Shown piece after piece: positions 1-64,000 of a stretch of DNA of 64,000 nt. The stretch is taken from NCBI RefSeq assembly GCF_013409865.1, contig NZ_JACCBM010000001.1, positions 1,798,001 to 1,862,000 on the forward strand, in the 5' to 3' direction. Every line of letters begins with the position of its first letter. Position 1 is the stretch's first letter. The translations under genes were made by a program, and so were the position numbers. A model generated the notes under the pieces. That model saw only the letters and a list, made by a program, of their open reading frames with translations, was not told the DNA's origin and searched no databases. Source of the stretch: Herbiconiux flava. GTDB lineage: Bacteria; Actinomycetota; Actinomycetes; Actinomycetales; Microbacteriaceae.

Positions 1-1256
1 ACGCAGCGCCCTCCCACTCCGATCGTGCCTCGTTCGCTGAACACCGTCGACGACAACCGCCTGTGAAGGCTGGAGAGGTCGGCGTCGGCAGCGACGACCG
101 CGAGCACGGTGTCCGTCCGGCGCGAGATGAGAGCTGGCACGCGCATGGCGATCAGGTCGTGGCCCAGGGCCGCCCCGATGTCGACACCGTTCGGGGAGGG
201 CTGCTCCCAGGACACGAGCACAGCGCGTTGCAGGCCGCTGAGATCGAAGCCGAGCATCTCGGCGCGAGCACGGGCTTCGACGATGTCGGCACCGAGGACG
301 AGATCGTCGGCGAGATTGCGACCCAAGCGGATCTCGACTGCGGCGACACTGCGCTGGTGTTCGAGCTCGACGGCGATCACCGCACTCGCGTGCTCGACGG
401 CAAATCGATCGTCGTCGCTCCGCTCGTCATCCGGATCGTAGATGCCGATCACGCCGACGAGTTCGCCGTCGGCGCAGACCGCGGTCGAATGCCATCCCGC
501 CCGTGCCGCGGCGTTCGCCGTGCCACTAGTGGTTGCCCGGAGGTCGGGCGGCGCAACGCAGTCGCCGACCCTGACCAGAATGCGTTCCGTGCCGAAGGAG
601 TCCTGGAGCACCACCGATCGTCCCGTGAGCGCGCTCAAGGCCGAGACGACCTGGGTCTCACCGTTTTCGGTACGGGCCGCCGCGGCCAAGGTATCCCGCA
701 CCCTCTGGTACGTGTCGAGCCGCTGGATCGTCGCCGTCAGGGTGCGGTTGGCGCCCTTCTGAGTCTGACCGAGCTGCCGCAATTCGTGAGCCTGGCGGCG
801 TTCCCGGTCGATCAACTCGGCTGTCGCCAGCGCCGCACCGGTCGGCTCCGCCAGCGCGCCGAGCAGGAACATCGCCTCGGGTGACGGTTCGGCTGCCCTG
901 CGGAGCACCAGGGCACCCCTGACCGCACCGGTGCCCCGGAAGAAGAGGGCGTAGCTCCAGCCCCGGCCGTTCTCCAGCACCCCGCTCGTCCCGGCGCGCT
1001 CCTCCACCAGCAGGTCGAGCCGCCGGTCGGCTCTGCCGGAATGGCGGGCGAGACGACCTCCCTGGGCGATGTACGCGGCGGGGACCGCGCATCCGGAGAT
1101 CGCCTTGGCCGAGACGGATGCGAGGCGGAGCGTTCGGCGCGCGGTCGGCCGCTCGAACATCGTCGAACCCACTCTGAAGAGGTCGTACAGGCCCGACCGT
1201 GCCTTGGCATCCAGGTCGGCTTGCGCGACTATCTCTGGGTCGCTCAGTGCGCACAT
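1..1256 (-). CDS. PucR/CdaR-like transcriptional regulator, 3' end outside window
   Basis: The frame is open from an ATG at 1256 down to base 1, so at least 418 codons are present and the C-terminus lies outside the window. A GGAG lies 9 bases before the ATG and an in-frame TAG (1281-1283) sits just upstream, which fixes the start. Residues about 40-190 read like a GAF-type sensor region with a connecting helix. Residues about 190-300 form a second alpha/beta region, and residues about 305-418 resemble the CdaR/PucR GGDEF-like domain (RNLADDLV, then GFDLSGLQRAVLVSW). In this family a C-terminal PucR-type HTH follows, and it would fall beyond the edge. The gene is divergent from dnaK with a 190-base shared gap, so it may control the chaperone operon; that is inference. 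The family call is moderate because the DNA-binding end cannot be seen. Confidence 0.7.
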   Translation of the reverse strand, partial: MCALSDPEIVAQADLDAKARSGLYDLFRVGSTMFERPTARRTLRLASVSAKAISGCAVPAAYIAQGGRLARHSGRADRRLDLLVEERAGTSGVLENGRGWSYALFFRGTGAVRGALVLRRAAEPSPEAMFLLGALAEPTGAALATAELIDRERRQAHELRQLGQTQKGANRTLTATIQRLDTYQRVRDTLAAAARTENGETQVVSALSALTGRSVVLQDSFGTERILVRVGDCVAPPDLRATTSGTANAAARAGWHSTAVCADGELVGVIGIYDPDDERSDDDRFAVEHASAVIAVELEHQRSVAAVEIRLGRNLADDLVLGADIVEARARAEMLGFDLSGLQRAVLVSWEQPSPNGVDIGAALGHDLIAMRVPALISRRTDTVLAVVAADADLSSLHRRLSSTVFSERGTIGVGGRC

Positions 1257-1336
1257 GATGGTGGACTCCGCACCGCCAGGCTAACTGCTTTCGGCTGGGC
1301 CCGACAGAGCGAAGATCGCCGCTTCTTTCGACTCGC

Positions 1337-1356
1337 GAGGCCGATGACACGGCCTC
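1337..1356. promoter_or_regulatory. Inverted repeat in dnaK upstream region
   Basis: Perfect 7-base arms GAGGCCG / CGGCCTC are separated by ATGACA. The repeat lies in the divergent gap between the PucR-like gene and dnaK, about 90 bases before the dnaK start. It could be an operator or a 5' leader hairpin. Neither the HspR HAIR consensus (CTTGAGT-N7-ACTCAAG) nor a CIRCE element is visible in this gap. Confidence 0.4.
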
Positions 1357-1381
1357 CGGGGACGCGCACACTCGGCGTCAG

Positions 1382-1395
1382 CGAGACCAGTCTCG
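1382..1395. promoter_or_regulatory. Palindrome CGAGAC-CA-GTCTCG before dnaK
   Basis: Perfect 6-base arms with a 2-base centre sit 52 bases upstream of the dnaK ATG. The size and position suit a dimeric repressor or activator site. It is the best operator candidate in this gap, possibly for the divergent PucR-like regulator, but the assignment is inference. Confidence 0.4.
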
Positions 1396-1446
1396 ACGGC
1401 TCGAACCGGGCGCATGACCCGTGGGGCCCGACGAAAGGTATGTCTG

Positions 1447-3324
1447 ATGGCCAAGGCAGTGGGCATCGACCTCGGCACCACGAACTCGGTGATCGCGGTT
1501 TGGGAAGGGGGAGAGGCGAAAGTCATCCCCAACGCGGAAGGTGCTCGCACCACTCCATCGGTGGTGGCGTTCACCGACACGGGTGAGCGACTCGTGGGGC
1601 AGCTCGCCCGGCGGCAGGCGATCCTGAATCCGAAAGGAACGATCTCGTCGGCCAAGCGCTTCATCGGGCGGAATTTCGACGAGATCGACGAGGAGGCCAA
1701 GGCGGTCGGCTTCGACATCGCAGCCGGGCCGAACGGCGAGGCGCGATTCACGATCCGTGACAAGCTCCACTCGCCGGAGGAGATCAGCGCGCTCGTGCTG
1801 CGCAAGCTCGTCGACGACGCCGCCAAGTTCCTCGGCGAGAAGGTGACCGAGGCGGTCATCACGGTTCCCGCCTACTTCAACGACGCCCAGCGCACCGCGA
1901 CGAAGGATGCCGGCCGCATCGCCGGCCTCGAAGTGCTCCGCATCATCAACGAGCCGACCGCGGCCGCCCTCGCCTACGGCATGGACAAGAAAGAGCACGA
2001 GACGGTGCTCGTGTTCGACCTCGGCGGCGGCACCTTCGACGTGAGCCTCCTGGATGTCGGTGACGGCGTAGTGGAGGTGCGCTCGACGGCCGGCGACACC
2101 CATCTCGGCGGGGACGACTTCGACCGTCGCGTGGTCGACTACCTCGCCGATGAGTTTCAGAAGCTGGAGGGCATCGACCTCCGCAAGGACCCGCAGGCCC
2201 TCCAGCGCTTGTTCGAGGCGGCCGAGAAGGCCAAGGTCGAGCTCAGCACCGTGAGTCAGACGCAGGTCAGTCTGCCGTTCATCACGGCGGATGCCGACGG
2301 CCCGAAACATCTGACGACGACGCTGAAGCGCGCCACGTTCGAGAACATCACCGCCGACCTCGTGGAGCGCTGCCTCGGCCCGGTGCGGCAGGCGATGGAG
2401 GACGCGAAGGTCACCGCCAACGACATCGACGAGGTGATCCTGGTCGGAGGTTCGACGAGGATTCCAGCGGTGCAGAACCTCGTCAAACGACTCACCGGGG
2501 GCAAGGACCCCAACATGACCGTCAATCCCGATGAGGTGGTGGCCGTCGGTGCCGCGATCCAGGCGGGCGTCTTGAAGGGCGAGGTCAGCGACGTCCTCCT
2601 GCTCGACGTGACACCGCTCTCGCTGGGCGTCGAGACGCGCGGCGGCGTGATGACGAAGATCATCGAGCGCAACACCACTATCCCGGCTCGCCGAAGCGAG
2701 GTGTTCTCCACCGCTCAGGACAGCCAGGACTCGGTCGAGATCGTGGTGCTGCAGGGCGAGCGGGAGCGGGCAGCCGACAACCGGGTGCTCGGACGCTTCA
2801 CCCTGACCGGCATCCGGCCGGCCCCGCGCGGCGAACCCCAGGTCGAAGTCACCTTCGACATCGACGCGGACGGCATCCTGAACGTGAAGGCCCGCGATAA
2901 GGACACCGGTGCCGAGCAGGGCATCACGATTAGCGGCACCACGAATCTCGATCAGTCCGAGATCGAGCGTATGGTCCGGGAGGCCGAGCAGAATCGCGGC
3001 GAGGACCAGCGGCTGCGTGAGGACATCGACGCCCGGAACGAGCTCGACGCCGCCGCGTACCGGGTCGAGCGCACGCTCACCGAGCATGGCGATTCCGTGC
3101 CGCAGCATGAGCGCGCTCGGGCCGAGATGCTGATCGGGCAGGCACGAGACGCCGTCGGCCGCGAGGTCTCGGCGGCTGAAGCGCGCGAGTTGACCAGTGA
3201 GTTGCAGCAGATGGATGCCGCGCTGTCCGTCGCCCGGGCATCCGATGCGCCGTCCTCCGAGAATCACACCGAGGACGATTCCGACGACGACGACGTCGTC
3301 GACGCCGAGTTCGATCGAAGCTGA
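1447..3324 (+). CDS. dnaK: Molecular chaperone DnaK (Hsp70)
   Basis: ATP-dependent cytoplasmic Hsp70, 625 residues, close to the usual 610-640. The start ATG at 1447 follows AAAGG (1434-1438) and gives the classic N-terminus [14 protein letters not shown]. The phosphate-1 motif IDLGTTNS is at 7-14, followed by the second phosphate loop ([10 protein letters not shown]) and the adenosine motif (VGGSTRIP). The interdomain linker and start of the substrate-binding domain ([16 protein letters not shown]) lie near residue 381. The alpha-helical lid runs from about 500, and the tail is very acidic ([16 protein letters not shown]). It heads a run of eight coupled genes with grpE 11 bases downstream. 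Actinobacteria usually carry dnaK-grpE-dnaJ-hspR elsewhere; this operon has cbpA/cbpM/clpB instead, so it may be a second, stress-dedicated copy. The housekeeping locus is not in view. Confidence 0.97.
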
Positions 3325-3335
3325 GAGACCGTGAC

Positions 3336-3851
3336 ATGGCCGACCCGGAGGGCACCGACACCGACGTCGACACCGACGCGGGTGCCGCGTCAGCCCCGCC
3401 CGTCGCGCCCGACGATCCGGACCTTCGTCTCGCCGATCTCGAGGACCGCTGGCGCCGTGCGGTCGCCGACCTCGACAACCTGAGAAAGCGGGCGGCTCGG
3501 GAGATCGAATTCGTCCGCGACTCCGAGCGTGCCCAGGCCGCATCCGTCTTCCTCCCCGTCGTCGACGGGCTCGAGGATGCGGTCACCTACGCCCGAGGGC
3601 AGAGCGCCGGCCTGGCCGAAGGCATGCAGGCGATCCGGGAACAGGCCGTCGCCGCGCTCGAGCGCCTCGGTTACCCCCGCATCGACGGGGTCGGGGTGCC
3701 CTTCGACCCGCGCATCCACGAGGTCGTGTCGGTGGTCGGCCGGGGCGACCGGCCGCCGCGAACGGTCGTGGACGTCGCCCGGCTCGGGTTCGGAACCCCG
3801 GATCGGCTGCTGCGGGCCGCCGAAGTCGTCGTCACCTCAGCCGAGGAGTGA
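3336..3851 (+). CDS. grpE: Nucleotide exchange factor GrpE
   Basis: GrpE releases ADP from DnaK and so times substrate release. The 171-residue protein is short for actinobacterial GrpE. It has an acidic, low-complexity N-terminus (repeated TDTDVDTDA), then the long helix that dimerises ([22 protein letters not shown], about 32-53) and the C-terminal beta-wing ([21 protein letters not shown], near 111-131). The DNLRKR and FDPxxHE signatures are both present. It starts 11 bases after dnaK and ends 4 bases before the cbpA start, so the three are almost certainly co-translated. Confidence 0.95.
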
Positions 3852-3855
3852 CATC

Positions 3856-4803
3856 GTGGCGGCCGACGACTACTACCGACTGCTCGGCGTCTCGCGATCG
3901 GCCGACGCCAAGGAGATCCAGCGCGCCTACCGCAAACTGGCCCGCAGGTACCACCCCGACGTCAACAAGGAGACCGGAGCGGAAGACCGGTTCAAGGAGA
4001 TCAGCGAGGCCTACCACGTGCTGGCCGATCCCGATTCGCGGGCGCAGTACGACCGGTTCGGGCCGGACTTCCGTCAGTACGCCGCGGGAGCCGAGCGCGA
4101 GCACGCCTCGCAGACGCGGGCCGGCGCGGCGGGGGGCGGCGGCCGAACCCGAGCGCGCCCCGGGCCTTCGGGATACACCTGGTCGAGCGCTCAAGGCGGC
4201 GCCGGGCCGGGCAGCGCCTCCGTCGACTGGGGAGACCTCTTCGGCGACGTCTTCGGCTCGATGCGGGGAATGGACAACGAAGCCACCCTCGAGCTCACCG
4301 TCGAGGAGGCCTTCCGCGGGGGTGCCCGAACGGTCGTCGTCTCGGGCCCCGACGGCGGCCGCCAGACCTTCGACATCCAGATCCCGGCGGGCGTCCTCGA
4401 CGGCCAACGGATGCGCGTGACCGGCGGCGGGGGCGCGGGCCGGGACGACGGCGGGGCCGGCGACCTCGTCGTCACGTTCCGCGTGCGGCCCGACCGTCAT
4501 CTGCGGCTCGACGGGAAGAACATCGAGATGGACCTGCCGATCTCGCCCTGGGAGGCCGCGCTCGGGACGAGCGTCTCGACCCGGGCTCCCGGCGGCCCGA
4601 TCACCGTGCGGGTTCCGCCCGGCTCGTCCAGCGGCCGCCGCCTGAGGCTGAAGGGTCAGGGCATGCCGCAGTCCGGCGGGAAGCCGGGCGACCTCTTCGC
4701 GAAGGTGAAGATCATGGTCCCGCCGCACCTCACCGACCGTGAACGCGAGCTCTTCGAGACGCTCGGGCACGAGTCCGCCTACGATCCGAGGGCCGCATCA
4801 TGA
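3856..4803 (+). CDS. cbpA: J-domain co-chaperone, CbpA/DnaJ type B (no zinc finger)
   Basis: Hsp40 co-chaperone that delivers substrate to DnaK and stimulates its ATPase. The start is GTG 3856 ([12 protein letters not shown]), 4 bases after the grpE stop; reading further upstream would run into grpE. The J domain spans about 4-67, with the catalytic HPD at 33-35. A Gly-rich linker (about 85-135) is followed by two beta-rich substrate-binding domains (about 140-305). The four CxxCxGxG zinc motifs of DnaJ are absent, so this is a CbpA-type protein of 315 residues. Its direct overlap with a CbpM-like gene supports CbpA over DnaJ. Confidence 0.92.
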
Positions 4804-5107
4804 GCTCTCCGCTGCTTCCGGCGCTCCCACCCCGCCTCGACATCGGGATGGTCGCTGCCGCCTCCGGCACCCACCCCGAACTCGTCGCCCGGTTCGTCGA
4901 GCTCGGCCTCGTCCCGGCGCACCGGGACGGCGCGGGGCGGTTGTGGTTCGACCCGACCGCACCCGGACTGGTGCGGCGGATCGTGCGGCTGCACGCCGAC
5001 CTGTCGCTCAACTATACCGCCGTCGCCCTCGTCATCGACCTGCTCGCCCGCATCGATGTGCTCGAGAGCTGGCGCCGGGTGATCCGTTCCGGAAAGGGGA
5101 CTCCACC

Positions 5108-5117
<10 letters not shown>
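4800..5117 (+). CDS. cbpM: Chaperone modulator CbpM (MerR-like fold)
   Basis: A 105-residue protein whose ATG overlaps the cbpA stop (ATGA, 4800-4803). Residues about 14-45 resemble a winged-helix MerR-like unit ([23 protein letters not shown]). Residues 46-95 carry the CbpM hallmark pattern ([41 protein letters not shown], read as separate short blocks). CbpM binds the J domain of CbpA and blocks its contact with DnaK. HspR, which takes this operon position in many actinobacteria, shares the fold, so a DNA-binding role cannot be excluded, but the helix pattern fits CbpM better. Its last codons overlap the clpB start by 10 bases. Confidence 0.85.
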
Positions 5118-7746
<2,629 letters not shown>

Positions 7747-7750
<4 letters not shown>

Positions 7751-8199
7751 CGACCACGACGGCCACTATCATCCGGTGCCCGAACTGCCAGCACAAGAAC
7801 CGCGTGCTCACGGCCGGCGCGGGGCGGCCGCGCTGCGGAAACTGCCATGAGCCCCTTCCCTGGATCGTCGATGCTCTCGACGACACCTTCGCCGAGGTCG
7901 CGGAGAAGGCCGATCCGCCGGTGATCGTCGACATGTGGGCGACCTGGTGTGGGCCGTGCCGCGTGGTCAGCCCCATCCTGGAGCAGCTGGCCACCGAGCG
8001 AGCGGGCGAGCTGAAGCTCGTGAAGGTGGATGTCGATCGCGCGCCCGGTCTGTCGTCGCGGTTCGGCATCCAGGCCGTCCCGACACTGCTCGTGCTGCAC
8101 GGAGGCGAGGTCATAGCCCGGCAGGCCGGCGCCGCGCCGGTCGGCGTGCTGCGCCGCTGGTTCGACGAGGCGATGGCGAAAGAAAGAGAAGTCTCATGA
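7747..8199 (+). CDS. trxC: Thioredoxin with N-terminal zinc ribbon (TrxC-like)
   Basis: Cytosolic thiol-disulfide oxidoreductase of 150 residues. Cys11/Cys14 and Cys30/Cys33 form a zinc ribbon like that of E. coli thioredoxin 2. The thioredoxin fold follows with the active site W67-C-G-P-C71 and the cis-proline segment (QAVPTLLVL). In TrxC the zinc ribbon tunes redox potential and responds to oxidants. It is coupled to clpB by a 4-base overlap and to the zinc-finger gene by another, so it is made in step with the chaperones. A role in reducing stress-oxidised client proteins, or as electron partner for the fusion oxidoreductase two genes on, is inference. Confidence 0.93.
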
Positions 8200-8459
8200 C
8201 CGTCCGCCCCGATCCCCACCTCGCCTTCGTCCGGCCGGTGTCTCCCCGCACTCCCGGCGCCTGCGAGGACTGTGTGGCCCTCGGCACGCCGTGGGTGCAT
8301 CTGCGGCTGTGTCTGACCTGCGGCAAGGTCGGATGCTGCGACTCGTCGCCGATGAGGCATGCGCGAGCGCACGCACGGCACGACGGGCATCCCATCGTGC
8401 GCTCCCTCGAGCCGGGGGAGACCTGGCGCTGGTGCTACATCGACGAGGACTTCGCCTGA
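8196..8459 (+). CDS. Small UBP-type zinc finger protein
   Basis: An 87-residue stand-alone zf-UBP domain. The ligand set is visible: C23xxC26, C39xxC42, C47, and His residues 55, 59, 62 and 65 in an MRHARAHARHDGHP segment, matching the Cys/His spacing of UBP fingers. In eukaryotes these domains bind the free C-terminal diglycine of ubiquitin. Bacterial versions have no established ligand known to me. The start ATG 8196 overlaps the thioredoxin stop, and its own stop overlaps the next start by one base (TGATG). A peptide C-terminus sensor for damaged proteins would suit the chaperone context but is a hypothesis. Confidence 0.88.
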   Translation: MTVRPDPHLAFVRPVSPRTPGACEDCVALGTPWVHLRLCLTCGKVGCCDSSPMRHARAHARHDGHPIVRSLEPGETWRWCYIDEDFA

Positions 8460-10105
8460 TGCCGGGCCTCGGATCGGGGAGGGTCGTCGTGGAGACGCCG
8501 GACACGCTCGGGGCGTACCCCCGGCTCACGCCTGTGCAGCTGGAGGTTCTGAGGGGGGTGGGATCGCCCGTGCCCGTCTCCGAAGGGCAGGTGCTCATGC
8601 GGGCGGGCGAGGTGCCCGTCTCGTTCTTCGTGGTGCTCGAGGGGCTGCTCGAGGTCTCCGACGGCGAGCAGGTCGGCATCCACGGCCCCGGCCGTTTCGT
8701 GGGCGACATCGGGTTGCTGGAAGGGCAGCCGACCTTCAGCACCACCACCGCGGTGGTCGACGGCGTCGCGCTCGCGGTGCCGATCGAGGAGCTGACGAGG
8801 ATCGTGACCGGCGATCCGCTGCTCGGCGACGTCATCCTGCGCGCCTACCTGATCCGGCGTTCGATGGCGATCGGTTTCGGGGCCGGGCTGCGCGTGATCG
8901 GATCGCCGTTCTCGCCCGACACCCGCCGGCTGCTCGACTTCGCCGCGCGAAACCGGGTTCCGCACCGGTTGCTCGACCTGGAACACGACCCGGGCGCCGA
9001 GGCGATCCTGCGGCGGCTGGGACTCGGCGCCTCCGAGGTGCCGTTAGTGATCGTCGGCGGATCGCGGATCCTCCGGAACCCCTCCGTCGTGCAGGTCGCA
9101 CAGGCGCTCGGCGTGCGGAGCACCCTCCCTCCGGCGAGCAGCGACGTGCTCGTCGTCGGTGCGGGGCCCGCGGGTCTCGCCGCGGCGGTCTACGCCGCCT
9201 CGGACGGACTGTCCGTTCTGCTCACCGACGCCGTCGCGACCGGAGGGCAGGCGGCGCTGTCGGCGCGGATCGAGAACTACCTCGGATTCCCCTCCGGCAT
9301 CTCCGGCGCGGAACTCGCGGAGCGTGGCACCCTCCAGGTCGCGAAGTTCGGCGCCACCCTGGTCACGCCCTCCGTCGCCGAAAGCCTCGTCGTCGACGAA
9401 GGCGCGCTGGTGGTGCGTTTTTCAGACGGAACGAGCGTCACTCCACGGGCGGTGGTGGTCGCATCCGGGATGAGCTACAACCGCCTCGCGGTGACGGGCC
9501 TCGACCGCTTCGAGTACACGAGCGTCTACTACGCCGCCACGGTCAACGAGGCGCGTCAGTGCGGCGCGGAGCCGGTCGTCGTGGTCGGGGGCGGCAACTC
9601 GGCCGGGCAGGCCGCCGTCTTCCTCGCCGGCACCGCGTCGCACGTGAACCTGGTCGTGCGCGGGGCGGATCTCGCGGCGAGCATGTCGCGCTACTTGATC
9701 GTGCAGGTGGAGGAGCATCCCCGCATCACGGTGCATCGGCAGACGGTGGTGGTGGAGGCGAACGGCCGAGCCGAACTCGAGTCGGTCGTCGTCGAGCACG
9801 TGCCCTCGGGTGCGCGAACTGAGATCCTCACGACGAATCTCTTCGTCTTCATCGGGGCGTCGCCGGCCACCTCGTGGCTCGGCCCGGACGTCGCTCGAGA
9901 CGAGCGCGGCTACCTGATCACGGGGAGCGGCACGACACCGTCCGGCGCGAGCAGGCCCGCCCTCGAGACATCGGTTGCGGGTGTCTTCGCCATCGGCGAC
10001 GTCCGCAGCCAGTCGGTCAAGCGGATATCGGCGGCGATCGGCGAAGGAGCGAGCGTCGTGCGGATGGTCCACGATCACATTGCGACCGGCGGCAGCCGAT
10101 CGTGA
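8459..10105 (+). CDS. cNMP-binding / thioredoxin-like / thioredoxin-reductase-like fusion oxidoreductase
   Basis: A 548-residue three-domain protein. Residues about 20-125 look like a cyclic-nucleotide-binding barrel (FFVVLEGLLEV, GRFVGDIGLLEGQ). Residues about 145-220 resemble a thioredoxin/glutaredoxin fold but have no CxxC. From 228 on it is a pyridine nucleotide-disulfide oxidoreductase: FAD loop GAGPAG at 234-239, the ATGGQ and ENYLGFP segments, a NADPH loop (VVGGGNSAGQAA), and the C-terminal FAD motif GVFAIGDVR. The CxxC redox pair of thioredoxin reductase (usually CATCDG) is replaced by a segment reading SVYYAATVNEARQC, so electron transfer to thioredoxin by the usual route is not possible. 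FAD and NADPH binding should be intact. It is the last tightly coupled gene of the chaperone operon. Confidence 0.88.
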   Translation: MPGLGSGRVVVETPDTLGAYPRLTPVQLEVLRGVGSPVPVSEGQVLMRAGEVPVSFFVVLEGLLEVSDGEQVGIHGPGRFVGDIGLLEGQPTFSTTTAVVDGVALAVPIEELTRIVTGDPLLGDVILRAYLIRRSMAIGFGAGLRVIGSPFSPDTRRLLDFAARNRVPHRLLDLEHDPGAEAILRRLGLGASEVPLVIVGGSRILRNPSVVQVAQALGVRSTLPPASSDVLVVGAGPAGLAAAVYAASDGLSVLLTDAVATGGQAALSARIENYLGFPSGISGAELAERGTLQVAKFGATLVTPSVAESLVVDEGALVVRFSDGTSVTPRAVVVASGMSYNRLAVTGLDRFEYTSVYYAATVNEARQCGAEPVVVVGGGNSAGQAAVFLAGTASHVNLVVRGADLAASMSRYLIVQVEEHPRITVHRQTVVVEANGRAELESVVVEHVPSGARTEILTTNLFVFIGASPATSWLGPDVARDERGYLITGSGTTPSGASRPALETSVAGVFAIGDVRSQSVKRISAAIGEGASVVRMVHDHIATGGSRS

Positions 10106-10163
10106 GCGGCCGTGTGCCGACCGACTCCACGAGCACACACCACCAGAAGGGAAAGGGATCGTC

Positions 10164-10739
10164 ATGTCACGCATCACCATCATCGGCAAGGGCTCCATGG
10201 GCGACGCCATCGGGGGTGTGTTCGCCGCGGGAGGCAGCGATGTCGCCTACGTCACGCATGGCCAGACCGAGGCGACCATCTCGGGCGACATCGTTGTGCT
10301 CGCGGTTCCCCATCCCGAGGTCGACGGCATCCTGACCGCCTTCGGTGCGCAACTCGAAGGCAAGACGGTCGTCGACATCACCAACCCGCTCGACTTCTCG
10401 ACCTTCGACTCGCTCGTGGTGCCCGCCGACGCGTCCGCCGCATCCCACATCCAGGCGGAGCTCCTCGAGAGCCGCGTGCTCAAGGCGTTCAACACCACCT
10501 TCGCCGCCACCCTCGTGCACAGGCAGCTGGGCGGTGTGCCGACCACCGTGCTCGTGGCGGGCGACGACGCCGACGCCAAGGCCGCGCTGATCGAGGCGAT
10601 CACGGCCGGCGGCGTCTCGGCGCTCGACGCGGGGGCCCTGAGCCGCGCGCGCGAACTCGAGGCGATCGGGTTTCTGCAGCTCACGCTCGCGGTGAGCGAG
10701 AAGATCGGGTGGAACGGCGGCTTCGCCGTGATCCGCTGA
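10164..10739 (+). CDS. F420-type NADP oxidoreductase, coenzyme-binding domain protein
   Basis: A 191-residue Rossmann protein. The N-terminal dinucleotide motif IIGKGSMGDAIGGVF is followed by the VLAVPHPEVDGI and VVDITNPLDF segments typical of NADPH:F420 reductases (F420_oxidored family). The ATG at 10164 is preceded by GGGAAAGGG. It lies 58 bases after the fusion oxidoreductase with no terminator visible, so it is probably the ninth gene of the stress operon. Many homologues act on other substrates, so a true F420 role is unproven. A second, longer member of the family is at 16386-17054. Confidence 0.8.
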   Translation: MSRITIIGKGSMGDAIGGVFAAGGSDVAYVTHGQTEATISGDIVVLAVPHPEVDGILTAFGAQLEGKTVVDITNPLDFSTFDSLVVPADASAASHIQAELLESRVLKAFNTTFAATLVHRQLGGVPTTVLVAGDDADAKAALIEAITAGGVSALDAGALSRARELEAIGFLQLTLAVSEKIGWNGGFAVIR

Positions 10740-10772
10740 CGAGACACGCGCGGAGGCGGTGACAGTAGGCGG

Positions 10773-11276
10773 TCAGTCGCCCGTGGTGCCGTCGGCCAGC
10801 TCGCGGAGGATGTCGAGGTGGCCGTTGTGGCGGGCGTTCTCCTCGATGAGGTGCAGGATCACCCAGCGGAGCGTCGGATGCTCGCCCGAGCGGAACGATG
10901 TCTGCGACCGGTCGTCGAGCTGCAGGCCGGCGATGATCGCGTCGGTCGCGACTGCCTGGGCGCGGTAGCCGTCGATCACGGTCTGCAGCGGCAGGGTGGC
11001 GCCGTCGATGAACTCCTGGTCGGGGGACTCGTCTGTCCAGGGGCCGAGGTCGGGGCCGCCGACGAAGCGGTTCTCGATCCAGGAGTGCTCGACCCAGCGC
11101 AGGTGGTTGAGCACGCCGCCGACGCTCATCAGCGGTGACGTGGCGAGCGGGGCGGCTGCGGCCTGTGCATCCGTCAGACCCGTCGACTTCTCGATGGCGG
11201 TGTCGCGGGTGTACTGCAGCATCGTGAGCAGGGTCGATCGTTCGTCCCAGGCTTCGGGGTGGTCGGTGCGTTCCAT
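10773..11276 (-). CDS. DinB/DUF664 family protein (mycothiol-transferase-like)
   Basis: A 167-residue four-helix DinB-type protein. The N-terminal helix (LLTMLQYTRDTAIEK) is followed by GVLNHLRWVEHSWIENRFVGG and the late EENARHNGHLDILREL. The His residues in those three blocks (LNHLRWVEH, RHNGHLD) match the nickel/zinc triad of the DUF664 subfamily, which includes mycothiol-dependent S-transferases in actinobacteria. It converges on the stress operon and is followed, 50 bases upstream on the same strand, by a TetR gene, so the two may be co-transcribed. The substrate is unknown. Confidence 0.85.
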   Translation of the reverse strand: MERTDHPEAWDERSTLLTMLQYTRDTAIEKSTGLTDAQAAAAPLATSPLMSVGGVLNHLRWVEHSWIENRFVGGPDLGPWTDESPDQEFIDGATLPLQTVIDGYRAQAVATDAIIAGLQLDDRSQTSFRSGEHPTLRWVILHLIEENARHNGHLDILRELADGTTGD

Positions 11277-11326
11277 GCATCGAGTATCACCGAGCGAGCC
11301 CGCGAGCGCACTCGTCGGGACTGCTT

Positions 11327-11893
11327 CTACCGAGTGCGGAGGCCGTCGAGAAGCAGCCGCACCATCGGGTTCGGCGTGCCGTCGGGGGAGGGGGCGCGGT
11401 GGCTGAGATCGCCGACGGCCTGGAGGAGTTCGAGGGGGTCGACGTCATCGCGGATGTCGCCGGACGCTGCGGCCGCGTCGAGCAGCGAGGCGAGGGCCGG
11501 GCCGAGCTTGCCCATGAGCAGCGCGGGCAGGGCGTCGAACGCCGGGTCGCCTGAGCGGAGCGCATCCGAGAGGCCCTGCTTGGTCGCGACGAAGCGGGTG
11601 AAGCGGGTGATCCAGAGGTCGAGCGCTTCCTTCGGCGGATGCTCGGCCAGCAGCTCGGCCGCCGCCGCAGCCGTGGCGTCGATCTCCGAGGTGAAGACCG
11701 CGGCCACGAGCTCGGCGCGGTTGGGGAAGTGGCGGTAGAGGGTGCCGACCCCGACTCCGGCTTCGGTGGCGATCTCGCGGGCCGGCGCATCCACCCCGGA
11801 GCGGGCGAAGACCGTGCGCGCGGCGGTGAGGAGGGCGTCGAGGTTCTGCCGCGCATCCGCTCGCACCTTGCGCGGCTCGGTCGGTAAGGTCAC
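11327..11893 (-). CDS. TetR-family transcriptional regulator
   Basis: A 188-residue repressor-type protein. The HTH lies at about 17-60 (LLTAARTVFARSGVDAPAREIATEAGVGVGTLYRHFPNRAELV, read as blocks), and a variable helical ligand domain fills the rest. The start is GTG 11893 with AAGGGG upstream. It is divergent from an aldo-keto reductase across a 92-base gap that holds two copies of a CGGAAC-N3-GTTCCG palindrome, the probable operators. That arrangement predicts autoregulation and control of the reductase. Confidence 0.93.
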   Translation of the reverse strand: MTLPTEPRKVRADARQNLDALLTAARTVFARSGVDAPAREIATEAGVGVGTLYRHFPNRAELVAAVFTSEIDATAAAAAELLAEHPPKEALDLWITRFTRFVATKQGLSDALRSGDPAFDALPALLMGKLGPALASLLDAAAASGDIRDDVDPLELLQAVGDLSHRAPSPDGTPNPMVRLLLDGLRTR

Positions 11894-11913
11894 GGCAAGG
11901 CCCCTTGCTTAAT

Positions 11914-11928
11914 CGGAACCATGTTCCG
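11914..11928. promoter_or_regulatory. Putative TetR operator 1
   Basis: CGGAAC-CAT-GTTCCG, perfect 6-base arms, starting 21 bases upstream of the TetR GTG. The second copy begins exactly 32 bases away, about three helical turns, so two dimers could sit on the same face of the DNA. Confidence 0.75.
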
Positions 11929-11945
11929 TATAGTAATCAGCGTAG

Positions 11946-11960
11946 CGGAACGGTGTTCCG
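11946..11960. promoter_or_regulatory. Putative TetR operator 2
   Basis: CGGAAC-GGT-GTTCCG, the same arms as operator 1 with a different centre, ending 25 bases before the aldo-keto reductase ATG and just upstream of its AGGAGG ribosome binding site (11975-11980). Binding here would block that promoter directly. Confidence 0.75.
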
Positions 11961-11985
11961 TATCTGATCCTAACAGGAGGACCCC

Positions 11986-13008
11986 ATGCAGTATCGACCC
12001 CTCGGACGCACCGGAATCCAGGTGACGCCCTACGCGCTGGGCGCCATGATGCTCGGCTCGTTCGGCAATCCCGATCGCAAGGAGGGCGTGCGGATCATCC
12101 ACCGCGCGCTGGAGGGCGGCATCAACTTCATCGACACGGCCGACCGCTACGGCGACTCGGAGGAGGTGGTGGGCGAGGCGCTCGTCGGGCGGCGCGACGA
12201 CGTCGTGCTCGCCACCAAGTTCTGGGGTCCCGTCGACGACGACGTGAACCATCGCGGGGCCTCGCGGAGGTGGATCCGGCAGGCCGTCGAGCGCTCGCTG
12301 CGCAACCTGCAGACCGACCGCATCGACCTCTACCAGCTGCACCGGCCGGAGCCCGACACCGACATCGACGAGACCCTCTCCGCGCTCACCGACCTCGTGC
12401 GCGAGGGCAAGGTGCTCGCGATCGGCACGTCGTCGATGCGCGGGTCGGAGATCGTCGAGGCGCAGTGGGTCTCGGAGCGGCGCGGGTTCGAGCGGTTCCG
12501 CACCGAGCAGCCGAACTACTCGATCCTCGATCGCGAGATCGAGCGGGAGATCCTGCCGGTGGCTCAGCGCTATGGCATGGGCACGCTCGTCTACAGCCCG
12601 CTCGCGGGCGGGGCGCTGTCGGGCAAGTACCGCGCGGGGCAGGCGAACGAGAACTTCCGGGCGAGTACTGGTATGCGGCATTTTCAGGATGAGCGGCGGC
12701 TCGGTGCCATCGAGCAGCTCATCTCGCTGGCGGAGGAGGCGGGGATGCCGCTGACGCACCTGGCGATGGCGTTCGCCGTCGCGCATCCGGGAGTCACCTC
12801 GGCGATCGCGGGGCCGCGCACCATGGAGCAGCTCGAGGACACCCTGGCGGGCGCCGAGGTCTCACTGTCGGACGAGATCCTCGACCGGATCGACGCGATC
12901 GTTCCTCCGGGTGAGAGCATCGGGGCGATGGACATGGTCTACCGCGGGCCCGAGGTCGCGGATGCCACGCTGCGGCGCCGCCCGGCGTCCGCTCGCTCGG
13001 CGCGGTAG
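11986..13008 (+). CDS. Aldo/keto reductase
   Basis: NADPH-dependent TIM-barrel reductase of 340 residues. The ATG follows a strong AGGAGG. Catalytic tetrad blocks are visible: FIDTADRYGDSEEVVG (Asp and Tyr), VLATKFWG (Lys) and LYQLHRPEPD (His). The nucleotide-binding end reads GVTSAIAGPRTMEQLED. It is transcribed away from a TetR gene with two operators between them, so it is probably induced by a carbonyl compound sensed by that repressor. The C-terminus is extended and Arg/Ala-rich (RRRPASARSAR). Confidence 0.93.
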   Translation: MQYRPLGRTGIQVTPYALGAMMLGSFGNPDRKEGVRIIHRALEGGINFIDTADRYGDSEEVVGEALVGRRDDVVLATKFWGPVDDDVNHRGASRRWIRQAVERSLRNLQTDRIDLYQLHRPEPDTDIDETLSALTDLVREGKVLAIGTSSMRGSEIVEAQWVSERRGFERFRTEQPNYSILDREIEREILPVAQRYGMGTLVYSPLAGGALSGKYRAGQANENFRASTGMRHFQDERRLGAIEQLISLAEEAGMPLTHLAMAFAVAHPGVTSAIAGPRTMEQLEDTLAGAEVSLSDEILDRIDAIVPPGESIGAMDMVYRGPEVADATLRRRPASARSAR

Positions 13009-13070
13009 CGCGCTCGAGTTCGTGGCGCTGAGCTTCGAGCGGCACAGTTGAGTTAACGCGGTCGGTGGCG

Positions 13071-14318
13071 CTATCCGACTGATCCGGCGTGCGACCCGTG
13101 TTCCGCCTGATGGGAGACCGCGAATCCCGCGAGCAGCACCGCGAGGCAGATGCCGAACGCGATCGAGAGAGACACCGGCAGGCTGACGCTTCCGGCTCCG
13201 ACCGTGGCCGTGCTGATGCCGGCGAGGGCGAACTGGGTGAAACCGATGAGCGCCGACGCGGTGCCGGCCGCGCGCGGCACCGCGGTGATCGCGGCCGCCA
13301 CCGCGTTGCCCTGCACGAGTCCGAATCCGCCGAGGAAGAGCGGCAGGCACAGCGCCATCAGCCCGGCCGGCATCCCGGTGAGAGCCACCAGGGCGAAGGA
13401 TGCCGCGGCCGCCGCCATGATGACGAGGCCGAGGGTGAGGATGCGGCGCGGCGCCCAGCGCACGGCCAGTCGCGACGAGATGAACGTGGCGGCGACGAGC
13501 GCGACGGCGTTCGCGCCGAACGCGAGCCCGAACTGGGCCGGGTCGAGTCCGATCACGTCCTGATAGAGGAAAGGGGCGGCCGAGACGTAGGCCATCAGGG
13601 CGGCGAACGCGAAGGCGCAGATGAGGGCGTTGCCGATGAACAGGCGCGAGCGCAGGTCGCGCAAGGCGGAGCCGTCTTCGGCGGCACGCTTGCGGAAGTG
13701 CTCACGGCGCGACGCCGGGTGGGTCTCCGGGATCGCGACCAGCGCGACGACGAGCATCCCGACGGTCAGGGCGAACACGATCACGAGCGCACCGCGCCAG
13801 CCGAGCGGGCCCGCGATGAAGCCGCCGAGAACAGGGCCCGCGATCGGCGCGATGCCGCCGATCGTCATGACCAGGCTGAACGCGCGGGCGGCGGTGGCGC
13901 CCGTGGAGATGTCGGCGATCACCGCGCGCCCGATCACCATGCCGGCCGCGCCGGTCGCGCCCTGCACGAAGCGCGCCGCGATCAGCACGGGGAGCGTGGG
14001 GGAGAAGACGGCCACCGCACCCGCGATGCAGCAGATGATCGCGCCCACGATGAGGGGCCGGCGGCGGCCGAACCGGTCGGAGGCGGGGCCGAGGATGAGC
14101 TGACCGACGCCGATCCCCACCAGGGAGGCGGTGAGGGTGAGCTGCGCCCCCGTCTCGTCCACGCCGAAGTCCGCCGCGAGCTGCGGGAACGACGGCAGGT
14201 AGAGGTCGGTGGTGATGGGGGCAACGGTGGAGAGGAACGCGATCGCCAGGAAGACGGGCAGCGGGATGCGCCCCGGGGTCGCGCCTCCTGGCGGCCCCGG
14301 TCGGGCTGCGCGGCTCAC
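13071..14318 (-). CDS. MFS drug efflux transporter, Bcr/CflA family
   Basis: A 415-residue, 12-TM major facilitator. It has the DHA1 signs: motif A region GPASDRFGRRRPL near 80, TTDLYLPSFPQLAADF in TM1 (characteristic of Bcr/CflA), and GPVLGGFIAGPLGWRG in TM5. The start is GTG 14318, overlapping the stop of the upstream regulator (GTGA), so the two are translationally coupled. Substrates in this family include bicyclomycin, chloramphenicol and sulfonamides; none can be assigned here. Confidence 0.92.
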   Translation of the reverse strand: MSRAARPGPPGGATPGRIPLPVFLAIAFLSTVAPITTDLYLPSFPQLAADFGVDETGAQLTLTASLVGIGVGQLILGPASDRFGRRRPLIVGAIICCIAGAVAVFSPTLPVLIAARFVQGATGAAGMVIGRAVIADISTGATAARAFSLVMTIGGIAPIAGPVLGGFIAGPLGWRGALVIVFALTVGMLVVALVAIPETHPASRREHFRKRAAEDGSALRDLRSRLFIGNALICAFAFAALMAYVSAAPFLYQDVIGLDPAQFGLAFGANAVALVAATFISSRLAVRWAPRRILTLGLVIMAAAAASFALVALTGMPAGLMALCLPLFLGGFGLVQGNAVAAAITAVPRAAGTASALIGFTQFALAGISTATVGAGSVSLPVSLSIAFGICLAVLLAGFAVSHQAEHGSHAGSVG

Positions 14319-15205
14319 GAGGCGGTATCTGCGGCCATCGTCGGGAATGAGACATCCGTCTGTGTGAGGGCCCAGCTCGCCAGCAGGCGCAGCTTCTCCT
14401 CGGTGGCCGAGCCACGGGCGGCGTTGTAGACGGTGAGGGTGAGCCCGGGGTCTGCGGGCAGGTCGAGGGCGTTGTAGATGAGCTCGAGTTCGCCGACGGC
14501 CGGGTGCACGAACGTCTTCACGCCGGAGTGGTGCAGGCTCACCCGGTGGGCGGCCCAGCGGGTGCGGAAGTCGTCGCTGCGGGTGGAGAGCTCACCGACC
14601 AGGTCCGATAGTCCCCGGTCATAGGGATTGCGACCGGCCTCGGTGCGGAGGATCGCCACGTTGTCGTTCGCGGCCCGTTCCCAGTCGGCGTAGTACTCGC
14701 GCGCCTTCGGGTCGAGGAAGATGAACCGCGAGTGGTTCACCGGCCGTTCCGGGTTGGCGAACAGCGGCGAGTAGAGGGCGTGGCAGAGCAGATTGCCGGC
14801 GACGAAGTCCATCCGTGCGTTCCGCACGAACGCCGGCGCCGCCGTGATGGAGTCGAGAAGGAGCTGGATGCTCTCCCGCAGCTTCGGCTGCGAGGGCCGC
14901 TTCTTCGGGCCCCTCAGGCCGGCGTTCGCGGTGCGGGACAGGTCGAAGAGGTGCTCGGTCTCGGCCTCGTCGAGCTGCAGGGCCAGCGCGACGGCGTTGA
15001 GCACGCTCTCGGAGACGCCGGTCAGGTTTCCGCGCTCGAGGCGGGTGTAGTAGTCCGTTGAGACACCGGCCATCATCGCGACCTCCTCGCGTCGGAGCCC
15101 GGGCACTCGGCGGCGGCCGCCGTAAAGCGGCACACCGGCCTGCTCGGGCGTGATCCGATCCCGCCTGGCGGTCAGGAACGCCTGGATGTCGTCGCGGTTG
15201 TCCAT
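14315..15205 (-). CDS. XRE-family regulator with MmyB-like ligand-binding domain
   Basis: A 296-residue regulator. The N-terminal Cro/C1 HTH spans about 30-90 (LRREEVAMMAGVSTDYYTRLERG). The remainder is the PAS-like MmyB domain (ITAAPAFVRNARMDFVAGN, VNHSRFIFLDPKAREYYADWE), which in relatives binds fatty acids or other small lipophilic ligands. It is the first gene of a two-gene unit with the efflux pump and is divergent from a five-gene oxidoreductase operon starting at 15332, so it likely controls either or both. Confidence 0.92.
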   Translation of the reverse strand: MDNRDDIQAFLTARRDRITPEQAGVPLYGGRRRVPGLRREEVAMMAGVSTDYYTRLERGNLTGVSESVLNAVALALQLDEAETEHLFDLSRTANAGLRGPKKRPSQPKLRESIQLLLDSITAAPAFVRNARMDFVAGNLLCHALYSPLFANPERPVNHSRFIFLDPKAREYYADWERAANDNVAILRTEAGRNPYDRGLSDLVGELSTRSDDFRTRWAAHRVSLHHSGVKTFVHPAVGELELIYNALDLPADPGLTLTVYNAARGSATEEKLRLLASWALTQTDVSFPTMAADTAS

Positions 15206-15331
15206 ACGGAAACGCTACGCCCGGGGTGGGGGCCGGAGAGAGTGTCTGTCATAACCGGGATAACACCGCCCTCTCACTGTTCCTTCGCGCGGGTGTCGAC
15301 TGAAGATCCACCACCCGAAAGGAGCCCACCC

Positions 15332-16348
15332 ATGCGTGGAGCAGTCATCTACGGCCCCGGTGACGTGCGGGTCGAGAACCTCGACGACGCCATGATCGTC
15401 AAGCCCACCGATGCCGTCATCCGTCTCGCGGCGACGTGCGTGTGCGGATCCGACCTCTGGGACTGGCGCGGGATCAACCACGTCGATCAGCCGACGCCGA
15501 TGGGCCACGAGTACGCCGGTGTCGTCGAGGCGGTCGGCGGCGACGTCGAGAACGTCAAGGTCGGCGACTTCGTCATCGGCTCGTTCTTCGCCTCCGACAA
15601 CACCTGCCCGATCTGCCAGGCCGGCTACCAGTCCTCCTGCGTGCACCGCGAGTTCGTCGGCGGCGCCCAGGCCGGACTGCTGCGCGTGCCCCTGGCCGAC
15701 GGCACCCTCGTCGCCACCCCGGGGATGCCCGAGCCGGACCTCATCCCGAGTCTGCTCGCCGCCTCCGACGTGCTCGGCACCGGCTGGTTCGGTGCCGTGG
15801 CGGCCGAGGTCGGCCCCGGCAAGACCGTCGCGGTCGTGGGAGACGGCGCGGTGGGCCTTCTCGCCGTGCTCGCCGCGAAGCAGCTCGGCGCCGACCGCAT
15901 CATCGCGATGAGCCGGCACGCCTCCCGGCAGGAGCTCGCCCGCGAGTTCGGTGCGACCGACATCGTCGAAGAGCGCGGCGACGCGGGCGTGGCGAAGATC
16001 ATGGAGCTCACCGACGGGCTGGGGGCCCACTCGGTGATCGAGGCCGTCGGCACGCAGGAGTCGATGATGCAGGCCATCCACTCCACCCGCGCCGGTGGAC
16101 ACGTCGGCTTCGTCGGCGTCTCCCACGACGTCGAGATCCCCGGCGAGGAACTGTTCTTCTCGGCCGTGCACCTCCACGGCGGGCCGGCTCCCGTGCGCCG
16201 ATTCCTGCCGGAGCTGATCGACCTGATCTGGAGCCGGCAGATCGACCCGGGCAAGGTCTTCGACCTCACCCTCCCGCTGGACGACGCCGCCGAAGGCTAC
16301 AAGGCGATGGATGAGCGCCGCGCCATCAAGGTGCTGCTTCAGCCGTAG
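15332..16348 (+). CDS. Zinc-dependent alcohol dehydrogenase (MDR superfamily)
   Basis: A 338-residue medium-chain dehydrogenase. The ATG at 15332 follows GAAAGGAG; longer upstream starts lack a ribosome binding site and family-like sequence. Catalytic zinc ligands are Cys38 and His59/Glu60 (CVCGSDLW, GHEYAG). The structural-zinc lobe has Cys92, Cys95 and Cys103 (NTCPICQAGYQSSC) with one of the usual four Cys replaced, as in other members of this branch. The cofactor loop is VVGDGAVGLLAV. It is first in an operon with an F420-type reductase, CMD protein, cupin and aldo-keto reductase. Confidence 0.93.
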   Translation: MRGAVIYGPGDVRVENLDDAMIVKPTDAVIRLAATCVCGSDLWDWRGINHVDQPTPMGHEYAGVVEAVGGDVENVKVGDFVIGSFFASDNTCPICQAGYQSSCVHREFVGGAQAGLLRVPLADGTLVATPGMPEPDLIPSLLAASDVLGTGWFGAVAAEVGPGKTVAVVGDGAVGLLAVLAAKQLGADRIIAMSRHASRQELAREFGATDIVEERGDAGVAKIMELTDGLGAHSVIEAVGTQESMMQAIHSTRAGGHVGFVGVSHDVEIPGEELFFSAVHLHGGPAPVRRFLPELIDLIWSRQIDPGKVFDLTLPLDDAAEGYKAMDERRAIKVLLQP

Positions 16349-16385
16349 CTGCTCCGGTTCATCCGCACGAGAAAGAAGGCACACC

Positions 16386-17054
16386 ATGAAGATCGCTGTT
16401 CTGGGAACCGGGATGGTCGGGCGAGCCCTCGCCGGCCGCCTGGCCGAGCTCGGCCACGACGTGAGCATCGGCACCCGCGACGTCGCCGACACGCAACGCT
16501 CGGCGGACTATTCCGCCTGGCAGGAGCAGCACCCCGCAGTGTCGCTCCGCACGTTCCGGGATGCGGGCGAGGCCGGCGAGCTGATCCTCAACGCGGTCGC
16601 CGGTGCTCACGCGCTCGCCGCCCTCGAGACCGTCGGCGCGGCCGTGCTCTCCGGAAAGGTGCTGCTGGATCTCGCGATCCCGCTGGACCTGTCCGCCGGG
16701 CTGCCGCCGATGCTCACCACCGCGAACACCGACTCGCTCGGCGAGCAGATCCAGGCCGCGTTCCCGGACACGCTCGTCGTCAAGTCGCTGCACACGGTGT
16801 ACTACGAAGTCATGATCGACCCCGCCCGTGTGCCCGGAGAGCACTCGATCTTCGTCGCGGGGAACGACCCGTCGGCCAAGAACGTCGTCACCGGCATCCT
16901 GGAGCAGTTCGGATGGCCGGCCGGATCGATCATCGACCTCGGCGACATCACGGCCGCGCGGGCCACCGAGATGTACTCGCGGCTGTTCTTCGCCCTCTAC
17001 GACCGGCTCGGCACCTTCGACTTCAACATCGCCGTCGTGCGCGCCGGCGCCTGA
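16386..17054 (+). CDS. NADPH:F420 oxidoreductase family protein
   Basis: A 222-residue protein with the N-terminal Rossmann motif VLGTGMVGRALAGRLAELG and the family blocks ILNAVAGAHALAAL, LLDLAIPLDLS and VVKSLHTVYYEVM. It lies 37 bases after the alcohol dehydrogenase in the same orientation with a GAAAGAAGG-type ribosome binding site. It is a longer paralogue of the protein at 10164-10739. Reduction of F420 with NADPH is the family activity; a different oxidoreductase substrate is equally possible in this operon. Confidence 0.85.
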   Translation: MKIAVLGTGMVGRALAGRLAELGHDVSIGTRDVADTQRSADYSAWQEQHPAVSLRTFRDAGEAGELILNAVAGAHALAALETVGAAVLSGKVLLDLAIPLDLSAGLPPMLTTANTDSLGEQIQAAFPDTLVVKSLHTVYYEVMIDPARVPGEHSIFVAGNDPSAKNVVTGILEQFGWPAGSIIDLGDITAARATEMYSRLFFALYDRLGTFDFNIAVVRAGA

Positions 17055-17091
17055 ACCCCACGACACGTCAGACACCCGATAGGAGAACCCC

Positions 17092-17414
17092 ATGACTGAT
17101 CAGCCCAAACAGGTCGGCGGCGGACGCCGCATGTTCGGCGACTTCGCCCCGAAGCTGGCCTCCCTCACCGACGACGTGCTCTTCGACGACGTCTGGAACC
17201 GGCCCGAGCTGCCGGCCCGCGACCGCAGCCTCATCACCGTGGCCGTGCTCGCCGCGGGTGGCGACACCGCTCAGCTCGAGTTCCACCTCGGTCGCGCCGT
17301 CGAGAACGGAGTGACCGAGGAGGAGCTGATCGAAGCCATCACGCACGTCACGTTCTACGCCGGCTGGCCGAAGGGCATGGCCGCGATGGGAGTCGCGAAG
17401 AAGGTGTTCTCCGA

Positions 17415-17418
<4 letters not shown>
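17092..17418 (+). CDS. Carboxymuconolactone decarboxylase family protein
   Basis: A 108-residue all-helical CMD protein. Visible blocks are PARDRSLITVAVLAAGG, LEFHLGRAVENGVTEEELIEAI and FYAGWPKGMAAM. The CxxC of AhpD-type peroxidase partners is absent, so it belongs to the gamma-carboxymuconolactone decarboxylase-like branch. The stop overlaps the cupin start (ATGA). CMD-cupin-reductase strings are common in actinobacterial operons of unknown substrate. Confidence 0.9.
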
Positions 17419-18852
<1,434 letters not shown>

Positions 18853-19650
18853 TCAGGGGCGGTAGCGCTCGGCCAGGCCAGAGCCGAGGTTGCCGCCCAT
18901 GATCGCGCGCTCGGTGTTCGCGAGATCCTGGAGCAGATCGACGGATTCGAGACCGGGCAGGCAGACGACCTCGCCGCGTGAGAAGCCCGACCAGGCGGCC
19001 TTCGCGACGTCATCGGGTGTCATGGCGTTCGGCCCCTGGGAGGCGCCCCCGTTCCACTCCGAGGAGACGAGTCCCGGGCACAGCGCCATGGCGTGCACAC
19101 CGGTGCCCTCCAGCTCGGTCGCGAGCACACGGGTGAAGGCGACCATCCCCGCTTTCGCGCCGACGTACAACGCCCGCTGTGGGAGGGAACGGCCCTGGGA
19201 TGCGGGGCTCGACGGCACGCCCGCGCTGAAAGTGAGGTTCGAGGCGACCGCGATCAGGCCGCCCCGGCCGCGCTCGAGCATTCCGGGGAGGGCGGCGCGG
19301 GTGAGAGCCGGTGTGGCGTCGGCGTTCAGGGTCCACGCCCGCTCCAGCTCGGCCGGATCGATCTCGGCGAACGGGCCGTAGGCGCTGACGCCGGCATTCG
19401 AGACCAGCAGGTCGATGTCACCGGCGGCGGCCCGCTCGGTGACGAGGCGGAGGCCGGAGCGCTCGGACAGGTCGGCACCGACAGCCTCGGCGTGGGCTCC
19501 GGTCGGGCTCAGCTCCTCCGCCAGCGCCGCCAGACGGTCTTCGCGACGTGCGACGAGAACGAGGTCGTAGCCCTTCTCCGCCAGGAGGGCGGCGAGGGAG
19601 GCGCCGATGCCGGAGCTGGCGCCGGTGATGAGTGCGCGGGGACGAGTCAT
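18853..19650 (-). CDS. Short-chain dehydrogenase/reductase
   Basis: A 265-residue classical-type SDR. The start ATG 19650 (MTRPRALITGASSGIG) has TTTGGAG before it. The cofactor loop TGASSGIG is at 9-16, NAG at 85-87, catalytic Ser near 137 and Tyr162/Lys166 in LYVGAKAG. There is a short insertion rich in Ser/Pro (residues 143-160) between the Ser and Tyr, longer than usual. It is divergent from a MarR gene, across a gap with an inverted repeat, which suggests repression by MarR. Confidence 0.92.
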   Translation of the reverse strand: MTRPRALITGASSGIGASLAALLAEKGYDLVLVARREDRLAALAEELSPTGAHAEAVGADLSERSGLRLVTERAAAGDIDLLVSNAGVSAYGPFAEIDPAELERAWTLNADATPALTRAALPGMLERGRGGLIAVASNLTFSAGVPSSPASQGRSLPQRALYVGAKAGMVAFTRVLATELEGTGVHAMALCPGLVSSEWNGGASQGPNAMTPDDVAKAAWSGFSRGEVVCLPGLESVDLLQDLANTERAIMGGNLGSGLAERYRP

Positions 19651-19665
19651 TGGTTCTCCAAAGCA

Positions 19666-19679
19666 TTGATGACTATCAA
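19666..19679. promoter_or_regulatory. Putative MarR operator
   Basis: TTGAT-GACT-ATCAA, perfect 5-base arms, with a further half site TTGAT at 19685-19689. It lies in the 64-base gap between the SDR and marR starts. The A/T-rich arms with short spacing are typical of MarR dimer sites. Confidence 0.5.
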
Positions 19680-19714
19680 GACGTTGATAAGTGTAAAGCA
19701 GATAAGCTGCCCGT

Positions 19715-20197
19715 GTGAACTCCGAATCGACAGGCACCGAGCGATCCGACCCGCGTCATCGGGTCATCTGGGCACTCCGTCGTGCGGAGATGGCGGTGCA
19801 GACCATGAAGGAGCGCCAGCTGCGCCCGATCGGGATGACCGCATCGCACTACGCGCTCCTGGTGTCGATCGACTCCGAGCCCGGCTCAGCGGGGGCAACT
19901 CTCGCCCGCCGACTCAACGTGACTCCGCAGGCTGTGGCCGCGCTCGTCGCCCGTCTGGAGGATCGCGGTCTTCTGGAGCGCCGCTCGCACCCGCGTCACG
20001 CGCATGTGCAGGAGCTCCATCTCACCGAACCCGGGCGTCAGGCGCTGCGGCAGGCGGAAGAGGTGATGGAGCGCATCGAGCAGCAGGTCATCGAGCTGAT
20101 CGGGCCGGACTCGAGTTCAGCCTTCCGTGTGGCGCTCGACACCCTCGCCGACTCCGCTCTCGAGCTGCCGCAGGCCGAGACTCTCGCCGACCGGTAG
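19715..20197 (+). CDS. MarR-family transcriptional regulator
   Basis: A 160-residue winged-helix regulator, GTG start at 19715. The dimer helix (MAVQTMKERQLRPIGMT) is followed by the HTH (ATLARRLNVTPQAVAALVARLEDRGLLERR) and the wing (SHPRHAHVQELHLTEPGR). It is divergent from the SDR at 18853-19650 and probably represses it and itself in response to a phenolic or similar ligand. Confidence 0.93.
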   Translation: MNSESTGTERSDPRHRVIWALRRAEMAVQTMKERQLRPIGMTASHYALLVSIDSEPGSAGATLARRLNVTPQAVAALVARLEDRGLLERRSHPRHAHVQELHLTEPGRQALRQAEEVMERIEQQVIELIGPDSSSAFRVALDTLADSALELPQAETLADR

Positions 20198-20257
20198 GTC
20201 TCTTCCCCGGGCATGGCCTCGGCGGTCGCGATGAGAGCGTGAGGGGCCTCGCCGCGG

Positions 20258-21007
20258 CTACCGGTTGGCCCAGCGGTCGAGCCACTCGTGCACGGCAGCG
20301 AGGTGCGGTGCTTCGGGGTCGATCGCATCCATGTGGGCGAGGTGGGGTGGCTCGAAGAGCGTCACCGCGCCGCCGGTCGCCCGGGCGGCTTCGAGGAAGG
20401 CGCGGGTGTGGGCGATGGGGACTCGGGCGTCGTCGGTGCCGTGGATGATGAGGACCTCGGCGGGTGGGGGCACCTGGGCCAGGGGCGAAGCCTCGGCGTA
20501 GGTCGCGGGTATCTCAGAGGGGGCGCCGTCGAAGAACTCGGCGGCCGCGCCGGTGCCGACACCCTCGTGGTAGCTGCGGACGACGTCGGTGACCGGAGCC
20601 AGGGCTACGACCGCGTCGCCCGCCTCGCCGCCGAGCAGGGCGAGCTGGCCGCCGACCGAGTGACCGACGATCGCCAGGCGCGACGTCGCGCCCTCCGCGC
20701 GGACGGCGGTCAGGGCCGAGGCCAGGTCGTCACGCAGCGCGTCCCAGCCGTCCGCGCCCCGGCGGTACTCGATGTTCGCCACCATCCAGCCCCGCGCCGC
20801 GAACTGCGGCACGAGCGGCCGCATGAGCTCGGCGGTGTACGGCGCGCGCCAGTAGCCGCCGTGGATGAAGACGACCGTGCCGGGCGAGCCGGTCTCGGCA
20901 CGCGCATCCGGGTTCCAGAGCTCGACCCACTGGTCGGCGTGCGGGCCGTACCGCCGCACGAGGTCGGCCTCGGGGAGGCCCCGCGGACGAGCATCCGTCG
21001 CCGTCAC
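20258..21007 (-). CDS. Alpha/beta hydrolase (BD-FAE/kynurenine formamidase-like)
   Basis: A 249-residue hydrolase. The start is GTG 21007, overlapping the upstream cupin stop (GTGA). The oxyanion HGG is at 49-51 and the nucleophile is Ser117 in GHSVGG. The acid (GTDDARVP) and the His (PPHLAHMD) follow in order. The HGGYW block and overall size are like small esterases and formamidases that act on aryl formamides. It is coupled with the cupin, so both may handle the same aromatic or amide substrate. Confidence 0.88.
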   Translation of the reverse strand: MTATDARPRGLPEADLVRRYGPHADQWVELWNPDARAETGSPGTVVFIHGGYWRAPYTAELMRPLVPQFAARGWMVANIEYRRGADGWDALRDDLASALTAVRAEGATSRLAIVGHSVGGQLALLGGEAGDAVVALAPVTDVVRSYHEGVGTGAAAEFFDGAPSEIPATYAEASPLAQVPPPAEVLIIHGTDDARVPIAHTRAFLEAARATGGAVTLFEPPHLAHMDAIDPEAPHLAAVHEWLDRWANR

Positions 21008-21480
21008 GCGCCCTCGACCGAGCCCGGCGCCAGGAAGTCGACGCCGTTGGCCGCCGAGAGGCGCACGACCTCGTCGGGGTCGGTGACGTTGTGGAGGAGG
21101 CTGAAGAGGGTGGCGAGCTTGCCGCCGGGGCTCACCCAGAAGAGCGACTTCGCATCCGTCTCCTGCTTGTTGTAGTAGGCGTGGGGGAGGTTGCGGGGCA
21201 TCTGCACGAGGTCGCCGGGGCCGGCGGTGGTCCACCGGCCGTCGAGGTAGAGGGTGTAGACGCCCTCGAAGACGTAGATGAACTCGTCCTGCGTGGGGTG
21301 CACGTGCGGCGGCACACCGGTGCCGGCCGGGTCGAACGAGAGCCAGGAGTAGGTGTTCGCGCTCTCGATCTTGGTCGTGTAGGTGTGGCCCAGCACGTTC
21401 CAGACGCGGCCGCCGAACGCCTCGTCGGCGCGCACGATGCCGGCGGGCAGGTCGCCCAGGATGATCTCGTCAGTGCTCAT
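21004..21480 (-). CDS. Cupin-domain protein
   Basis: A 158-residue cupin with metal ligands His59, His61, Glu66 (PPHVHPTQDEFIYVFEG) and His100 (NLPHAYYN), so metal binding should be intact. The ATG at 21480 follows GAGGAG. It is first in a two-gene unit with an alpha/beta hydrolase. Relatives include oxygenases and isomerases acting on small aromatic compounds; the reaction is unknown. Confidence 0.88.
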   Translation of the reverse strand: MSTDEIILGDLPAGIVRADEAFGGRVWNVLGHTYTTKIESANTYSWLSFDPAGTGVPPHVHPTQDEFIYVFEGVYTLYLDGRWTTAGPGDLVQMPRNLPHAYYNKQETDAKSLFWVSPGGKLATLFSLLHNVTDPDEVVRLSAANGVDFLAPGSVEGA

Positions 21481-21637
21481 CGTCGAACTCCTCGGGTCGG
21501 GTGGTGTGTGGCTCCATCATGGCCTGCTCGCGAGCGCCGTGCCGCGATCCTGCTCTGAACTGCGCCGAGTCCCTGGGCGGGCTGGTTTGAGCACTTCGGG
21601 ATGGTAGGCCGTCCTATGTCGTAGGCGACTGATAAGA

Positions 21638-21655
21638 TATGTCCTCCAAGACATA
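21638..21655. promoter_or_regulatory. Inverted repeat and probable operator before HTH/DUF6036 pair
   Basis: TATGTC-CTCCAA-GACATA has perfect 6-base arms and ends 28 bases before the HTH start at 21684. A further TATGTC half site lies at 21615-21620. The region is unusually A/T-rich (GATAAGATAT), as expected for a promoter, and the repeat is well placed for autorepression by the XRE protein. Confidence 0.6.
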
Positions 21656-21683
21656 ATTGACCTGAACGATGGAGGTGGCCGGT

Positions 21684-22259
21684 ATGGCAGATGCATCGAC
21701 GTTGATTCGCGCCGCCCGCCGGAGTCGACGGCTCACCCAGGAGCAACTGGCTGATCGCGCTCAGGTCGACCAGGGGAGCGTGTCTCGCTCAGAACGGGGT
21801 CGGGACGCCGGGTTCAGCACGATCGATCGTCTACTGGCAGGTACCGGTCATCGGCTCTACTCGGCCCCGACTCGGCGCGACGACGCTTCGACAGCGGCTG
21901 CAGAGATTCGTCAGCGGCTTCGCGAGAGGGACAAGGATCGCGCTCTGCGCGCTCTGCTTCAGCTCAACGACAACCTTCTCGCGGAGCACGGCCTCGTTCG
22001 AGGGATTCTCGGCCTGGCCGAGCCCGAGTTGACCGGGGACTCGGCGTGGGATGCGGCGATAGCGGCCCTCGTCGCCTGGCATTTGGGGGCAGAGAGCATC
22101 CCGGTGCCGGCCTGGGTCGACCAGCCGGACCGCTTTCTCACCGCGCCGAGAACGCTCGACGTGGACCCTGCCGACCCGGTGCCGCCGCGCTCCGAGGTGC
22201 CCGATGCGTTCGCCAAGCGGGGCGTCCTCGTCTGGCGTGACACGTTCGCGAGCGTCTGA
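21684..22259 (+). CDS. XRE-family HTH protein, antitoxin-like
   Basis: A 191-residue protein. The ATG 21684 (MADASTLIRAARRSRR) is chosen because GGAGGTGG lies just upstream, inside the extra codons that a start at 21669 would add. The Cro/C1 HTH spans about 5-55 (LTQEQLADRAQVDQGSVSRSERG). The rest is helical (DDASTAAAEIRQRLRERDKDRALRALLQLNDN) with a C-terminal Pro/Asp-rich tail. It precedes a DUF6036 nucleotidyltransferase by 2 bases, as in AbiE-like and related toxin-antitoxin pairs. An operator-like repeat lies upstream. Confidence 0.82.
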   Translation: MADASTLIRAARRSRRLTQEQLADRAQVDQGSVSRSERGRDAGFSTIDRLLAGTGHRLYSAPTRRDDASTAAAEIRQRLRERDKDRALRALLQLNDNLLAEHGLVRGILGLAEPELTGDSAWDAAIAALVAWHLGAESIPVPAWVDQPDRFLTAPRTLDVDPADPVPPRSEVPDAFAKRGVLVWRDTFASV

Positions 22260-22261
22260 CG

Positions 22262-22843
22262 ATGCCGAGCGCACTGAACCGCGACGACATCATCGCAGGA
22301 CTGCGTGAGCTCATCGTCGAGCTTCGCGCCGCCGATCAGGTTGCGGGTATTCGGCTCGTCGGCGGTGCGGCGCTGGCTCTGCGCTATTTCGATCGCGGGA
22401 CGACGCAGGATCTCGACTCGCTCCATGTCCGCCCGGGCAGCGACGCAGAAGTGGCGGCTGCCGCAGTGCGGGTCGCTCGACGCCGCGATTGGGATCCCGC
22501 CTGGCTGAACCTCGAAGTCACCAGAGCCGATGCGCTCCCGACCCTCGGGCGCGAAGTCGAGTGGGAGACGATCCACGATCAGGGCGGCATCCTCATCCAG
22601 GTGGCCTCCCAGGAGGCTCTTCTCGCGATGAAGCTGCGGGCCAACCGGCCCGGCCGTGATACCCGCGATATTCGACTCCTCCTCGGCCTGTGTGGCATAG
22701 ACACCCTCGAGGCGTGCGAAGACTTCTATGAAGGGTTCTATCCCGGTGACGGTCTCGCGCCGCGCGCGGTGAACATCGTGACTGCCATCCTCGCGGAAGG
22801 GCCGCCCCAGGTCCCGGAATCGCCGCCGCCCATCGTGCTCTGA
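22262..22843 (+). CDS. DUF6036-type nucleotidyltransferase, toxin-like
   Basis: A 193-residue protein of the AbiEii/DUF6036 nucleotidyltransferase type. The motif LVGGAALALRYFDRGTTQDLD shows the GG loop (34-35) and the T-x-DLD metal site (Asp50, Asp52). The later block SQEALLAMKLRANRPGRDTRDIRLLLGL is the usual C-terminal helical part, with Lys and Arg-x-x-D. It starts 2 bases after the HTH gene. In AbiE systems such an enzyme is a toxin that modifies tRNA or a target protein. Toxicity here is inference. Confidence 0.82.
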   Translation: MPSALNRDDIIAGLRELIVELRAADQVAGIRLVGGAALALRYFDRGTTQDLDSLHVRPGSDAEVAAAAVRVARRRDWDPAWLNLEVTRADALPTLGREVEWETIHDQGGILIQVASQEALLAMKLRANRPGRDTRDIRLLLGLCGIDTLEACEDFYEGFYPGDGLAPRAVNIVTAILAEGPPQVPESPPPIVL

Positions 22844-22878
22844 TCGCGGGTCGACAAGGCCCGGCGACCTCGGTGGCG

Positions 22879-23190
22879 TCAGGCGCCGAGGTCGCCCGCG
22901 ATGCGGCGGAGTGCCGCCACGTGGCCGTCGAAGGCCCGGCGCCCCTCCGGGGTCAGCGCCACCGTGGTGGTGCGGCGCTGGTCGCCGCGGCTCGACGACG
23001 ACGCCTTGGTGACCCGCACGTAGCCGATGTCGGTGAGCGCGCGGAGCGTCTTCGAGAGGTTCGCCTCCGACAGGTCGAGCGTGGCGCGCAGCACGGCGAA
23101 CTCCGCCGCGTCGACCGGTCGCAGCAGCCCGCAGATGCGCAGCCGGGTGGGGGCGTGGATCTGCTCGTCGAACCCGTCGTCAGTGTCCAT
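22879..23190 (-). CDS. Winged-helix transcriptional regulator (HTH_34/MarR-like)
   Basis: A 103-residue DNA-binding protein. It reads IHAPTRLRICGLL, then LDLSEANLSKTLRALTDIGYVRV (recognition helix) and RRTTTVALTPEGRRAFDGHVAALR (wing and end). This matches the small regulators that usually pair with a membrane protein of the same operon. The ATG lies within the 3' end of the upstream membrane gene (11-base overlap), so the two are coupled. Confidence 0.9.
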   Translation of the reverse strand: MDTDDGFDEQIHAPTRLRICGLLRPVDAAEFAVLRATLDLSEANLSKTLRALTDIGYVRVTKASSSSRGDQRRTTTVALTPEGRRAFDGHVAALRRIAGDLGA

Positions 23191-23659
23191 CGCGCAGCTC
23201 GCGGTCGTAGACCCGGTCGTACAGCCGGCCGCCGCCCCACATCGCCACGAAGGCCGCCGCCGCGCTGGCCACCACCCACTCCGGATGCCCGGTGGCGGTC
23301 AGGGCGAACGAGACGCCGAGCAGCAGCACGATCACGATGCCGAGCACGATCGAGACCACGAGACTCTTCGGGCCGGCCATCCGTGTGATCGTCATGCCCG
23401 TGATGCGCTGGTAGGCCAGCGAGAGGAAGGTGATGCCGAGGCAGCCGAACGCCACCAGCACGAACTGAGCGGGCGCACCGGGCCCTGGCGAGCCGATGAT
23501 GAGGGCGGTGCAGAGCGCCAGCAGGGGGTAGTACCAGGCGGGTGTGCGGATGCGGTCGGCCAGAGCCTGCCGGTCGGCGTGCAGGGCCGACAGGGCTTCA
23601 CGGGCCGCGGGCCCGTCGGTGCGGCCGGCCCCGTTGCTGGTCTCGAAGTCGCTTTCCAT
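23180..23659 (-). CDS. Membrane protein paired with winged-helix regulator
   Basis: A 159-residue protein, start ATG 23659. A soluble N-terminus (about 45 residues, with ALHADRQALADRIRTP) is followed by four hydrophobic segments: WYYPLLALCTALIIG, FVLVAFGCLGITFLSLAY, LVVSIVLGIVIVLLLGVSF and WVVASAAAAFVAMWGG. The tail is charged (LYDRVYDRELRDGH). No ribosome binding site is clear, but a perfect palindrome (23662-23677) sits 2 bases before the ATG, so a leaderless transcript under the control of the downstream regulator is plausible. I do not recognise a function. Confidence 0.82.
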   Translation of the reverse strand: MESDFETSNGAGRTDGPAAREALSALHADRQALADRIRTPAWYYPLLALCTALIIGSPGPGAPAQFVLVAFGCLGITFLSLAYQRITGMTITRMAGPKSLVVSIVLGIVIVLLLGVSFALTATGHPEWVVASAAAAFVAMWGGGRLYDRVYDRELRDGH

Positions 23660-23661
23660 GT

Positions 23662-23677
23662 AGTGAAGTGTTTCACT
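23662..23677. promoter_or_regulatory. Palindrome AGTGAA-GTGT-TTCACT, putative autoregulator site
   Basis: Perfect 6-base arms with a 4-base centre, immediately upstream of the membrane gene start at 23659. It is likely the binding site of the winged-helix protein encoded second in the operon. Confidence 0.6.
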
Positions 23678-23861
23678 TGCCGATCGGTTAAGCAACTGGT
23701 CGACTGCCCGCGAGGCGGGTTCGGCGGGCGGCCGCCGGGCACGCCGGTTCGACGGTGAGTCGGGTCGACGGGGCATCCGGATGCTGGCATGCTCGGATTC
23801 GACCCGGAGGACTTCGGGCGGGGGCGAGGGCGAATGGAGCCGCTCGCGATTGGGGGATCAC

Positions 23862-24122
23862 ATGAACGGACTGGGCTGGAAGGCGACCGCGGCGGTGGCC
23901 GTCGTGTTCTTCGTCGTCGCGGGGGCGAGCGTGCCCGTGCTCTTCGGCGGTGGGGACGTGGCGCTCTGGCGGTGGCTGTTCCCGGTGGCGTGGCTGGCGC
24001 TCGGGATCGCTCAGCTGGTTCGGGCGCGCAAGAAGTACGTGGCGGAGAAGCAGGTGGCCGACGGGGCGGCGGACTCCTCGATCGGGGCGACCGATTCCGG
24101 GAGCGTCGACCATGAGCGATGA
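23862..24122 (+). CDS. Small membrane protein, function unknown
   Basis: An 86-residue protein with two hydrophobic stretches (ATAAVAVVFFVVAGASVPVLF and LWRWLFPVAWLALGIAQLV) and a cytoplasmic-type charged end (RARKKYVAEKQ) followed by a Ser/Asp-rich tail. Its 3' end overlaps the YbaK-family start by 11 bases, which supports real coding and coupling. No family is recognised. Confidence 0.7.
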   Translation: MNGLGWKATAAVAVVFFVVAGASVPVLFGGGDVALWRWLFPVAWLALGIAQLVRARKKYVAEKQVADGAADSSIGATDSGSVDHER

Positions 24123-24600
24123 GCAGCAGTTGCCCGAGCGCAGCCGGATCGTGCAGCAGCACCTGACCGACGCCGGGATCACGGCTCGCGTGCGCGAGCT
24201 GCCCGATTCCACCCGCACCGCCGCCGAGGCGGCTGCCGCGCTCGGCTGCGAGGTCGGTGCGATCGCCAGCAGCCTCCTGTTCCTGGCCGACGACGAGCCG
24301 GTGCTCGTGATGACCAGCGGCCGTCATCGGGTCGACACCGATATCCTCGCGGGGCAGCTCGGTGCGCAGACGGTCGTCATGGCGTCGGCGAAGCAGGTGC
24401 GGGCCGTGACGGGGCAGGCCATCGGCGGGGTCGCGCCGGTCGGGCATCCGTCACCGGTGCGCACCGTGATCGACGCGGCGCTGGCCGGCTACGAGACGAT
24501 CTGGGCGGCAGCCGGCACACCGCACACCGTGATGCCGCTGACGTTCGAGCAGCTCACCGCGCTCACCGGCGGCCCGCGGATTCGGGTCGCGGCCGACTGA
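24112..24600 (+). CDS. YbaK/EbsC-family aminoacyl-tRNA deacylase
   Basis: A 162-residue single-domain editing protein. Relatives (YbaK, ProX) hydrolyse mischarged aminoacyl-tRNAs such as Cys-tRNA(Pro). Visible blocks are TAAEAAAALGCEVGAIASSLLFLADDEPVLVMTSG, VVMASAKQVRAVTGQAIGGVAPVGH and TIWAAAGTPHTVMPLTFEQL; the Lys of the SAKQV block is the usual tRNA-contacting residue. Specificity cannot be read from sequence. It overlaps the preceding small membrane gene. Confidence 0.92.
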   Translation: MSDEQQLPERSRIVQQHLTDAGITARVRELPDSTRTAAEAAAALGCEVGAIASSLLFLADDEPVLVMTSGRHRVDTDILAGQLGAQTVVMASAKQVRAVTGQAIGGVAPVGHPSPVRTVIDAALAGYETIWAAAGTPHTVMPLTFEQLTALTGGPRIRVAAD

Positions 24601-24767
24601 GCTGACCGGCGACTCACCGACCGGGCCGGCGGACTGAGTTCACCGGTCATTCACTCGCCGAGGGCCGGTGCGCCGCTGGGAGCGCGGATAATCCGTGTCA
24701 TGGTCGAGTCCGTCAGTGCGTGCGCAGTCGGTGGCCTGCGCTTCGGCCGCGCCCGTCGGCGGGTGCG

Positions 24768-25730
24768 GTGAACGGCGAGGTGCGGCAGCGGGGGCCGCGC
24801 ACCCGCCTCCGGCTCTCCGTCGCCGTGCTCGCGGTGGTGGCGGCGGTCGGGCTCGTCGTCGGCGCACTCGTCGTCTTCACCTGGATGGTCGACGAGACCC
24901 ATTTCGACCGGCCGGACGCCGGCTTCGATCGCCTCGAGTCGCAGCTCGACGGGCTACCCGGGGTGAGTGTCGACGCGAGCGAGCGCTGGGTCGAAGCGCC
25001 CACGTTCTCGGGGCCGACGTCGTGGATCTCGCTCGCCGTCGACCAGACGAACCTGCCACGCCTGCTCGAGGCGGCGTGCGGGATGGAGTACCGCGATCCC
25101 GTGACGTGGTCCCTCCGGGTGCGGACGGACGCCGGTGACGTCGTGTCGGTGCACACGGACGCGGTGCACACGGACGCGGTGCATACGGATGCGGTGCACA
25201 CGGACGCGGTGCATACGGACGCGGTGGCGCCCGAACGCGCGGGCGACGATCCGCGCTGCATCGACGCGGGTTTCGACATCGTCGCCGTGGTCGGCCAGGT
25301 CGACCGTCTGCGGCTCGGAATCGACCTGCAGCCGACGATCTGGGAGAGCGGCCGCTTCGCGCTCGTCGCGATCGACGCAGCGTCCGACGATCTCCTGACC
25401 ATGCTGCCGCTGGTCGCTCACGCCGATGAGCTCCGGGACTCCGCGGGACTCGACCCCGACAGGCTTATCGAGATAAACGCGCCATCGCTCGGGATCGTCA
25501 TCGAGCCGGGCGAGCAGGACCGTCACCTCGCGCTGCTCTCCGAGCTGGCCGGCGAGCACGGCGCCCGGAGCGTCTGGGCCGACGACGGCACCACGCAGAT
25601 CGACGGCATCGCGAAGGTGCAGGTCGTGGCGCCGCCGGGGGAGCACTCGGCGATCGAGGAGGCGATTCGGGCATCCGGTCTGTCCTTCGCGGGCTACCCC
25701 GTGCGCTTCCTGCCCTCCGGATCGGACTGA
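24768..25730 (+). CDS. Membrane-anchored hypothetical protein with five VHTDA repeats
   Basis: About 320 residues. GTG 24768 is the preferred start; a GTG at 24720 would add 16 codons and neither has a strong ribosome binding site. One TM segment (LSVAVLAVVAAVGLVVGALVVF) lies near the N-terminus after an Arg-rich stretch, so the rest is probably outside the membrane. An alpha/beta-type domain with many acidic residues follows. Residues about 128-152 are five perfect VHTDA units from 15-base tandem repeats. The remainder has conserved-looking blocks (DRLRLGIDLQPTIWESGRF, EHGARSVWADDG). No family is recognised. Confidence 0.75.
   Translation: MNGEVRQRGPRTRLRLSVAVLAVVAAVGLVVGALVVFTWMVDETHFDRPDAGFDRLESQLDGLPGVSVDASERWVEAPTFSGPTSWISLAVDQTNLPRLLEAACGMEYRDPVTWSLRVRTDAGDVVSVHTDAVHTDAVHTDAVHTDAVHTDAVAPERAGDDPRCIDAGFDIVAVVGQVDRLRLGIDLQPTIWESGRFALVAIDAASDDLLTMLPLVAHADELRDSAGLDPDRLIEINAPSLGIVIEPGEQDRHLALLSELAGEHGARSVWADDGTTQIDGIAKVQVVAPPGEHSAIEEAIRASGLSFAGYPVRFLPSGSD
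25149..25223 (+). repeat. Five in-frame 15-base tandem repeats (VHTDA)
   Basis: The unit GTGCACACGGACGCG is repeated five times without a gap; copies 3 and 5 have CAT for CAC and copy 3 has GAT for GAC, all silent. The repeats encode VHTDA five times. Silent differences mean the array is not a brand-new duplication and has been kept in frame. The copy number may vary between strains. Confidence 0.95.
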
Positions 25731-25770
25731 GGTCGCCGGGACCTCCATGGGGCGGGCGGGCGGGCGGGCG

Positions 25771-26709
25771 TCAGTTCGCGGCGGCGCGGCTGAGCGAGGC
25801 GGTGAGCCGCTCGGCGGCGGCGTCGGCGAGGAGTCTGCCGAGGGTGCGGATGCCGGGGTCGTTCGCATTCGGCTGCCGCGTCGCGAGGAAGAGGGTTCGC
25901 TCGACGGGCACGGTCAGATCGTGCAGCACGACACCGTCGGGCAGCCGGTCGACCGTCAGAGACGGAACCAGGGCGACACCGACGCCGGCCGCGACGAGCT
26001 CGAGCTGCACACCGAAGTCCATCGTCTCCGCGACGATGCGGGGGCGGAACCCGGCCAGGCCGCAGGCCCGTTCGACCATGCTGTAGCAGGTCACATCGGC
26101 GGTGGGCACGATCCACGGTGCCCCGTTGTAGTCGCCGAGCCGAGCCGCGCCGCCCTGCAGCGGGCGCCGGTCACCGGTGCCCACGGCGAGCCGCACCGGC
26201 TCGCTGCCGAGCGCGTTCGCGACGGCACCTCTCGGCAGCTCGCGCGCGACGTTGGAGTACGAGTGGATGACCGCGAGATCGACCGCACCCGCGGTGAGTG
26301 CGGCGAGTGCAGCCTCCGGCTCGAGCGTGCTCAAGGTGAGGTCGAGTCCTGAGCCCGGGTCGGTCAGGAGGCTGCGGCAGACGTCGGCCACGAAAGTGCG
26401 GGCCGCCGAGGGGAACGCCGTGAGCGTGTAATGGCCCACCGAGCCGGAGCGCAGCGCCTCCAGCTCCAGCTCGGCCATCGAGAGCTGGTCGAGGATGCCG
26501 TGGCCGTGCTGCGCCAGCACGGCGCCGGCCGCGGTGAGGACGACCCGTCGGCCCTGCCGCTGGGTCAGCGCCAGGCCGAGCTCCCGCTCCAGGGCGGCCA
26601 GCTGCATCGAGACGCCGGGAGCCGTGAGGTGCAACTCGTCGGCGACCGCGGCGATGGTTCCGAGGCGCTGCAGGGCGGCGAGCATCCGGAGCTTTCTGAC
26701 GTCGATCAC
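25771..26709 (-). CDS. LysR-family transcriptional regulator
   Basis: A 312-residue LTTR, GTG start at 26709. The N-terminal HTH (LRMLAALQRLGTIAAVADELHLTAPGVSMQLAALERELG) is followed by the linker helix and a periplasmic-binding-protein-like effector domain (LDLTLSTLEPEAALAALTAGAVDLAVIH; VAAGVGVALVPSL). It is divergent from an EamA transporter gene. LTTRs usually activate the divergent gene and repress themselves, so this exporter is the probable target. Confidence 0.94.
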   Translation of the reverse strand: MIDVRKLRMLAALQRLGTIAAVADELHLTAPGVSMQLAALERELGLALTQRQGRRVVLTAAGAVLAQHGHGILDQLSMAELELEALRSGSVGHYTLTAFPSAARTFVADVCRSLLTDPGSGLDLTLSTLEPEAALAALTAGAVDLAVIHSYSNVARELPRGAVANALGSEPVRLAVGTGDRRPLQGGAARLGDYNGAPWIVPTADVTCYSMVERACGLAGFRPRIVAETMDFGVQLELVAAGVGVALVPSLTVDRLPDGVVLHDLTVPVERTLFLATRQPNANDPGIRTLGRLLADAAAERLTASLSRAAAN

Positions 26710-26733
26710 GCCTTCAGGCTATGCCAACCAGGG

Positions 26734-26760
26734 CTTAGCTCGCGAGTAACGAATGCTAAG
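26734..26760. promoter_or_regulatory. Putative LysR binding box
   Basis: CTTAGC and GCTAAG arms (6 of 6 complementary) are separated by 15 bases, in the 86-base gap between lysR and the EamA gene. The dyad with a long A/T-containing centre is typical of an LTTR recognition site. Confidence 0.5.
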
Positions 26761-26795
26761 TGGTGCTGATGCTTCACTGCTGCGAGCATCGGAGC

Positions 26796-27713
26796 ATGAA
26801 GAGACATGGGGCGGTGTTCGCGGGGCTCGCCGTCGTGGTGCTCTGGGCGTCGGCGTTCCCGGCGATCCGGGTCGCTGCGCCGATGATGGGCGTGGTCGGG
26901 CTGTCGTTCGCGCGACTCGCGGTGGCCACCGTCGCGCTGGTCGTGTTCGCGGTGATCGCCCGGGCTCGGCTGCCGCGGATGCGCGATCTGGGCTGGATCG
27001 CGGCGTGCGGCTTCTTCGGCATGACCGCCTATCAGCTGCTGCTCAACTGGGGTGAGCTGGACGTGCCGGCGGGCACGGCGAGCATCATCGTCGCTGCGGC
27101 GCCGCTCGTGTCGGTGGCGGTCGCCCGGATGCTCTTCCACGAGCGCGTGTCGGTGGTCACGATCGTCGGCAGTGCGATCGCGCTCGGCGGGGTGGCCTTC
27201 GTCTGCCTCGCCCGGGCGGGGGTCTCGCTGTCGGCGGCAGTGTGGATCGTGGTCGCCGCGATGGTGGTGCAGGGCGTCTACCATCCGCTGCAGCGGCCGC
27301 TGTTGACGAGGTACAGCAGTCTCGAGGTGGCCTGCTACGCGATGGTCGCCGGCACGGTGATGACGCTGCCGCTCGTGCCGTTCGATCTCGACGGCCTGCT
27401 CGGTGCGGGGCCGGTGCCGTGGCTCGCGGCGATCTACCTCGGTCTGCTGCCCTCGGCCGCGGGGTTCGTGCTGTGGGCGTACGCGGTGGCGCGGATGCCC
27501 GTGGCCGCGTCGACCTCGCTGCTGTACCTGGTGCCGCCGGTGGCGGTGCTGATCGCGTGGGTGTGGCTCGGAGAGCTGCCGATCGTGGCGGAACTGGTGG
27601 GCGGGGTCGTGGTGATCGTCGGTGTCGTCGTCGTGTCGCAGGGGCCGCGGATGCTCGCGCACCGGGCCGCGCGGCGGGTGGTCAGGGCTTCTCGTTCTCC
27701 AGCGCTGCGGTGA
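26796..27713 (+). CDS. EamA/DMT-family exporter
   Basis: A 305-residue, ten-TM drug/metabolite transporter with two EamA halves: the first runs from FAGLAVVVLWASAFPAIRVAA to about 140, the second from VWIVVAAMVVQGVYHPLQRP to SLLYLVPPVAVLIAWVWLGE. ATG 26796 (MKRHGAVFAG) is preferred because it begins right before TM1; in-frame starts at 26760 and 26769 would add a Cys/His-rich extension. Divergent from LysR with a dyad between. Relatives export amino acids or drugs. Its 3' end overlaps the next gene by 32 bases on the other strand. Confidence 0.9.
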   Translation: MKRHGAVFAGLAVVVLWASAFPAIRVAAPMMGVVGLSFARLAVATVALVVFAVIARARLPRMRDLGWIAACGFFGMTAYQLLLNWGELDVPAGTASIIVAAAPLVSVAVARMLFHERVSVVTIVGSAIALGGVAFVCLARAGVSLSAAVWIVVAAMVVQGVYHPLQRPLLTRYSSLEVACYAMVAGTVMTLPLVPFDLDGLLGAGPVPWLAAIYLGLLPSAAGFVLWAYAVARMPVAASTSLLYLVPPVAVLIAWVWLGELPIVAELVGGVVVIVGVVVVSQGPRMLAHRAARRVVRASRSPALR

Positions 27714-28197
27714 GCTGGGTCTTGTTCATGCGGGAGTAGCGGGCGATTTTCTTCGCCCTGGCTCGCTCGCGGAGCTGGATCAGGGTCGGCGCCGCGGGGC
27801 TCGGCTTCGGCAGGGGCGGAGTCAGGGGAGAGGGCTGCTGCGCCGTCTTCTCTTCCGGCTGCTGCGCCGTCCTCGCTTCCGGCTGCTGCGCCGTCCTCGC
27901 TTCCTCCACCTGCGCCGCCTTCGACTGCGCTGCCTTCACCTGCGCTGCCTTCGACTGCGCTGACTCGGCGGCCAGGCGTCGCACCGCCTTGGCCTGCTTG
28001 GCCGCGAGCTTCTCGGTGTCCTTCGCGAGCGCGCGTGCCTGCTTGCGGAGCTTCTTGCTCGAGTCGCGCACGGCCTTGTGCGCGGCCTGCACCGACTTCT
28101 CCGCGCGGCGAAGTGCCTTCTTGGCCTTCTTCTCGCCGGCCTTCTCGCCCGACGGCTTCGTGTTCGAGTTCTTCTTCTCGGTCTTCGACTGCGCCAT
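27682..28197 (-). CDS. Lys/Ala-rich repeat protein with Rho-N-like C-terminus
   Basis: A 171-residue basic protein. The first 80 residues are Lys/Ala-rich and helical (KKAKKALRRAEKSVQAAHKAVRDSSKKLRKQARAL). Two repeat blocks follow: AAQSKAAQV-type six-residue units, then three copies of an eight-residue unit EARTAQQP (the first EEKTAQQP), from 24-base DNA repeats. A Pro-rich hinge leads to TLIQLRERARAKKIARYSRMNKTQLTAALEN, which resembles the Rho N-terminal/SAP-like nucleic-acid-binding motif. Together this suggests a small histone-H1-like DNA or RNA binding protein. The role is inferred from composition. Confidence 0.8.
   Translation of the reverse strand: MAQSKTEKKNSNTKPSGEKAGEKKAKKALRRAEKSVQAAHKAVRDSSKKLRKQARALAKDTEKLAAKQAKAVRRLAAESAQSKAAQVKAAQSKAAQVEEARTAQQPEARTAQQPEEKTAQQPSPLTPPLPKPSPAAPTLIQLRERARAKKIARYSRMNKTQLTAALENEKP
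27833..27904 (-). repeat. Three 24-base tandem repeats
   Basis: Three adjacent 24-base units starting GGCTGCTGCGCCGTC, differing at three positions in the first copy. They encode TAQQPEAR-type units in the Lys/Ala-rich protein. Next to them (27905-27960) are shorter 18-base repeats of the CTGCGCTGCCTTC kind. Confidence 0.9.
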
Positions 28198-28384
28198 TCT
28201 GCGCACCTCCTGGAAGTGTCCACGGATGTTCGTGTGGCTCACCGTACTGAACGCCTGGAGCATCGAGGGTGAACGCGCGGGGGCCCGGGTCGGCTCGGAG
28301 GGAACGTCCAGACGCGGGGTCGTGGGGTGTGCATCCGCTCGGATCGGCGGCGGAGGGAGCGTCGGACCGGCTCGTCGGGTGCGG

Positions 28385-28558
28385 TCAGGACAGGCGGCGG
28401 GCTGCGGCGAGGAGCCCGATCCCCAGGACGAAGACGCCGAGCGCGACGATCAGCAGGAGGAACGCGACCTCGTAGCCGGTCAGGAAGATCGCGAGGCCCA
28501 CCGCGAACGCGACGATCGCGAGCACGACGCACGCGATGCCCGCCACGCGGAACGCCAT
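28385..28558 (-). CDS. Small two-TM membrane protein
   Basis: A 57-residue protein that is almost entirely two hydrophobic helices (AGIACVVLAIVAFAVGLAIFL and VAFLLLIVALGVFVLGIGLLAA) with a basic tail AARRLS. The ATG start gives MAFRVAG. It fits the pattern of a small actinobacterial membrane protein, but there is no second line of support except compact coding style. Function unknown. Confidence 0.6.
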   Translation of the reverse strand: MAFRVAGIACVVLAIVAFAVGLAIFLTGYEVAFLLLIVALGVFVLGIGLLAAARRLS

Positions 28559-28866
28559 GACGGCGGGGTGGGTGCGGGGGTGCGTCGGGCGCGCTCGGGA
28601 GGGCGGTGTCACGGGTGGCCGATCCTGGCGCTCGAGACCGCGGGCGACACGAGGGGGCCGCTGATGCGCCAGGCCGTGCTCTCGCGGGGACTCACACCTC
28701 GAGTGTGAACGCGGCCGGTCGAGGGGGCAACCGGGTCGGCGCCGACTTCGCCGACTGTTCACCCGCGACGTCGGGTGCCCGAGCGCCGTGACGGTCATGG
28801 CGGGTGCGAGCATCCATCCCCTGGGGAGCGTCGATGTGCCGATGGCAGCTGCCACCCCGCGGATGC
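28559..28866. other. Gene-free stretch of 308 bases
   Basis: Lies upstream of the small membrane protein and downstream of the F420-type oxidase gene, both on the minus strand. No ORF here has a plausible start and composition. The only structure seen is the dyad at 28692-28708. It may hold the promoter of the small membrane gene. Confidence 0.6.
28692..28708. promoter_or_regulatory. Dyad TCACAC-CTCGA-GTGTGA
   Basis: Perfect 6-base arms with a 5-base centre, 134 bases upstream of the small membrane protein start, in the one long gene-free gap. The arms resemble GntR/CRP-type half sites (TCACA). The regulator is unknown. Confidence 0.4.
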
Positions 28867-29346
28867 TCAGCGGGCGTCGAGGCGGGCCGCCACGTCGGGC
28901 GGGAAGCCGCCCGTGGCGATGGGGCTCCAGCGGGTCGGGGTGATGCGGAGGAGCGACTTGTCCTGCAGCGCCATCGCCGAGCGGTACTCGGCCCAGTCGG
29001 GGTGCTCGCCCGCGATGCAGCGGTAGTAGTCGACGAGGCCGTCGGCCGCCTCGGGCATGTGCAGCACCTCGGCGTCGCCGTCGACCTGGATCCAGGCGTC
29101 GTTCCAGTCGTCCGAGAGCACGAGCACCGAGGCCGCCGGCCGGCGGGACGCGTTGCGGGTCTTCGCGCGTCCGGGGTAGGTGGAGACGACGATGCGGCCC
29201 TCGGCGTCGACGCCGCCCGACACCGGGGACATCTGAGGGCGGCCGTCGGCCCTCGTGGTCGCGACGAGCATCCGGTGCCTGGGCCTGACGAAGGCGAGCA
29301 TGCCGTCGCGATCGACCTCGGTGGTGGTGGAGATGGTTCTGGCCAT
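28867..29346 (-). CDS. PPOX-class F420-dependent oxidoreductase-like protein
   Basis: A 159-residue split-barrel flavin/F420-binding protein. Visible blocks are MLAFVRPRHRMLVATTRADGRPQMSPVSGGVD (substrate/cofactor barrel start), IVVSTYPGRAKTRNASRRPAASVLVL (cofactor-phosphate contacts) and WIQVDGDAEVLHMPEA. This is the Rv1155-like PPOX group, which uses F420 or FMN. Together with the two F420-reductase-type proteins in the window, it is consistent with an F420-using organism. Confidence 0.9.
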   Translation of the reverse strand: MARTISTTTEVDRDGMLAFVRPRHRMLVATTRADGRPQMSPVSGGVDAEGRIVVSTYPGRAKTRNASRRPAASVLVLSDDWNDAWIQVDGDAEVLHMPEAADGLVDYYRCIAGEHPDWAEYRSAMALQDKSLLRITPTRWSPIATGGFPPDVAARLDAR

Positions 29347-29365
29347 GGCTCAAGGGTAGGGGTGC

Positions 29366-29391
29366 CCTGTTGCGGACATGTCCGGAACAGG
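29366..29391. promoter_or_regulatory. 26-base near-perfect palindrome between divergent genes
   Basis: Outer arms CCTGTT / AACAGG flank the perfect 12-base palindrome CGGACATGTCCG; of 13 base pairs only one (G opposite G at 29372/29385) fails. It lies in the 83-base gap between the F420-type gene and the Tat-exported protein, 38 bases before the latter's ATG. Its length and symmetry make it a strong operator candidate for an unlinked regulator. Confidence 0.7.
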
Positions 29392-29429
29392 CTCTAGCTG
29401 CCGGGCCCGCCACCTCGGAGAGTGAGAAG

Positions 29430-30323
29430 ATGCCCGAAGACTCGCTCTCCGACCTGTTCGCCCTCTTCTCGCACCGGTCGACGGATGCTCGTCGCAGCGG
29501 TGTCTCGCGCCGCACCGTCCTCGGCGCGGCGTGGTCGGCCCCCGTCATCGTCGCCGCCGTCGCCGCGCCGCTCGCGGCCGCCAGCACCGGTCGGCCGGAC
29601 GCGTCGCTGTTCTGGTCGGAGGCGGACGGGATCCAGGGGCAGTCGTCGCTTCTCACTCTGATGGTGCCGAGCGGGTCGCCCGGTATCGGCAGCACGGCGA
29701 CGATCGTGCTGCAGCTCACGCCGTACGGGAACATCCCGGAGACGATCGGCTCGGGGCGATGGACGTACACCCCGAACTTCGGGGCGTACTCCGCGACTCT
29801 CACGTCGCCCGTCGGGGGCGTGACCGGGGGCACCAGGGGGTTCACCATCGATGAGTGGGGCGAGCTCTCGGGCCCGTACACCGTCGTCGCGACCTACACG
29901 AACGACAAGGAACCGGGCTCGCTGACGGCGACCATCAGGGTCGGTTTCGGGCCCGAGCCGACGCTCGAGTGGCTCACCGATCCCGCGGAGTTCGGCACGA
30001 CGACGACGCTGAGGCTCACGGTGCCTCCCGAGTCGTACGCGATCGGCCGGCGGGGGCTCCTGGCCGACCTCAATCAGTTCCCTCCCCCCAATCAGACCCC
30101 GCCGTTCCCGGCGGGCACCACGGTCATGAAGGCGCCGGGGTGGACGGACTACGTCGATCCCGACCAGGGCGTGAAGGCCTTCCAGCTCGACCCCCTGACG
30201 GAGGGTGTCCACGACTTCGTCTACACCCTCGGCGCCGGTACCGCGGCGGTGACGCCGAGCACGATCCTGATCGTAGGCAAGGGCGTGCCGCCCCAGGCGC
30301 CCCTCCGCATCGTCCCGGCCTAG
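29430..30323 (+). CDS. Tat-exported protein of unknown function
   Basis: A 297-residue secreted protein. The ATG 29430 follows GGAG by 9 bases. The N-region carries a twin-arginine motif (SRRTVLGAAW, Arg27-Arg28), a hydrophobic stretch (APVIVAAVAAPLAAA) and a likely cleavage after AAAS near 52. The mature part is beta-rich with Thr/Gly/Ser repeats of the pattern LTLMVPSG and LRLTVPPES, resembling two immunoglobulin-like or fibronectin-like domains. No catalytic motif was found. It is secreted folded, as Tat implies. Function unknown. Confidence 0.78.
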   Translation: MPEDSLSDLFALFSHRSTDARRSGVSRRTVLGAAWSAPVIVAAVAAPLAAASTGRPDASLFWSEADGIQGQSSLLTLMVPSGSPGIGSTATIVLQLTPYGNIPETIGSGRWTYTPNFGAYSATLTSPVGGVTGGTRGFTIDEWGELSGPYTVVATYTNDKEPGSLTATIRVGFGPEPTLEWLTDPAEFGTTTTLRLTVPPESYAIGRRGLLADLNQFPPPNQTPPFPAGTTVMKAPGWTDYVDPDQGVKAFQLDPLTEGVHDFVYTLGAGTAAVTPSTILIVGKGVPPQAPLRIVPA

Positions 30324-30387
30324 TTCGGGCCGGTTGAGCGGGCTCGACGCTCTGTCGTTGCAACTCACGATCCGCTATATTCAAGGC

Positions 30388-30909
30388 ATGACTCCGGCCG
30401 CCGAACTCCTTCGCAGTGCGCGGGTGACATCGGGGCTCACGCAGCGTGAGCTGGGGGAGCGGGCGGGCGTCACCCAGAGCGTCATCAGCGCCTACGAGAG
30501 CGGCCGACGCGAGCCGTCGCTGACCACGCTCTCGAAGCTGGTGGGCGCCACCGGGCTCCGCCTCGAGACGCGAATCGCGGCCGCGGAGCGAGCCGACGAC
30601 GTGGCGCGGGCGGCTGGAGCCGGCCTGCGCTCGCTCGTGCGCGAACGACGTGAGGAGCTCGAAGCCGCGCTCGGGGCGCTCGGTGCTACGGGCATCCGGG
30701 TCTTCGGCAGTGTCGCCCGCGGCGAGGCGACAAGTGAGAGCGACGTCGATCTGCTCGTCCAGCTCGACGAAGGTGTCGGCCTTTTCAACCTCGCCCGGAT
30801 GCGCGGGGAAGCGGAACGGATCCTCGGGGTCGCCGTCGACGTCGTACCGGAGGACTCTCTCAAGGCTGACGTGCGGGAGAGCGTCCTCGCCGACGCGGTC
30901 GAGCTGTGA
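30388..30909 (+). CDS. HTH-MNT fusion, MntA-like antitoxin
   Basis: A 173-residue two-domain protein. ATG 30388 (MTPAAELLRSARV) begins the XRE HTH (about 5-58, LTQRELGERAGVTQSVISAYESG). Residues 95-170 are a minimal nucleotidyltransferase with the intact G-S-x10-D-x-D signature (Gly107-Ser108, Asp119, Asp121) and a third acid at Asp151. MntA antitoxins AMPylate their HepT partner. Its stop overlaps the HepT start (GTGA). The extra HTH is not present in the minimal MntA and would let one protein both modify the toxin and regulate the operon. Confidence 0.9.
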   Translation: MTPAAELLRSARVTSGLTQRELGERAGVTQSVISAYESGRREPSLTTLSKLVGATGLRLETRIAAAERADDVARAAGAGLRSLVRERREELEAALGALGATGIRVFGSVARGEATSESDVDLLVQLDEGVGLFNLARMRGEAERILGVAVDVVPEDSLKADVRESVLADAVEL

Positions 30910-31232
30910 GGCGGAGCGACGAGAAGCTCCTCGGCGACATCGCGGTCGCGTGCGCGGCGATCCTCGACTATTCGAGCCGGGCATCCGCACCCGAGGATCT
31001 CGTCTTCGACGCCATCCGAATCAGGCTCGTCGAGATAGGCGAGGCGGTCAAGGGGCTGAGCGAAGCGGCGACGGCCCAGGAGCCCGACGTGCCGTGGAAG
31101 GACATCGCGCGCATGCGGGATTCGCTCGCGCACCACTACTACTTCGACACCTCGCACGCCATCGTCACGGAGACCGCGCGGACGGACATCCCCGTGCTGT
31201 ATCAGGCGGTTGAACGGCTTCTCGCCCGATAG
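30906..31232 (+). CDS. hepT: HepT-like HEPN toxin (RNase)
   Basis: A 108-residue all-helical HEPN protein, GTG start overlapping the antitoxin stop. The catalytic Rx4HxY motif is complete: Arg71, His76, Tyr78 (RDSLAHHYYF). In the known HepT/MntA (type VII) systems the toxin is an RNase and the antitoxin transfers AMP to the Tyr of this motif. All catalytic residues are kept, so an active toxin is likely. Confidence 0.92.
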   Translation: MRRSDEKLLGDIAVACAAILDYSSRASAPEDLVFDAIRIRLVEIGEAVKGLSEAATAQEPDVPWKDIARMRDSLAHHYYFDTSHAIVTETARTDIPVLYQAVERLLAR

Positions 31233-31292
31233 CTGCCGAGGGTGGGGCGCCCGCTCTTGACGGGTGGCGCGAGGGTGGAGGATGGTGGCCGC

Positions 31293-31697
31293 ATGAGCCT
31301 GTTCATCACGTGCCCCGTCGCCGACGTCGAGCGGGCGACCGCGTTCTACACCGCCCTGGGGTGGAGCCTGAACACCGAGATGTCGGGGGAGCAGGTGTCG
31401 TGCTTCGCGATCGGGGCCGAGCAGTACGTGATGCTCGGCAGCCGGGAGATGTACGCGGGCGTCGGCGGCGTCGAGGAGCTGATCGGCGGGCCCGGCACGC
31501 CCTCGAAGGTGACGGTGTCGTTCGATCTCGGCAGTCAGGAGGCGGTTGACGAGCTCGTCGACCGCGCGGGGGCTGCCGGCGGACGGATCGGGGACACCGA
31601 CGACTACCCCTTCATGTACCAGCGCCAGTTCGATGACCCCGACGGGTACCACTACTCCCCGTTCTGGATGAAGCCCGCCGCCGAGCCGGCCGGCTGA
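31293..31697 (+). CDS. VOC-family (glyoxalase/bleomycin-resistance-like) protein
   Basis: A 134-residue single VOC-fold protein. ATG 31293 (MSLFITCPVADVERATAFYTALGW) follows GGAGG. The blocks TPSKVTVSFDLGSQEAVDELVDRAGAAGG and YQRQFDDPDGYHYSPFWM show the second beta-alpha-beta module with the late metal-binding-type His and Asp. The substrate is unknown; resistance and isomerase roles are both common in this fold. Confidence 0.9.
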   Translation: MSLFITCPVADVERATAFYTALGWSLNTEMSGEQVSCFAIGAEQYVMLGSREMYAGVGGVEELIGGPGTPSKVTVSFDLGSQEAVDELVDRAGAAGGRIGDTDDYPFMYQRQFDDPDGYHYSPFWMKPAAEPAG

Positions 31698-31772
31698 GCG
31701 GCCGCGCCGCCGGCCGGTCGGCCGCCGAGCCAGCCGCCCGCCGGCCCGGCCGGCCGAGCGGGGCGACGCCCG
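31698..31772. other. G+C-only convergent intergenic region
   Basis: 75 bases between two convergent genes, dominated by GGCCGGCC-type runs that can form many short hairpins. It may serve as a shared terminator, but no T tract is present on either strand. Confidence 0.35.
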
Positions 31773-33206
31773 CTACGGAGCCGCGGGCGCGTGGCGGTCG
31801 AGGAACTCGAAGACCTCCGTGGTGTCGACGCCCGTGAAGCCCGAGGTGGGCATCGCCGCGTGCAGCGACGAGTTGAGGCGCGCCGACGGGTGCGCCTGGC
31901 CCGCCCAGCGCGACGCGAGGCCCGCCGGCGGCCGGCGGCAGCAGGAGTCGTCGGGGCAGGTCGACGCGAAGCGGTTGGGGGTGCCGCGGCCGCGGAACCA
32001 CTTCGCGTGCGCGAACGCCGTACCGACCGAGACCGAGAACTGGCCGCGCGACGAGGGCTGGATGCGCGAGGTGCACCAGTAGGTGCCCGCCGGCTTGTCC
32101 GTGTACTGGTGGTACGGGCTGAAGCGGTCCTCGACGTCGAAGACGCGGCGCGCGCTCCAGAAGCGGCAGACGGTCTGGCCTTCGACGGCGCCGAGGGCGT
32201 CGGTGGGGAAGGCGACGCTGTCGTTCTCGTAGGCCTTCGAGATGGTGCCCGACTCGTGCACCTTGAGGAAGTGCACCGGGATGCCGAGGTGCTCGGTCGC
32301 GAGGTTCGTGAAGCGGTGGGCCGCCGTCTCGTAGCTGACGCCGAAGGCGTCGCGCAGGTCCTCGACCGAGAGCTCACGCGCATCCTTCGCCGGTCTCAGG
32401 ATGCTCAGCGCACTCGCTTCGGGAATGAGCAGCGCCGCGGCGAGATAGTTCGTCTCGACCCGCTGCTGCAGAAACGCCGCGTAGTCGGCGGGCTCGTCGT
32501 GCTTCAGCACGTGCGACGCGAGCGCCTGGAGCACGACCGAGCGCGGATCGGCGTCGGGCGACTGACCGAGCGGCACATAGATCCGGCCGTGGCGGAGGTC
32601 GGTGACCGAGCGGGTGGAGCCCGGGAGGTCGCCGACGTAGTGCAGCGTGAAGCCGAGGTGCGAGGCGAGGTCGGAGGCGACGCGCTGGGAGAGCGGGCCT
32701 CCCGTGTGTCCGACTGCCGCGTGCAGGGAGGCCGCGGTCTGCTCGAGCTCGGCGAAGTAGTTGTGGCGGTGGCGCATCGAGCGACGCAGGAGCGTGTTGG
32801 CTCGGCGGGCCTCTTCGGGGGTCGCGGCGCGTTCGCCGTGCATCCGCTCGAGCTCGCGGTGGAGGCCCAGGATCGTTCTGATCGCCTCGTCGCTGAGGGA
32901 CTTGCGGAGGGGGAGGGCCGGCAGGCCGAGCGAGGCGAACAGGGGGCCTCGCTGGGCACGTTCGAGCGCGATCTCGAGGGCGGCGCGGCCGGTGGGCGGC
33001 GTCGAGTCCATCAGCTGATCGAGGCCCACGTCCAGAGCGGTGGCGAAGCGCTGCAGCTCGCCGAGCTTCAGTTCGCGCTTGCCGTTCTCGACGACCGAGA
33101 CCTGCGAGGCGGCCCGGCCGATGGCGCTGCCGAGCTCGTCGAGGGTGAGGCCGCGCGCGGTGCGCAGCTGGCGGATGCGGCGGCCGATGGTGAGGGAGTC
33201 GGGCAT
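31773..33206 (-). CDS. ramB: RamB-like XRE regulator of acetate/glyoxylate metabolism
   Basis: A 477-residue regulator. ATG 33206 ([20 protein letters not shown]) is preferred over 33245, which would add a non-family leader. The HTH is at about 5-60 ([21 protein letters not shown]), followed by an IrrE/ImmA-like central region ([39 protein letters not shown]) that keeps the fold. The C-terminal domain has Cys clusters ([23 protein letters not shown]), as in the DUF2083 end of this group. Corynebacterium RamB represses aceA and aceB in glucose medium. Here it is divergent from those two genes, which makes it their most likely regulator. Confidence 0.9.
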
Positions 33207-33266
33207 GTCTCCATCGTGGGCGGGGAGGAGTGACGTCAGCGTCATGCCGGGAGTCTGGCACAGGAC

Positions 33267-33289
33267 GTTCTTCGGGAAAACAGAAGAAC
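33267..33289. promoter_or_regulatory. Putative RamB operator(s) upstream of aceA
   Basis: GTTCTTC and GAAGAAC, perfect 7-base arms separated by 9 bases, with a further CCGAAGTTC copy at 33292-33300. They sit in the 182-base gap between ramB and aceA. The corynebacterial RamB consensus (AA/GAACTTTGCAAA) is not seen, so recognition would be different. Confidence 0.55.
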
Positions 33290-33388
33290 GGCCGAAGTTC
33301 TGCCGAGAAAGGCGGTGAAGAGCGGATGCGCGGCCCGGATAGTCGAAGTCAGCCCCCGTTTCACGGCACCGACGCAAGGAGCGACACC

Positions 33389-34681
33389 ATGACCATCCGC
33401 CCCGGAGACCAGACCCAGACCGCCGCCGAGCTCGAGCGCGAGTGGAAGACCGACGCCCGCTGGAGCGGCGTCGAGCGCGACTACACCGCCGCCGACGTCA
33501 TCGCCCTGCGCGGCCGCGTCGCCGAGGACGCCACCCTCGCCCGCCGCGGCGCCGAGAACCTCTGGAGCCTGCTGCACGACGACACCACCTGGGTCGCCGC
33601 CCTCGGAGCCCTCACGGGCAACCAGGCGGTGCAGCAGGTGCGCGCCGGCCTCAAGGCCATCTACCTCTCGGGCTGGCAGGTCGCGGCCGACGCCAACCTG
33701 AGTGGCCAGACCTACCCCGACCAGAGCCTCTACCCGGCGAACTCGGTGCCGGCCGTGGTGCGGCGCATCAACAACGCGCTGCTGCGGGCCGACCAGATCG
33801 AGCACGCCGAGGGCATGCCGAAAAAGGAATGGCTCGTGCCGATCGTCGCCGACGCCGAGGCCGGCTTCGGTGGCCCGCTGAACGCGTACGAGCTGATGAA
33901 GTCGATGATCCAGGCGGGCGCCGCAGGCGTGCACTGGGAGGACCAGCTCGCCAGCGAGAAGAAGTGCGGGCACATGGGCGGCAAGGTGCTCGTGCCGACC
34001 AGCCAGCACATCCGCACTCTCAACGCCGCGCGGCTGGCCGCCGACGTGGCGGGCGTGCCGACGATCGTCATCGCCCGCACCGACTCACTCGCCGCGAACC
34101 TCATCACGAGCGACGTCGACGAGCGCGACCAGCCCTTCCTCGACGGCACCCGCACGCCCGAGGGCTTCTTCGGCACGACGCCGGGCATCGAGACGGTCGT
34201 CCAGCGGGGCTTGGCCTACGCGCCCTACGCCGATCTGCTCTGGGTCGAGTCGAGCGAGCCCGACATCGAGCTGGCCCGCTCGTTCGCCGAGGCCGTCCAC
34301 GCCGAGCACCCCGGCAAGCTCCTCGCCTACAACTGCAGCCCCAGCTTCAACTGGAAGGCGAAACTCAGCGACGACCAGATCGTCACCTTCCAGAGCGATC
34401 TCGCGGCGATGGGCTACGCCTTCCAGTTCATCACCCTGGCGGGCTTCCACGCCCTCAACCACTCCATGTTCACGCTCGCCCGCGGCTACCAGCAGCGGCA
34501 GATGAGCGCGTACGTCGAGCTGCAGGAGGCCGAGTTCGCCTCCGAGGCCGACGGCTACACCGCCACGAAGCACCAGCGTGAGGTGGGCACCGGCTACTTC
34601 GACCGGATCGCCACGGCCCTGAACCCCACGAGCGCCACCCTCGCGCTCGTCGGGTCGACCGAGTCCGAGCAGTTCCACTAG
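33389..34681 (+). CDS. aceA: Isocitrate lyase
   Basis: Cleaves isocitrate to glyoxylate and succinate, first step of the glyoxylate shunt. The 430-residue protein is the usual bacterial size. ATG 33389 follows AAGGAG. The catalytic loop [14 protein letters not shown] (near 191-204) is intact, as are [23 protein letters not shown] and the late motif [10 protein letters not shown]. It is first in aceA-aceB, divergent from the RamB-like regulator, and should be expressed on acetate or fatty acids. Confidence 0.97.
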
Positions 34682-34744
34682 GCCGAGATTCCTGCGAGCC
34701 GCCACACCAGCCAGCCCCACGACGAGCCGAAAAGAGACACGACC

Positions 34745-36373
<1,629 letters not shown>

Positions 36374-36381
36374 GCCGAGGC

Positions 36382-36407
36382 GCCCGGCCGAGGCACCCGA
36401 GCCGGGC
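36382..36407. terminator. Possible aceB terminator hairpin
   Basis: GCCCGG and CCGGGC arms with a 14-base loop begin 8 bases after the aceB stop. There is no T tract on the plus strand, so it would be a weak or Rho-assisted site. Confidence 0.3.
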
Positions 36408-36454
36408 ATCGGCCGCGTGACGCCACCGCCTCCGTGCCCGCCATAATGGTGGGC

Positions 36455-38059
36455 ATGGAGGCGGATGCGGTCGGGACCATCGTGTGGATCGTCTCGTTCG
36501 TCGTCGTCACGGTCGCCGTCACCGGAGTCGCCGGCCGCGTCGGCTGGTCGGCACCGGTCGCGCTGGTGGCGGTCGGGGCGCTCGTCTCCTTCATCCCGGG
36601 AGTGCCGACGATCGCGGTCGAGCCCGACCTCATCCTCTACGGGTTGCTGCCGCCGCTGCTGTTCGCGGCGGCCATCCGCACCTCGTTCGCCGACGTGCGG
36701 GCGAGGCGCGACGGCATCCTGCTGCTCTCGGTCGGCCTCGTGGTGTTCACCGTGGTCACCGTCGGGCTGACCGCCTGGCTGATCATCCCGGCCATCTCAC
36801 TCGCGGCGGCCTTCGCCTTCGGTGCGGTCGTCGCGCCGACGGATGCGGTGGCCGTCACCGCGATCGCCGGCCGTCTCAAGCTGCCCCGCCGCCTGGTCAC
36901 CGTGCTCGAGGGCGAGAGCCTGCTCAACGACGCCACCGCACTGGTCGCCCTGAACGCCGCGATCGCAGCGATCGTCAGCGCCAACACGCCGGGCGCCGAG
37001 CCGCTGACGCCGTGGGGGATCATCCTCGAGTTCGTGATCGCGGTGGCCGTGGGCGTCGGGGTCGGCTTGCTCGTGGGCTGGGTGTTCGCGCTCATCCGCA
37101 AACAGCTGCGCTCGCCGGTGCTCGACACCAGCCTGTCGCTGATCACACCGTTCGTGGCGTTCATCCCGGCGCAGTTCCTGCACGGCTCCGGCGTGCTGGC
37201 GGTCGTGGTCGCCGGACTGTACCTCGGCTTCAAGGCGCCCGTCATCCAGACCGCCGAGTCGCGCATCGCCGAGTCGCTGAACTGGCGCACCATCCAGTTC
37301 CTGCTCGAGAACGCGGTGTTCCTGTTCATCGGTCTGAGCCTGTTCGGCATCTTCCAAGGGGTGGCGGACAGCGGGCCCGGCCTCTGGCCGACCGTCGTCA
37401 TCTCGGTGGTGCTGCTGCTGGCGATCTTCCTGTCCCGCTTCGTCTGGATGATCTTCACCACCTCCGTCTACCGCTTCGGCCCGGGCTGGCTGCGCAACCG
37501 CGGCTGGAGCTGGCGCAACGGCATCGCGGTGTCGTTCGCGGGCATCCGCGGGGTGGTGACGCTCGCGGCCGTGTTCCTGCTGCCGGAGGAGACGCCCGAG
37601 CGCTCGTTCCTGCAGTTCCTGGCGTTCGTCGTGGTGGTGGGCACGCTCGTCGAGGGCGCCTTCCTGCCCTTCGTGATCCGCCGGCTGCGGCTGCCCCCGC
37701 CCGACTTCTCCCAGGAGATGACCGAGGTGCACATGCTGATGGCCGAGGCGCAGGGCCAGGGCCTCGCCCGGCTCGAGAGCGAGGTCACCGACGCCGACGA
37801 GCAGCGGGTGGTCGACCGTCTGCGCCTGAACGCGACCTTCTTGACGGATGCCCTCGAGAACCCCTCGCCGGAGGGCACCGAGCCCCCGGCGCGCGCCTAC
37901 AACCGCCTGCGCCGCATCATGATCGAGGCCGAGCGGCAGGCCGTGCTGCAGGCGCGTTCGGAGGGCCGGTACCAGGAGCGGGCCGTGAAGTCGGTGCTCG
38001 CCAAGATCGACGTCGAGGAGACCGAGCTCAACATCGGCAAGCCCCGCAAGGGGGAGTGA
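36455..38059 (+). CDS. Na+/H+ antiporter, CPA1 family (NhaP-like)
   Basis: A 534-residue transporter with about 12 TM helices and a charged cytoplasmic tail of about 130 residues. Transport-core motifs are present: APTDAVAVTAIAG (near 125) and GESLLNDATALVALN (near 155), with the ion-coordinating Asp in both. ATG 36455 (MEADAVGT) begins directly before TM1; in-frame starts at 36434/36446 add a few codons. The tail (RLRLNATFLTDALENP onward) is a regulatory region typical of the bacterial CPA1 type. A second family member is at 55862. Confidence 0.93.
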   Translation: MEADAVGTIVWIVSFVVVTVAVTGVAGRVGWSAPVALVAVGALVSFIPGVPTIAVEPDLILYGLLPPLLFAAAIRTSFADVRARRDGILLLSVGLVVFTVVTVGLTAWLIIPAISLAAAFAFGAVVAPTDAVAVTAIAGRLKLPRRLVTVLEGESLLNDATALVALNAAIAAIVSANTPGAEPLTPWGIILEFVIAVAVGVGVGLLVGWVFALIRKQLRSPVLDTSLSLITPFVAFIPAQFLHGSGVLAVVVAGLYLGFKAPVIQTAESRIAESLNWRTIQFLLENAVFLFIGLSLFGIFQGVADSGPGLWPTVVISVVLLLAIFLSRFVWMIFTTSVYRFGPGWLRNRGWSWRNGIAVSFAGIRGVVTLAAVFLLPEETPERSFLQFLAFVVVVGTLVEGAFLPFVIRRLRLPPPDFSQEMTEVHMLMAEAQGQGLARLESEVTDADEQRVVDRLRLNATFLTDALENPSPEGTEPPARAYNRLRRIMIEAERQAVLQARSEGRYQERAVKSVLAKIDVEETELNIGKPRKGE

Positions 38060-38103
38060 GGCGCGTCGGCGCGAGCCGGCAGCGGCACCCGCAGGTGCGC
38101 CCG

Positions 38104-38865
38104 CTACCGGCGCTCGGCCAGGAAGCCCTCGATGAACGTCGCGGTGTCGTGCCAGTTGTGCACGGCCACGGTGTCGATCCCCATCGCCTTGACCGGGTAG
38201 TCGTTGCCGCCCTCGTCGAGGCGGTCGCCGACGAAGAGCATGTCGTCCTGCGCGATGCCGGTCAGCTCGGCCAGGCGGTTCATGCCGTAGGCCTTGTCGA
38301 TGCCCTTGCGGGTGATGTCGACCGAGGTCGAGCCGCCGGAGCGCACCTCGAGCTCGGGCAGCCGCTCGGCGACGGCGGCGCGGAGGAGTTCCTTCTTCGC
38401 GCCGTCCGGGTCCCAGGCCGACTTGATGTCGACGGGGGCCGCCTGGCCGAGGGCCGAGAAGGTGATCTGCGAGCCGCGGTCCTCCAGCACGGGGCCGAAG
38501 GTCTCGGTCTCCCAGAGGCCCAGGCGCTTGGCCTCGGCCTCGAGGGCCGCCTGGGCCTCTGCCTTCTGCTCGTCGGTGAGGTTCTCGGCGTAGACCTGCG
38601 TCCACCCGTCGTTCTCGTAGCGGTAGTACTGGGTGCCGCAGGTGGGCATGAGGTGCAGGCGCGCGAGCTTGTCGCCGGCCGACGCCGGCAGGTTCGCCAC
38701 GAGCTGCGACTCGAACTGGCCGAACTGGCCTCCCGAGATGACGCACACGGGCACGACGTCGAGCAGTTCGACGAGCAGCTCCGCCATGCGCGGGTTGAGG
38801 GGCGCCTTCGAGGGCGCGAGCGTGTCGTCGAGGTCGAAGGCGACCAGGCGGACGTTCGTCGTCAA
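38104..38865 (-). CDS. HAD-superfamily phosphatase (eukaryotic-type phosphomannomutase-like, Cof-type)
   Basis: A 253-residue HAD protein. The start is TTG 38865, 8 bases after GAGGAG, giving TTNVRLVAFDLDDTLAPSK; the coding frame continues upstream without a better start. Motif I (DLDDT, Asp11/Asp13), the C2-cap region (about 80-180) and motif IV (VGDRLDEGGND) are intact. In sequence it is closest to eukaryotic phosphomannomutase-like HAD-IIB enzymes, which work on hexose phosphates. Whether it acts as a mutase or a phosphatase is not decided by sequence. Confidence 0.88.
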   Translation of the reverse strand: MTTNVRLVAFDLDDTLAPSKAPLNPRMAELLVELLDVVPVCVISGGQFGQFESQLVANLPASAGDKLARLHLMPTCGTQYYRYENDGWTQVYAENLTDEQKAEAQAALEAEAKRLGLWETETFGPVLEDRGSQITFSALGQAAPVDIKSAWDPDGAKKELLRAAVAERLPELEVRSGGSTSVDITRKGIDKAYGMNRLAELTGIAQDDMLFVGDRLDEGGNDYPVKAMGIDTVAVHNWHDTATFIEGFLAERR

Positions 38866-38891
38866 GCGGAGTTCTCCTCTGTCGGCCGCTG

Positions 38892-40691
38892 TCACAGCGG
38901 GGTGGTGGGGGTTCCAGGCGAGGCTAGCAGGTCGTCGATCCGCTCCGCGGGCACCGGCTCCGAGATGAGGAAGCCCTGGGCGTAGGTGCAGCCCATCTCG
39001 GCGAGCAGCCGGCGCTGCTCCTCGGTCTCGACGCCCTCGGCGACGGTCTCGCTGCCGAGCTCCTCGGCCAGGGCGATGGTCGATTTCACCAGGGCGCGGG
39101 CGCGGGCATCCCCGCCGACGGTCTCGACGAAGCTGCGGTCGATCTTCACCTCGTCGACCGGGAAGTCGTGCAGGGCGCTGAGGGAGTTGTAGCCCGTGCC
39201 GAAGTCGTCGAGCGAGATGCGCACGCCGGCGGCGCGGAGGGGCTCGATCCGGCGCCAGGCCGCCTCCGGGTCGGCGACGAGCGACTGCTCGGTGATCTCG
39301 AGGGTGAGCGTCGAAGGGGGCAGCGAGCGGAGCCCGAGCGCCGGCAGCACCTCGTGCACGGCGCGGGCATCCTGAAGCCACTCGGCGGTGATGTTGACCG
39401 CCACGCCCACGGGTGTGCCGCGCTGACGCCAGCGGGCGGCGTCGTCGAGCGCGACGTTCAGGATGCTCGACGTCCACGCCCTCAGGGCGCCCGCCTCCTC
39501 GAGCAGCGGAACGAAGTCGGCGGGCACGAGCAGCCCCCGGGTCGGATGCCGCCACCGCACGAGCGCCTCGACGCCGTCGACCCGGCCGGTCGAGAGCCGC
39601 AGCTTCGGCTGGTACATCAGCACGAGCTGCTCGTGGCTCGCGGGGGAGCGCAGCTCGCGCACCGTGCGCTGGCGCCGGCCCGTGGCCCCGACGGCCGGCA
39701 GGGCTCCGCGGCGGAGCGCTACCGAGAGCACCGTCGCGAGCAGAGCGGCCATGGCGAGCACCACCGCGATGATCGAGCCGTCGATGATCGGCGCCAGGAC
39801 GAGCACGGCCAGGGCGGCGGCCATCGAGACGACCGCGAGCGTCGTGCCGGCCCGGGTGGCGGAGGCGGGAGGGGCCACCGCGTCGGGCCGGGCGGTGATG
39901 GCGCAGACCCAGAGCGCGAACAGGAGACAGCCCGCGATCCAGATGGCGTCGAGGGGGGTGCCCACCCGGTAGTCGTCGCTCGGCAGCTGCAGGGCGAGCA
40001 GGGTGTCGGCGGCGGCGAAGAGCAGCAGCGCCGCCCCGACGAGGCGCCAGTGCCCGCCCCAGCGATCCGAGGCGCCGATGGCCACGACGGTGGCCACCAG
40101 CAGCAGGTCGAAGAGCGGGTACATCGTCGACAGCACGAACTCGGTCGTTCCCGTGCCGGCCAGGGCGGAATCGAGGACAGGGGTGAGTGCCAGCGCAAGG
40201 AGGGCCGCCAGCCCGAAGGAGGTGATCACGACGTCGAAGACGACGGTGGCCGTCGGGGCGACGAGGTGCCGACGGGCCAGAACGGACATCGCGGCGACCA
40301 GCAGCAGGTAGAAGGTGAGGTAGAACGCATCCGGCCAGGACGGGAACGGGAGGGCGCCGCTGCGGTCGGTGAGGACGACCGCCACCGAGAGGGTGTCGCC
40401 CAGCACGGTGGCGGCCACGGCACCCGCGGCCAGGGCCGGCGCGACCCGGTGGGCGCGGCTGAGCACCACGGCGGCGATGCAGGCGAGCACGGCCACCCAT
40501 TCGCTGCTCAGAGCGAGCCCGGCCTCGAGCTGCGGGTGCGAACCGGGTAGTGCGAGCGCCAGGAGGGCTGAGACCAGAAGCAGCCCGGCGAGGACCATGA
40601 GCGCGCGCACCGAGCGGCGCCCCGGGACGCCCGCACCGGGCACACCGGAGACGGCCTGACGTCCCGCTGGAATCCTCGCGTCGTGCGTCAC
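38892..40691 (-). CDS. Membrane-anchored EAL-domain c-di-GMP phosphodiesterase
   Basis: A 599-residue protein, GTG start at 40691. Residues about 25-310 form roughly ten TM helices of a MASE-type sensor (VLAGLLLVSALLALAL to AAALAVLVLAPII). Residues about 340-590 are an EAL domain with every catalytic motif: EALVRWRHP, LEITEQS, DDFGTGYNSL, KIDRSFV and VAEGVETEEQRRLL. No GGDEF domain precedes it, so it should only break down c-di-GMP to pGpG. The N-terminal membrane part suggests sensing of a hydrophobic or redox signal. It follows the HAD gene by 26 bases on the same strand. Confidence 0.94.
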   Translation of the reverse strand: MTHDARIPAGRQAVSGVPGAGVPGRRSVRALMVLAGLLLVSALLALALPGSHPQLEAGLALSSEWVAVLACIAAVVLSRAHRVAPALAAGAVAATVLGDTLSVAVVLTDRSGALPFPSWPDAFYLTFYLLLVAAMSVLARRHLVAPTATVVFDVVITSFGLAALLALALTPVLDSALAGTGTTEFVLSTMYPLFDLLLVATVVAIGASDRWGGHWRLVGAALLLFAAADTLLALQLPSDDYRVGTPLDAIWIAGCLLFALWVCAITARPDAVAPPASATRAGTTLAVVSMAAALAVLVLAPIIDGSIIAVVLAMAALLATVLSVALRRGALPAVGATGRRQRTVRELRSPASHEQLVLMYQPKLRLSTGRVDGVEALVRWRHPTRGLLVPADFVPLLEEAGALRAWTSSILNVALDDAARWRQRGTPVGVAVNITAEWLQDARAVHEVLPALGLRSLPPSTLTLEITEQSLVADPEAAWRRIEPLRAAGVRISLDDFGTGYNSLSALHDFPVDEVKIDRSFVETVGGDARARALVKSTIALAEELGSETVAEGVETEEQRRLLAEMGCTYAQGFLISEPVPAERIDDLLASPGTPTTPL

Positions 40692-40726
40692 AGCACCCCC
40701 GTCCCGAGCGTAGCGCCCGGCGAGCG

Positions 40727-42295
40727 TCAGTCGAAGGAGATCGTGGCGTCTCCCCAGGCTTCCCGGATGGCCGCGTCGGGGTCGTCGGCCACGCGCTCGC
40801 CGTGGTCGAAGAGCAGGGTCGCCCGCCGCTCCTCGTCGTAGCGGGGCCACGCGGGTGCCGGGTCGCCGGCCTCGAGGGTGCTGAGGCCGGCGGGCTCGCC
40901 CTCGCTCGCGAACGAGAGCCAGCGGCGCTGCACCGCCTCGGAGAGGTGCCGCGCCTCGGCCAGGCCGCCGAGCCGGAAGCTCGGGTCACGGCGGCCGATG
41001 CCGAGCGTGCCGAAGACGTAGGCGATCTCGGCGCCGTGGGTGGCTCCGATGCCGAGCAGGGACAGCGCCGGGGTGCTGTGGTCGAAGCGGTACATCCAGG
41101 TGGGGGCGACACGGCTGTGGGCCGACGCGAGCCAGATGCCGGGCATCCGGAAGCCGGCGTCGCGCGAGAGCTCGGCGGGCGTGCGGTGGTGCGGGAAGCG
41201 CGGGTAGGCGGCCTCGATGCGGTTCTCGGCGGCGGCGAACTCCGGATGCTCGGCCGCCAGCTCCTCGAACATGACGTGCACCGAGCCTGCAGTGATCGGC
41301 ATCAGCGGCGACTTCATCAGGCGGAACAGCGACGCCTCGTCGTGGTTCGTGCCGATGACGAGCGGAACCGGCAGCTGGCGGCCGGCGCGGTAGGCGTCGA
41401 CCGGATGCTCGGGCACGAGGTCTCCGTCGACCACCGGTGCGACGGCCAGGGTTCCGGGCTGCTCGGCGGCGACGGCCGCGACGAGGTCGAAGGTGGCTCG
41501 GGCGAGGCGGGCGGCGTCGATCGTCCGGAGCTCGCCGGGCGTCGTCGGGGCATCGGGATCGAGGCCGAGCAGGCCGAGGAAGCGGCGGGACACCCGGGCG
41601 GCGCGCTCGCGGTCGTAGACGCTCGTGGCGGGGGAGCTCTCGGCGATGGCGCGGTGGAACAGGCCCCCGGCGGCGGGGGAGGTGAGCAGGGTGGTGATGC
41701 AGCCGGCGCCCGCGGACTCGCCGAAGAGCGTCACGTTGTGAGGGTCGCCGCCGAACGCCGCGATGTTGTGCTGCACCCAGGCGAGGGCGGCGAGCTGGTC
41801 GCGCAGGGCGACGTTGGTCTCGAAGTCGTCGCCCAGGCTCGAGAAGTCGAGGAAGCCGAGGGCGCCGAGGCGGTAGTTGAGGCTCACGACGACGACGTCG
41901 CCGTTCGCGACGAGCTCGGTGCCGTCGAAGAGGGGCTGGGCGCTGGAGCCGGCGACGTAGGCGCCGCCGTGGATCCAGACCATGACGGGGAATGGGCCGT
42001 CGGACTCGTTCGGCGGCGCCAGCACGTTCAGACTTAGGCAGTCCTCCGACTGGGTGACGCCCTCGGGCAGCGAGACCGCCTTGTTCTCGAGCTGCACGGC
42101 CGCCGGGCCGAAGTCGAGGGCCTCACGCACCCCGTCCCACGGCGCGACCGGCGCCGGTGCCCGGAACCGGAGCGGCCCGACCGGAGGGGCGGCGTAGGGG
42201 ATGCCGCGCCACGAGCGCACTCCGCGCCTCAGCGTGCCGCGCAGGGTGCCGGACTCGGTCTCGACGAGGAGCGGATCGCCCGGGAGGTGCGTCAT
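40727..42295 (-). CDS. Type B carboxylesterase
   Basis: A 522-residue cytosolic esterase of the para-nitrobenzyl-esterase type; no signal peptide. The oxyanion HGG is at 109-111 and the nucleophile Ser194 is in GESAGAG. The acidic residue (TNHDEASLF) and His (ATHGAEIAYV) follow in the family order. The EDCLSLNV block near 84-91 is the type B signature. ATG 42295 lies only 28 bases from the start of the divergent methyltransferase, so the two must share a very short promoter region or be leaderless. Confidence 0.93.
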   Translation of the reverse strand: MTHLPGDPLLVETESGTLRGTLRRGVRSWRGIPYAAPPVGPLRFRAPAPVAPWDGVREALDFGPAAVQLENKAVSLPEGVTQSEDCLSLNVLAPPNESDGPFPVMVWIHGGAYVAGSSAQPLFDGTELVANGDVVVVSLNYRLGALGFLDFSSLGDDFETNVALRDQLAALAWVQHNIAAFGGDPHNVTLFGESAGAGCITTLLTSPAAGGLFHRAIAESSPATSVYDRERAARVSRRFLGLLGLDPDAPTTPGELRTIDAARLARATFDLVAAVAAEQPGTLAVAPVVDGDLVPEHPVDAYRAGRQLPVPLVIGTNHDEASLFRLMKSPLMPITAGSVHVMFEELAAEHPEFAAAENRIEAAYPRFPHHRTPAELSRDAGFRMPGIWLASAHSRVAPTWMYRFDHSTPALSLLGIGATHGAEIAYVFGTLGIGRRDPSFRLGGLAEARHLSEAVQRRWLSFASEGEPAGLSTLEAGDPAPAWPRYDEERRATLLFDHGERVADDPDAAIREAWGDATISFD

Positions 42296-42323
42296 GGGGT
42301 CACTGTAGCGATTGAATGGTCGG

Positions 42324-43991
42324 GTGAGCCACGATTCGACCGCCCTTCCGCCCGCCCTCGGCTCGGCCGCTCCGGCCGACGTCGCCCTGGTCGAGGCTCT
42401 GCGCGACGACCTCGTGGCCGCGCGCTTCCGGGTCGACACGATCGACGCGCTGTGGGGGCCCTCGGCGGCGGCCGCCCTGCACCGGGGGCAGCGGGAGCCG
42501 GCGGTTCGCGCGATCGAGCGGGCTCGAGCATCCGGAGCCCCCGTCTCGCCCGTGTCGACGCTGGCCCGGCTCTTCCTGCTGGGGTCGAGCGTGCCGGCTG
42601 ACGAGGTGGCGGATGCTCTGCCGCGGCTCGGGGTCGCCGGCCTCGAGGCGCTGGGCTTCGTCGGGCCCTCTGGCCCTTCTGGCGAGGTTCGGGCCCGCCT
42701 CGACCTGCGGCCGTACAGCTTCGTCGACTCGCTCGGGGCGGGCAGCTGGTGGATCGCCTCGGATCTCGGTGAGTCGGTGCTCGGCCGGCCGCTCGACCCC
42801 GACCACGTGCTCGGCATCGGCGGGGCGTCGATGACGCTGTCAGGGCTGATGATCCCGACGCCCGTCGACTCGGTGCTCGACCTCGGCACCGGATGCGGCA
42901 TCCAGGCCCTGCACGCCGCCCGGCACGCGCGCCGGGTCGTGGCCACCGACATCTCGCGCCGCGCCCTCGCGATCGCCGCCTTCAACGCGCGGCTGAACGG
43001 GATCGACTCGATCGAGTTCCGGCACGGCAGCCTGTTCGAGCCGGTCGCGGGGGAGCGGTTCGACCGGATCGTGTCGAACCCGCCGTTCGTCATCACCCCG
43101 CGGCAGGAGGGCGTGCCCCTCTACGAATACCGCGACGGCGGGCTGGTGGGGGATGCACTGGTGGCGTCCGTCATCCGCTCGGCCCCGTCGCATCTGGCGC
43201 CGGGAGGCATCGCGCAGCTGCTCGGGAACTGGGAGTACCGGGACTCGGACGGGCTGCACCGGGTGCGGTCGTGGGTGGCGTCGTCGCCGGTCGCGGTCGA
43301 CGCGTGGGTAATCGAGCGGGATCGGCAGGATGCGCCGCTGTACGCGGAGACGTGGATCCGGGACGGCGGGACGCGGCCGGGCACCCCGGCGTTCGACTCC
43401 CTCTACTCGAGCTGGCTGGACGACTTCGAGGCGCGGGGCGTGCGCGAGGTGGGGTTCGGGTACGTGCTGCTGCGGCGGCCGATGGCGGCGCCCTCGGTCG
43501 GGGCACCTGCCTCGGCTCCGGCCGGGTCTGCCGGGTCTGCCGGGTCTTCCGGGTCTGCCGTGGCGCCTGCGCCGACCCTCGACCGCTACGAGCGCGTCGA
43601 CGCCGCGATCGGCTCGAACCCCATCGGCCTCGGCGACCACCTCGCGGTCTGCCTCGCCGGCCACGACTGGCAGGCGCACCGCTCCGACGACGAGCTGCTC
43701 GCGGGCACCTACGTGTACGCCTCCGACGTCACCGAGGAGCGCCACTACTGGCCGGGCCACGACGACCCCGTGGTGATGACGCTCCGCCAGGGCGGCGGCT
43801 TCTCGCGCTCGGCCGACCTCGACACCGGCCTCGCGGCGTTCGTCGGAGCCTGCGACGGCGACCTCTCGGCGTCCGCCATCGCGGCGGCCATCGCCCAGGT
43901 GCTGGACGCCGACGAGGCGGCCCTCCGCGCCGCCCTCGCCCCTCGCCTCCGCGCCCTCCTCGTCGACGCCTTCCTCCTCCCCGCCTCCTGA
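42324..43991 (+). CDS. Large N6-type methyltransferase (DUF7059/DUF7782-like)
   Basis: A 555-residue protein. GTG 42324 is the preferred start; an upstream TTG at 42312 is possible. The N-terminal 180 residues are helical. The SAM-binding motif VLDLGTGCGIQAL (near 185) and the NPPF catalytic motif (VSNPPFV, near 251) mark a Rossmann methyltransferase that modifies an exocyclic amino group (protein glutamine, RNA or DNA adenine). A Gly-Ser-Ala linker (GSAGSAGSSGSA) then leads to a C-terminal domain of about 140 residues (YEDVEERHYWPG-like). The substrate is not known. Confidence 0.85.
   Translation: MSHDSTALPPALGSAAPADVALVEALRDDLVAARFRVDTIDALWGPSAAAALHRGQREPAVRAIERARASGAPVSPVSTLARLFLLGSSVPADEVADALPRLGVAGLEALGFVGPSGPSGEVRARLDLRPYSFVDSLGAGSWWIASDLGESVLGRPLDPDHVLGIGGASMTLSGLMIPTPVDSVLDLGTGCGIQALHAARHARRVVATDISRRALAIAAFNARLNGIDSIEFRHGSLFEPVAGERFDRIVSNPPFVITPRQEGVPLYEYRDGGLVGDALVASVIRSAPSHLAPGGIAQLLGNWEYRDSDGLHRVRSWVASSPVAVDAWVIERDRQDAPLYAETWIRDGGTRPGTPAFDSLYSSWLDDFEARGVREVGFGYVLLRRPMAAPSVGAPASAPAGSAGSAGSSGSAVAPAPTLDRYERVDAAIGSNPIGLGDHLAVCLAGHDWQAHRSDDELLAGTYVYASDVTEERHYWPGHDDPVVMTLRQGGGFSRSADLDTGLAAFVGACDGDLSASAIAAAIAQVLDADEAALRAALAPRLRALLVDAFLLPAS
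43522..43557 (+). repeat. Four 9-base tandem repeats in methyltransferase linker
   Basis: CCGGGTCTG is repeated four times (third copy ends TT). It encodes a flexible Gly-Ser-Ala linker between the methyltransferase core and the C-terminal domain, and could change length by slippage without breaking the frame. Confidence 0.85.
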
Positions 43992-43994
43992 GAA

Positions 43995-45950
43995 TCAGTC
44001 AGGCAGGTAGCCCTTCAGCTGCTCACTGACCGCGTTCGAGACGGCTGCCGTCCCACCGAGCACGACGATCCGATACGGACGCAGCCGTTCCAGCTCGCGG
44101 GCGACCGCGGACGGGACGGCGTCGCGGGTGAGGAGAAGCACGGGCGCCCCGTCAGCGATGGCCACCGGAGCGCCCGACAGGGCATCGGGGAAGGTCGCGC
44201 CGGAGGCGATGTAGACGGTGTAGGCGCCGTCGTGGAACTTCTGCGACGAGATGCCGCCCGACACCTCAAATCGATCGGCGCCCTCGATCCGCGACACCGG
44301 TTTCGTTGTCACCAGCTGATCGACCACCGACTGGCTGATGGCATTCGGCCCGCCGAGCACGACGATCTCGGCCGGATCGAGCCGCGTCAACTCGGCGGCG
44401 ACGGCATCGGGGATCCGGTCTTTCTCGATCAGCAGCACCGGCGCCTGAGCCCGACCCGCTGCCGGAGACCCCGATAGCGCGTCGGGGAAGTTCGCCCCTG
44501 ACGCCAGGTACACGACGGGCGTCTTCGGGGCGAACACCGAGGCCGAGATCGCGGCGGACACGACGAAGCGGTCGGCGCCGCCGATCCGGCTGACTGCCGG
44601 CGAATAGGCCTTGAGGCCGGCCTCGACCGACGCGGCGATCGCCGCCGTGCCACCCAGGACGACGATGCGTCGCGGCTTCAGTCGACTGAGTTCGGCGGCG
44701 ACGGGGTCGGGAATCTCGTCTTTCGTCACCAGCAGGACAGGCCCGCCCTTGCCTCCGGCAGCGGCCGACCCCGAGAGCGCATCGGCGAAACCCGTGCCTG
44801 AGGCCACATAGGCCACCGCGGTGTTCGGAGCGAAGCGGCCCCGCGAGATCGCCGCCGACACCTCGAACCGATCGGCGCCTCCGATCCGCTCCACTCGCGG
44901 CGGTGGGCTGAACTGCGGCTGGAACATGACCACCGCAGATCCGGCACCACGCGGTGTCTCGCTCGCGAAGATGCGATCACCCGCCGAATCCGTCGACAGC
45001 GTGCTGTAGTAGTCCTCAGCGGTCGAGCCCTCTAACGTGAGATCGCTCGTGCGGAACATCTGCACTCCGGGCACCCCGATCGCCGCGTCGGCCGAGTAGA
45101 GAACCTGGCGACGGCAGTCCGGGAGAATCTTGGTCGGCATCGACGCCAGAGGCTGCGAGACCGTCAGCCGATGCATGCCCGAGTCGTACTTCTCGATGTG
45201 GATGCCGTACGGGCGGTCGGTGGTGGTGAATACCGTGTCACCGCACACGGCGATCGAGCGGGGGCGGTTCGCCAGAGCCGACGTAGACGACCCGGTCGCG
45301 AAGACCGTCGTGACGCTCGCATCGTCAGTGCTGGTGACAAACGCACGGTGCAGGCCGATGTCGATCGCCATGTCGGATGGGTTCTTTCCCGTCGCCACTG
45401 AGCGCACGCTGCCCGTGGTCGCGTCGATGACGGTGACGTCGTTCGAGGAGGCGTTCATGACGTAGACGACGTGCGACACAGGATCGACCTCGATCCGTAT
45501 ACCGCCGTCGCCTCCGGTCGGGTAGGCGGTGATCACTGTGTCGCGTGTCGCGGAAGCCGGGTCGACATCGATGGCTACCACGCGATTGGGCGTCGATCGG
45601 TCAAGCACGTAGAGGACGTGATCCTGATCGTCGAGCGCAGCGGCCAGGGGGAGGGCCGCTCCCGTTGTGAGGGGCCCGGTCGACGACAGGGCGTCCCCGG
45701 CGACGGTGAAGGTCTCGACCTTGTTCAGGGACGTGTCGACCACGAATCCCCGAGCGGTCGAGGCGTCGACCAGGGCGGCGCCGAGCCCGGCGGAGCCGGG
45801 GTCGGGGATGAGGGAGGACATCCGTTCCAGCTCGATAGCACGCGGCGGGGCGCCGGCCGTCGCGGTGATCGCGGGCGCGAGAAGGGCGAGCCCGACGAGA
45901 ATCAGCGAAGCGACCAGTCCGGAACCGGTGCGGACGAGTGATTGCGGCAT
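43995..45950 (-). CDS. Secreted CWB2-repeat cell-wall protein (paralogue A)
   Basis: A 651-residue exported protein. ATG 45950 follows GGAG by 5 bases; an upstream ATG (45968) has no such site. A Sec signal peptide (ASLILVGLALLAPAITATAGA) leads to about 320 residues of YVTN/NHL-like propeller repeats (VLYVLDRSTPNRVVAIDVD; VVYVMNASSNDVTVIDATTG). Residues about 360-651 hold three cell-wall-binding type 2 repeats, each with the (R)IGGADRFEVSA, VYLASG, FPDALSG and IVVLGG blocks. CWB2 modules anchor proteins to wall polymers. It is a close paralogue of 47336-49285. Confidence 0.93.
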   Translation of the reverse strand: MPQSLVRTGSGLVASLILVGLALLAPAITATAGAPPRAIELERMSSLIPDPGSAGLGAALVDASTARGFVVDTSLNKVETFTVAGDALSSTGPLTTGAALPLAAALDDQDHVLYVLDRSTPNRVVAIDVDPASATRDTVITAYPTGGDGGIRIEVDPVSHVVYVMNASSNDVTVIDATTGSVRSVATGKNPSDMAIDIGLHRAFVTSTDDASVTTVFATGSSTSALANRPRSIAVCGDTVFTTTDRPYGIHIEKYDSGMHRLTVSQPLASMPTKILPDCRRQVLYSADAAIGVPGVQMFRTSDLTLEGSTAEDYYSTLSTDSAGDRIFASETPRGAGSAVVMFQPQFSPPPRVERIGGADRFEVSAAISRGRFAPNTAVAYVASGTGFADALSGSAAAGGKGGPVLLVTKDEIPDPVAAELSRLKPRRIVVLGGTAAIAASVEAGLKAYSPAVSRIGGADRFVVSAAISASVFAPKTPVVYLASGANFPDALSGSPAAGRAQAPVLLIEKDRIPDAVAAELTRLDPAEIVVLGGPNAISQSVVDQLVTTKPVSRIEGADRFEVSGGISSQKFHDGAYTVYIASGATFPDALSGAPVAIADGAPVLLLTRDAVPSAVARELERLRPYRIVVLGGTAAVSNAVSEQLKGYLPD

Positions 45951-46049
45951 GAATACTCCGATTGTCATAGTGAGGATAATTCATCCAAGTCGCTCTTGTC
46001 ACGCTCGGTGGGCCTATCCCTGCCGCGACGGCGGGCCTAGCCTGGCGGC

Positions 46050-47351
46050 ATGAGCGGAGACGGAGCGGGCGGAGGTGGCAATGGAGCGCGCGTGGTGCGC
46101 GCCGAGGTGTGCGTCGTGGGCGGTGGGCCGGCGGGGGTGATGCTCGGGTACCTGCTCGCGCGGGCCGGGGTCGAGGTCGTGGTGCTCGAGAAGCACGCCG
46201 ACTTCTTCCGCGACTTCCGCGGCGACACGATCCACCCGTCGACGCTGGCGCTGCTCGGGCAGCTGGGGCTGCGGGAGGAGTTCCTCGAGCTGCCGCACAG
46301 CGAGGTGGGCAAGCTCGACGCCGTGGTGAACGGCACGCGCATCCACGCCGTCGACTTCGCACGGCTCGGCGGGGAGGACGACTTCCTGACCTTCATGCCG
46401 CAGTGGGACTTCCTCTCCTTCCTCACGCGCAAGGCGTCCGAGTTCGCGTCGTTCCGCATCCTCATGGGCACAGCGGCCACCGGGGTGCTGGACGAGGGCG
46501 GACGCATCACCGGGGTGACCGCCGAGGACGCCGACGGCCCGCTCGATGTGCACGCCGGCCTGACCGTCGCCGCCGACGGGCGGGGCTCGACGGTGCGGCC
46601 CGCCGCGGGCTTCGTGCCTAGGGAGTCCGGCGTCGGCATCGACGTGCTGTGGTTCTCGCTGCCGAAGCCGCGCGCGACGCTGAAGCCCACGCTGCTCTAC
46701 GTCGCCGACGGCTCGTTCGTGCTCACGATCGACCGGCGCGACCACTTCCAGGCCGGCCAGATCATCCCCAAGGGTCGCTTCGACGAGGTCAAGGCCGCGG
46801 GGCTCGAGGCCTTCCGGCAGAACCTCGCGGCCACCGCCAAGCCGCTGACGAGCGTGGTCGGCACCCTCACCGACTGGGACCAGGTGAAGCTGCTCAGCGT
46901 GCAGGTCTCCCATCTCGAGCGGTGGCACCGGCCGGGCCTGCTCTGCATCGGCGACTCGGCGCACGCCATGTCGCCGGCGTTCGGTGTCGGGGTCAACTAC
47001 GCGATCCAGGATGCGGTGGCCACCGCCAACGCGCTCGTCACGACCCTGCGCTCGGGCGGGGGCGCCGCGGTCACCGACGCCCAGCTCGCGGCTATCCAGC
47101 GCCGCCGGCTGCCGCCGGTGCGCCTGATGCAGGCGCTCCAGCTGCGGGTGCACGCCACGATCGCGAAGCCCGGTGCGGGGCCGCTCCTCGCCACGCCGCC
47201 GACGGCACTCCAGCGCGCCGCCCTGTCGCTGCTCGTCCCCGCCCTGCAGGCCGTGGCCCCTCGCCTCATCGGCCGCGGCTTCCGCCCCGAGACGATCTCG
47301 CCCGCCCTCCTCGCCGCCCCGCAGCCGTCGGCCGACTACCCGGAAAGGTAA
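46050..47351 (+). CDS. FAD-dependent monooxygenase/oxidoreductase
   Basis: A 433-residue PHBH-type flavoprotein. The N-terminal dinucleotide loop VVGGGPAGVMLG (GGGPAG at 24-29), the middle strand with VAADGRGSTVRPAAG and the GDSAHAMSPAFGVGVNYAIQDA motif identify it. A Gly/Asn-rich 12-residue N-terminus precedes the fold. It sits between the two CWB2 genes on the opposite strand. Its 3' end overlaps the end of paralogue B by 16 bases (convergent). The substrate is unknown. Confidence 0.93.
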   Translation: MSGDGAGGGGNGARVVRAEVCVVGGGPAGVMLGYLLARAGVEVVVLEKHADFFRDFRGDTIHPSTLALLGQLGLREEFLELPHSEVGKLDAVVNGTRIHAVDFARLGGEDDFLTFMPQWDFLSFLTRKASEFASFRILMGTAATGVLDEGGRITGVTAEDADGPLDVHAGLTVAADGRGSTVRPAAGFVPRESGVGIDVLWFSLPKPRATLKPTLLYVADGSFVLTIDRRDHFQAGQIIPKGRFDEVKAAGLEAFRQNLAATAKPLTSVVGTLTDWDQVKLLSVQVSHLERWHRPGLLCIGDSAHAMSPAFGVGVNYAIQDAVATANALVTTLRSGGGAAVTDAQLAAIQRRRLPPVRLMQALQLRVHATIAKPGAGPLLATPPTALQRAALSLLVPALQAVAPRLIGRGFRPETISPALLAAPQPSADYPER

Positions 47352-49285
47352 TCGGCTAGCTGCTGCTCCACCTTGGTCGAGACTGCTGCGGGGCCGCCGA
47401 GCACCACGATGCGATAGGGGCGCAGCCGTCGTAATTCCGCTTCCACGACCGCCGGAACGGCGTCACGTGTGACCAGGAGCACGGGTGACCCCTCCTTGAT
47501 CGCGACCGCAGACCCCGAGAGCGCATCGGGGAAGTTCTCGCCGGACGCCACGTACGCCGTGAATGTCCCGTCGTGGAACCTCTGAGCCGAGATGTCAGCC
47601 GATACGGCGAAACGATCGGCACCCGAGATCCGTGAGGTCGGCGCCAGCTGAGCGGCTTCGTCGTAGACCGGCTCGGCGATCGCGTCGGGACCACCGAGGA
47701 CGACGATCTCAGTGGGTTGCAGTCGTGCGAGCTCTTTCGCGATCGCGTCGGGGATGCCGTCCTTCTGAACCAGGAGGACCGGGGCCTGGGCTCGGCCGGC
47801 CGCCGCCGATCCCGAGAGAGCATCGGGAAAGGTCGCCCCCGATGCGAGGTAGACGATCGACGGGTAGGGATCGAAAGTCGCTGCAGAGATCGCCGCGGAG
47901 ACGACGAATCGATCAGCCCCGCCGATCCTCGACACGGAGCTGCTGTAGCCCCTGAGCTGCCGTTCGACGTCGCTGCCCACTGCAGCGGTGCCGCCCAGCA
48001 CGACGATCCGGCGAGGCTTCAATCGCGTGAGCTCATCGGCCACGGGTGTCGGGATGCCGTCCTTCGTCACGAGGAGAACGGGCCCGTTCCGCTTCCCGGC
48101 GGCCGCGGAGCCCGACAGCGCGTCGGCGAAGCCCGTGCCGGAGGCGATGAACACTGTCCCAACTCCGGACGAGAAGGAGCCAGCGGACAGGGCGGCCGAC
48201 ACGGCGAACCGATCCGCGCCGCCGACACGATCGACGCTCGGCAATGGGCTCATCTGCGGCTCGAACACCTGCACGGACGATCCGGCGGTGCGTGTGGTCT
48301 CGCTCGCGTAGAGGCGCCCTCGGGTGTCCAGGGCGAGCCCGTCGAGAGAATCCTCCGGTGTCGCTCCTTCCAGCCGCAGGTCGTCCGTTCGCAACGCCTG
48401 CATGCCGGGGACGCCGATGGTCCCATTGGACAGGTAGAGGGCGTGACGAGGGCAGTCGGCAATCATGTCGTCGGGGATGGTGCCGAGGGGGGAGGAGACG
48501 GTAAGTCGTCGGAGCCCGGTGTCGAACTTCTCCACGTGGTATCCGGTGGGGCGATCTGTGATCGTGTAGAGGTCGCCGCCGCATTGAGCCATCATCAGTG
48601 CCCGATTCTCGGTCTGAACGGTGGACGATCCACTCGGGAAGATCGTCGTGATGCTGCGATCGATCGTGCTCGCCACGAACGCACGATGAGACGAGCTGTC
48701 CACGACGATGTCGACGGGCTCTCGGCCGGTCGGAACCGACCGCGTCTCTCCCGACGGAACCTTGATGACGCTCACGTCGTTCGAGCTGGCGTTGATGACG
48801 TAGATCTCGTGGGAGTCGGAGTCGATCGCGAGTCCTGCTGCCCCCGTCCCTCCGGTCGGATACGAAGCGGTGACCGCCCCCATCGTCGGGGAATCCCGAT
48901 TGACGTCGACGGCGAGCACGACCCTGGGCGCGGATCGATCGAGGGCGTACAAGACGTCACGATCGTCGTCGAGAGCGATCGTCCACGGGTCCGGCGGTCC
49001 GGGGCTCAGATAGCCGGCGGCTGTCACCCCCGCGTCGGTCAGGTCGAGCAGGGCGACCTTCCCCGTGCTGCGATCCAGCACGAAGCCGCGGTTCTGCGCT
49101 TCGTCGAGCTCCACCCCACCGAGCCCGCCGAAGCTGCTGCCGATTCGCTCCGCGTCGATCTTCACCAGATCGATCTCCCGGGAGTACGCCGAGGCGGATT
49201 CGGCCGCGCCGACGAAGATGCCCAGGACGACGAGGGGACACAGCAGGGCTGCCACGGCCCGACGCGAGCTGGAATGGATGGTCAT
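47336..49285 (-). CDS. Secreted CWB2-repeat cell-wall protein (paralogue B)
   Basis: A 649-residue exported protein with the same architecture as 43995-45950: Sec signal peptide (AVAALLCPLVVLGIFVGAAESASA), propeller-like repeats (VLYALDRSAPRVVLAVDVN; IYVINASSNDVSVIKVPSG) and three C-terminal CWB2 repeats (VDRVGGADRFAVSA, VSRIGGADRFVVSA, TSRISGADRFAVSA). The two are similar along their full length. ATG 49285 follows GAAGGGG. Codon use is a little more A/T-rich than in the neighbouring genes. Duplicated wall proteins of this type often differ in ligand or expression condition. Confidence 0.93.
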   Translation of the reverse strand: MTIHSSSRRAVAALLCPLVVLGIFVGAAESASAYSREIDLVKIDAERIGSSFGGLGGVELDEAQNRGFVLDRSTGKVALLDLTDAGVTAAGYLSPGPPDPWTIALDDDRDVLYALDRSAPRVVLAVDVNRDSPTMGAVTASYPTGGTGAAGLAIDSDSHEIYVINASSNDVSVIKVPSGETRSVPTGREPVDIVVDSSSHRAFVASTIDRSITTIFPSGSSTVQTENRALMMAQCGGDLYTITDRPTGYHVEKFDTGLRRLTVSSPLGTIPDDMIADCPRHALYLSNGTIGVPGMQALRTDDLRLEGATPEDSLDGLALDTRGRLYASETTRTAGSSVQVFEPQMSPLPSVDRVGGADRFAVSAALSAGSFSSGVGTVFIASGTGFADALSGSAAAGKRNGPVLLVTKDGIPTPVADELTRLKPRRIVVLGGTAAVGSDVERQLRGYSSSVSRIGGADRFVVSAAISAATFDPYPSIVYLASGATFPDALSGSAAAGRAQAPVLLVQKDGIPDAIAKELARLQPTEIVVLGGPDAIAEPVYDEAAQLAPTSRISGADRFAVSADISAQRFHDGTFTAYVASGENFPDALSGSAVAIKEGSPVLLVTRDAVPAVVEAELRRLRPYRIVVLGGPAAVSTKVEQQLADYLSG

Positions 49286-49417
49286 CTATGCCCCTTCGTG
49301 ATGAGGCGAGAATTTATCATTAAAAGGTCGGCCTGCACAGTGAAAGCACAGAAGGAGTGGCGAGACTGGGAGGAAGCGACGGCGCACGCGGCGCCGACTG
49401 AGATCGGAGCGATCAGC

Positions 49418-50188
49418 ATGGGATTCCTCGACCGACTGCTTGGCCGGGAAGAACCGCAGCAGAACCCCGGCTACGGCCAGGGCGGGTACGGGCAGCAGGG
49501 CTACGGCCAGCAGCCCCCCGCCGCGCCGGCCGCGTCCGGGCAAGGCGCCCAGGGCGCTCAGCGGAGCGACGACGAGATCGCCGTCGAGCGGTACCGCTAC
49601 CTCCTGCGCACCGCTCCGCCCGAGACGATCGAGCAGGTGCACGAGGAGGCGTTCACGAAGCTGACGCCCGAGCAGCGGCGCATCCTGTTCACGCAGCTGA
49701 GCGAGAACGCGCCCGCCGGCGACCAGCCGAAGGGTGACGACCCGCACTCGCTGGCGCAGTCGGCGACGCGGTCGGAGATCCGCCAGCCGGGCACCATGGA
49801 GCGCGCCTTCGCGGGCGCCGGACGCCAGGGCGGCGGCATGGGCGGGGGAGGCGGCATGGGCTTCGGCTCGATGATGGCCTCCTCGATGCTCGGCACGGTG
49901 GCTGGTTTCGTGATCGGCTCGGCGCTCGTCAGCGCCTTCCTCCCGCCGGCCGACTTCGACCAGGCCGGCGCCGACGGCGGAGACAACGGCGACGGTGGGG
50001 ATGCGGGCGCCGACGGTGGCGATGCGGGCGGCGACGCCGGGTCGGGTGCCGACGGGGGCGGCGACGCCGGCTCGGTCGACGCCTCGGGCGGCGACTGGTC
50101 GGGCGGCGGTGGCGACTTCGGTGGTGGCGGCGACTTCGGCGGGGGCGACTTCGGCGGCGGCGACTTCGGCGGAGGCTTCGACTTCTAG
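49418..50188 (+). CDS. Glycine-rich protein, family unrecognised
   Basis: A 256-residue protein; ATG 49418 follows GGAG by 9 bases. The N-terminus (MGFLDRLLGREEPQQNP) leads to a GYGQ-repeat stretch (about 20-35), then a conserved-looking helical domain (IAVERYRYLLRTAPPETIEQVHEEAFTKL to about 110). A glycine-rich hydrophobic piece with Met residues (GSMMASSMLGTVAGFVIGSALVSAFLP, about 150-175) looks membrane-inserting. The C-terminus is a long Gly/Asp/Ala tail ending in repeated GGGDFGG units. No function is assigned. The repeated Asp-Gly tail could bind cations. Confidence 0.82.
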   Translation: MGFLDRLLGREEPQQNPGYGQGGYGQQGYGQQPPAAPAASGQGAQGAQRSDDEIAVERYRYLLRTAPPETIEQVHEEAFTKLTPEQRRILFTQLSENAPAGDQPKGDDPHSLAQSATRSEIRQPGTMERAFAGAGRQGGGMGGGGGMGFGSMMASSMLGTVAGFVIGSALVSAFLPPADFDQAGADGGDNGDGGDAGADGGDAGGDAGSGADGGGDAGSVDASGGDWSGGGGDFGGGGDFGGGDFGGGDFGGGFDF

Positions 50189-50271
50189 GGCCCGGCAGCA
50201 GGCCCGGCGCGTGTCGAGCGGGACCGGCGGCGCGCGCGGCAGACGGCTGTCGACTGGATAGGGTGAACGGT

Positions 50272-50562
50272 ATGACCGATCTGCGCATCGTCGAGCACGA
50301 GCAAGACGACACCGTCACCTACTACGTCGTCACCGACCTGAACCCCGACGACTTCCCCGACGCCCCGTCGCTCGGGCCCTTCGCCACGCGCGCCGAGGCC
50401 GAGCAGGCCGTCGTCGACTGGGACGCCGAGCTGATCGCCGACGCCGACACCGACACCGACACCGATCCCGCCGCGAGTGGCGACCCGGCCGCCGCTCCAC
50501 CCGCTGGCCCGGCCGGCAACGATCCCCTCGGCAACGCCGACGGCCGGCCCGAGCGCGTCTGA
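50272..50562 (+). CDS. Small acidic protein, function unknown
   Basis: A 96-residue soluble protein. ATG 50272 (MTDLRIVEHEQDDTVTYYVV) begins a domain of about 55 residues (DLNPDDFPDAPSLGPFATRAEAEQAVVDWDAEL) that reads like a small SPOR-like or DUF-type beta-alpha unit. The tail is low complexity and acidic, including DADTDTDTDPAASG. Composition and codon bias fit coding DNA. It lies 85 bases before the acyl-CoA synthetase and may be co-transcribed with it. Confidence 0.7.
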   Translation: MTDLRIVEHEQDDTVTYYVVTDLNPDDFPDAPSLGPFATRAEAEQAVVDWDAELIADADTDTDTDPAASGDPAAAPPAGPAGNDPLGNADGRPERV

Positions 50563-50647
50563 GCGCGAAGCGCCGAGCGCCCACGCCGACACCGTCATCA
50601 CGCCGACACCCCCAGCCGCCCGCAGCGACGCGAACCCAGAACCCCAC

Positions 50648-52366
50648 ATGACCACGAACGCCTACGACAGCCGTCCCTGGCTGGCGAGCTACTCGCCCGA
50701 GCTCGCCCCCACGATCGGCGAGCGCGAGGTCGACTCCGTCGGCGCGCTCGTCGACGCGACCTGCCGCCGCTACGCCGACCGCCCCGCTTTCTCGAATCTC
50801 GGCAAGGTGCTCACCTTCGCCGACGTCGGGCGGCTGAGCGACGCCTTCGCCGCTTTCCTGCTGGATGACCTCGGGCTTTCCAAGGGCGACCGCATCGTCG
50901 TGCAGAGCCCCAATCTGCTGCAGTACCCGATCGCGGTCTACGGCGCCCTCAAGGCGGGCCTCGTCGTGGTCGGCGCGAATCCGCTCTACAGCGCCAGCGA
51001 GATGAAGAAGGTGTTCGTCGACTCGGGGGCCGTCGCGATCGTGGCGCTCGAGAACTTCGCCGACAAGCTCGAGAAGATCATCGGCGAGACCTCCCTCCAG
51101 CACGTCATCCTCACCGAGGTGGGCGACCTGCTCCCGGCACCGAAGCGCGTCGTCACCAACTTCGTCGTGAAGCGGGTGCGCAAGATGGTTCCGCCGCACG
51201 GCCTCACCGGCACGATCCCGTTCCGGCAGGCGCTCGCGGCGGGGGAGAAGAGCGCGCGCGGCAGCGGCCGAGCATCCGTCGACCGGCCCGTGGTCGAACC
51301 GGGTGACACCGCCCTGCTGCAGTACACGGGCGGCACGACCGGCGGTACCAAGGCCGCCGTGCTCACCCACGCGAACCTGCTCGCGAATCAGGCGCAGATG
51401 CTGGCGCCGATGAAGCTGCGCCTGACCCCGGGCGAGGAGACGATCCTCGCCGCGCTGCCGCTCTACCACATCTTCTCGATGACGGTCAATGGCCTGGCCT
51501 TCTTCGCCTACGGCGCCCACAACGTGCTCGTCACGAACCCGCGCGAGACCGCCGACCTGGTGAAGACGCTGCAGTCGACGAAGCCGAGCGTCTACATCCT
51601 GGTGTCGACGCTCGCGGCGCAGCTGCTCGACGACCCCGCGTTCCGCGCGCTCGACTTCTCGGGTCTGAAGCTCGCGGTGGCCGGCGGCATGGCCGTGCGC
51701 AGCGCCACCGCCGACGCCTGGCGTGAGGCGACCGGCAGCGACATGCTCGAGGGCTACGGGCTCACCGAGGCCTCGCCGGTGGTCTGCGTGAACCCCACCT
51801 GGGAGCATCCGCGGGTCGGCACCATCGGACTGCCGCTGCCGTCGACCGACATCGAGCTGCGCGACGACGACGGCCGGCCGGTCGCGCTGGGCGAGCGCGG
51901 CGAGCTGTGCGTGCGGGGGCCGCAGGTGATGTCGGGCTACTGGAACCAGCCCGAGAACAGCGCCGAGGTGCTCGTCGACGGCTGGCTGCGCACCGGCGAC
52001 GTCGGCACCATGAGCGACGACGGCTTCATCACGATCGTCGACCGCAAGAAGGACATGATCGTGGTCTCGGGCTTCAACGTCTACCCGAGCGAGGTCGAGG
52101 AGGTGGCGATGTCCCACCCCAAGGTGAAGGACGCCGGCGCCATCGGCGTGCCCGACGACCGTTCGGGCGAGTCGGTGGTGCTGTTCGTGGTGCCCTCCGA
52201 CCCGTCGCTCACGACCGATGAGCTGCGCGCCTACTTCAAGGGCGAGCTCGCCGGCTACAAGCGCCCGCACCGCATCGAGTTCCGCGACGAGCTGCCGAAG
52301 ACGAACGTCGGCAAGGTGCTGCGGCGCGAGCTGAAGGCGCTGCTCGACGAGACGCCCGCGGCCTAG
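50648..52366 (+). CDS. fadD: Long-chain acyl-CoA synthetase
   Basis: A 572-residue ANL-superfamily enzyme that activates fatty acids with ATP and CoA. The P-loop-like motif LLQYTGGTTGGTKAAVLTH (near 225) and the A5 motif (LEGYGLTEASPVVC) are intact, as are the hinge-lysine region (GDVGTMSDDGFITIVDRKKDMIVVSGFNVYPSEVEE) and the C-terminal catalytic Lys (TNVGKVLRRELK). Good match to FadD length. It fits beta-oxidation feeding the glyoxylate shunt at 33-36 kb. Its 3' end overlaps the convergent ferritin-like gene by 4 bases. Confidence 0.95.
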   Translation: MTTNAYDSRPWLASYSPELAPTIGEREVDSVGALVDATCRRYADRPAFSNLGKVLTFADVGRLSDAFAAFLLDDLGLSKGDRIVVQSPNLLQYPIAVYGALKAGLVVVGANPLYSASEMKKVFVDSGAVAIVALENFADKLEKIIGETSLQHVILTEVGDLLPAPKRVVTNFVVKRVRKMVPPHGLTGTIPFRQALAAGEKSARGSGRASVDRPVVEPGDTALLQYTGGTTGGTKAAVLTHANLLANQAQMLAPMKLRLTPGEETILAALPLYHIFSMTVNGLAFFAYGAHNVLVTNPRETADLVKTLQSTKPSVYILVSTLAAQLLDDPAFRALDFSGLKLAVAGGMAVRSATADAWREATGSDMLEGYGLTEASPVVCVNPTWEHPRVGTIGLPLPSTDIELRDDDGRPVALGERGELCVRGPQVMSGYWNQPENSAEVLVDGWLRTGDVGTMSDDGFITIVDRKKDMIVVSGFNVYPSEVEEVAMSHPKVKDAGAIGVPDDRSGESVVLFVVPSDPSLTTDELRAYFKGELAGYKRPHRIEFRDELPKTNVGKVLRRELKALLDETPAA

Positions 52367-53262
52367 GCGGCCCTCCGCGCGGGTTCCGGATGCGCGGCCG
52401 GGCCTTCGGGCTCGTGACGCGAGCCAGCCTCTGCCGACCGGGGGTGGGTGGCGGCCTCGGTGGTCGTGCGATCCCGGGCGGGCTCCGGATGCGCGAGGGC
52501 ACCCGAACCGGGCCGGGCACGCCGCGCGCCCGAGCCGAAGGCCTCCGCCGCCGCCCGCCGGAAGTGCCGGAGGCCCCGGCCCCAGAAGGCGAGCGGAGTC
52601 ACGCCGCCCACCCGCAGCGCCGGTCCGTGGTCGATCGCCACGACGGTGGCCGCGCCCACCGCCACGACCCAGGCGGCGGCCGCCGCGAGCATCCGGAGCC
52701 CTGCCGGGGTACCCGCGAACCCGAGCTGCAGCTGGGCCACCTGGAAGCGGATGTGCTCGACCTCATCGGTGAGCACGCGCCGCGCGACGCCCCGCTGCAC
52801 GGGGTCGGCGGAGCGTTCGAGCGCGGCGAAGTACTCCAGCGCCACCGTCTCGGCGACGAGGAAGAGCGTCACCTCGGTGCGGAGGCCTATCAGGCGGCGC
52901 AGCTGCACGAACACCGCGTCCGACCAGTGCGCCTCGAGCGGGCCGACGCCGAAACGGCGGAGCGCCCGGCCGAACAGCGCCGAGTGCTTCTGCTCCTCGG
53001 CGACGAAGAGCGCCAGGGCGGTGTCGTGGTACGGATCGCCGAGCCGGGCGGCCTTCGACCGGAGCCCCCGGCCCTCTCCGCTCTCGCCGAGCTCGAAGCG
53101 CTGGAGCGAGCGGGCGATCGCGGCGATGTGGCTGGCCGGGAGGGGCGAGATCGAGCCCCACTGGATGGTGCGGTCGAGCCGCTCGTGCCGGGCGAGGTTG
53201 CCCTCGAAGTACTCCGCCCACTCGGCGAAGGGTCGTTCTCTCGTGCGCTTCTGCTGGGTCAT
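52363..53262 (-). CDS. Ferritin-like (R2lox/ferritin-superfamily) di-iron protein
   Basis: A 299-residue protein; ATG 53262 follows AAGGAG. Residues about 70-190 carry iron-ligand pairs in ferritin order: ALFVAEEQKHSALFGRAL, FLVAETVALEYFAAL and RVLTDEVEHIRFQVAQL, giving the ExxH motifs of a di-iron four-helix bundle. A hydrophobic stretch (LAAAAAWVVAVGAATVVA) follows and the C-terminus is disordered, Arg/Pro/Glu-rich. Related proteins act as oxidases or stress di-iron proteins. The reaction is not known here. It is divergent from a DUF2975 gene, with a palindrome between. Confidence 0.83.
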   Translation of the reverse strand: MTQQKRTRERPFAEWAEYFEGNLARHERLDRTIQWGSISPLPASHIAAIARSLQRFELGESGEGRGLRSKAARLGDPYHDTALALFVAEEQKHSALFGRALRRFGVGPLEAHWSDAVFVQLRRLIGLRTEVTLFLVAETVALEYFAALERSADPVQRGVARRVLTDEVEHIRFQVAQLQLGFAGTPAGLRMLAAAAAWVVAVGAATVVAIDHGPALRVGGVTPLAFWGRGLRHFRRAAAEAFGSGARRARPGSGALAHPEPARDRTTTEAATHPRSAEAGSRHEPEGPAAHPEPARRAA

Positions 53263-53295
53263 GATCGCTCCTTGCGGTAGTGTTTGAGGCGTTAA

Positions 53296-53314
53296 CATAT
53301 CGAAGAACGATATG
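53296..53314. promoter_or_regulatory. Palindrome CATATCG-AAGAA-CGATATG
   Basis: Perfect 7-base arms with a 5-base centre, in the 85-base gap between the ferritin-like gene and the DUF2975/HTH unit. It lies 34 bases before the DUF2975 ATG and is the likely site of the HTH protein encoded there; the partial copy TCGATAGATC follows at 53329-53338. Confidence 0.65.
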
Positions 53315-53347
53315 AAACGCACGTCTTTCGATAGATCAGGAGGAATC

Positions 53348-53824
53348 ATGGCCGCGCTGATGCTCGGCGCCCTGAGGGCGCTGCTCGTGCTGCTGTTCGC
53401 CGGGGCCGTCGCGGCGCAGGCGGCTGGCTACGCCGTCGCGCGAGCCGTGCTGGGGGAGGATGCCGCGGTCGTCGTGGCGGTGCTCGCCGTCGCCGGGCTG
53501 GTCTGCGTCGAGGTCGTGCTGGTGTGCGTCTGGGCGCTCGCCCCGCTGGCCCGCGACGGCCGCATCTTCGAGACCGAGCGGCGCCCCGACCGGTGGGTGC
53601 GTGGAGCAGTCGGGGCTCTCGCGATCGGTGCCGGGCTGGCCACGGTCGGGCTCGGCTACCTGCTCGTCAGCGGGGCCGCCTCCACGCCGGCCGGGGCGAC
53701 GGTCGCCGTGCTCGCGGCCGCCGTCGCCGCGGCAGCGGCCGCGCTGGCGCTCCTCGTCGACGTCATGCGACGGCTGCTGCACCGCGCGACCGGCCTGCAC
53801 GACGAGCTCGCCGAGGTCGTCTGA
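53348..53824 (+). CDS. DUF2975 membrane protein
   Basis: A 158-residue protein with four TM helices (ALRALLVLLFAGAVAAQAAG; VVVAVLAVAGLVCVEVVLVCVW; VGALAIGAGLATVGLGYLLV; TVAVLAAAVAAAAAALALLVDVM) and the DUF2975 pattern RDGRIFETERRPDRW in the cytoplasmic loop. ATG 53348 follows AGGAGGAATC. Its last base is shared with the next start (TGATG), so it is coupled to a small HTH regulator, as is usual for this family. Function unknown. Confidence 0.88.
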   Translation: MAALMLGALRALLVLLFAGAVAAQAAGYAVARAVLGEDAAVVVAVLAVAGLVCVEVVLVCVWALAPLARDGRIFETERRPDRWVRGAVGALAIGAGLATVGLGYLLVSGAASTPAGATVAVLAAAVAAAAAALALLVDVMRRLLHRATGLHDELAEVV

Positions 53825-54072
53825 TGCCGATCGTGATCAACCTCGACGTCGAGCTGGCTAAGAAGAAGATGTCGGTGAGCGACCTCGCGGCGGCCGTCGG
53901 CATCACGGTGGCGAACATCTCGATCCTGAAGAACGGGCGGGCGAAGGCCGTGCGCTTCTCGACGCTCGACGCCATCTGCCGGGTGCTGGGCTGCCAGCCC
54001 GGCGACATCCTGAGCTACGCGGAGGGGTCGGCCGGCGACGGCGGCACCGACGAGAGCGGCTCCCGACGGTAG
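53824..54072 (+). CDS. Small XRE-family regulator (DUF2975 partner)
   Basis: An 82-residue Cro/C1-type protein: MSVSDLAAAVGITVANISILKNGRAKAVRFSTLDAICRVLGCQPGDIL contains the HTH. This is the YozG-like group that pairs with DUF2975 proteins. The C-terminus is Gly/Ser/Asp-rich. Its 3' end overlaps the convergent ltrA end by 58 bases, an unusually long overlap. Confidence 0.93.
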   Translation: MPIVINLDVELAKKKMSVSDLAAAVGITVANISILKNGRAKAVRFSTLDAICRVLGCQPGDILSYAEGSAGDGGTDESGSRR

Positions 54073-55292
54073 AGCACCGTGACGCCGATCACCGCGGCCA
54101 CCACGACCGCGATCAGCAGCACGACGGCTCCGAGCGAGATCACCGGCGCCGCGAGCGGCAGCAGCAGCACCGCGACGGCGGCCCCGAGCGAGACCGCGGG
54201 CGGGATGACCGTCGGCCCGGTCAGCGGCCGGTAGAGCACCCACATCATCACGAAGAACACCGCCACCGGGATGCCGATCGCGTAGCCGACCACGGTGGAG
54301 GGCACCTCGAGCTCGTGCCCGATCGACTCGACCGCCACCTCGAGCCCGGCGCCGAGCGCGGCCAGCGCCGCGAACACGAGGTAGTGCCCGTAGCCCCAGA
54401 AGTACGAACGCGAGCGGTGCCTCTCGAGCCCCTCGTGCGCCGGCTCGAGGAAGTACACCCACCACAGCCCGAACAGCAGCGCCAGCCCCGAGGCGGCGAT
54501 CAGCACGAACTCGCCGGTCGCCGCCCCGGCGCTCAGCACGCCCTGCACCGCCGAGCTCGACGCGGCCACCGACTCGCCGAGCAGGATGATCGTGAACAGC
54601 GAATAGCGCTCGGCGACGTGATGCGGGTGCCACGTGATCCGCCGCTTGCGCTCCGCGATCAGCGGCACGGCCAGCTCGCAGAGCGCGAGCAGCGCGAACA
54701 CCGCCACCTGCGCGGGGAACGGCATGTCGTTCAGCACCAGGAGCCGGAAGATCCACAGCGCCTGCACGATCGAGATGCCGACGGCGTAACCGAGGGCGGT
54801 GCGGCGGCCGGGCTCGTCCTGCACCGCGGCCCGCAGCCACTGGCCCACCAGTGCCAGGCGCATGATGAAGTAGCCGAGGGTGACCAGCCGCCAGTCCTCG
54901 TCGTTGAAGGCTCCGGGCACGCCCGCGGCCAGCACGAGCACCCCGCCCATCTGCAGCATCGTCAGCAGCCGATAGGGCACGTCGTCGGTGTCGTACGCCG
55001 AGGCGAACCAGGTGAAGTTCAGCCACGCCAGCCAGATCGCGAAGAACACCATCAGGAAGTTCGGCAGCGCCGTGGAGATGTGGTCCTCGGCCACGGCGTG
55101 GGCAAGCTGGGCGACGATCGACGCCACCGCCACGACGAAGGTGAGGTCGAAGAGCAGCTCGAGGGGCGTCGAGACGCGGCCCTCCTCGTGGATGCTGCGG
55201 CCGCGCATCCTGAGCACCGGCACGATGCTGCGGCGACGGATGCCCGTGCCCGTGTCGCGGGTGACGCCCTCGCTCACGCGCCCACCGCTCAC
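54015..55292 (-). CDS. ltrA: Low temperature requirement A protein
   Basis: A 425-residue protein with about 12 TM helices of the LtrA family, first linked to cold growth in Listeria. The signature ELLFDLTFVVAVASIVAQLAHAVAED is at the start, FAIWLAWLNFTWFASAYDTDDVPYRLLTM follows, and the ERYSLFTIILLGESV motif is near 240. The start is a GTG at 55292 or 55277; the two lie in a 15-base repeat and share the same GGTGGG site, so the exact start is uncertain. The transported molecule is unknown. Its end overlaps the HTH gene at 53824 by 58 bases. Confidence 0.9.
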   Translation of the reverse strand: MSGGRVSEGVTRDTGTGIRRRSIVPVLRMRGRSIHEEGRVSTPLELLFDLTFVVAVASIVAQLAHAVAEDHISTALPNFLMVFFAIWLAWLNFTWFASAYDTDDVPYRLLTMLQMGGVLVLAAGVPGAFNDEDWRLVTLGYFIMRLALVGQWLRAAVQDEPGRRTALGYAVGISIVQALWIFRLLVLNDMPFPAQVAVFALLALCELAVPLIAERKRRITWHPHHVAERYSLFTIILLGESVAASSSAVQGVLSAGAATGEFVLIAASGLALLFGLWWVYFLEPAHEGLERHRSRSYFWGYGHYLVFAALAALGAGLEVAVESIGHELEVPSTVVGYAIGIPVAVFFVMMWVLYRPLTGPTVIPPAVSLGAAVAVLLLPLAAPVISLGAVVLLIAVVVAAVIGVTVLYRREPLSSVPPSPADPSA

Positions 55293-55303
55293 GCGCCCAC
55301 CGC

Positions 55304-55720
55304 TCAGGCCGCCGTCGAGGAGACGATGAGCAGCACGAACTGCAGCACGACCGCGGCCACGCCGATGCCGAGCAGGATCCACCCCGTGGTGCGGAACGCG
55401 CGGCCCTCGTGCGACGGGTCGTCGATGCGGCCCACCGCCGGGTCGCGGGGGTTGACGTGCACCGTGACGTCGTCGCCCGGCTCGGGGGAGTGCCCGTGGT
55501 CGTCGGAGCAGGGGGCCTCGTAGAGCACGCCGTCCTCGCCCATCCAGCGGTAGACGAGCTCGCCGCCGTCGTCGAGCACGACGACACCCAGGGTCTCGGG
55601 CCAGTTGCGGAAGAACGCGCCGCGCACATAGCCCACGACGAGCAGCAGCACGCCGAGGCCGATGCCGATCCAGCTGAACAGCTCGGTGATCAACGAGAGC
55701 GCGTCGACCGGATCGTCCAT
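55304..55720 (-). CDS. DUF3592-like membrane protein
   Basis: A 138-residue protein. ATG 55720 (MDDPVDALSLIT) is preferred over a GTG 6 bases upstream. An N-terminal TM helix (WIGIGLGVLLLVVGYV), a beta-rich middle (NWPETLGVVVLDDGGELVYRWMGEDGVLYEAP to VTVHVNPRDPAVG, the DUF3592 core) and a C-terminal TM helix (GWILLGIGVAAVVLQFVLLIV). It sits 11 bases before ltrA on the same strand, so they may be co-transcribed. Function unknown. Confidence 0.85.
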   Translation of the reverse strand: MDDPVDALSLITELFSWIGIGLGVLLLVVGYVRGAFFRNWPETLGVVVLDDGGELVYRWMGEDGVLYEAPCSDDHGHSPEPGDDVTVHVNPRDPAVGRIDDPSHEGRAFRTTGWILLGIGVAAVVLQFVLLIVSSTAA

Positions 55721-55861
55721 GCTCACATGCTATTGCCTGGGCCCCGACGGGCCGGTCGGCTCGGCGGTGGCGTCGACGCCGGCGTCATCGGTGGTCGCCA
55801 TGGGTGGGCGTCGTCGGTGGGCATCGGCGGGGGCGTCGTCCGTGCTCGATAGAGTGACCGC

Positions 55862-57553
55862 ATGAACGGCGTGCAGCTCCTCCTGGTGATCGTCGGCGCG
55901 ATCGCGGTGACCGGCATCGCCCAGCGGCGCGGCCTGCAGCCCGCCCTGGTGATCACCCTCGTGGGCTTCGCGGCCTCGTTCATCCCGGGCTTCACCGGGC
56001 TCGAGCTCGACTCCGAGATCATCCTCGGCATCGTGCTGCCCCCGCTGCTCTATTCGGCGGCGCTGAACTTCTCGTTCATCTCGTTCCTGAAGAACCTGCG
56101 GCCGATCGTCGGCCTCGGGGTCGGTCTCGTGGTGGTGACGGCACTCGTCGTCGGTGTCTTCGCGTCGTGGGTGGTGCCGGCGCTCACGCTGGGCACGGCC
56201 ATCGTGCTGGGCGCGATCGTGGCGCCTCCGGATGCGGTGACCGCCGTCGCGATCGGCACGAAGCTCGGCCTGCCGAAGCGGGTGATGTCGATCCTCACGG
56301 GCGAGAGCCTCGTCAACGACGCGGCCGCCCTGACGCTGTTCTCCATCGCCGTCTCGGCCGTGGTCGGCACGCACACGTTCATCGACAGCCCCGTGCTGCT
56401 GTTCCTCTACAGCGCGGGCGTCGGCATCGGGGTGGGGCTCGTGCTCGGGGGCGTCGCCACGGTCATCCGTCGCTTCCTGAACGACCCGCCGCTCGAGACG
56501 GTGCTCGGTCTCATCGTGCCGTTCGCCGCCTACCTGCTGGCCGAGCAGCTGGAGGCCTCCGGGGTGCTCGCGGTGGTGGCCGCGGGCTTCACCATCGGCG
56601 CCACCTCGCGCCGGGCGGGCTACGCCACGAGGCTGCAGGAGCGCGACGTCTGGTCGTCGATCGACGTGCTGCTCGAGGCCTTCGTGTTCGCCTACATGGG
56701 GCTGCAGCTGCGCTTCGTGATCCAGGACGTGCAGGAGGCGGGCGGCGCCGGCTCGCTCTGGCAGGTCTTCGGGGCGGCGCTGCTGGTGCTCCTCGTGGTG
56801 CTGGTGATCCGCCCGGTGTGGGTGTTCGCGTCGTTCGGCCGCAACGTCGTCACCGACCGGCTGATGCGGCGCAAGATGGCGAGCGACGAGCGGATGCGCG
56901 CGCGGATCGATCGGGAGAACGCTCTGCGGGCGGCCCGCGGCCGGAAGCCCCGGCAGTTCCCCGTCTTCCTGTCGTGGAAGGAGAGCGTGGTCGTGTCGTG
57001 GACCGGCATGCGCGGGGTGGTGACGCTCGCGGCCGCGGCCGGTGTGCCGCTGTCGCTCGCCGACGGCACGCCGTTCCCCGGGCGGCCCGAGATCCAGGCC
57101 ATCGCCTTCACCGTGGCGGTCGGCACGCTGCTCGTGCAGGGCCTGACGCTGCCCGCGCTCATCCGCTCGCTGAAGCTGAGCGACCCGGCGCAGGACGCGA
57201 TCGACGAGGAGCAGGCCGCCCACGCGCAGGCGGTGGCCCGCGACGCGTCGAGCGAGGTGTTCGCCGAGTTCGTGCGGAACCCGCCCGCGAGCGTGCCGCC
57301 CGAGATGGTGAAGGGCGTGGAGGAGCGGGTGGCGCAGCGCTCCGCGGCGGCCGAGCGCGAGGCCGATCCGGCGACGACGGAGTTCGGGCGCGAGATGGGG
57401 GCGCTGCAGCGGCGCGTCATCCGGGCGCAGCGGCTGGCGATCATCCGGGAGCGTGACCGCAACCTGCTCGACGACGAGGCGGCGCGGGAGTTCCTGGCGA
57501 AGCTCGACTACCAGGAGGCGGCGATCGAGTCGCGCCTCGGCGACCGCCTCTGA
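55862..57553 (+). CDS. Na+/H+ antiporter, CPA1 family (second copy)
   Basis: A 563-residue transporter with about 12 TM helices and a long charged tail. Core motifs are APPDAVTAVAIGTKLGLP (near 123) and GESLVNDAAALTLFS (near 148), and the substrate-helix region FVFAYMGLQLRFV is intact. A basic loop between TM segments (about 335-375) and a helical tail (EFVRNPPASVPPEMVKGVEERVAQRS) are extra to the core. It differs clearly from the copy at 36455, so the two are distant paralogues and not a recent duplication. Confidence 0.93.
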   Translation: MNGVQLLLVIVGAIAVTGIAQRRGLQPALVITLVGFAASFIPGFTGLELDSEIILGIVLPPLLYSAALNFSFISFLKNLRPIVGLGVGLVVVTALVVGVFASWVVPALTLGTAIVLGAIVAPPDAVTAVAIGTKLGLPKRVMSILTGESLVNDAAALTLFSIAVSAVVGTHTFIDSPVLLFLYSAGVGIGVGLVLGGVATVIRRFLNDPPLETVLGLIVPFAAYLLAEQLEASGVLAVVAAGFTIGATSRRAGYATRLQERDVWSSIDVLLEAFVFAYMGLQLRFVIQDVQEAGGAGSLWQVFGAALLVLLVVLVIRPVWVFASFGRNVVTDRLMRRKMASDERMRARIDRENALRAARGRKPRQFPVFLSWKESVVVSWTGMRGVVTLAAAAGVPLSLADGTPFPGRPEIQAIAFTVAVGTLLVQGLTLPALIRSLKLSDPAQDAIDEEQAAHAQAVARDASSEVFAEFVRNPPASVPPEMVKGVEERVAQRSAAAEREADPATTEFGREMGALQRRVIRAQRLAIIRERDRNLLDDEAAREFLAKLDYQEAAIESRLGDRL

Positions 57554-57613
57554 GAGCGCCTCCGTCGCCCGGGTCGATCTGGTCGCTCCGGCCGGGTTGG
57601 TAGTGTCCTCGGC

Positions 57614-58141
57614 ATGAGCGGACTGATCATCAGCGTGGGTGGGAAGACACCGGTCGTCGACGCGGAGGCGTGGATCGCGCCGACCGCGACGGTGATCGGG
57701 GAGGTGCGGCTGGCCGAGGGGTCGAGCGTGTTCTACGGGGCGGTGCTGCGGGCCGACGGCGACCGGATCGAGCTCGGGCCCGGGTCGAACCTGCAGGACA
57801 ACGTGGTGGTGCACGTCGACCCCGGGCATCCGGCTCTGATCGGATCGGGCGTGAGCGTCGGCCACAACGCGGTGCTGCACGGCTGCACCATCGAGGACGA
57901 CAGCCTGATCGGCATGAACGCGACCGTGCTGAACGGGGCCGTGATCGGCACCGGATCGCTCGTGGCCGCGGGGGCCGTGGTGCTGGAGGGCACCGTCGTG
58001 CCGCCCGGATCGCTCGTCGCCGGGGTGCCCGGGAAGGTGCGGCGGTCGCTGACCGAGAAGGAGCGGGCGGGCATCCGTCGTAATGCGGCGACTTATCTCG
58101 AGCACGTGGAGGCCCACCGGGGCGGCACCGTCGGAGGCTGA
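57614..58141 (+). CDS. Gamma-carbonic anhydrase family protein (left-handed beta-helix)
   Basis: A 175-residue hexapeptide-repeat protein: GEVRLAEGSSVFYGAVLRADGDRIELGPGSNLQDNVVVHVDPGHPALIGSGVSVGHNAVLHGCTI is read as short blocks of the (L/I)-G-x4 type. Metal-site His are in NVVVHVDPGH and GHNAVLHGC, the usual three-His gamma-CA geometry. Whether it hydrates CO2 or is a structural/other carbonic-anhydrase homologue cannot be decided. It begins a three-gene unit with ATP-grasp and flavin monooxygenase genes. Confidence 0.9.
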   Translation: MSGLIISVGGKTPVVDAEAWIAPTATVIGEVRLAEGSSVFYGAVLRADGDRIELGPGSNLQDNVVVHVDPGHPALIGSGVSVGHNAVLHGCTIEDDSLIGMNATVLNGAVIGTGSLVAAGAVVLEGTVVPPGSLVAGVPGKVRRSLTEKERAGIRRNAATYLEHVEAHRGGTVGG

Positions 58142-58156
58142 ATCTAGAGTGGAGGC

Positions 58157-59128
58157 ATGTCCTCTCCGCGTGTGTACGTCATCCACGAGAACCCCGAGTG
58201 GTTGCCGCCGCTCGCCGCCGCCTTCGAGGCGGAGGGGGTGCCGCTCGAGGAGATCCTGCTGACGGAGGAGTCGCCGTTCGGCGGCATCGACCTCGCCTCG
58301 CCCCCGCCGCCCGGGGTCTACTGGTCGCGCATGAGCGCCTCGGCGCACACCCGCGGCAACACGCACGCCAAGGAGTACACCCGCGCGGTGCTCGCCTGGC
58401 TGCAGGCCGGGGGAGCCCGGGTCGTGAACGGCAACCCGGGGGCCTCGTCGGCGTCCGGGCTGCCCGTGATCGACCTCGAGGTGAGCAAGATCGCGCAGCA
58501 CCTGCTGCTCTCGCAGGCCGGCTTCGACGTGCCCCGCACGGTGGCGGTGTTCGGCCGCACCGGGCTGCCGGCTGCGGCGCGGCAGTTCGGGCTGCCCTTC
58601 ATCTCCAAGCACAACCAAGGCGGCAAGGGCCTCGGCGTGCGGCGCTTCGACAGCTACGAGGAGTTCGACGCCTACGTCGACGGCCCCGAGTTCGAGGAGC
58701 CGATCGACGGCATCACGCTGCTGCAGGAGTACCTCGTGGCGGCGGCGCCGTTCATCACGCGCGCCGAGTTCGTGGGCGGGCGCTTCGTCTACGCCGTGCG
58801 GGTCGACACCTCGGCCGGCAGCTTCGAGCTGTGCCCGGCCGACGCCTGCGCGGTGCCCGGGGCGGCGCCGCTGTTCTCGGTGCGGGAGGGGTTCGAGAGC
58901 GACCCGCTGGTCTCGCGGTACGAGGCGTTCCTGGCAGCCAACGGCATCGAGATCGCCGGTGTGGAGTTCATGGAGACGCTCGACGGGCGGCGCGTGACCT
59001 ACGACATCAACACGAACACCAACTACAACCCTGACGTCGAGGCGTCGAGCCCGGTGTCGGGGCCGCGGCGGATCGCGCAGTTCCTGGGTGGGCTGCTGGT
59101 CTCGGAGCACGCCGGGGTGAACGCCTGA
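58157..59128 (+). CDS. ATP-grasp family ligase
   Basis: A 323-residue ATP-grasp enzyme, which joins a carboxylate to an amine or thiol through an acyl phosphate. The ATP-binding Lys-rich loop FISKHNQGGKGLGVRRFDS (near 153-171) and the acidic/metal end GVEFMETLDGRRVTYDINTNTNYN (near 275-298) are intact. The N-terminal domain is about 100 residues. It is related to the RimK/glutamate-ligase style but with no clear subfamily. The stop TGA and the next ATG share one base (TGATGG), so it is coupled to the flavin gene. Product unknown. Confidence 0.87.
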   Translation: MSSPRVYVIHENPEWLPPLAAAFEAEGVPLEEILLTEESPFGGIDLASPPPPGVYWSRMSASAHTRGNTHAKEYTRAVLAWLQAGGARVVNGNPGASSASGLPVIDLEVSKIAQHLLLSQAGFDVPRTVAVFGRTGLPAAARQFGLPFISKHNQGGKGLGVRRFDSYEEFDAYVDGPEFEEPIDGITLLQEYLVAAAPFITRAEFVGGRFVYAVRVDTSAGSFELCPADACAVPGAAPLFSVREGFESDPLVSRYEAFLAANGIEIAGVEFMETLDGRRVTYDINTNTNYNPDVEASSPVSGPRRIAQFLGGLLVSEHAGVNA

Positions 59129-60174
59129 TGGCCGGCATGCGGTTCGGGTACTGGACGCCGGTGTTCGGCGGCTGGCTGCGCAACGTCGACGACGAACAGA
59201 CGCCGTTCAGCTTCGAGCACGTGAAGCAGATCGCGCAGACGGCCGAGCGCATCGGCTTCGACCTGACGTTGATCGCCGAGCTCAACCTCAACGACATCAA
59301 GGGGCAGGAGGGCCCGAGCTTCGACGCGTGGGAGCTCGCGGCGGCCATCGCGGCCGTCACCTCGACGCAGGAGATCATGACGGCGGTGCGGCCCGGCTAC
59401 CACCTGCCGGCCGTGGCGGCCAAGCGCGCGGCGACCATCGACGAGATCTCGGGCGGGCGCTTCTCGCTCAACGTCGTGTCGGCGTGGTGGGCCGAGGAGG
59501 CGCGGCAGTACGGCGGCATCTTCTCGGAGCACGACGACCGGTACAAGCGGAGCCTCGAGTTCGTCTCCATCCTGAAGGGGCTGTGGGCCGAGACGCCGTT
59601 CAGCTTCGACGGGGAGTACTACTCGCTGTCCGGAACGTACCTCTCGCCGAAGCCGCGCCGGGCGCCGATCGTGTACGCCGGTGGGGAGAGCGAGGGCGGC
59701 AAGCAGGCCATCTCGCGCTTCGCCGACGCCTACGTCACGCACGGCGGCACCCCCGAGGAGCTGCGGGCGAAGGTCGCCGATCTCACCGCGCGTCGGGCTG
59801 CGGTGACGGAGGTGCCGTTCCAGTCGTTCGGCATGGCGGCCTACGCCATCGTGCGCGACACCGAGGAGGAGGCGCAGGCCGAGCTCGAGCGCATCACCGA
59901 CGTGCGCGGGGGAGCGGCGTACGAGTCGTACCAGGACTTCGTCTCGAAGTCGCAGCTCGACACGAAGGTCGACCTGCGCGACTACTCGGTGTCGAACCGT
60001 GGGCTGCGGCCCGATCTCGTCGGCACGCCCGATCAGGTGGCGCGGCGGGTGCGGGAGTTCTCCGACGCCGGGGTCGACCTCCTGCTGCTGCAGTTCTCGC
60101 CGCACCTGCGGGAGATGGAGCGGTTCGGGGAGCAGGTGATCCCGCGGGTGCGGGAGCTGGAGGCGCGGGGGTAG
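59128..60174 (+). CDS. LLM-class flavin-dependent monooxygenase (alkanesulfonate/dimethylsulfone type)
   Basis: A 348-residue TIM-barrel luciferase-like enzyme. The N-terminal MRFGYWTPVFGGWLRNVDDE is characteristic of the SsuD/SfnG branch, which uses reduced FMN to break C-S bonds. Further blocks are AERIGFDLTLIAEL, TIDEISGGRFSLNVVSAWW and DRYKRSLEFVSILKGLW. ATG 59128 overlaps the ATP-grasp stop by one base. The FMN reductase partner is not in the window. It ends before a strong terminator at 60202. Confidence 0.93.
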   Translation: MAGMRFGYWTPVFGGWLRNVDDEQTPFSFEHVKQIAQTAERIGFDLTLIAELNLNDIKGQEGPSFDAWELAAAIAAVTSTQEIMTAVRPGYHLPAVAAKRAATIDEISGGRFSLNVVSAWWAEEARQYGGIFSEHDDRYKRSLEFVSILKGLWAETPFSFDGEYYSLSGTYLSPKPRRAPIVYAGGESEGGKQAISRFADAYVTHGGTPEELRAKVADLTARRAAVTEVPFQSFGMAAYAIVRDTEEEAQAELERITDVRGGAAYESYQDFVSKSQLDTKVDLRDYSVSNRGLRPDLVGTPDQVARRVREFSDAGVDLLLLQFSPHLREMERFGEQVIPRVRELEARG

Positions 60175-60201
60175 CTGCGCCTTCCCGTTGTCGCGTTCGA
60201 G

Positions 60202-60230
60202 CGCCCGGTGCCTGATGGTGCCGGGCGTTT
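60202..60230 (+). terminator. Intrinsic terminator of the 57.6-60.2 kb operon
   Basis: An 11-pair stem CGCCCGGTGCC / GGTGCCGGGCG, two of its pairs G-T, with the tetraloop TGAT, followed by TTT (60228-60230), 28 bases after the monooxygenase stop. Stem strength and position fit an intrinsic terminator with a short T tract. Confidence 0.75.
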
Positions 60231-60265
60231 CTGCGTGTGGGACGGCTGGGGGCGGGGACGGCAAA

Positions 60266-60295
60266 GGGGGCGGTGACCGAATGGTCACCGCCCCC
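60266..60295 (-). terminator. Intrinsic terminator of the S1 protease gene
   Basis: A perfect 13-pair stem GGGGGCGGTGACC / GGTCACCGCCCCC with the 4-base loop GAAT. Read on the minus strand it lies 20 bases after the protease stop (60315) and is followed by TTT. Together with the previous site it separates two convergent operons. Confidence 0.85.
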
Positions 60296-60314
60296 TCAGG
60301 CGTTCAGCGGGGAG

Positions 60315-62336
60315 TTACTCCGCGCGTCGTGCCGCGTTGGTGCGACGGGCGACCAGCAGCAGGCCACCGGCGGCCAGCAGCAGCGCGATGCCGCCACCGG
60401 CGAGCGGGGCGATCGGTGCGCCGGTGTTGGCGAGCGATCCGTTGCCACCGTTGCCGGCCGGAGCCGGAGCGGGGGTCGGGGTCGTGCCGCCGTTGTCCAC
60501 CTTGGTCACCGTGATGGTCGACGTGGCGACCGCGCTGGTGGCGCCGTCGATCGTCTGCGTGGCGGTGATGGTGACGGTGCCGGCGTCGAGCTGCTTCGAC
60601 AGCGCGATCTCCCACGTGCCGTTCTTCACCGTGGCGGTGCCGGCCGGGTTGCCGTTCACCTGGAGGGTGACGGTGGCGCCGTCGATGCCGGTGCCGCTGA
60701 CCGAGGTCGGGCCGGAGCCGAGGTCGTAGCCGAGGCCCGACTTCGGGTCGGTGATCGCCGGGGCGACCGGGACGACCTTGAAGGAGACGGTCACCGGAGC
60801 CGACGAGGAGGCGTTCTCGCGGGTCTGCACGGCGGTGACGCTGTACGAGCCGTAGTCGAGGTCGACATCGGCCGACCAGGTGCCGTTCTGAGCGACCGTG
60901 AGGGTCTTCTCGACGTCACCCGACAGGGTCAGGGTCGCGCCGGGCTCACCGGTGCCCGAGATGACGGGAACCGAGGTCTCGACGACCTGGCCGTCGAAGG
61001 GCGAGCTGATGACAGCCGGCTCCAGCGGGGCCGGGACGACCTCGACCGAGAACGAGCTGCTCGCGGACTTGTCGAAGCCGCGCTCGGCGCGCACCGTGTA
61101 GTCGTAGTCACCAGGGGTGCCCGGTGCGGGGAACGACCACGTGCCGTCGGTGACCTCGACCTCGAAGGGCTCTCCCGAGCCCTGGGTCGCGACCACGGTC
61201 GAGCCGGCGGGAGCCGTGCCCGAGATCGCGCGACCGGTGTAGACCTGGCCGCCGTCGGCGGGGGAGGTCAGCGCCGGAGCGTCGAGGTGCAGAGCGACGG
61301 TGTAACCACCGGTCAGCGCGAGGCCGGCCTCGAGGTTGGCGCCCCAGACGAAGTCCTCGCCGCTCTGGAGCTTGCCACCGGCGGACAGGACGCCCACCGC
61401 GGTCTCGCCCTGGACGAGCGATCCGCCGGAGTCACCGGGGGCCGCGGTCATCAGGCTGCCGAAGCCGTAGACCTGGCGGGGGTTGTTGCCCTCCGCGTCG
61501 GTCACGGTCGCCCAGCCGTCGATGGCCTCGATGGTGCCGCTGGTCGAGCCGGTCGTGCGACCGCTCTTCGTGACGGGGCCGAGCTCGGCCTCGCCGACGG
61601 AGGAGACGTCGGTCGTCGATGCGGCGAGGTCCTCGCTCGATGCGGTCGACCAGTCGGTGACCTCGGGGAGGAGCTTCAGGTCGTCGTTGGTGACGTCGAT
61701 CACCGAGATGTCGACGCTCTCGACGTCGCCCTCGGCGCCCGGGCTGTTGTCCGTCCCGCCGAACTGCGAGAAGGCGAGCTCGCCGAGACCGGTGATGATC
61801 TGGACGTCGCTGTTGTCGGTGGCGCCGCCACCGGCCGGGTCACCGGTCGGCAGGGTGAGCTGGCTCACGTCGAGCGAGTTGTCGCCCGTGCAGTGTCCGG
61901 CCGAGATGACGGCGGGGTCACCCTCGGGCGACCAGCCGCTGAAGCCCACCGAGCAGAGCCCGCCGGACGTGGAGGAGGCGCTCTCGCCCGCGAAGTAGCC
62001 GGCGCCGCCGACGACCTCGTCGGTGTCGTAGGCCTGCAGCGGAGCGGTCAGCACGCGCACGGTGACGTTGCTGTTCGACTCGACGAGGAACCGGGCGTCC
62101 GGTGCGATCTGGTCGATCGACTCGGTCGTGTACACCACGGGGCCGTTGGCGCCCTTGGCGACGGCCTGGATTCCGTCATCGGCGAGCAGCGTCTGAGCGA
62201 AGGCGTCGAACGCCGCGCCCGACACGGGGGCTTCCCCACCCTCGGTCGCGAAGGCGACCTGCCCGAATGCGCCGCTCATGCCGGCGACGGCAACTGTTCC
62301 GACCGCGAGATACGCGAGTCTTCTCTTCATCGTCAT
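60315..62336 (-). CDS. Secreted, cell-wall-anchored S1-family serine protease
   Basis: A 673-residue protein. ATG 62336 follows GGGGAAG by 6 bases. A signal peptide (LAYLAVGTVAVAGMSGAFGQVAFA) precedes a prodomain of about 100 residues. The chymotrypsin-like core has His148 (ISAGHC), an Asp in DISVIDV (209 or 214) and Ser303 (APGDSGGS). Residues about 350-600 are three repeated bacterial Ig-like modules (each begins VISS/ITDP-like, with PVISGTGEPGATLTLSGDV). The C-terminus has LANTG (635-639), a hydrophobic helix and a basic tail, the LAxTG signal for a class E sortase. It is not followed by a sortase gene here. Confidence 0.92.
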   Translation of the reverse strand: MTMKRRLAYLAVGTVAVAGMSGAFGQVAFATEGGEAPVSGAAFDAFAQTLLADDGIQAVAKGANGPVVYTTESIDQIAPDARFLVESNSNVTVRVLTAPLQAYDTDEVVGGAGYFAGESASSTSGGLCSVGFSGWSPEGDPAVISAGHCTGDNSLDVSQLTLPTGDPAGGGATDNSDVQIITGLGELAFSQFGGTDNSPGAEGDVESVDISVIDVTNDDLKLLPEVTDWSTASSEDLAASTTDVSSVGEAELGPVTKSGRTTGSTSGTIEAIDGWATVTDAEGNNPRQVYGFGSLMTAAPGDSGGSLVQGETAVGVLSAGGKLQSGEDFVWGANLEAGLALTGGYTVALHLDAPALTSPADGGQVYTGRAISGTAPAGSTVVATQGSGEPFEVEVTDGTWSFPAPGTPGDYDYTVRAERGFDKSASSSFSVEVVPAPLEPAVISSPFDGQVVETSVPVISGTGEPGATLTLSGDVEKTLTVAQNGTWSADVDLDYGSYSVTAVQTRENASSSAPVTVSFKVVPVAPAITDPKSGLGYDLGSGPTSVSGTGIDGATVTLQVNGNPAGTATVKNGTWEIALSKQLDAGTVTITATQTIDGATSAVATSTITVTKVDNGGTTPTPAPAPAGNGGNGSLANTGAPIAPLAGGGIALLLAAGGLLLVARRTNAARRAE

Positions 62337-62365
62337 CTATGACTTCCCCTGGTTCCGTGTACAGA

Positions 62366-62413
62366 CAGGGGGCATAGAACTAGCCCATACATGCGTCATG
62401 GAACGGCCCCCTG
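62366..62413. promoter_or_regulatory. Inverted repeat upstream of the S1 protease
   Basis: CAGGGGGC and GCCCCCTG, 8 of 8 complementary bases, with a 32-base loop, lie 30-77 bases upstream of the protease start. It could be a 5' leader structure or an operator pair. It is placed between the protease and the divergent META lipoprotein. Confidence 0.4.
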
Positions 62414-62512
62414 CCCTCCACCATAGTCAACATCTGTCGGCAGATACAGAGAAAGGTCGCAGAAAGAACCCGGCTTCTTGCCCCGGCGCACCGGAGATGG
62501 TCGTATGGGGCC

Positions 62513-62929
62513 ATGACTGCTCGCTCCTTCGTCACCGCCGTGGTGCTCCTCGTCGCCGCCTCCGCACTCTCGGGCTGCGCGTCGTCGCAGAACGCCTCCG
62601 GCGACGATTCCGGTGACGCGCAGAGCTCGCCCTCGGCGATGTCCCCGGCCGATCTCGAGGGGGAGTGGCGTGCCGAGGCGCCCGACGAGGCGCGGCTGAG
62701 CTTCGACGCCGACGGAGCCGTGCGGGGGACCGACGGCTGCAACGGGGTGAGCGGCACCACGACCGTGTCGGGCGACGAGGTCACGTTCGATCTCGACCTG
62801 TCCACGCTGCGGGCGTGCGTGGGAGTGACGACCTCCTTCTCGCAGTTGGGGTCGGCCGTCGTGGAGGGCGACGTGATGATGACGCGCACGGTCGACGGCA
62901 CCGAGATCGTGCAGCTGCGACGCCAGTAG
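62513..62929 (+). CDS. META-domain lipoprotein
   Basis: A 138-residue lipoprotein. The signal peptide ends in the lipobox LSGC (residues 19-22), so Cys22 is lipidated. After a Ser/Asp-rich spacer, the META/HslJ-like beta barrel starts at LEGEWRAEAPDEARLSF and runs through TDGCNGVSGTTTV (the typical conserved GCN block) and TLRACVGVTTSFSQLGS. HslJ-like proteins are linked to stress and drug tolerance. It is divergent from the protease. Confidence 0.9.
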   Translation: MTARSFVTAVVLLVAASALSGCASSQNASGDDSGDAQSSPSAMSPADLEGEWRAEAPDEARLSFDADGAVRGTDGCNGVSGTTTVSGDEVTFDLDLSTLRACVGVTTSFSQLGSAVVEGDVMMTRTVDGTEIVQLRRQ

Positions 62930-63002
62930 CTGTCGCCTCCGGCGCTTCGCTCGCCTCCCTCTCGCTGATGGGGCTGTCAGGGGTCGGCGGTAGCGTGGAG
63001 GC

Positions 63003-64000
63003 ATGTCCGTGAACCTGCCCGCCGGTGCTGTCGGCGACGTCGCCGCCGAGTCCGTCGTCGACGATGTGCTGCTCGCGCGCATCCGCTCGAGGGCCGCGGT
63101 CCACGACCGCGAGAACACGTTCCCGCACGACGATCTGCACGAGCTCCGCGAGGCCGGCTACCTGCGGATGTTCGCGCCGCTCGACCGGGGCGGGCTGGGG
63201 TTCGGGCTCGAGCGCGTCGCCCGGGAGCAGACCCGGCTCGCCACGGCGGCGCCGGCCACCGCGCTCGCTCTGAACATGCACCTCGTCTGGACGGGCACGG
63301 CCAAGGTGCTGCTCGACCGCGGCGACGACTCGCTGGCCTGGGTGCTCGACGACGCGGTCGCCGGCGAGGTCTTCGCGTTCGGCAACAGCGAGGCGGGCAA
63401 CGACCTCGTGCTCTTCGGGTCCCGCACGGTCGCGACGCCGCAGCCCGACGGTGGCTACCACTTCACAGGCACGAAGATCTTCACCTCGCTCTCCCCGGTC
63501 TGGACACGGCTCGGCGTCTTCGGCCGCGACGACACCGACCCCGAGGCGCCGCTGCTCGTGCACGCCTTCCTCGAGCGGCAGCCGGGGGTCGAGACGCTGT
63601 CCGACTGGGACACGCTGGCCATGCGCGCCAGCCAGTCCAACACCACGATCCTCACCGAGGCCGTCGCGCCGGCCTCCCGGGTGTTCCGGCGGCTGCCCGC
63701 GGGCCCGAGCGCCGATCCGCTGATCTTCGGCATCTTCGCCAACTTCGAGGTGCTCGTCGCCGCCGTCTACACCGGGCTCAGCCAGCGGGCGCTCGAGCTC
63801 GCCGTCGAGGCCGCGCACCGCCGCACGTCGCTCAAGGCGAACGGGCGGCCCTACGCGCACGATCCCGACATCCGCTGGCGCATCGCCTCGGCGGGCATCC
63901 AGCACGACGGCATCCCCCCGCAGATCGCGGCGCTCGCCCGGGCGGTCGACGCACTCGAGAACCGCGGTGCGGCGTGGTTCCCGGCGCTCGTCGGCCTCAA
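63003..64000 (+). CDS. Acyl-CoA dehydrogenase, 3' end outside window
   Basis: The frame is open from ATG 63003 to the window end, at least 332 codons. The all-helical N-terminal domain (LLARIRSRAAVHDRENTFPHDDLHELREAGYLRMF) leads to FGNSEAGNDLVLFGS and the FAD/substrate beta domain GGYHFTGTKIFTSLSPVWTRLGVFGRD, then the C-terminal helices (FEVLVAAVYTGLSQRALELAVEAA). The catalytic Glu would be near the missing end. It is a FAD enzyme oxidising acyl-CoA or a similar carboxylic thioester. With fadD at 50.6 kb and the glyoxylate shunt it supports fatty acid use. Confidence 0.9.
   Translation, partial: MSVNLPAGAVGDVAAESVVDDVLLARIRSRAAVHDRENTFPHDDLHELREAGYLRMFAPLDRGGLGFGLERVAREQTRLATAAPATALALNMHLVWTGTAKVLLDRGDDSLAWVLDDAVAGEVFAFGNSEAGNDLVLFGSRTVATPQPDGGYHFTGTKIFTSLSPVWTRLGVFGRDDTDPEAPLLVHAFLERQPGVETLSDWDTLAMRASQSNTTILTEAVAPASRVFRRLPAGPSADPLIFGIFANFEVLVAAVYTGLSQRALELAVEAAHRRTSLKANGRPYAHDPDIRWRIASAGIQHDGIPPQIAALARAVDALENRGAAWFPALVGL

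Follow-up and report, generated by a model that had tools for sequence, protein, structure and literature searches.

Nine intact genes lie on the plus strand of the window, which is the whole 64,000-nucleotide stretch of Herbiconiux flava DNA analysed here, and their family names are backed by Pfam and NCBIfam models. The first is an accessory copy of dnaK (1447..3324; TIGR02350, 944.5 bits, above the cut-off of 822.55), followed by grpE (3336..3851; PF01025, 103.3 bits), a gene for a CbpA-type J protein with a GTG start (cbpA, 3856..4803; PF00226 DnaJ and PF01556 DnaJ_C, no zinc-finger match), a cbpM-type gene for a MerR_2 protein (4800..5117; PF13591, 44.6 bits, above the cut-off) and clpB, encoding a disaggregase (5108..7750; TIGR03346, 1325.3 bits, above the cut-off of 1232.1). 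These are joined by the gene of a zinc-ribbon thioredoxin of the Trx2/TrxC type (trx, 7747..8199; PF00085, 82.4 bits), a UBP-type zinc finger protein (zfUBP, 8196..8459; PF02148, 53.6 bits), a fusion flavoprotein (8459..10105; PF00027, 51.8 bits, and PF07992, 108.2 bits) and an F420_oxidored-type gene (10164..10739; PF03807, 30.8 bits). The junctions measure, in order, +11, +4, -4, -10, -4, -4, -1 and +58 bases. The earlier note had described this order of nine genes, the tight joints from dnaK through the fusion gene and an F420-type gene standing 58 bases off, all of which is borne out by coordinates and families. A PucR-type regulator gene is divergent from dnaK on the minus strand (1..1256, continuing approximately 415 bases before the start of the window; 556 aa; PF13556 HTH_30, 80.5 bits, and PF17853, 48.7 bits).

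With ClpB and DnaK above their cut-offs and GrpE and a J protein present, the operon encodes a ClpB disaggregase with a cognate KJE set. A ClpG-type disaggregase, the product of a core gene of the proteobacterial tLST, was considered and rejected, as the clpB product reaches 780.5 of 1900 bits on the ClpG model and lies above the ClpB cut-off. The cbpM product scores 30.2 of 138 bits on the NCBIfam CbpM model, which is under the cut-off, and its best match in the PDB is the CbpM structure 3ucs (E 3.1e-05). The thioredoxin is also under the cut-off of the NCBIfam TrxC model (110.4 bits, cut-off 125); it has the hallmark of thioredoxin 2/TrxC, an N-terminal zinc ribbon of two CxxC motifs (CPNC and CGNC) followed by WCGPC. 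Of 69 aligned relatives, 62 share WCGPC, and in 61 of these it is preceded by two CxxC motifs; of the seven others, four have WCAPC and three are partial.

The nearest solved relative of zfUBP is 2ida (E 2.5e-27). In ubiquitin-binding ZnF-UBP domains, an arginine binds the C-terminal Gly-Gly carboxylate of ubiquitin. Since CGRY stands opposite CCDSS when zfUBP is aligned to HDAC6, the ubiquitin-binding arginine appears to be absent from zfUBP, as judged from this alignment. The ninth gene was tried as NADPH-dependent F420 reductase (npdG, TIGR01915) and rejected with 76.3 of 149.8 bits; with the protein under this cut-off, a link to F420 is not established.

Distribution of the block and its redox tail

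The species genomes were scanned with the fusion flavoprotein, which gave 144 relatives; the best 80 of these 144 were used for all counts of fusion loci, and neighbouring genes were called by tblastn (E ≤1e-3) when not more than 1.5 kb apart. The string dnaK-grpE-cbpA-cbpM-clpB-trx-(zfUBP)-fusion was found in 62 of these best 80 loci, complete with zf in 55 and without a detectable zf in seven. Seven of the remaining 18 loci have less than 7.2 kb of upstream sequence, and several loci without the block (for example L039, L047, L051, L063, L083, L087 and L093) have chaperone genes at another place in the locus. The hosts are Microbacteriaceae, Streptomyces, Nocardioides, Kribbella, Nonomuraea, Actinoplanes and others. 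The proposal that a disaggregase is joined to thioredoxin, UBP finger and fusion in one tight string thus holds well beyond the window, recurring in those 62 loci. At 61 of 63 loci, cbpM and clpB overlap by precisely 10 bases, and joints of 20 bases or less were found for clpB-trx in 54 of 65, for trx-zf in 39 of 60 and for zf-fusion in 51 of 63 loci; the starts were taken from alignments, so that individual values are to be read as approximations and a few as artefacts.

The F420-type gene, which the earlier note had counted as a member of the unit, drops out of it: it is a same-strand neighbour of the fusion gene in only two of the best 80 of 144 loci (L014 and L015) and is thus a neighbour outside the conserved block. 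In both, the similarity to the window ends at 10737, the end of the F420-type gene. L014, from a Plantibacter sp., is the locus closest to the window.

For a reverse test, the cbpM protein alone was used as query, which gave 49 places in 44 of 394 genomes of the class (own genome included). All 48 places besides the window were examined, and a tail was called when trx, zf or fusion lay within 3 kb downstream of clpB on the same strand. Adjacent clpB was found in 40 of the 48 places; seven had no adjacent clpB and one had no cbpM by tblastn. At least one of trx, zf and fusion is present at 22 of the 40 cbpM-clpB loci (in L164 as a fusion fragment only), and these come from related genomes and are non-independent events. 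None is present at the other 18, one of which has less than 3 kb of sequence, and in another (L138) clpB and dnaK are split in frame. In 52 of 296 genomes of the phylum, a fusion relative was found at E ≤1e-80 (up to four candidates scored per genome), from which the chance that a fusion gene lies no more than 3 kb from clpB was estimated, by frequency and not by permutation, at far below 1 in 1000. The earlier note had proposed a comparison of the co-occurrence of the redox genes and clpB with chance, and at 22 of 40 loci selected by cbpM we judge the association to be far above it. The picture of a fixed machine does not survive the same count: with 18 of 40 loci lacking it, the redox tail is optional.

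The absence of the tail at these 18 loci also speaks for an explanation in which the operon is no more than an additional disaggregase locus, and trx, zf and fusion share no mechanism and have stayed together as neighbours because a stress island transfers them jointly. It is further favoured by six places (L108/L131, L109, L110, L122, L123 and L125) where fusion relatives with a nearby zf were found without a chaperone match, over 20 kb read in four cases and approximately 4.6 kb in two. On the other side stand the short or overlapping joints that recur in distant genera (clpB-trx and zf-fusion, as counted above), which suggest selection for co-translation, and two loci without clpB (L176 and L177) in which zf is located directly behind cbpM. 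We regard mere co-transfer as quite possible, leaning somewhat against it. Since zf/fusion pairs occur away from chaperones and zf also occurs behind cbpM, the two genes appear to form a separate module that became attached to the chaperone genes.

Two chaperone sets, mobility and control

The genome of 3.85 Mb harbors a second dnaK (C1:730-732 kb), which is part of an operon dnaK-grpE-dnaJ-hspR on the minus strand (approximately G000:C1:728-732 kb). Its HspR (G000:C1:728112-728375) scores 135.4 bits against a cut-off of 105. The operon resembles the window operon in the core chaperone order and differs in carrying hspR, in its DnaK, which is 59% identical to that of the window, and in its distance from clpB, the nearest ClpB-like frame (C1:720172-722307, 61% identical) being approximately 6 kb away. 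All DnaK proteins of the 62 block-bearing loci score higher against the window DnaK than against the housekeeping DnaK, with a median identity of 80% to the former and 55% to the latter. Two kinds of operon therefore coexist in this genome, and the window operon is the accessory set. The earlier note had reported hspR as missing, which is correct for the window operon and incorrect for the genome; its suggestion that CbpM takes the place of HspR has to be given up, because HspR belongs to the other, canonical operon and the window operon is accompanied by a divergent PucR-type gene.

In dnaK operons of the HspR type, hspR is the fourth gene and a HAIR site lies upstream. No HAIR-like site was found near the window dnaK at up to three mismatches, and the product of the fourth gene has an HspR score of 21 bits against a cut-off of 105, so that the window block was rejected as an operon of this type. 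At this threshold, the whole window has a sole HAIR-like match, at position 10464, compared to 0.80 matches expected by chance.

The distribution of the operon is patchy. The cbpM gene was found in three of 120 genomes of the family and some fusion relative in 10 of 16 genomes of the genus (own genome included in both), and an operon-type fusion is present in only two of the 16, that of the window and G121, the others being 39–45% identical. The gene at the right flank is present in eight of the 16 genomes, the ATPase gene at the left flank in the two carriers only. In the congener G131, approximately 80 bases separate the two flanks, the right one corresponding to window 10769-13018 and the left one to window -5966 to -6456; as they are nearly side by side there, a segment of approximately 16.7 kb including the operon is absent. 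This is the only clean empty site among six congener regions (L200); the flanks are approximately 5–6 kb apart in L195 and L199, and the left flank is not shown in L196 to L198. A congener without the block may have lost it, instead of the window lineage having gained it. The left part of the 16.7-kb segment has mostly 58–63% GC compared to approximately 70% in the window, which does not mark the segment cleanly, because the low GC content extends leftwards beyond its edge.

Among ten loci in several genera, the block shows 94.5–98.3% nucleotide identity over 9–14 kb (longest piece of each of 45 pairs; shorter further pieces 91–94%). The hosts of these near-identical islands are Microbacterium, other Microbacteriaceae, Brevibacterium, Brachybacterium, Actinomyces and Piscicoccus. 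The flanks of six of these islands were read, and in four of them (L022, L027, L030 and L072) Pfam confirmed a frame for an integrase or transposase. One mobile form, L030, carries further Pfam-confirmed cargo (Hsp20, an alpha/beta hydrolase and a YflT protein), which again fits a tail kept by co-transfer. Plasmid copies of the operon were seen in all three plasmid regions opened, one from Streptomyces, which is without zf, and two from Rhodococcus, and some fusion relative is present in 117 plasmid records (E ≤1e-60). None of the 36 plasmid records matching the near-identical island holds 80% of it. By these comparisons, the window operon was probably acquired horizontally.

The PucR-type gene starts approximately 190 bases before dnaK. 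At 38 of the 62 block-bearing loci, a relative stands upstream of dnaK in divergent orientation, and no match was found in the ten near-identical islands. To judge from this arrangement, the PucR-type protein is a likely regulator of the operon. In 16 of the 62 loci, the window not among them, an Hsp20-like frame is located directly upstream of dnaK, and a comparison of the gap between regulator and dnaK in six Microbacteriaceae mainly revealed that L015, L018 and L019 have an Hsp20 gene inserted there. No site was found in a scan with the sigma-70 consensus, which covers actinobacterial promoters poorly. Five terminator-like sites were found compared to 2.3 expected; the two on the plus strand are inside the fusion gene, and none was found at the end of the operon.

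The fusion flavoprotein

The fusion protein consists of a CRP-like domain, a Grx-like domain without the active-site cysteine and a TrxR-like domain without CxxC, in this order. The Grx site is a serine in the fusion family, and Cys368 is the single conserved cysteine. No CxxC motif was found anywhere in 81 relatives, one of which is truncated before the TrxR domain. A structure model was built from 25 of the 81 sequences; it has a strand-rich N-terminal domain, and residues 259-281 have a pLDDT below 50. In fold comparisons, residues 223-547 matched thioredoxin reductases, AhpF and FNR-type relatives, AhpF being ranked first by E-value in one of the comparisons.

If the fusion served specifically to reduce the thioredoxin of the operon with NAD(P)H, the operon would form a closed thioredoxin system. 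The C-terminal domain does share the fold of TrxB (TIGR01292). The fusion differs from TrxB in its additional CRP-like and Grx-like domains, in the lack of CxxC, which extends to all 80 relatives that reach the TrxR domain, and in its score of 196.1 bits on the TRX_reduct model, under the cut-off of 343.45. Moreover, an ordinary TrxB is already encoded in the genome (C1:799997-800899); used as control, it shows the CATC motif and scores above the family cut-off. We consider a closed system improbable. Some fusion relatives are publicly annotated as thioredoxin-disulfide reductase, an annotation which here stands without sequence support.

A switch by cyclic nucleotides was also weighed, in which the CRP-like domain would control the flavoprotein, which in turn would signal the redox state to the chaperones. 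Such a sensor would agree with the PF00027 match above the cut-off (51.8 bits) and with the strand-rich N-terminal domain of the predicted model. It is at odds with position 93, which we take to be the equivalent of Arg82 of CRP, the arginine of the cNMP phosphate-binding cassette. This position is never Arg in the 81 fusion sequences (Phe in 66, Leu in nine, Tyr in four, Val and His in one each), so that canonical binding of cyclic nucleotides is unlikely, although the domain may bind some other ligand, and the sensor model as a whole is just as hard to credit as the closed system. The label "cNMP/thioredoxin-like sensor" given to this protein in the earlier note is not sustained, since phosphate Arg, Grx Cys and TrxR CxxC are missing from the whole fusion family. 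In terms of these sequence motifs, the fusion is neither a canonical thioredoxin reductase nor a canonical cNMP sensor.

Proposed role and relation to known systems

We consider it fairly probable that the block as a whole represents a stress operon which is accessory and moves horizontally. This overlaps with the explanation by co-transfer, which denies only a joint role of the tail. The stress operon would provide a second complete disaggregase of DnaK, GrpE, J protein and ClpB, apart from the HspR-type housekeeping set and presumably translated together with the zinc-ribbon thioredoxin and the pair of UBP finger and flavoprotein. The divergent PucR-type protein and CbpM may control expression and the J protein. 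DnaK, J protein and GrpE would, together with ClpB, pull apart aggregates damaged by heat or oxidants, and the thioredoxin could reduce wrong disulphides in the extracted chains, being recharged by the housekeeping TrxB and not by the fusion. Least certain is the part of zfUBP and fusion, which might serve as a redox-responsive adaptor or regulator, with the chemistry of the fusion perhaps carried by Cys368 and FAD without a dithiol.

Taken further, the block could be a mobile actinobacterial counterpart of the tLST whose core is ClpB with an Hsp70 set of its own. In such a locus, zfUBP and the cysteine-poor TrxR-like flavoprotein would act as an adaptor coupling disaggregation to thioredoxin repair of oxidised clients; this is a tentative proposal and rather unlikely to hold. 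The conserved linkage of a full bichaperone with a thioredoxin and a non-canonical flavoprotein offers a case in which a coupling of disaggregation to redox repair can be tested. It also places a bacterial UBP finger in a genomic context.

The dnaK operon of Thermus thermophilus includes the DafA gene and clpB and is not known to have a redox tail. DafA is a small third partner of DnaK and DnaJ in this organism (PMC3727329). Such a small third partner and the gene order with clpB are what the two operons have in common, by description and not by sequence. In Propionibacterium freudenreichii JS9 and JS20, a heat shock island with DnaK/GrpE/CbpM/ClpB "and others" was reported (PMC5644110). The presence of these four in one island is what it shares with the window block; thioredoxin, UBP finger and flavoprotein are unnamed in the accessible portion of that paper, and the likeness is again one of description, not of sequence. 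The proteobacterial tLST is a transferable protein-quality island with a disaggregase, small Hsps and thioredoxin (PMC8290217). Like the block, it is a mobile island combining a disaggregase and a thioredoxin, whereas its disaggregase is ClpG and that of the window block is ClpB with its own DnaK, J protein and GrpE; a UBP finger and a TrxR-like fusion are unnamed in the excerpt of that source. The spread of protein-rescue islands is thus described for Proteobacteria (PMC8290217), and for Actinobacteria one passing mention was found (PMC5644110), as far as the available text of both goes. No account of the trx-zfUBP-fusion tail was found in a literature search covering titles and the beginnings of abstracts, with little coverage of subscription journals. 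A chaperone island with DnaK, GrpE, CbpM and ClpB is therefore already in print, and it is the redox tail that appears new within the literature searched.

Hsp20-like frames and near-identical stress islands

An Hsp20-like frame is located immediately upstream of dnaK in 16 of the 62 block-bearing loci, namely in L015, L017, L018, L019, L020, L036 and L048 and in nine of ten near-identical stress islands; in the window, no Hsp20-like frame was found directly upstream of dnaK. The ten islands (L021, L022, L023, L024, L026, L027, L029, L030, L040 and L072) share 94.5–98.3% identity and are spread over several actinobacterial genera. Transposase or integrase frames, confirmed by Pfam, are present in four of the six islands whose flanks were read.

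Left part of the segment missing in G131

The congener G131 lacks a segment whose left edge holds a frame of 233 amino acids (window about -6524 to -5823, in L013, the window's region extended to the left), labelled MFS-like by eye and apparently truncated. An 812-amino-acid ATPase with TPR repeats is encoded at window -2889 to -451 (L013). This protein, whose likeness to STAND ATPases lies below the cut-off only, is present in both operon carriers among the 16 genomes of the genus.

tRNA call inside grpE and further flavoproteins

A tRNA-Arg was predicted by ARAGORN inside grpE (3727–3810), where it falls wholly inside a conserved coding frame, and is probably a spurious call. One fusion paralogue of the congener G120 (L113) contains an in-frame TGA. 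The genome of H. flava encodes a second TrxR-like flavoprotein (L183, G000:C1:3080618-3081583), which, like the operon fusion, lacks a CxxC motif and has a single cysteine at a similar place.
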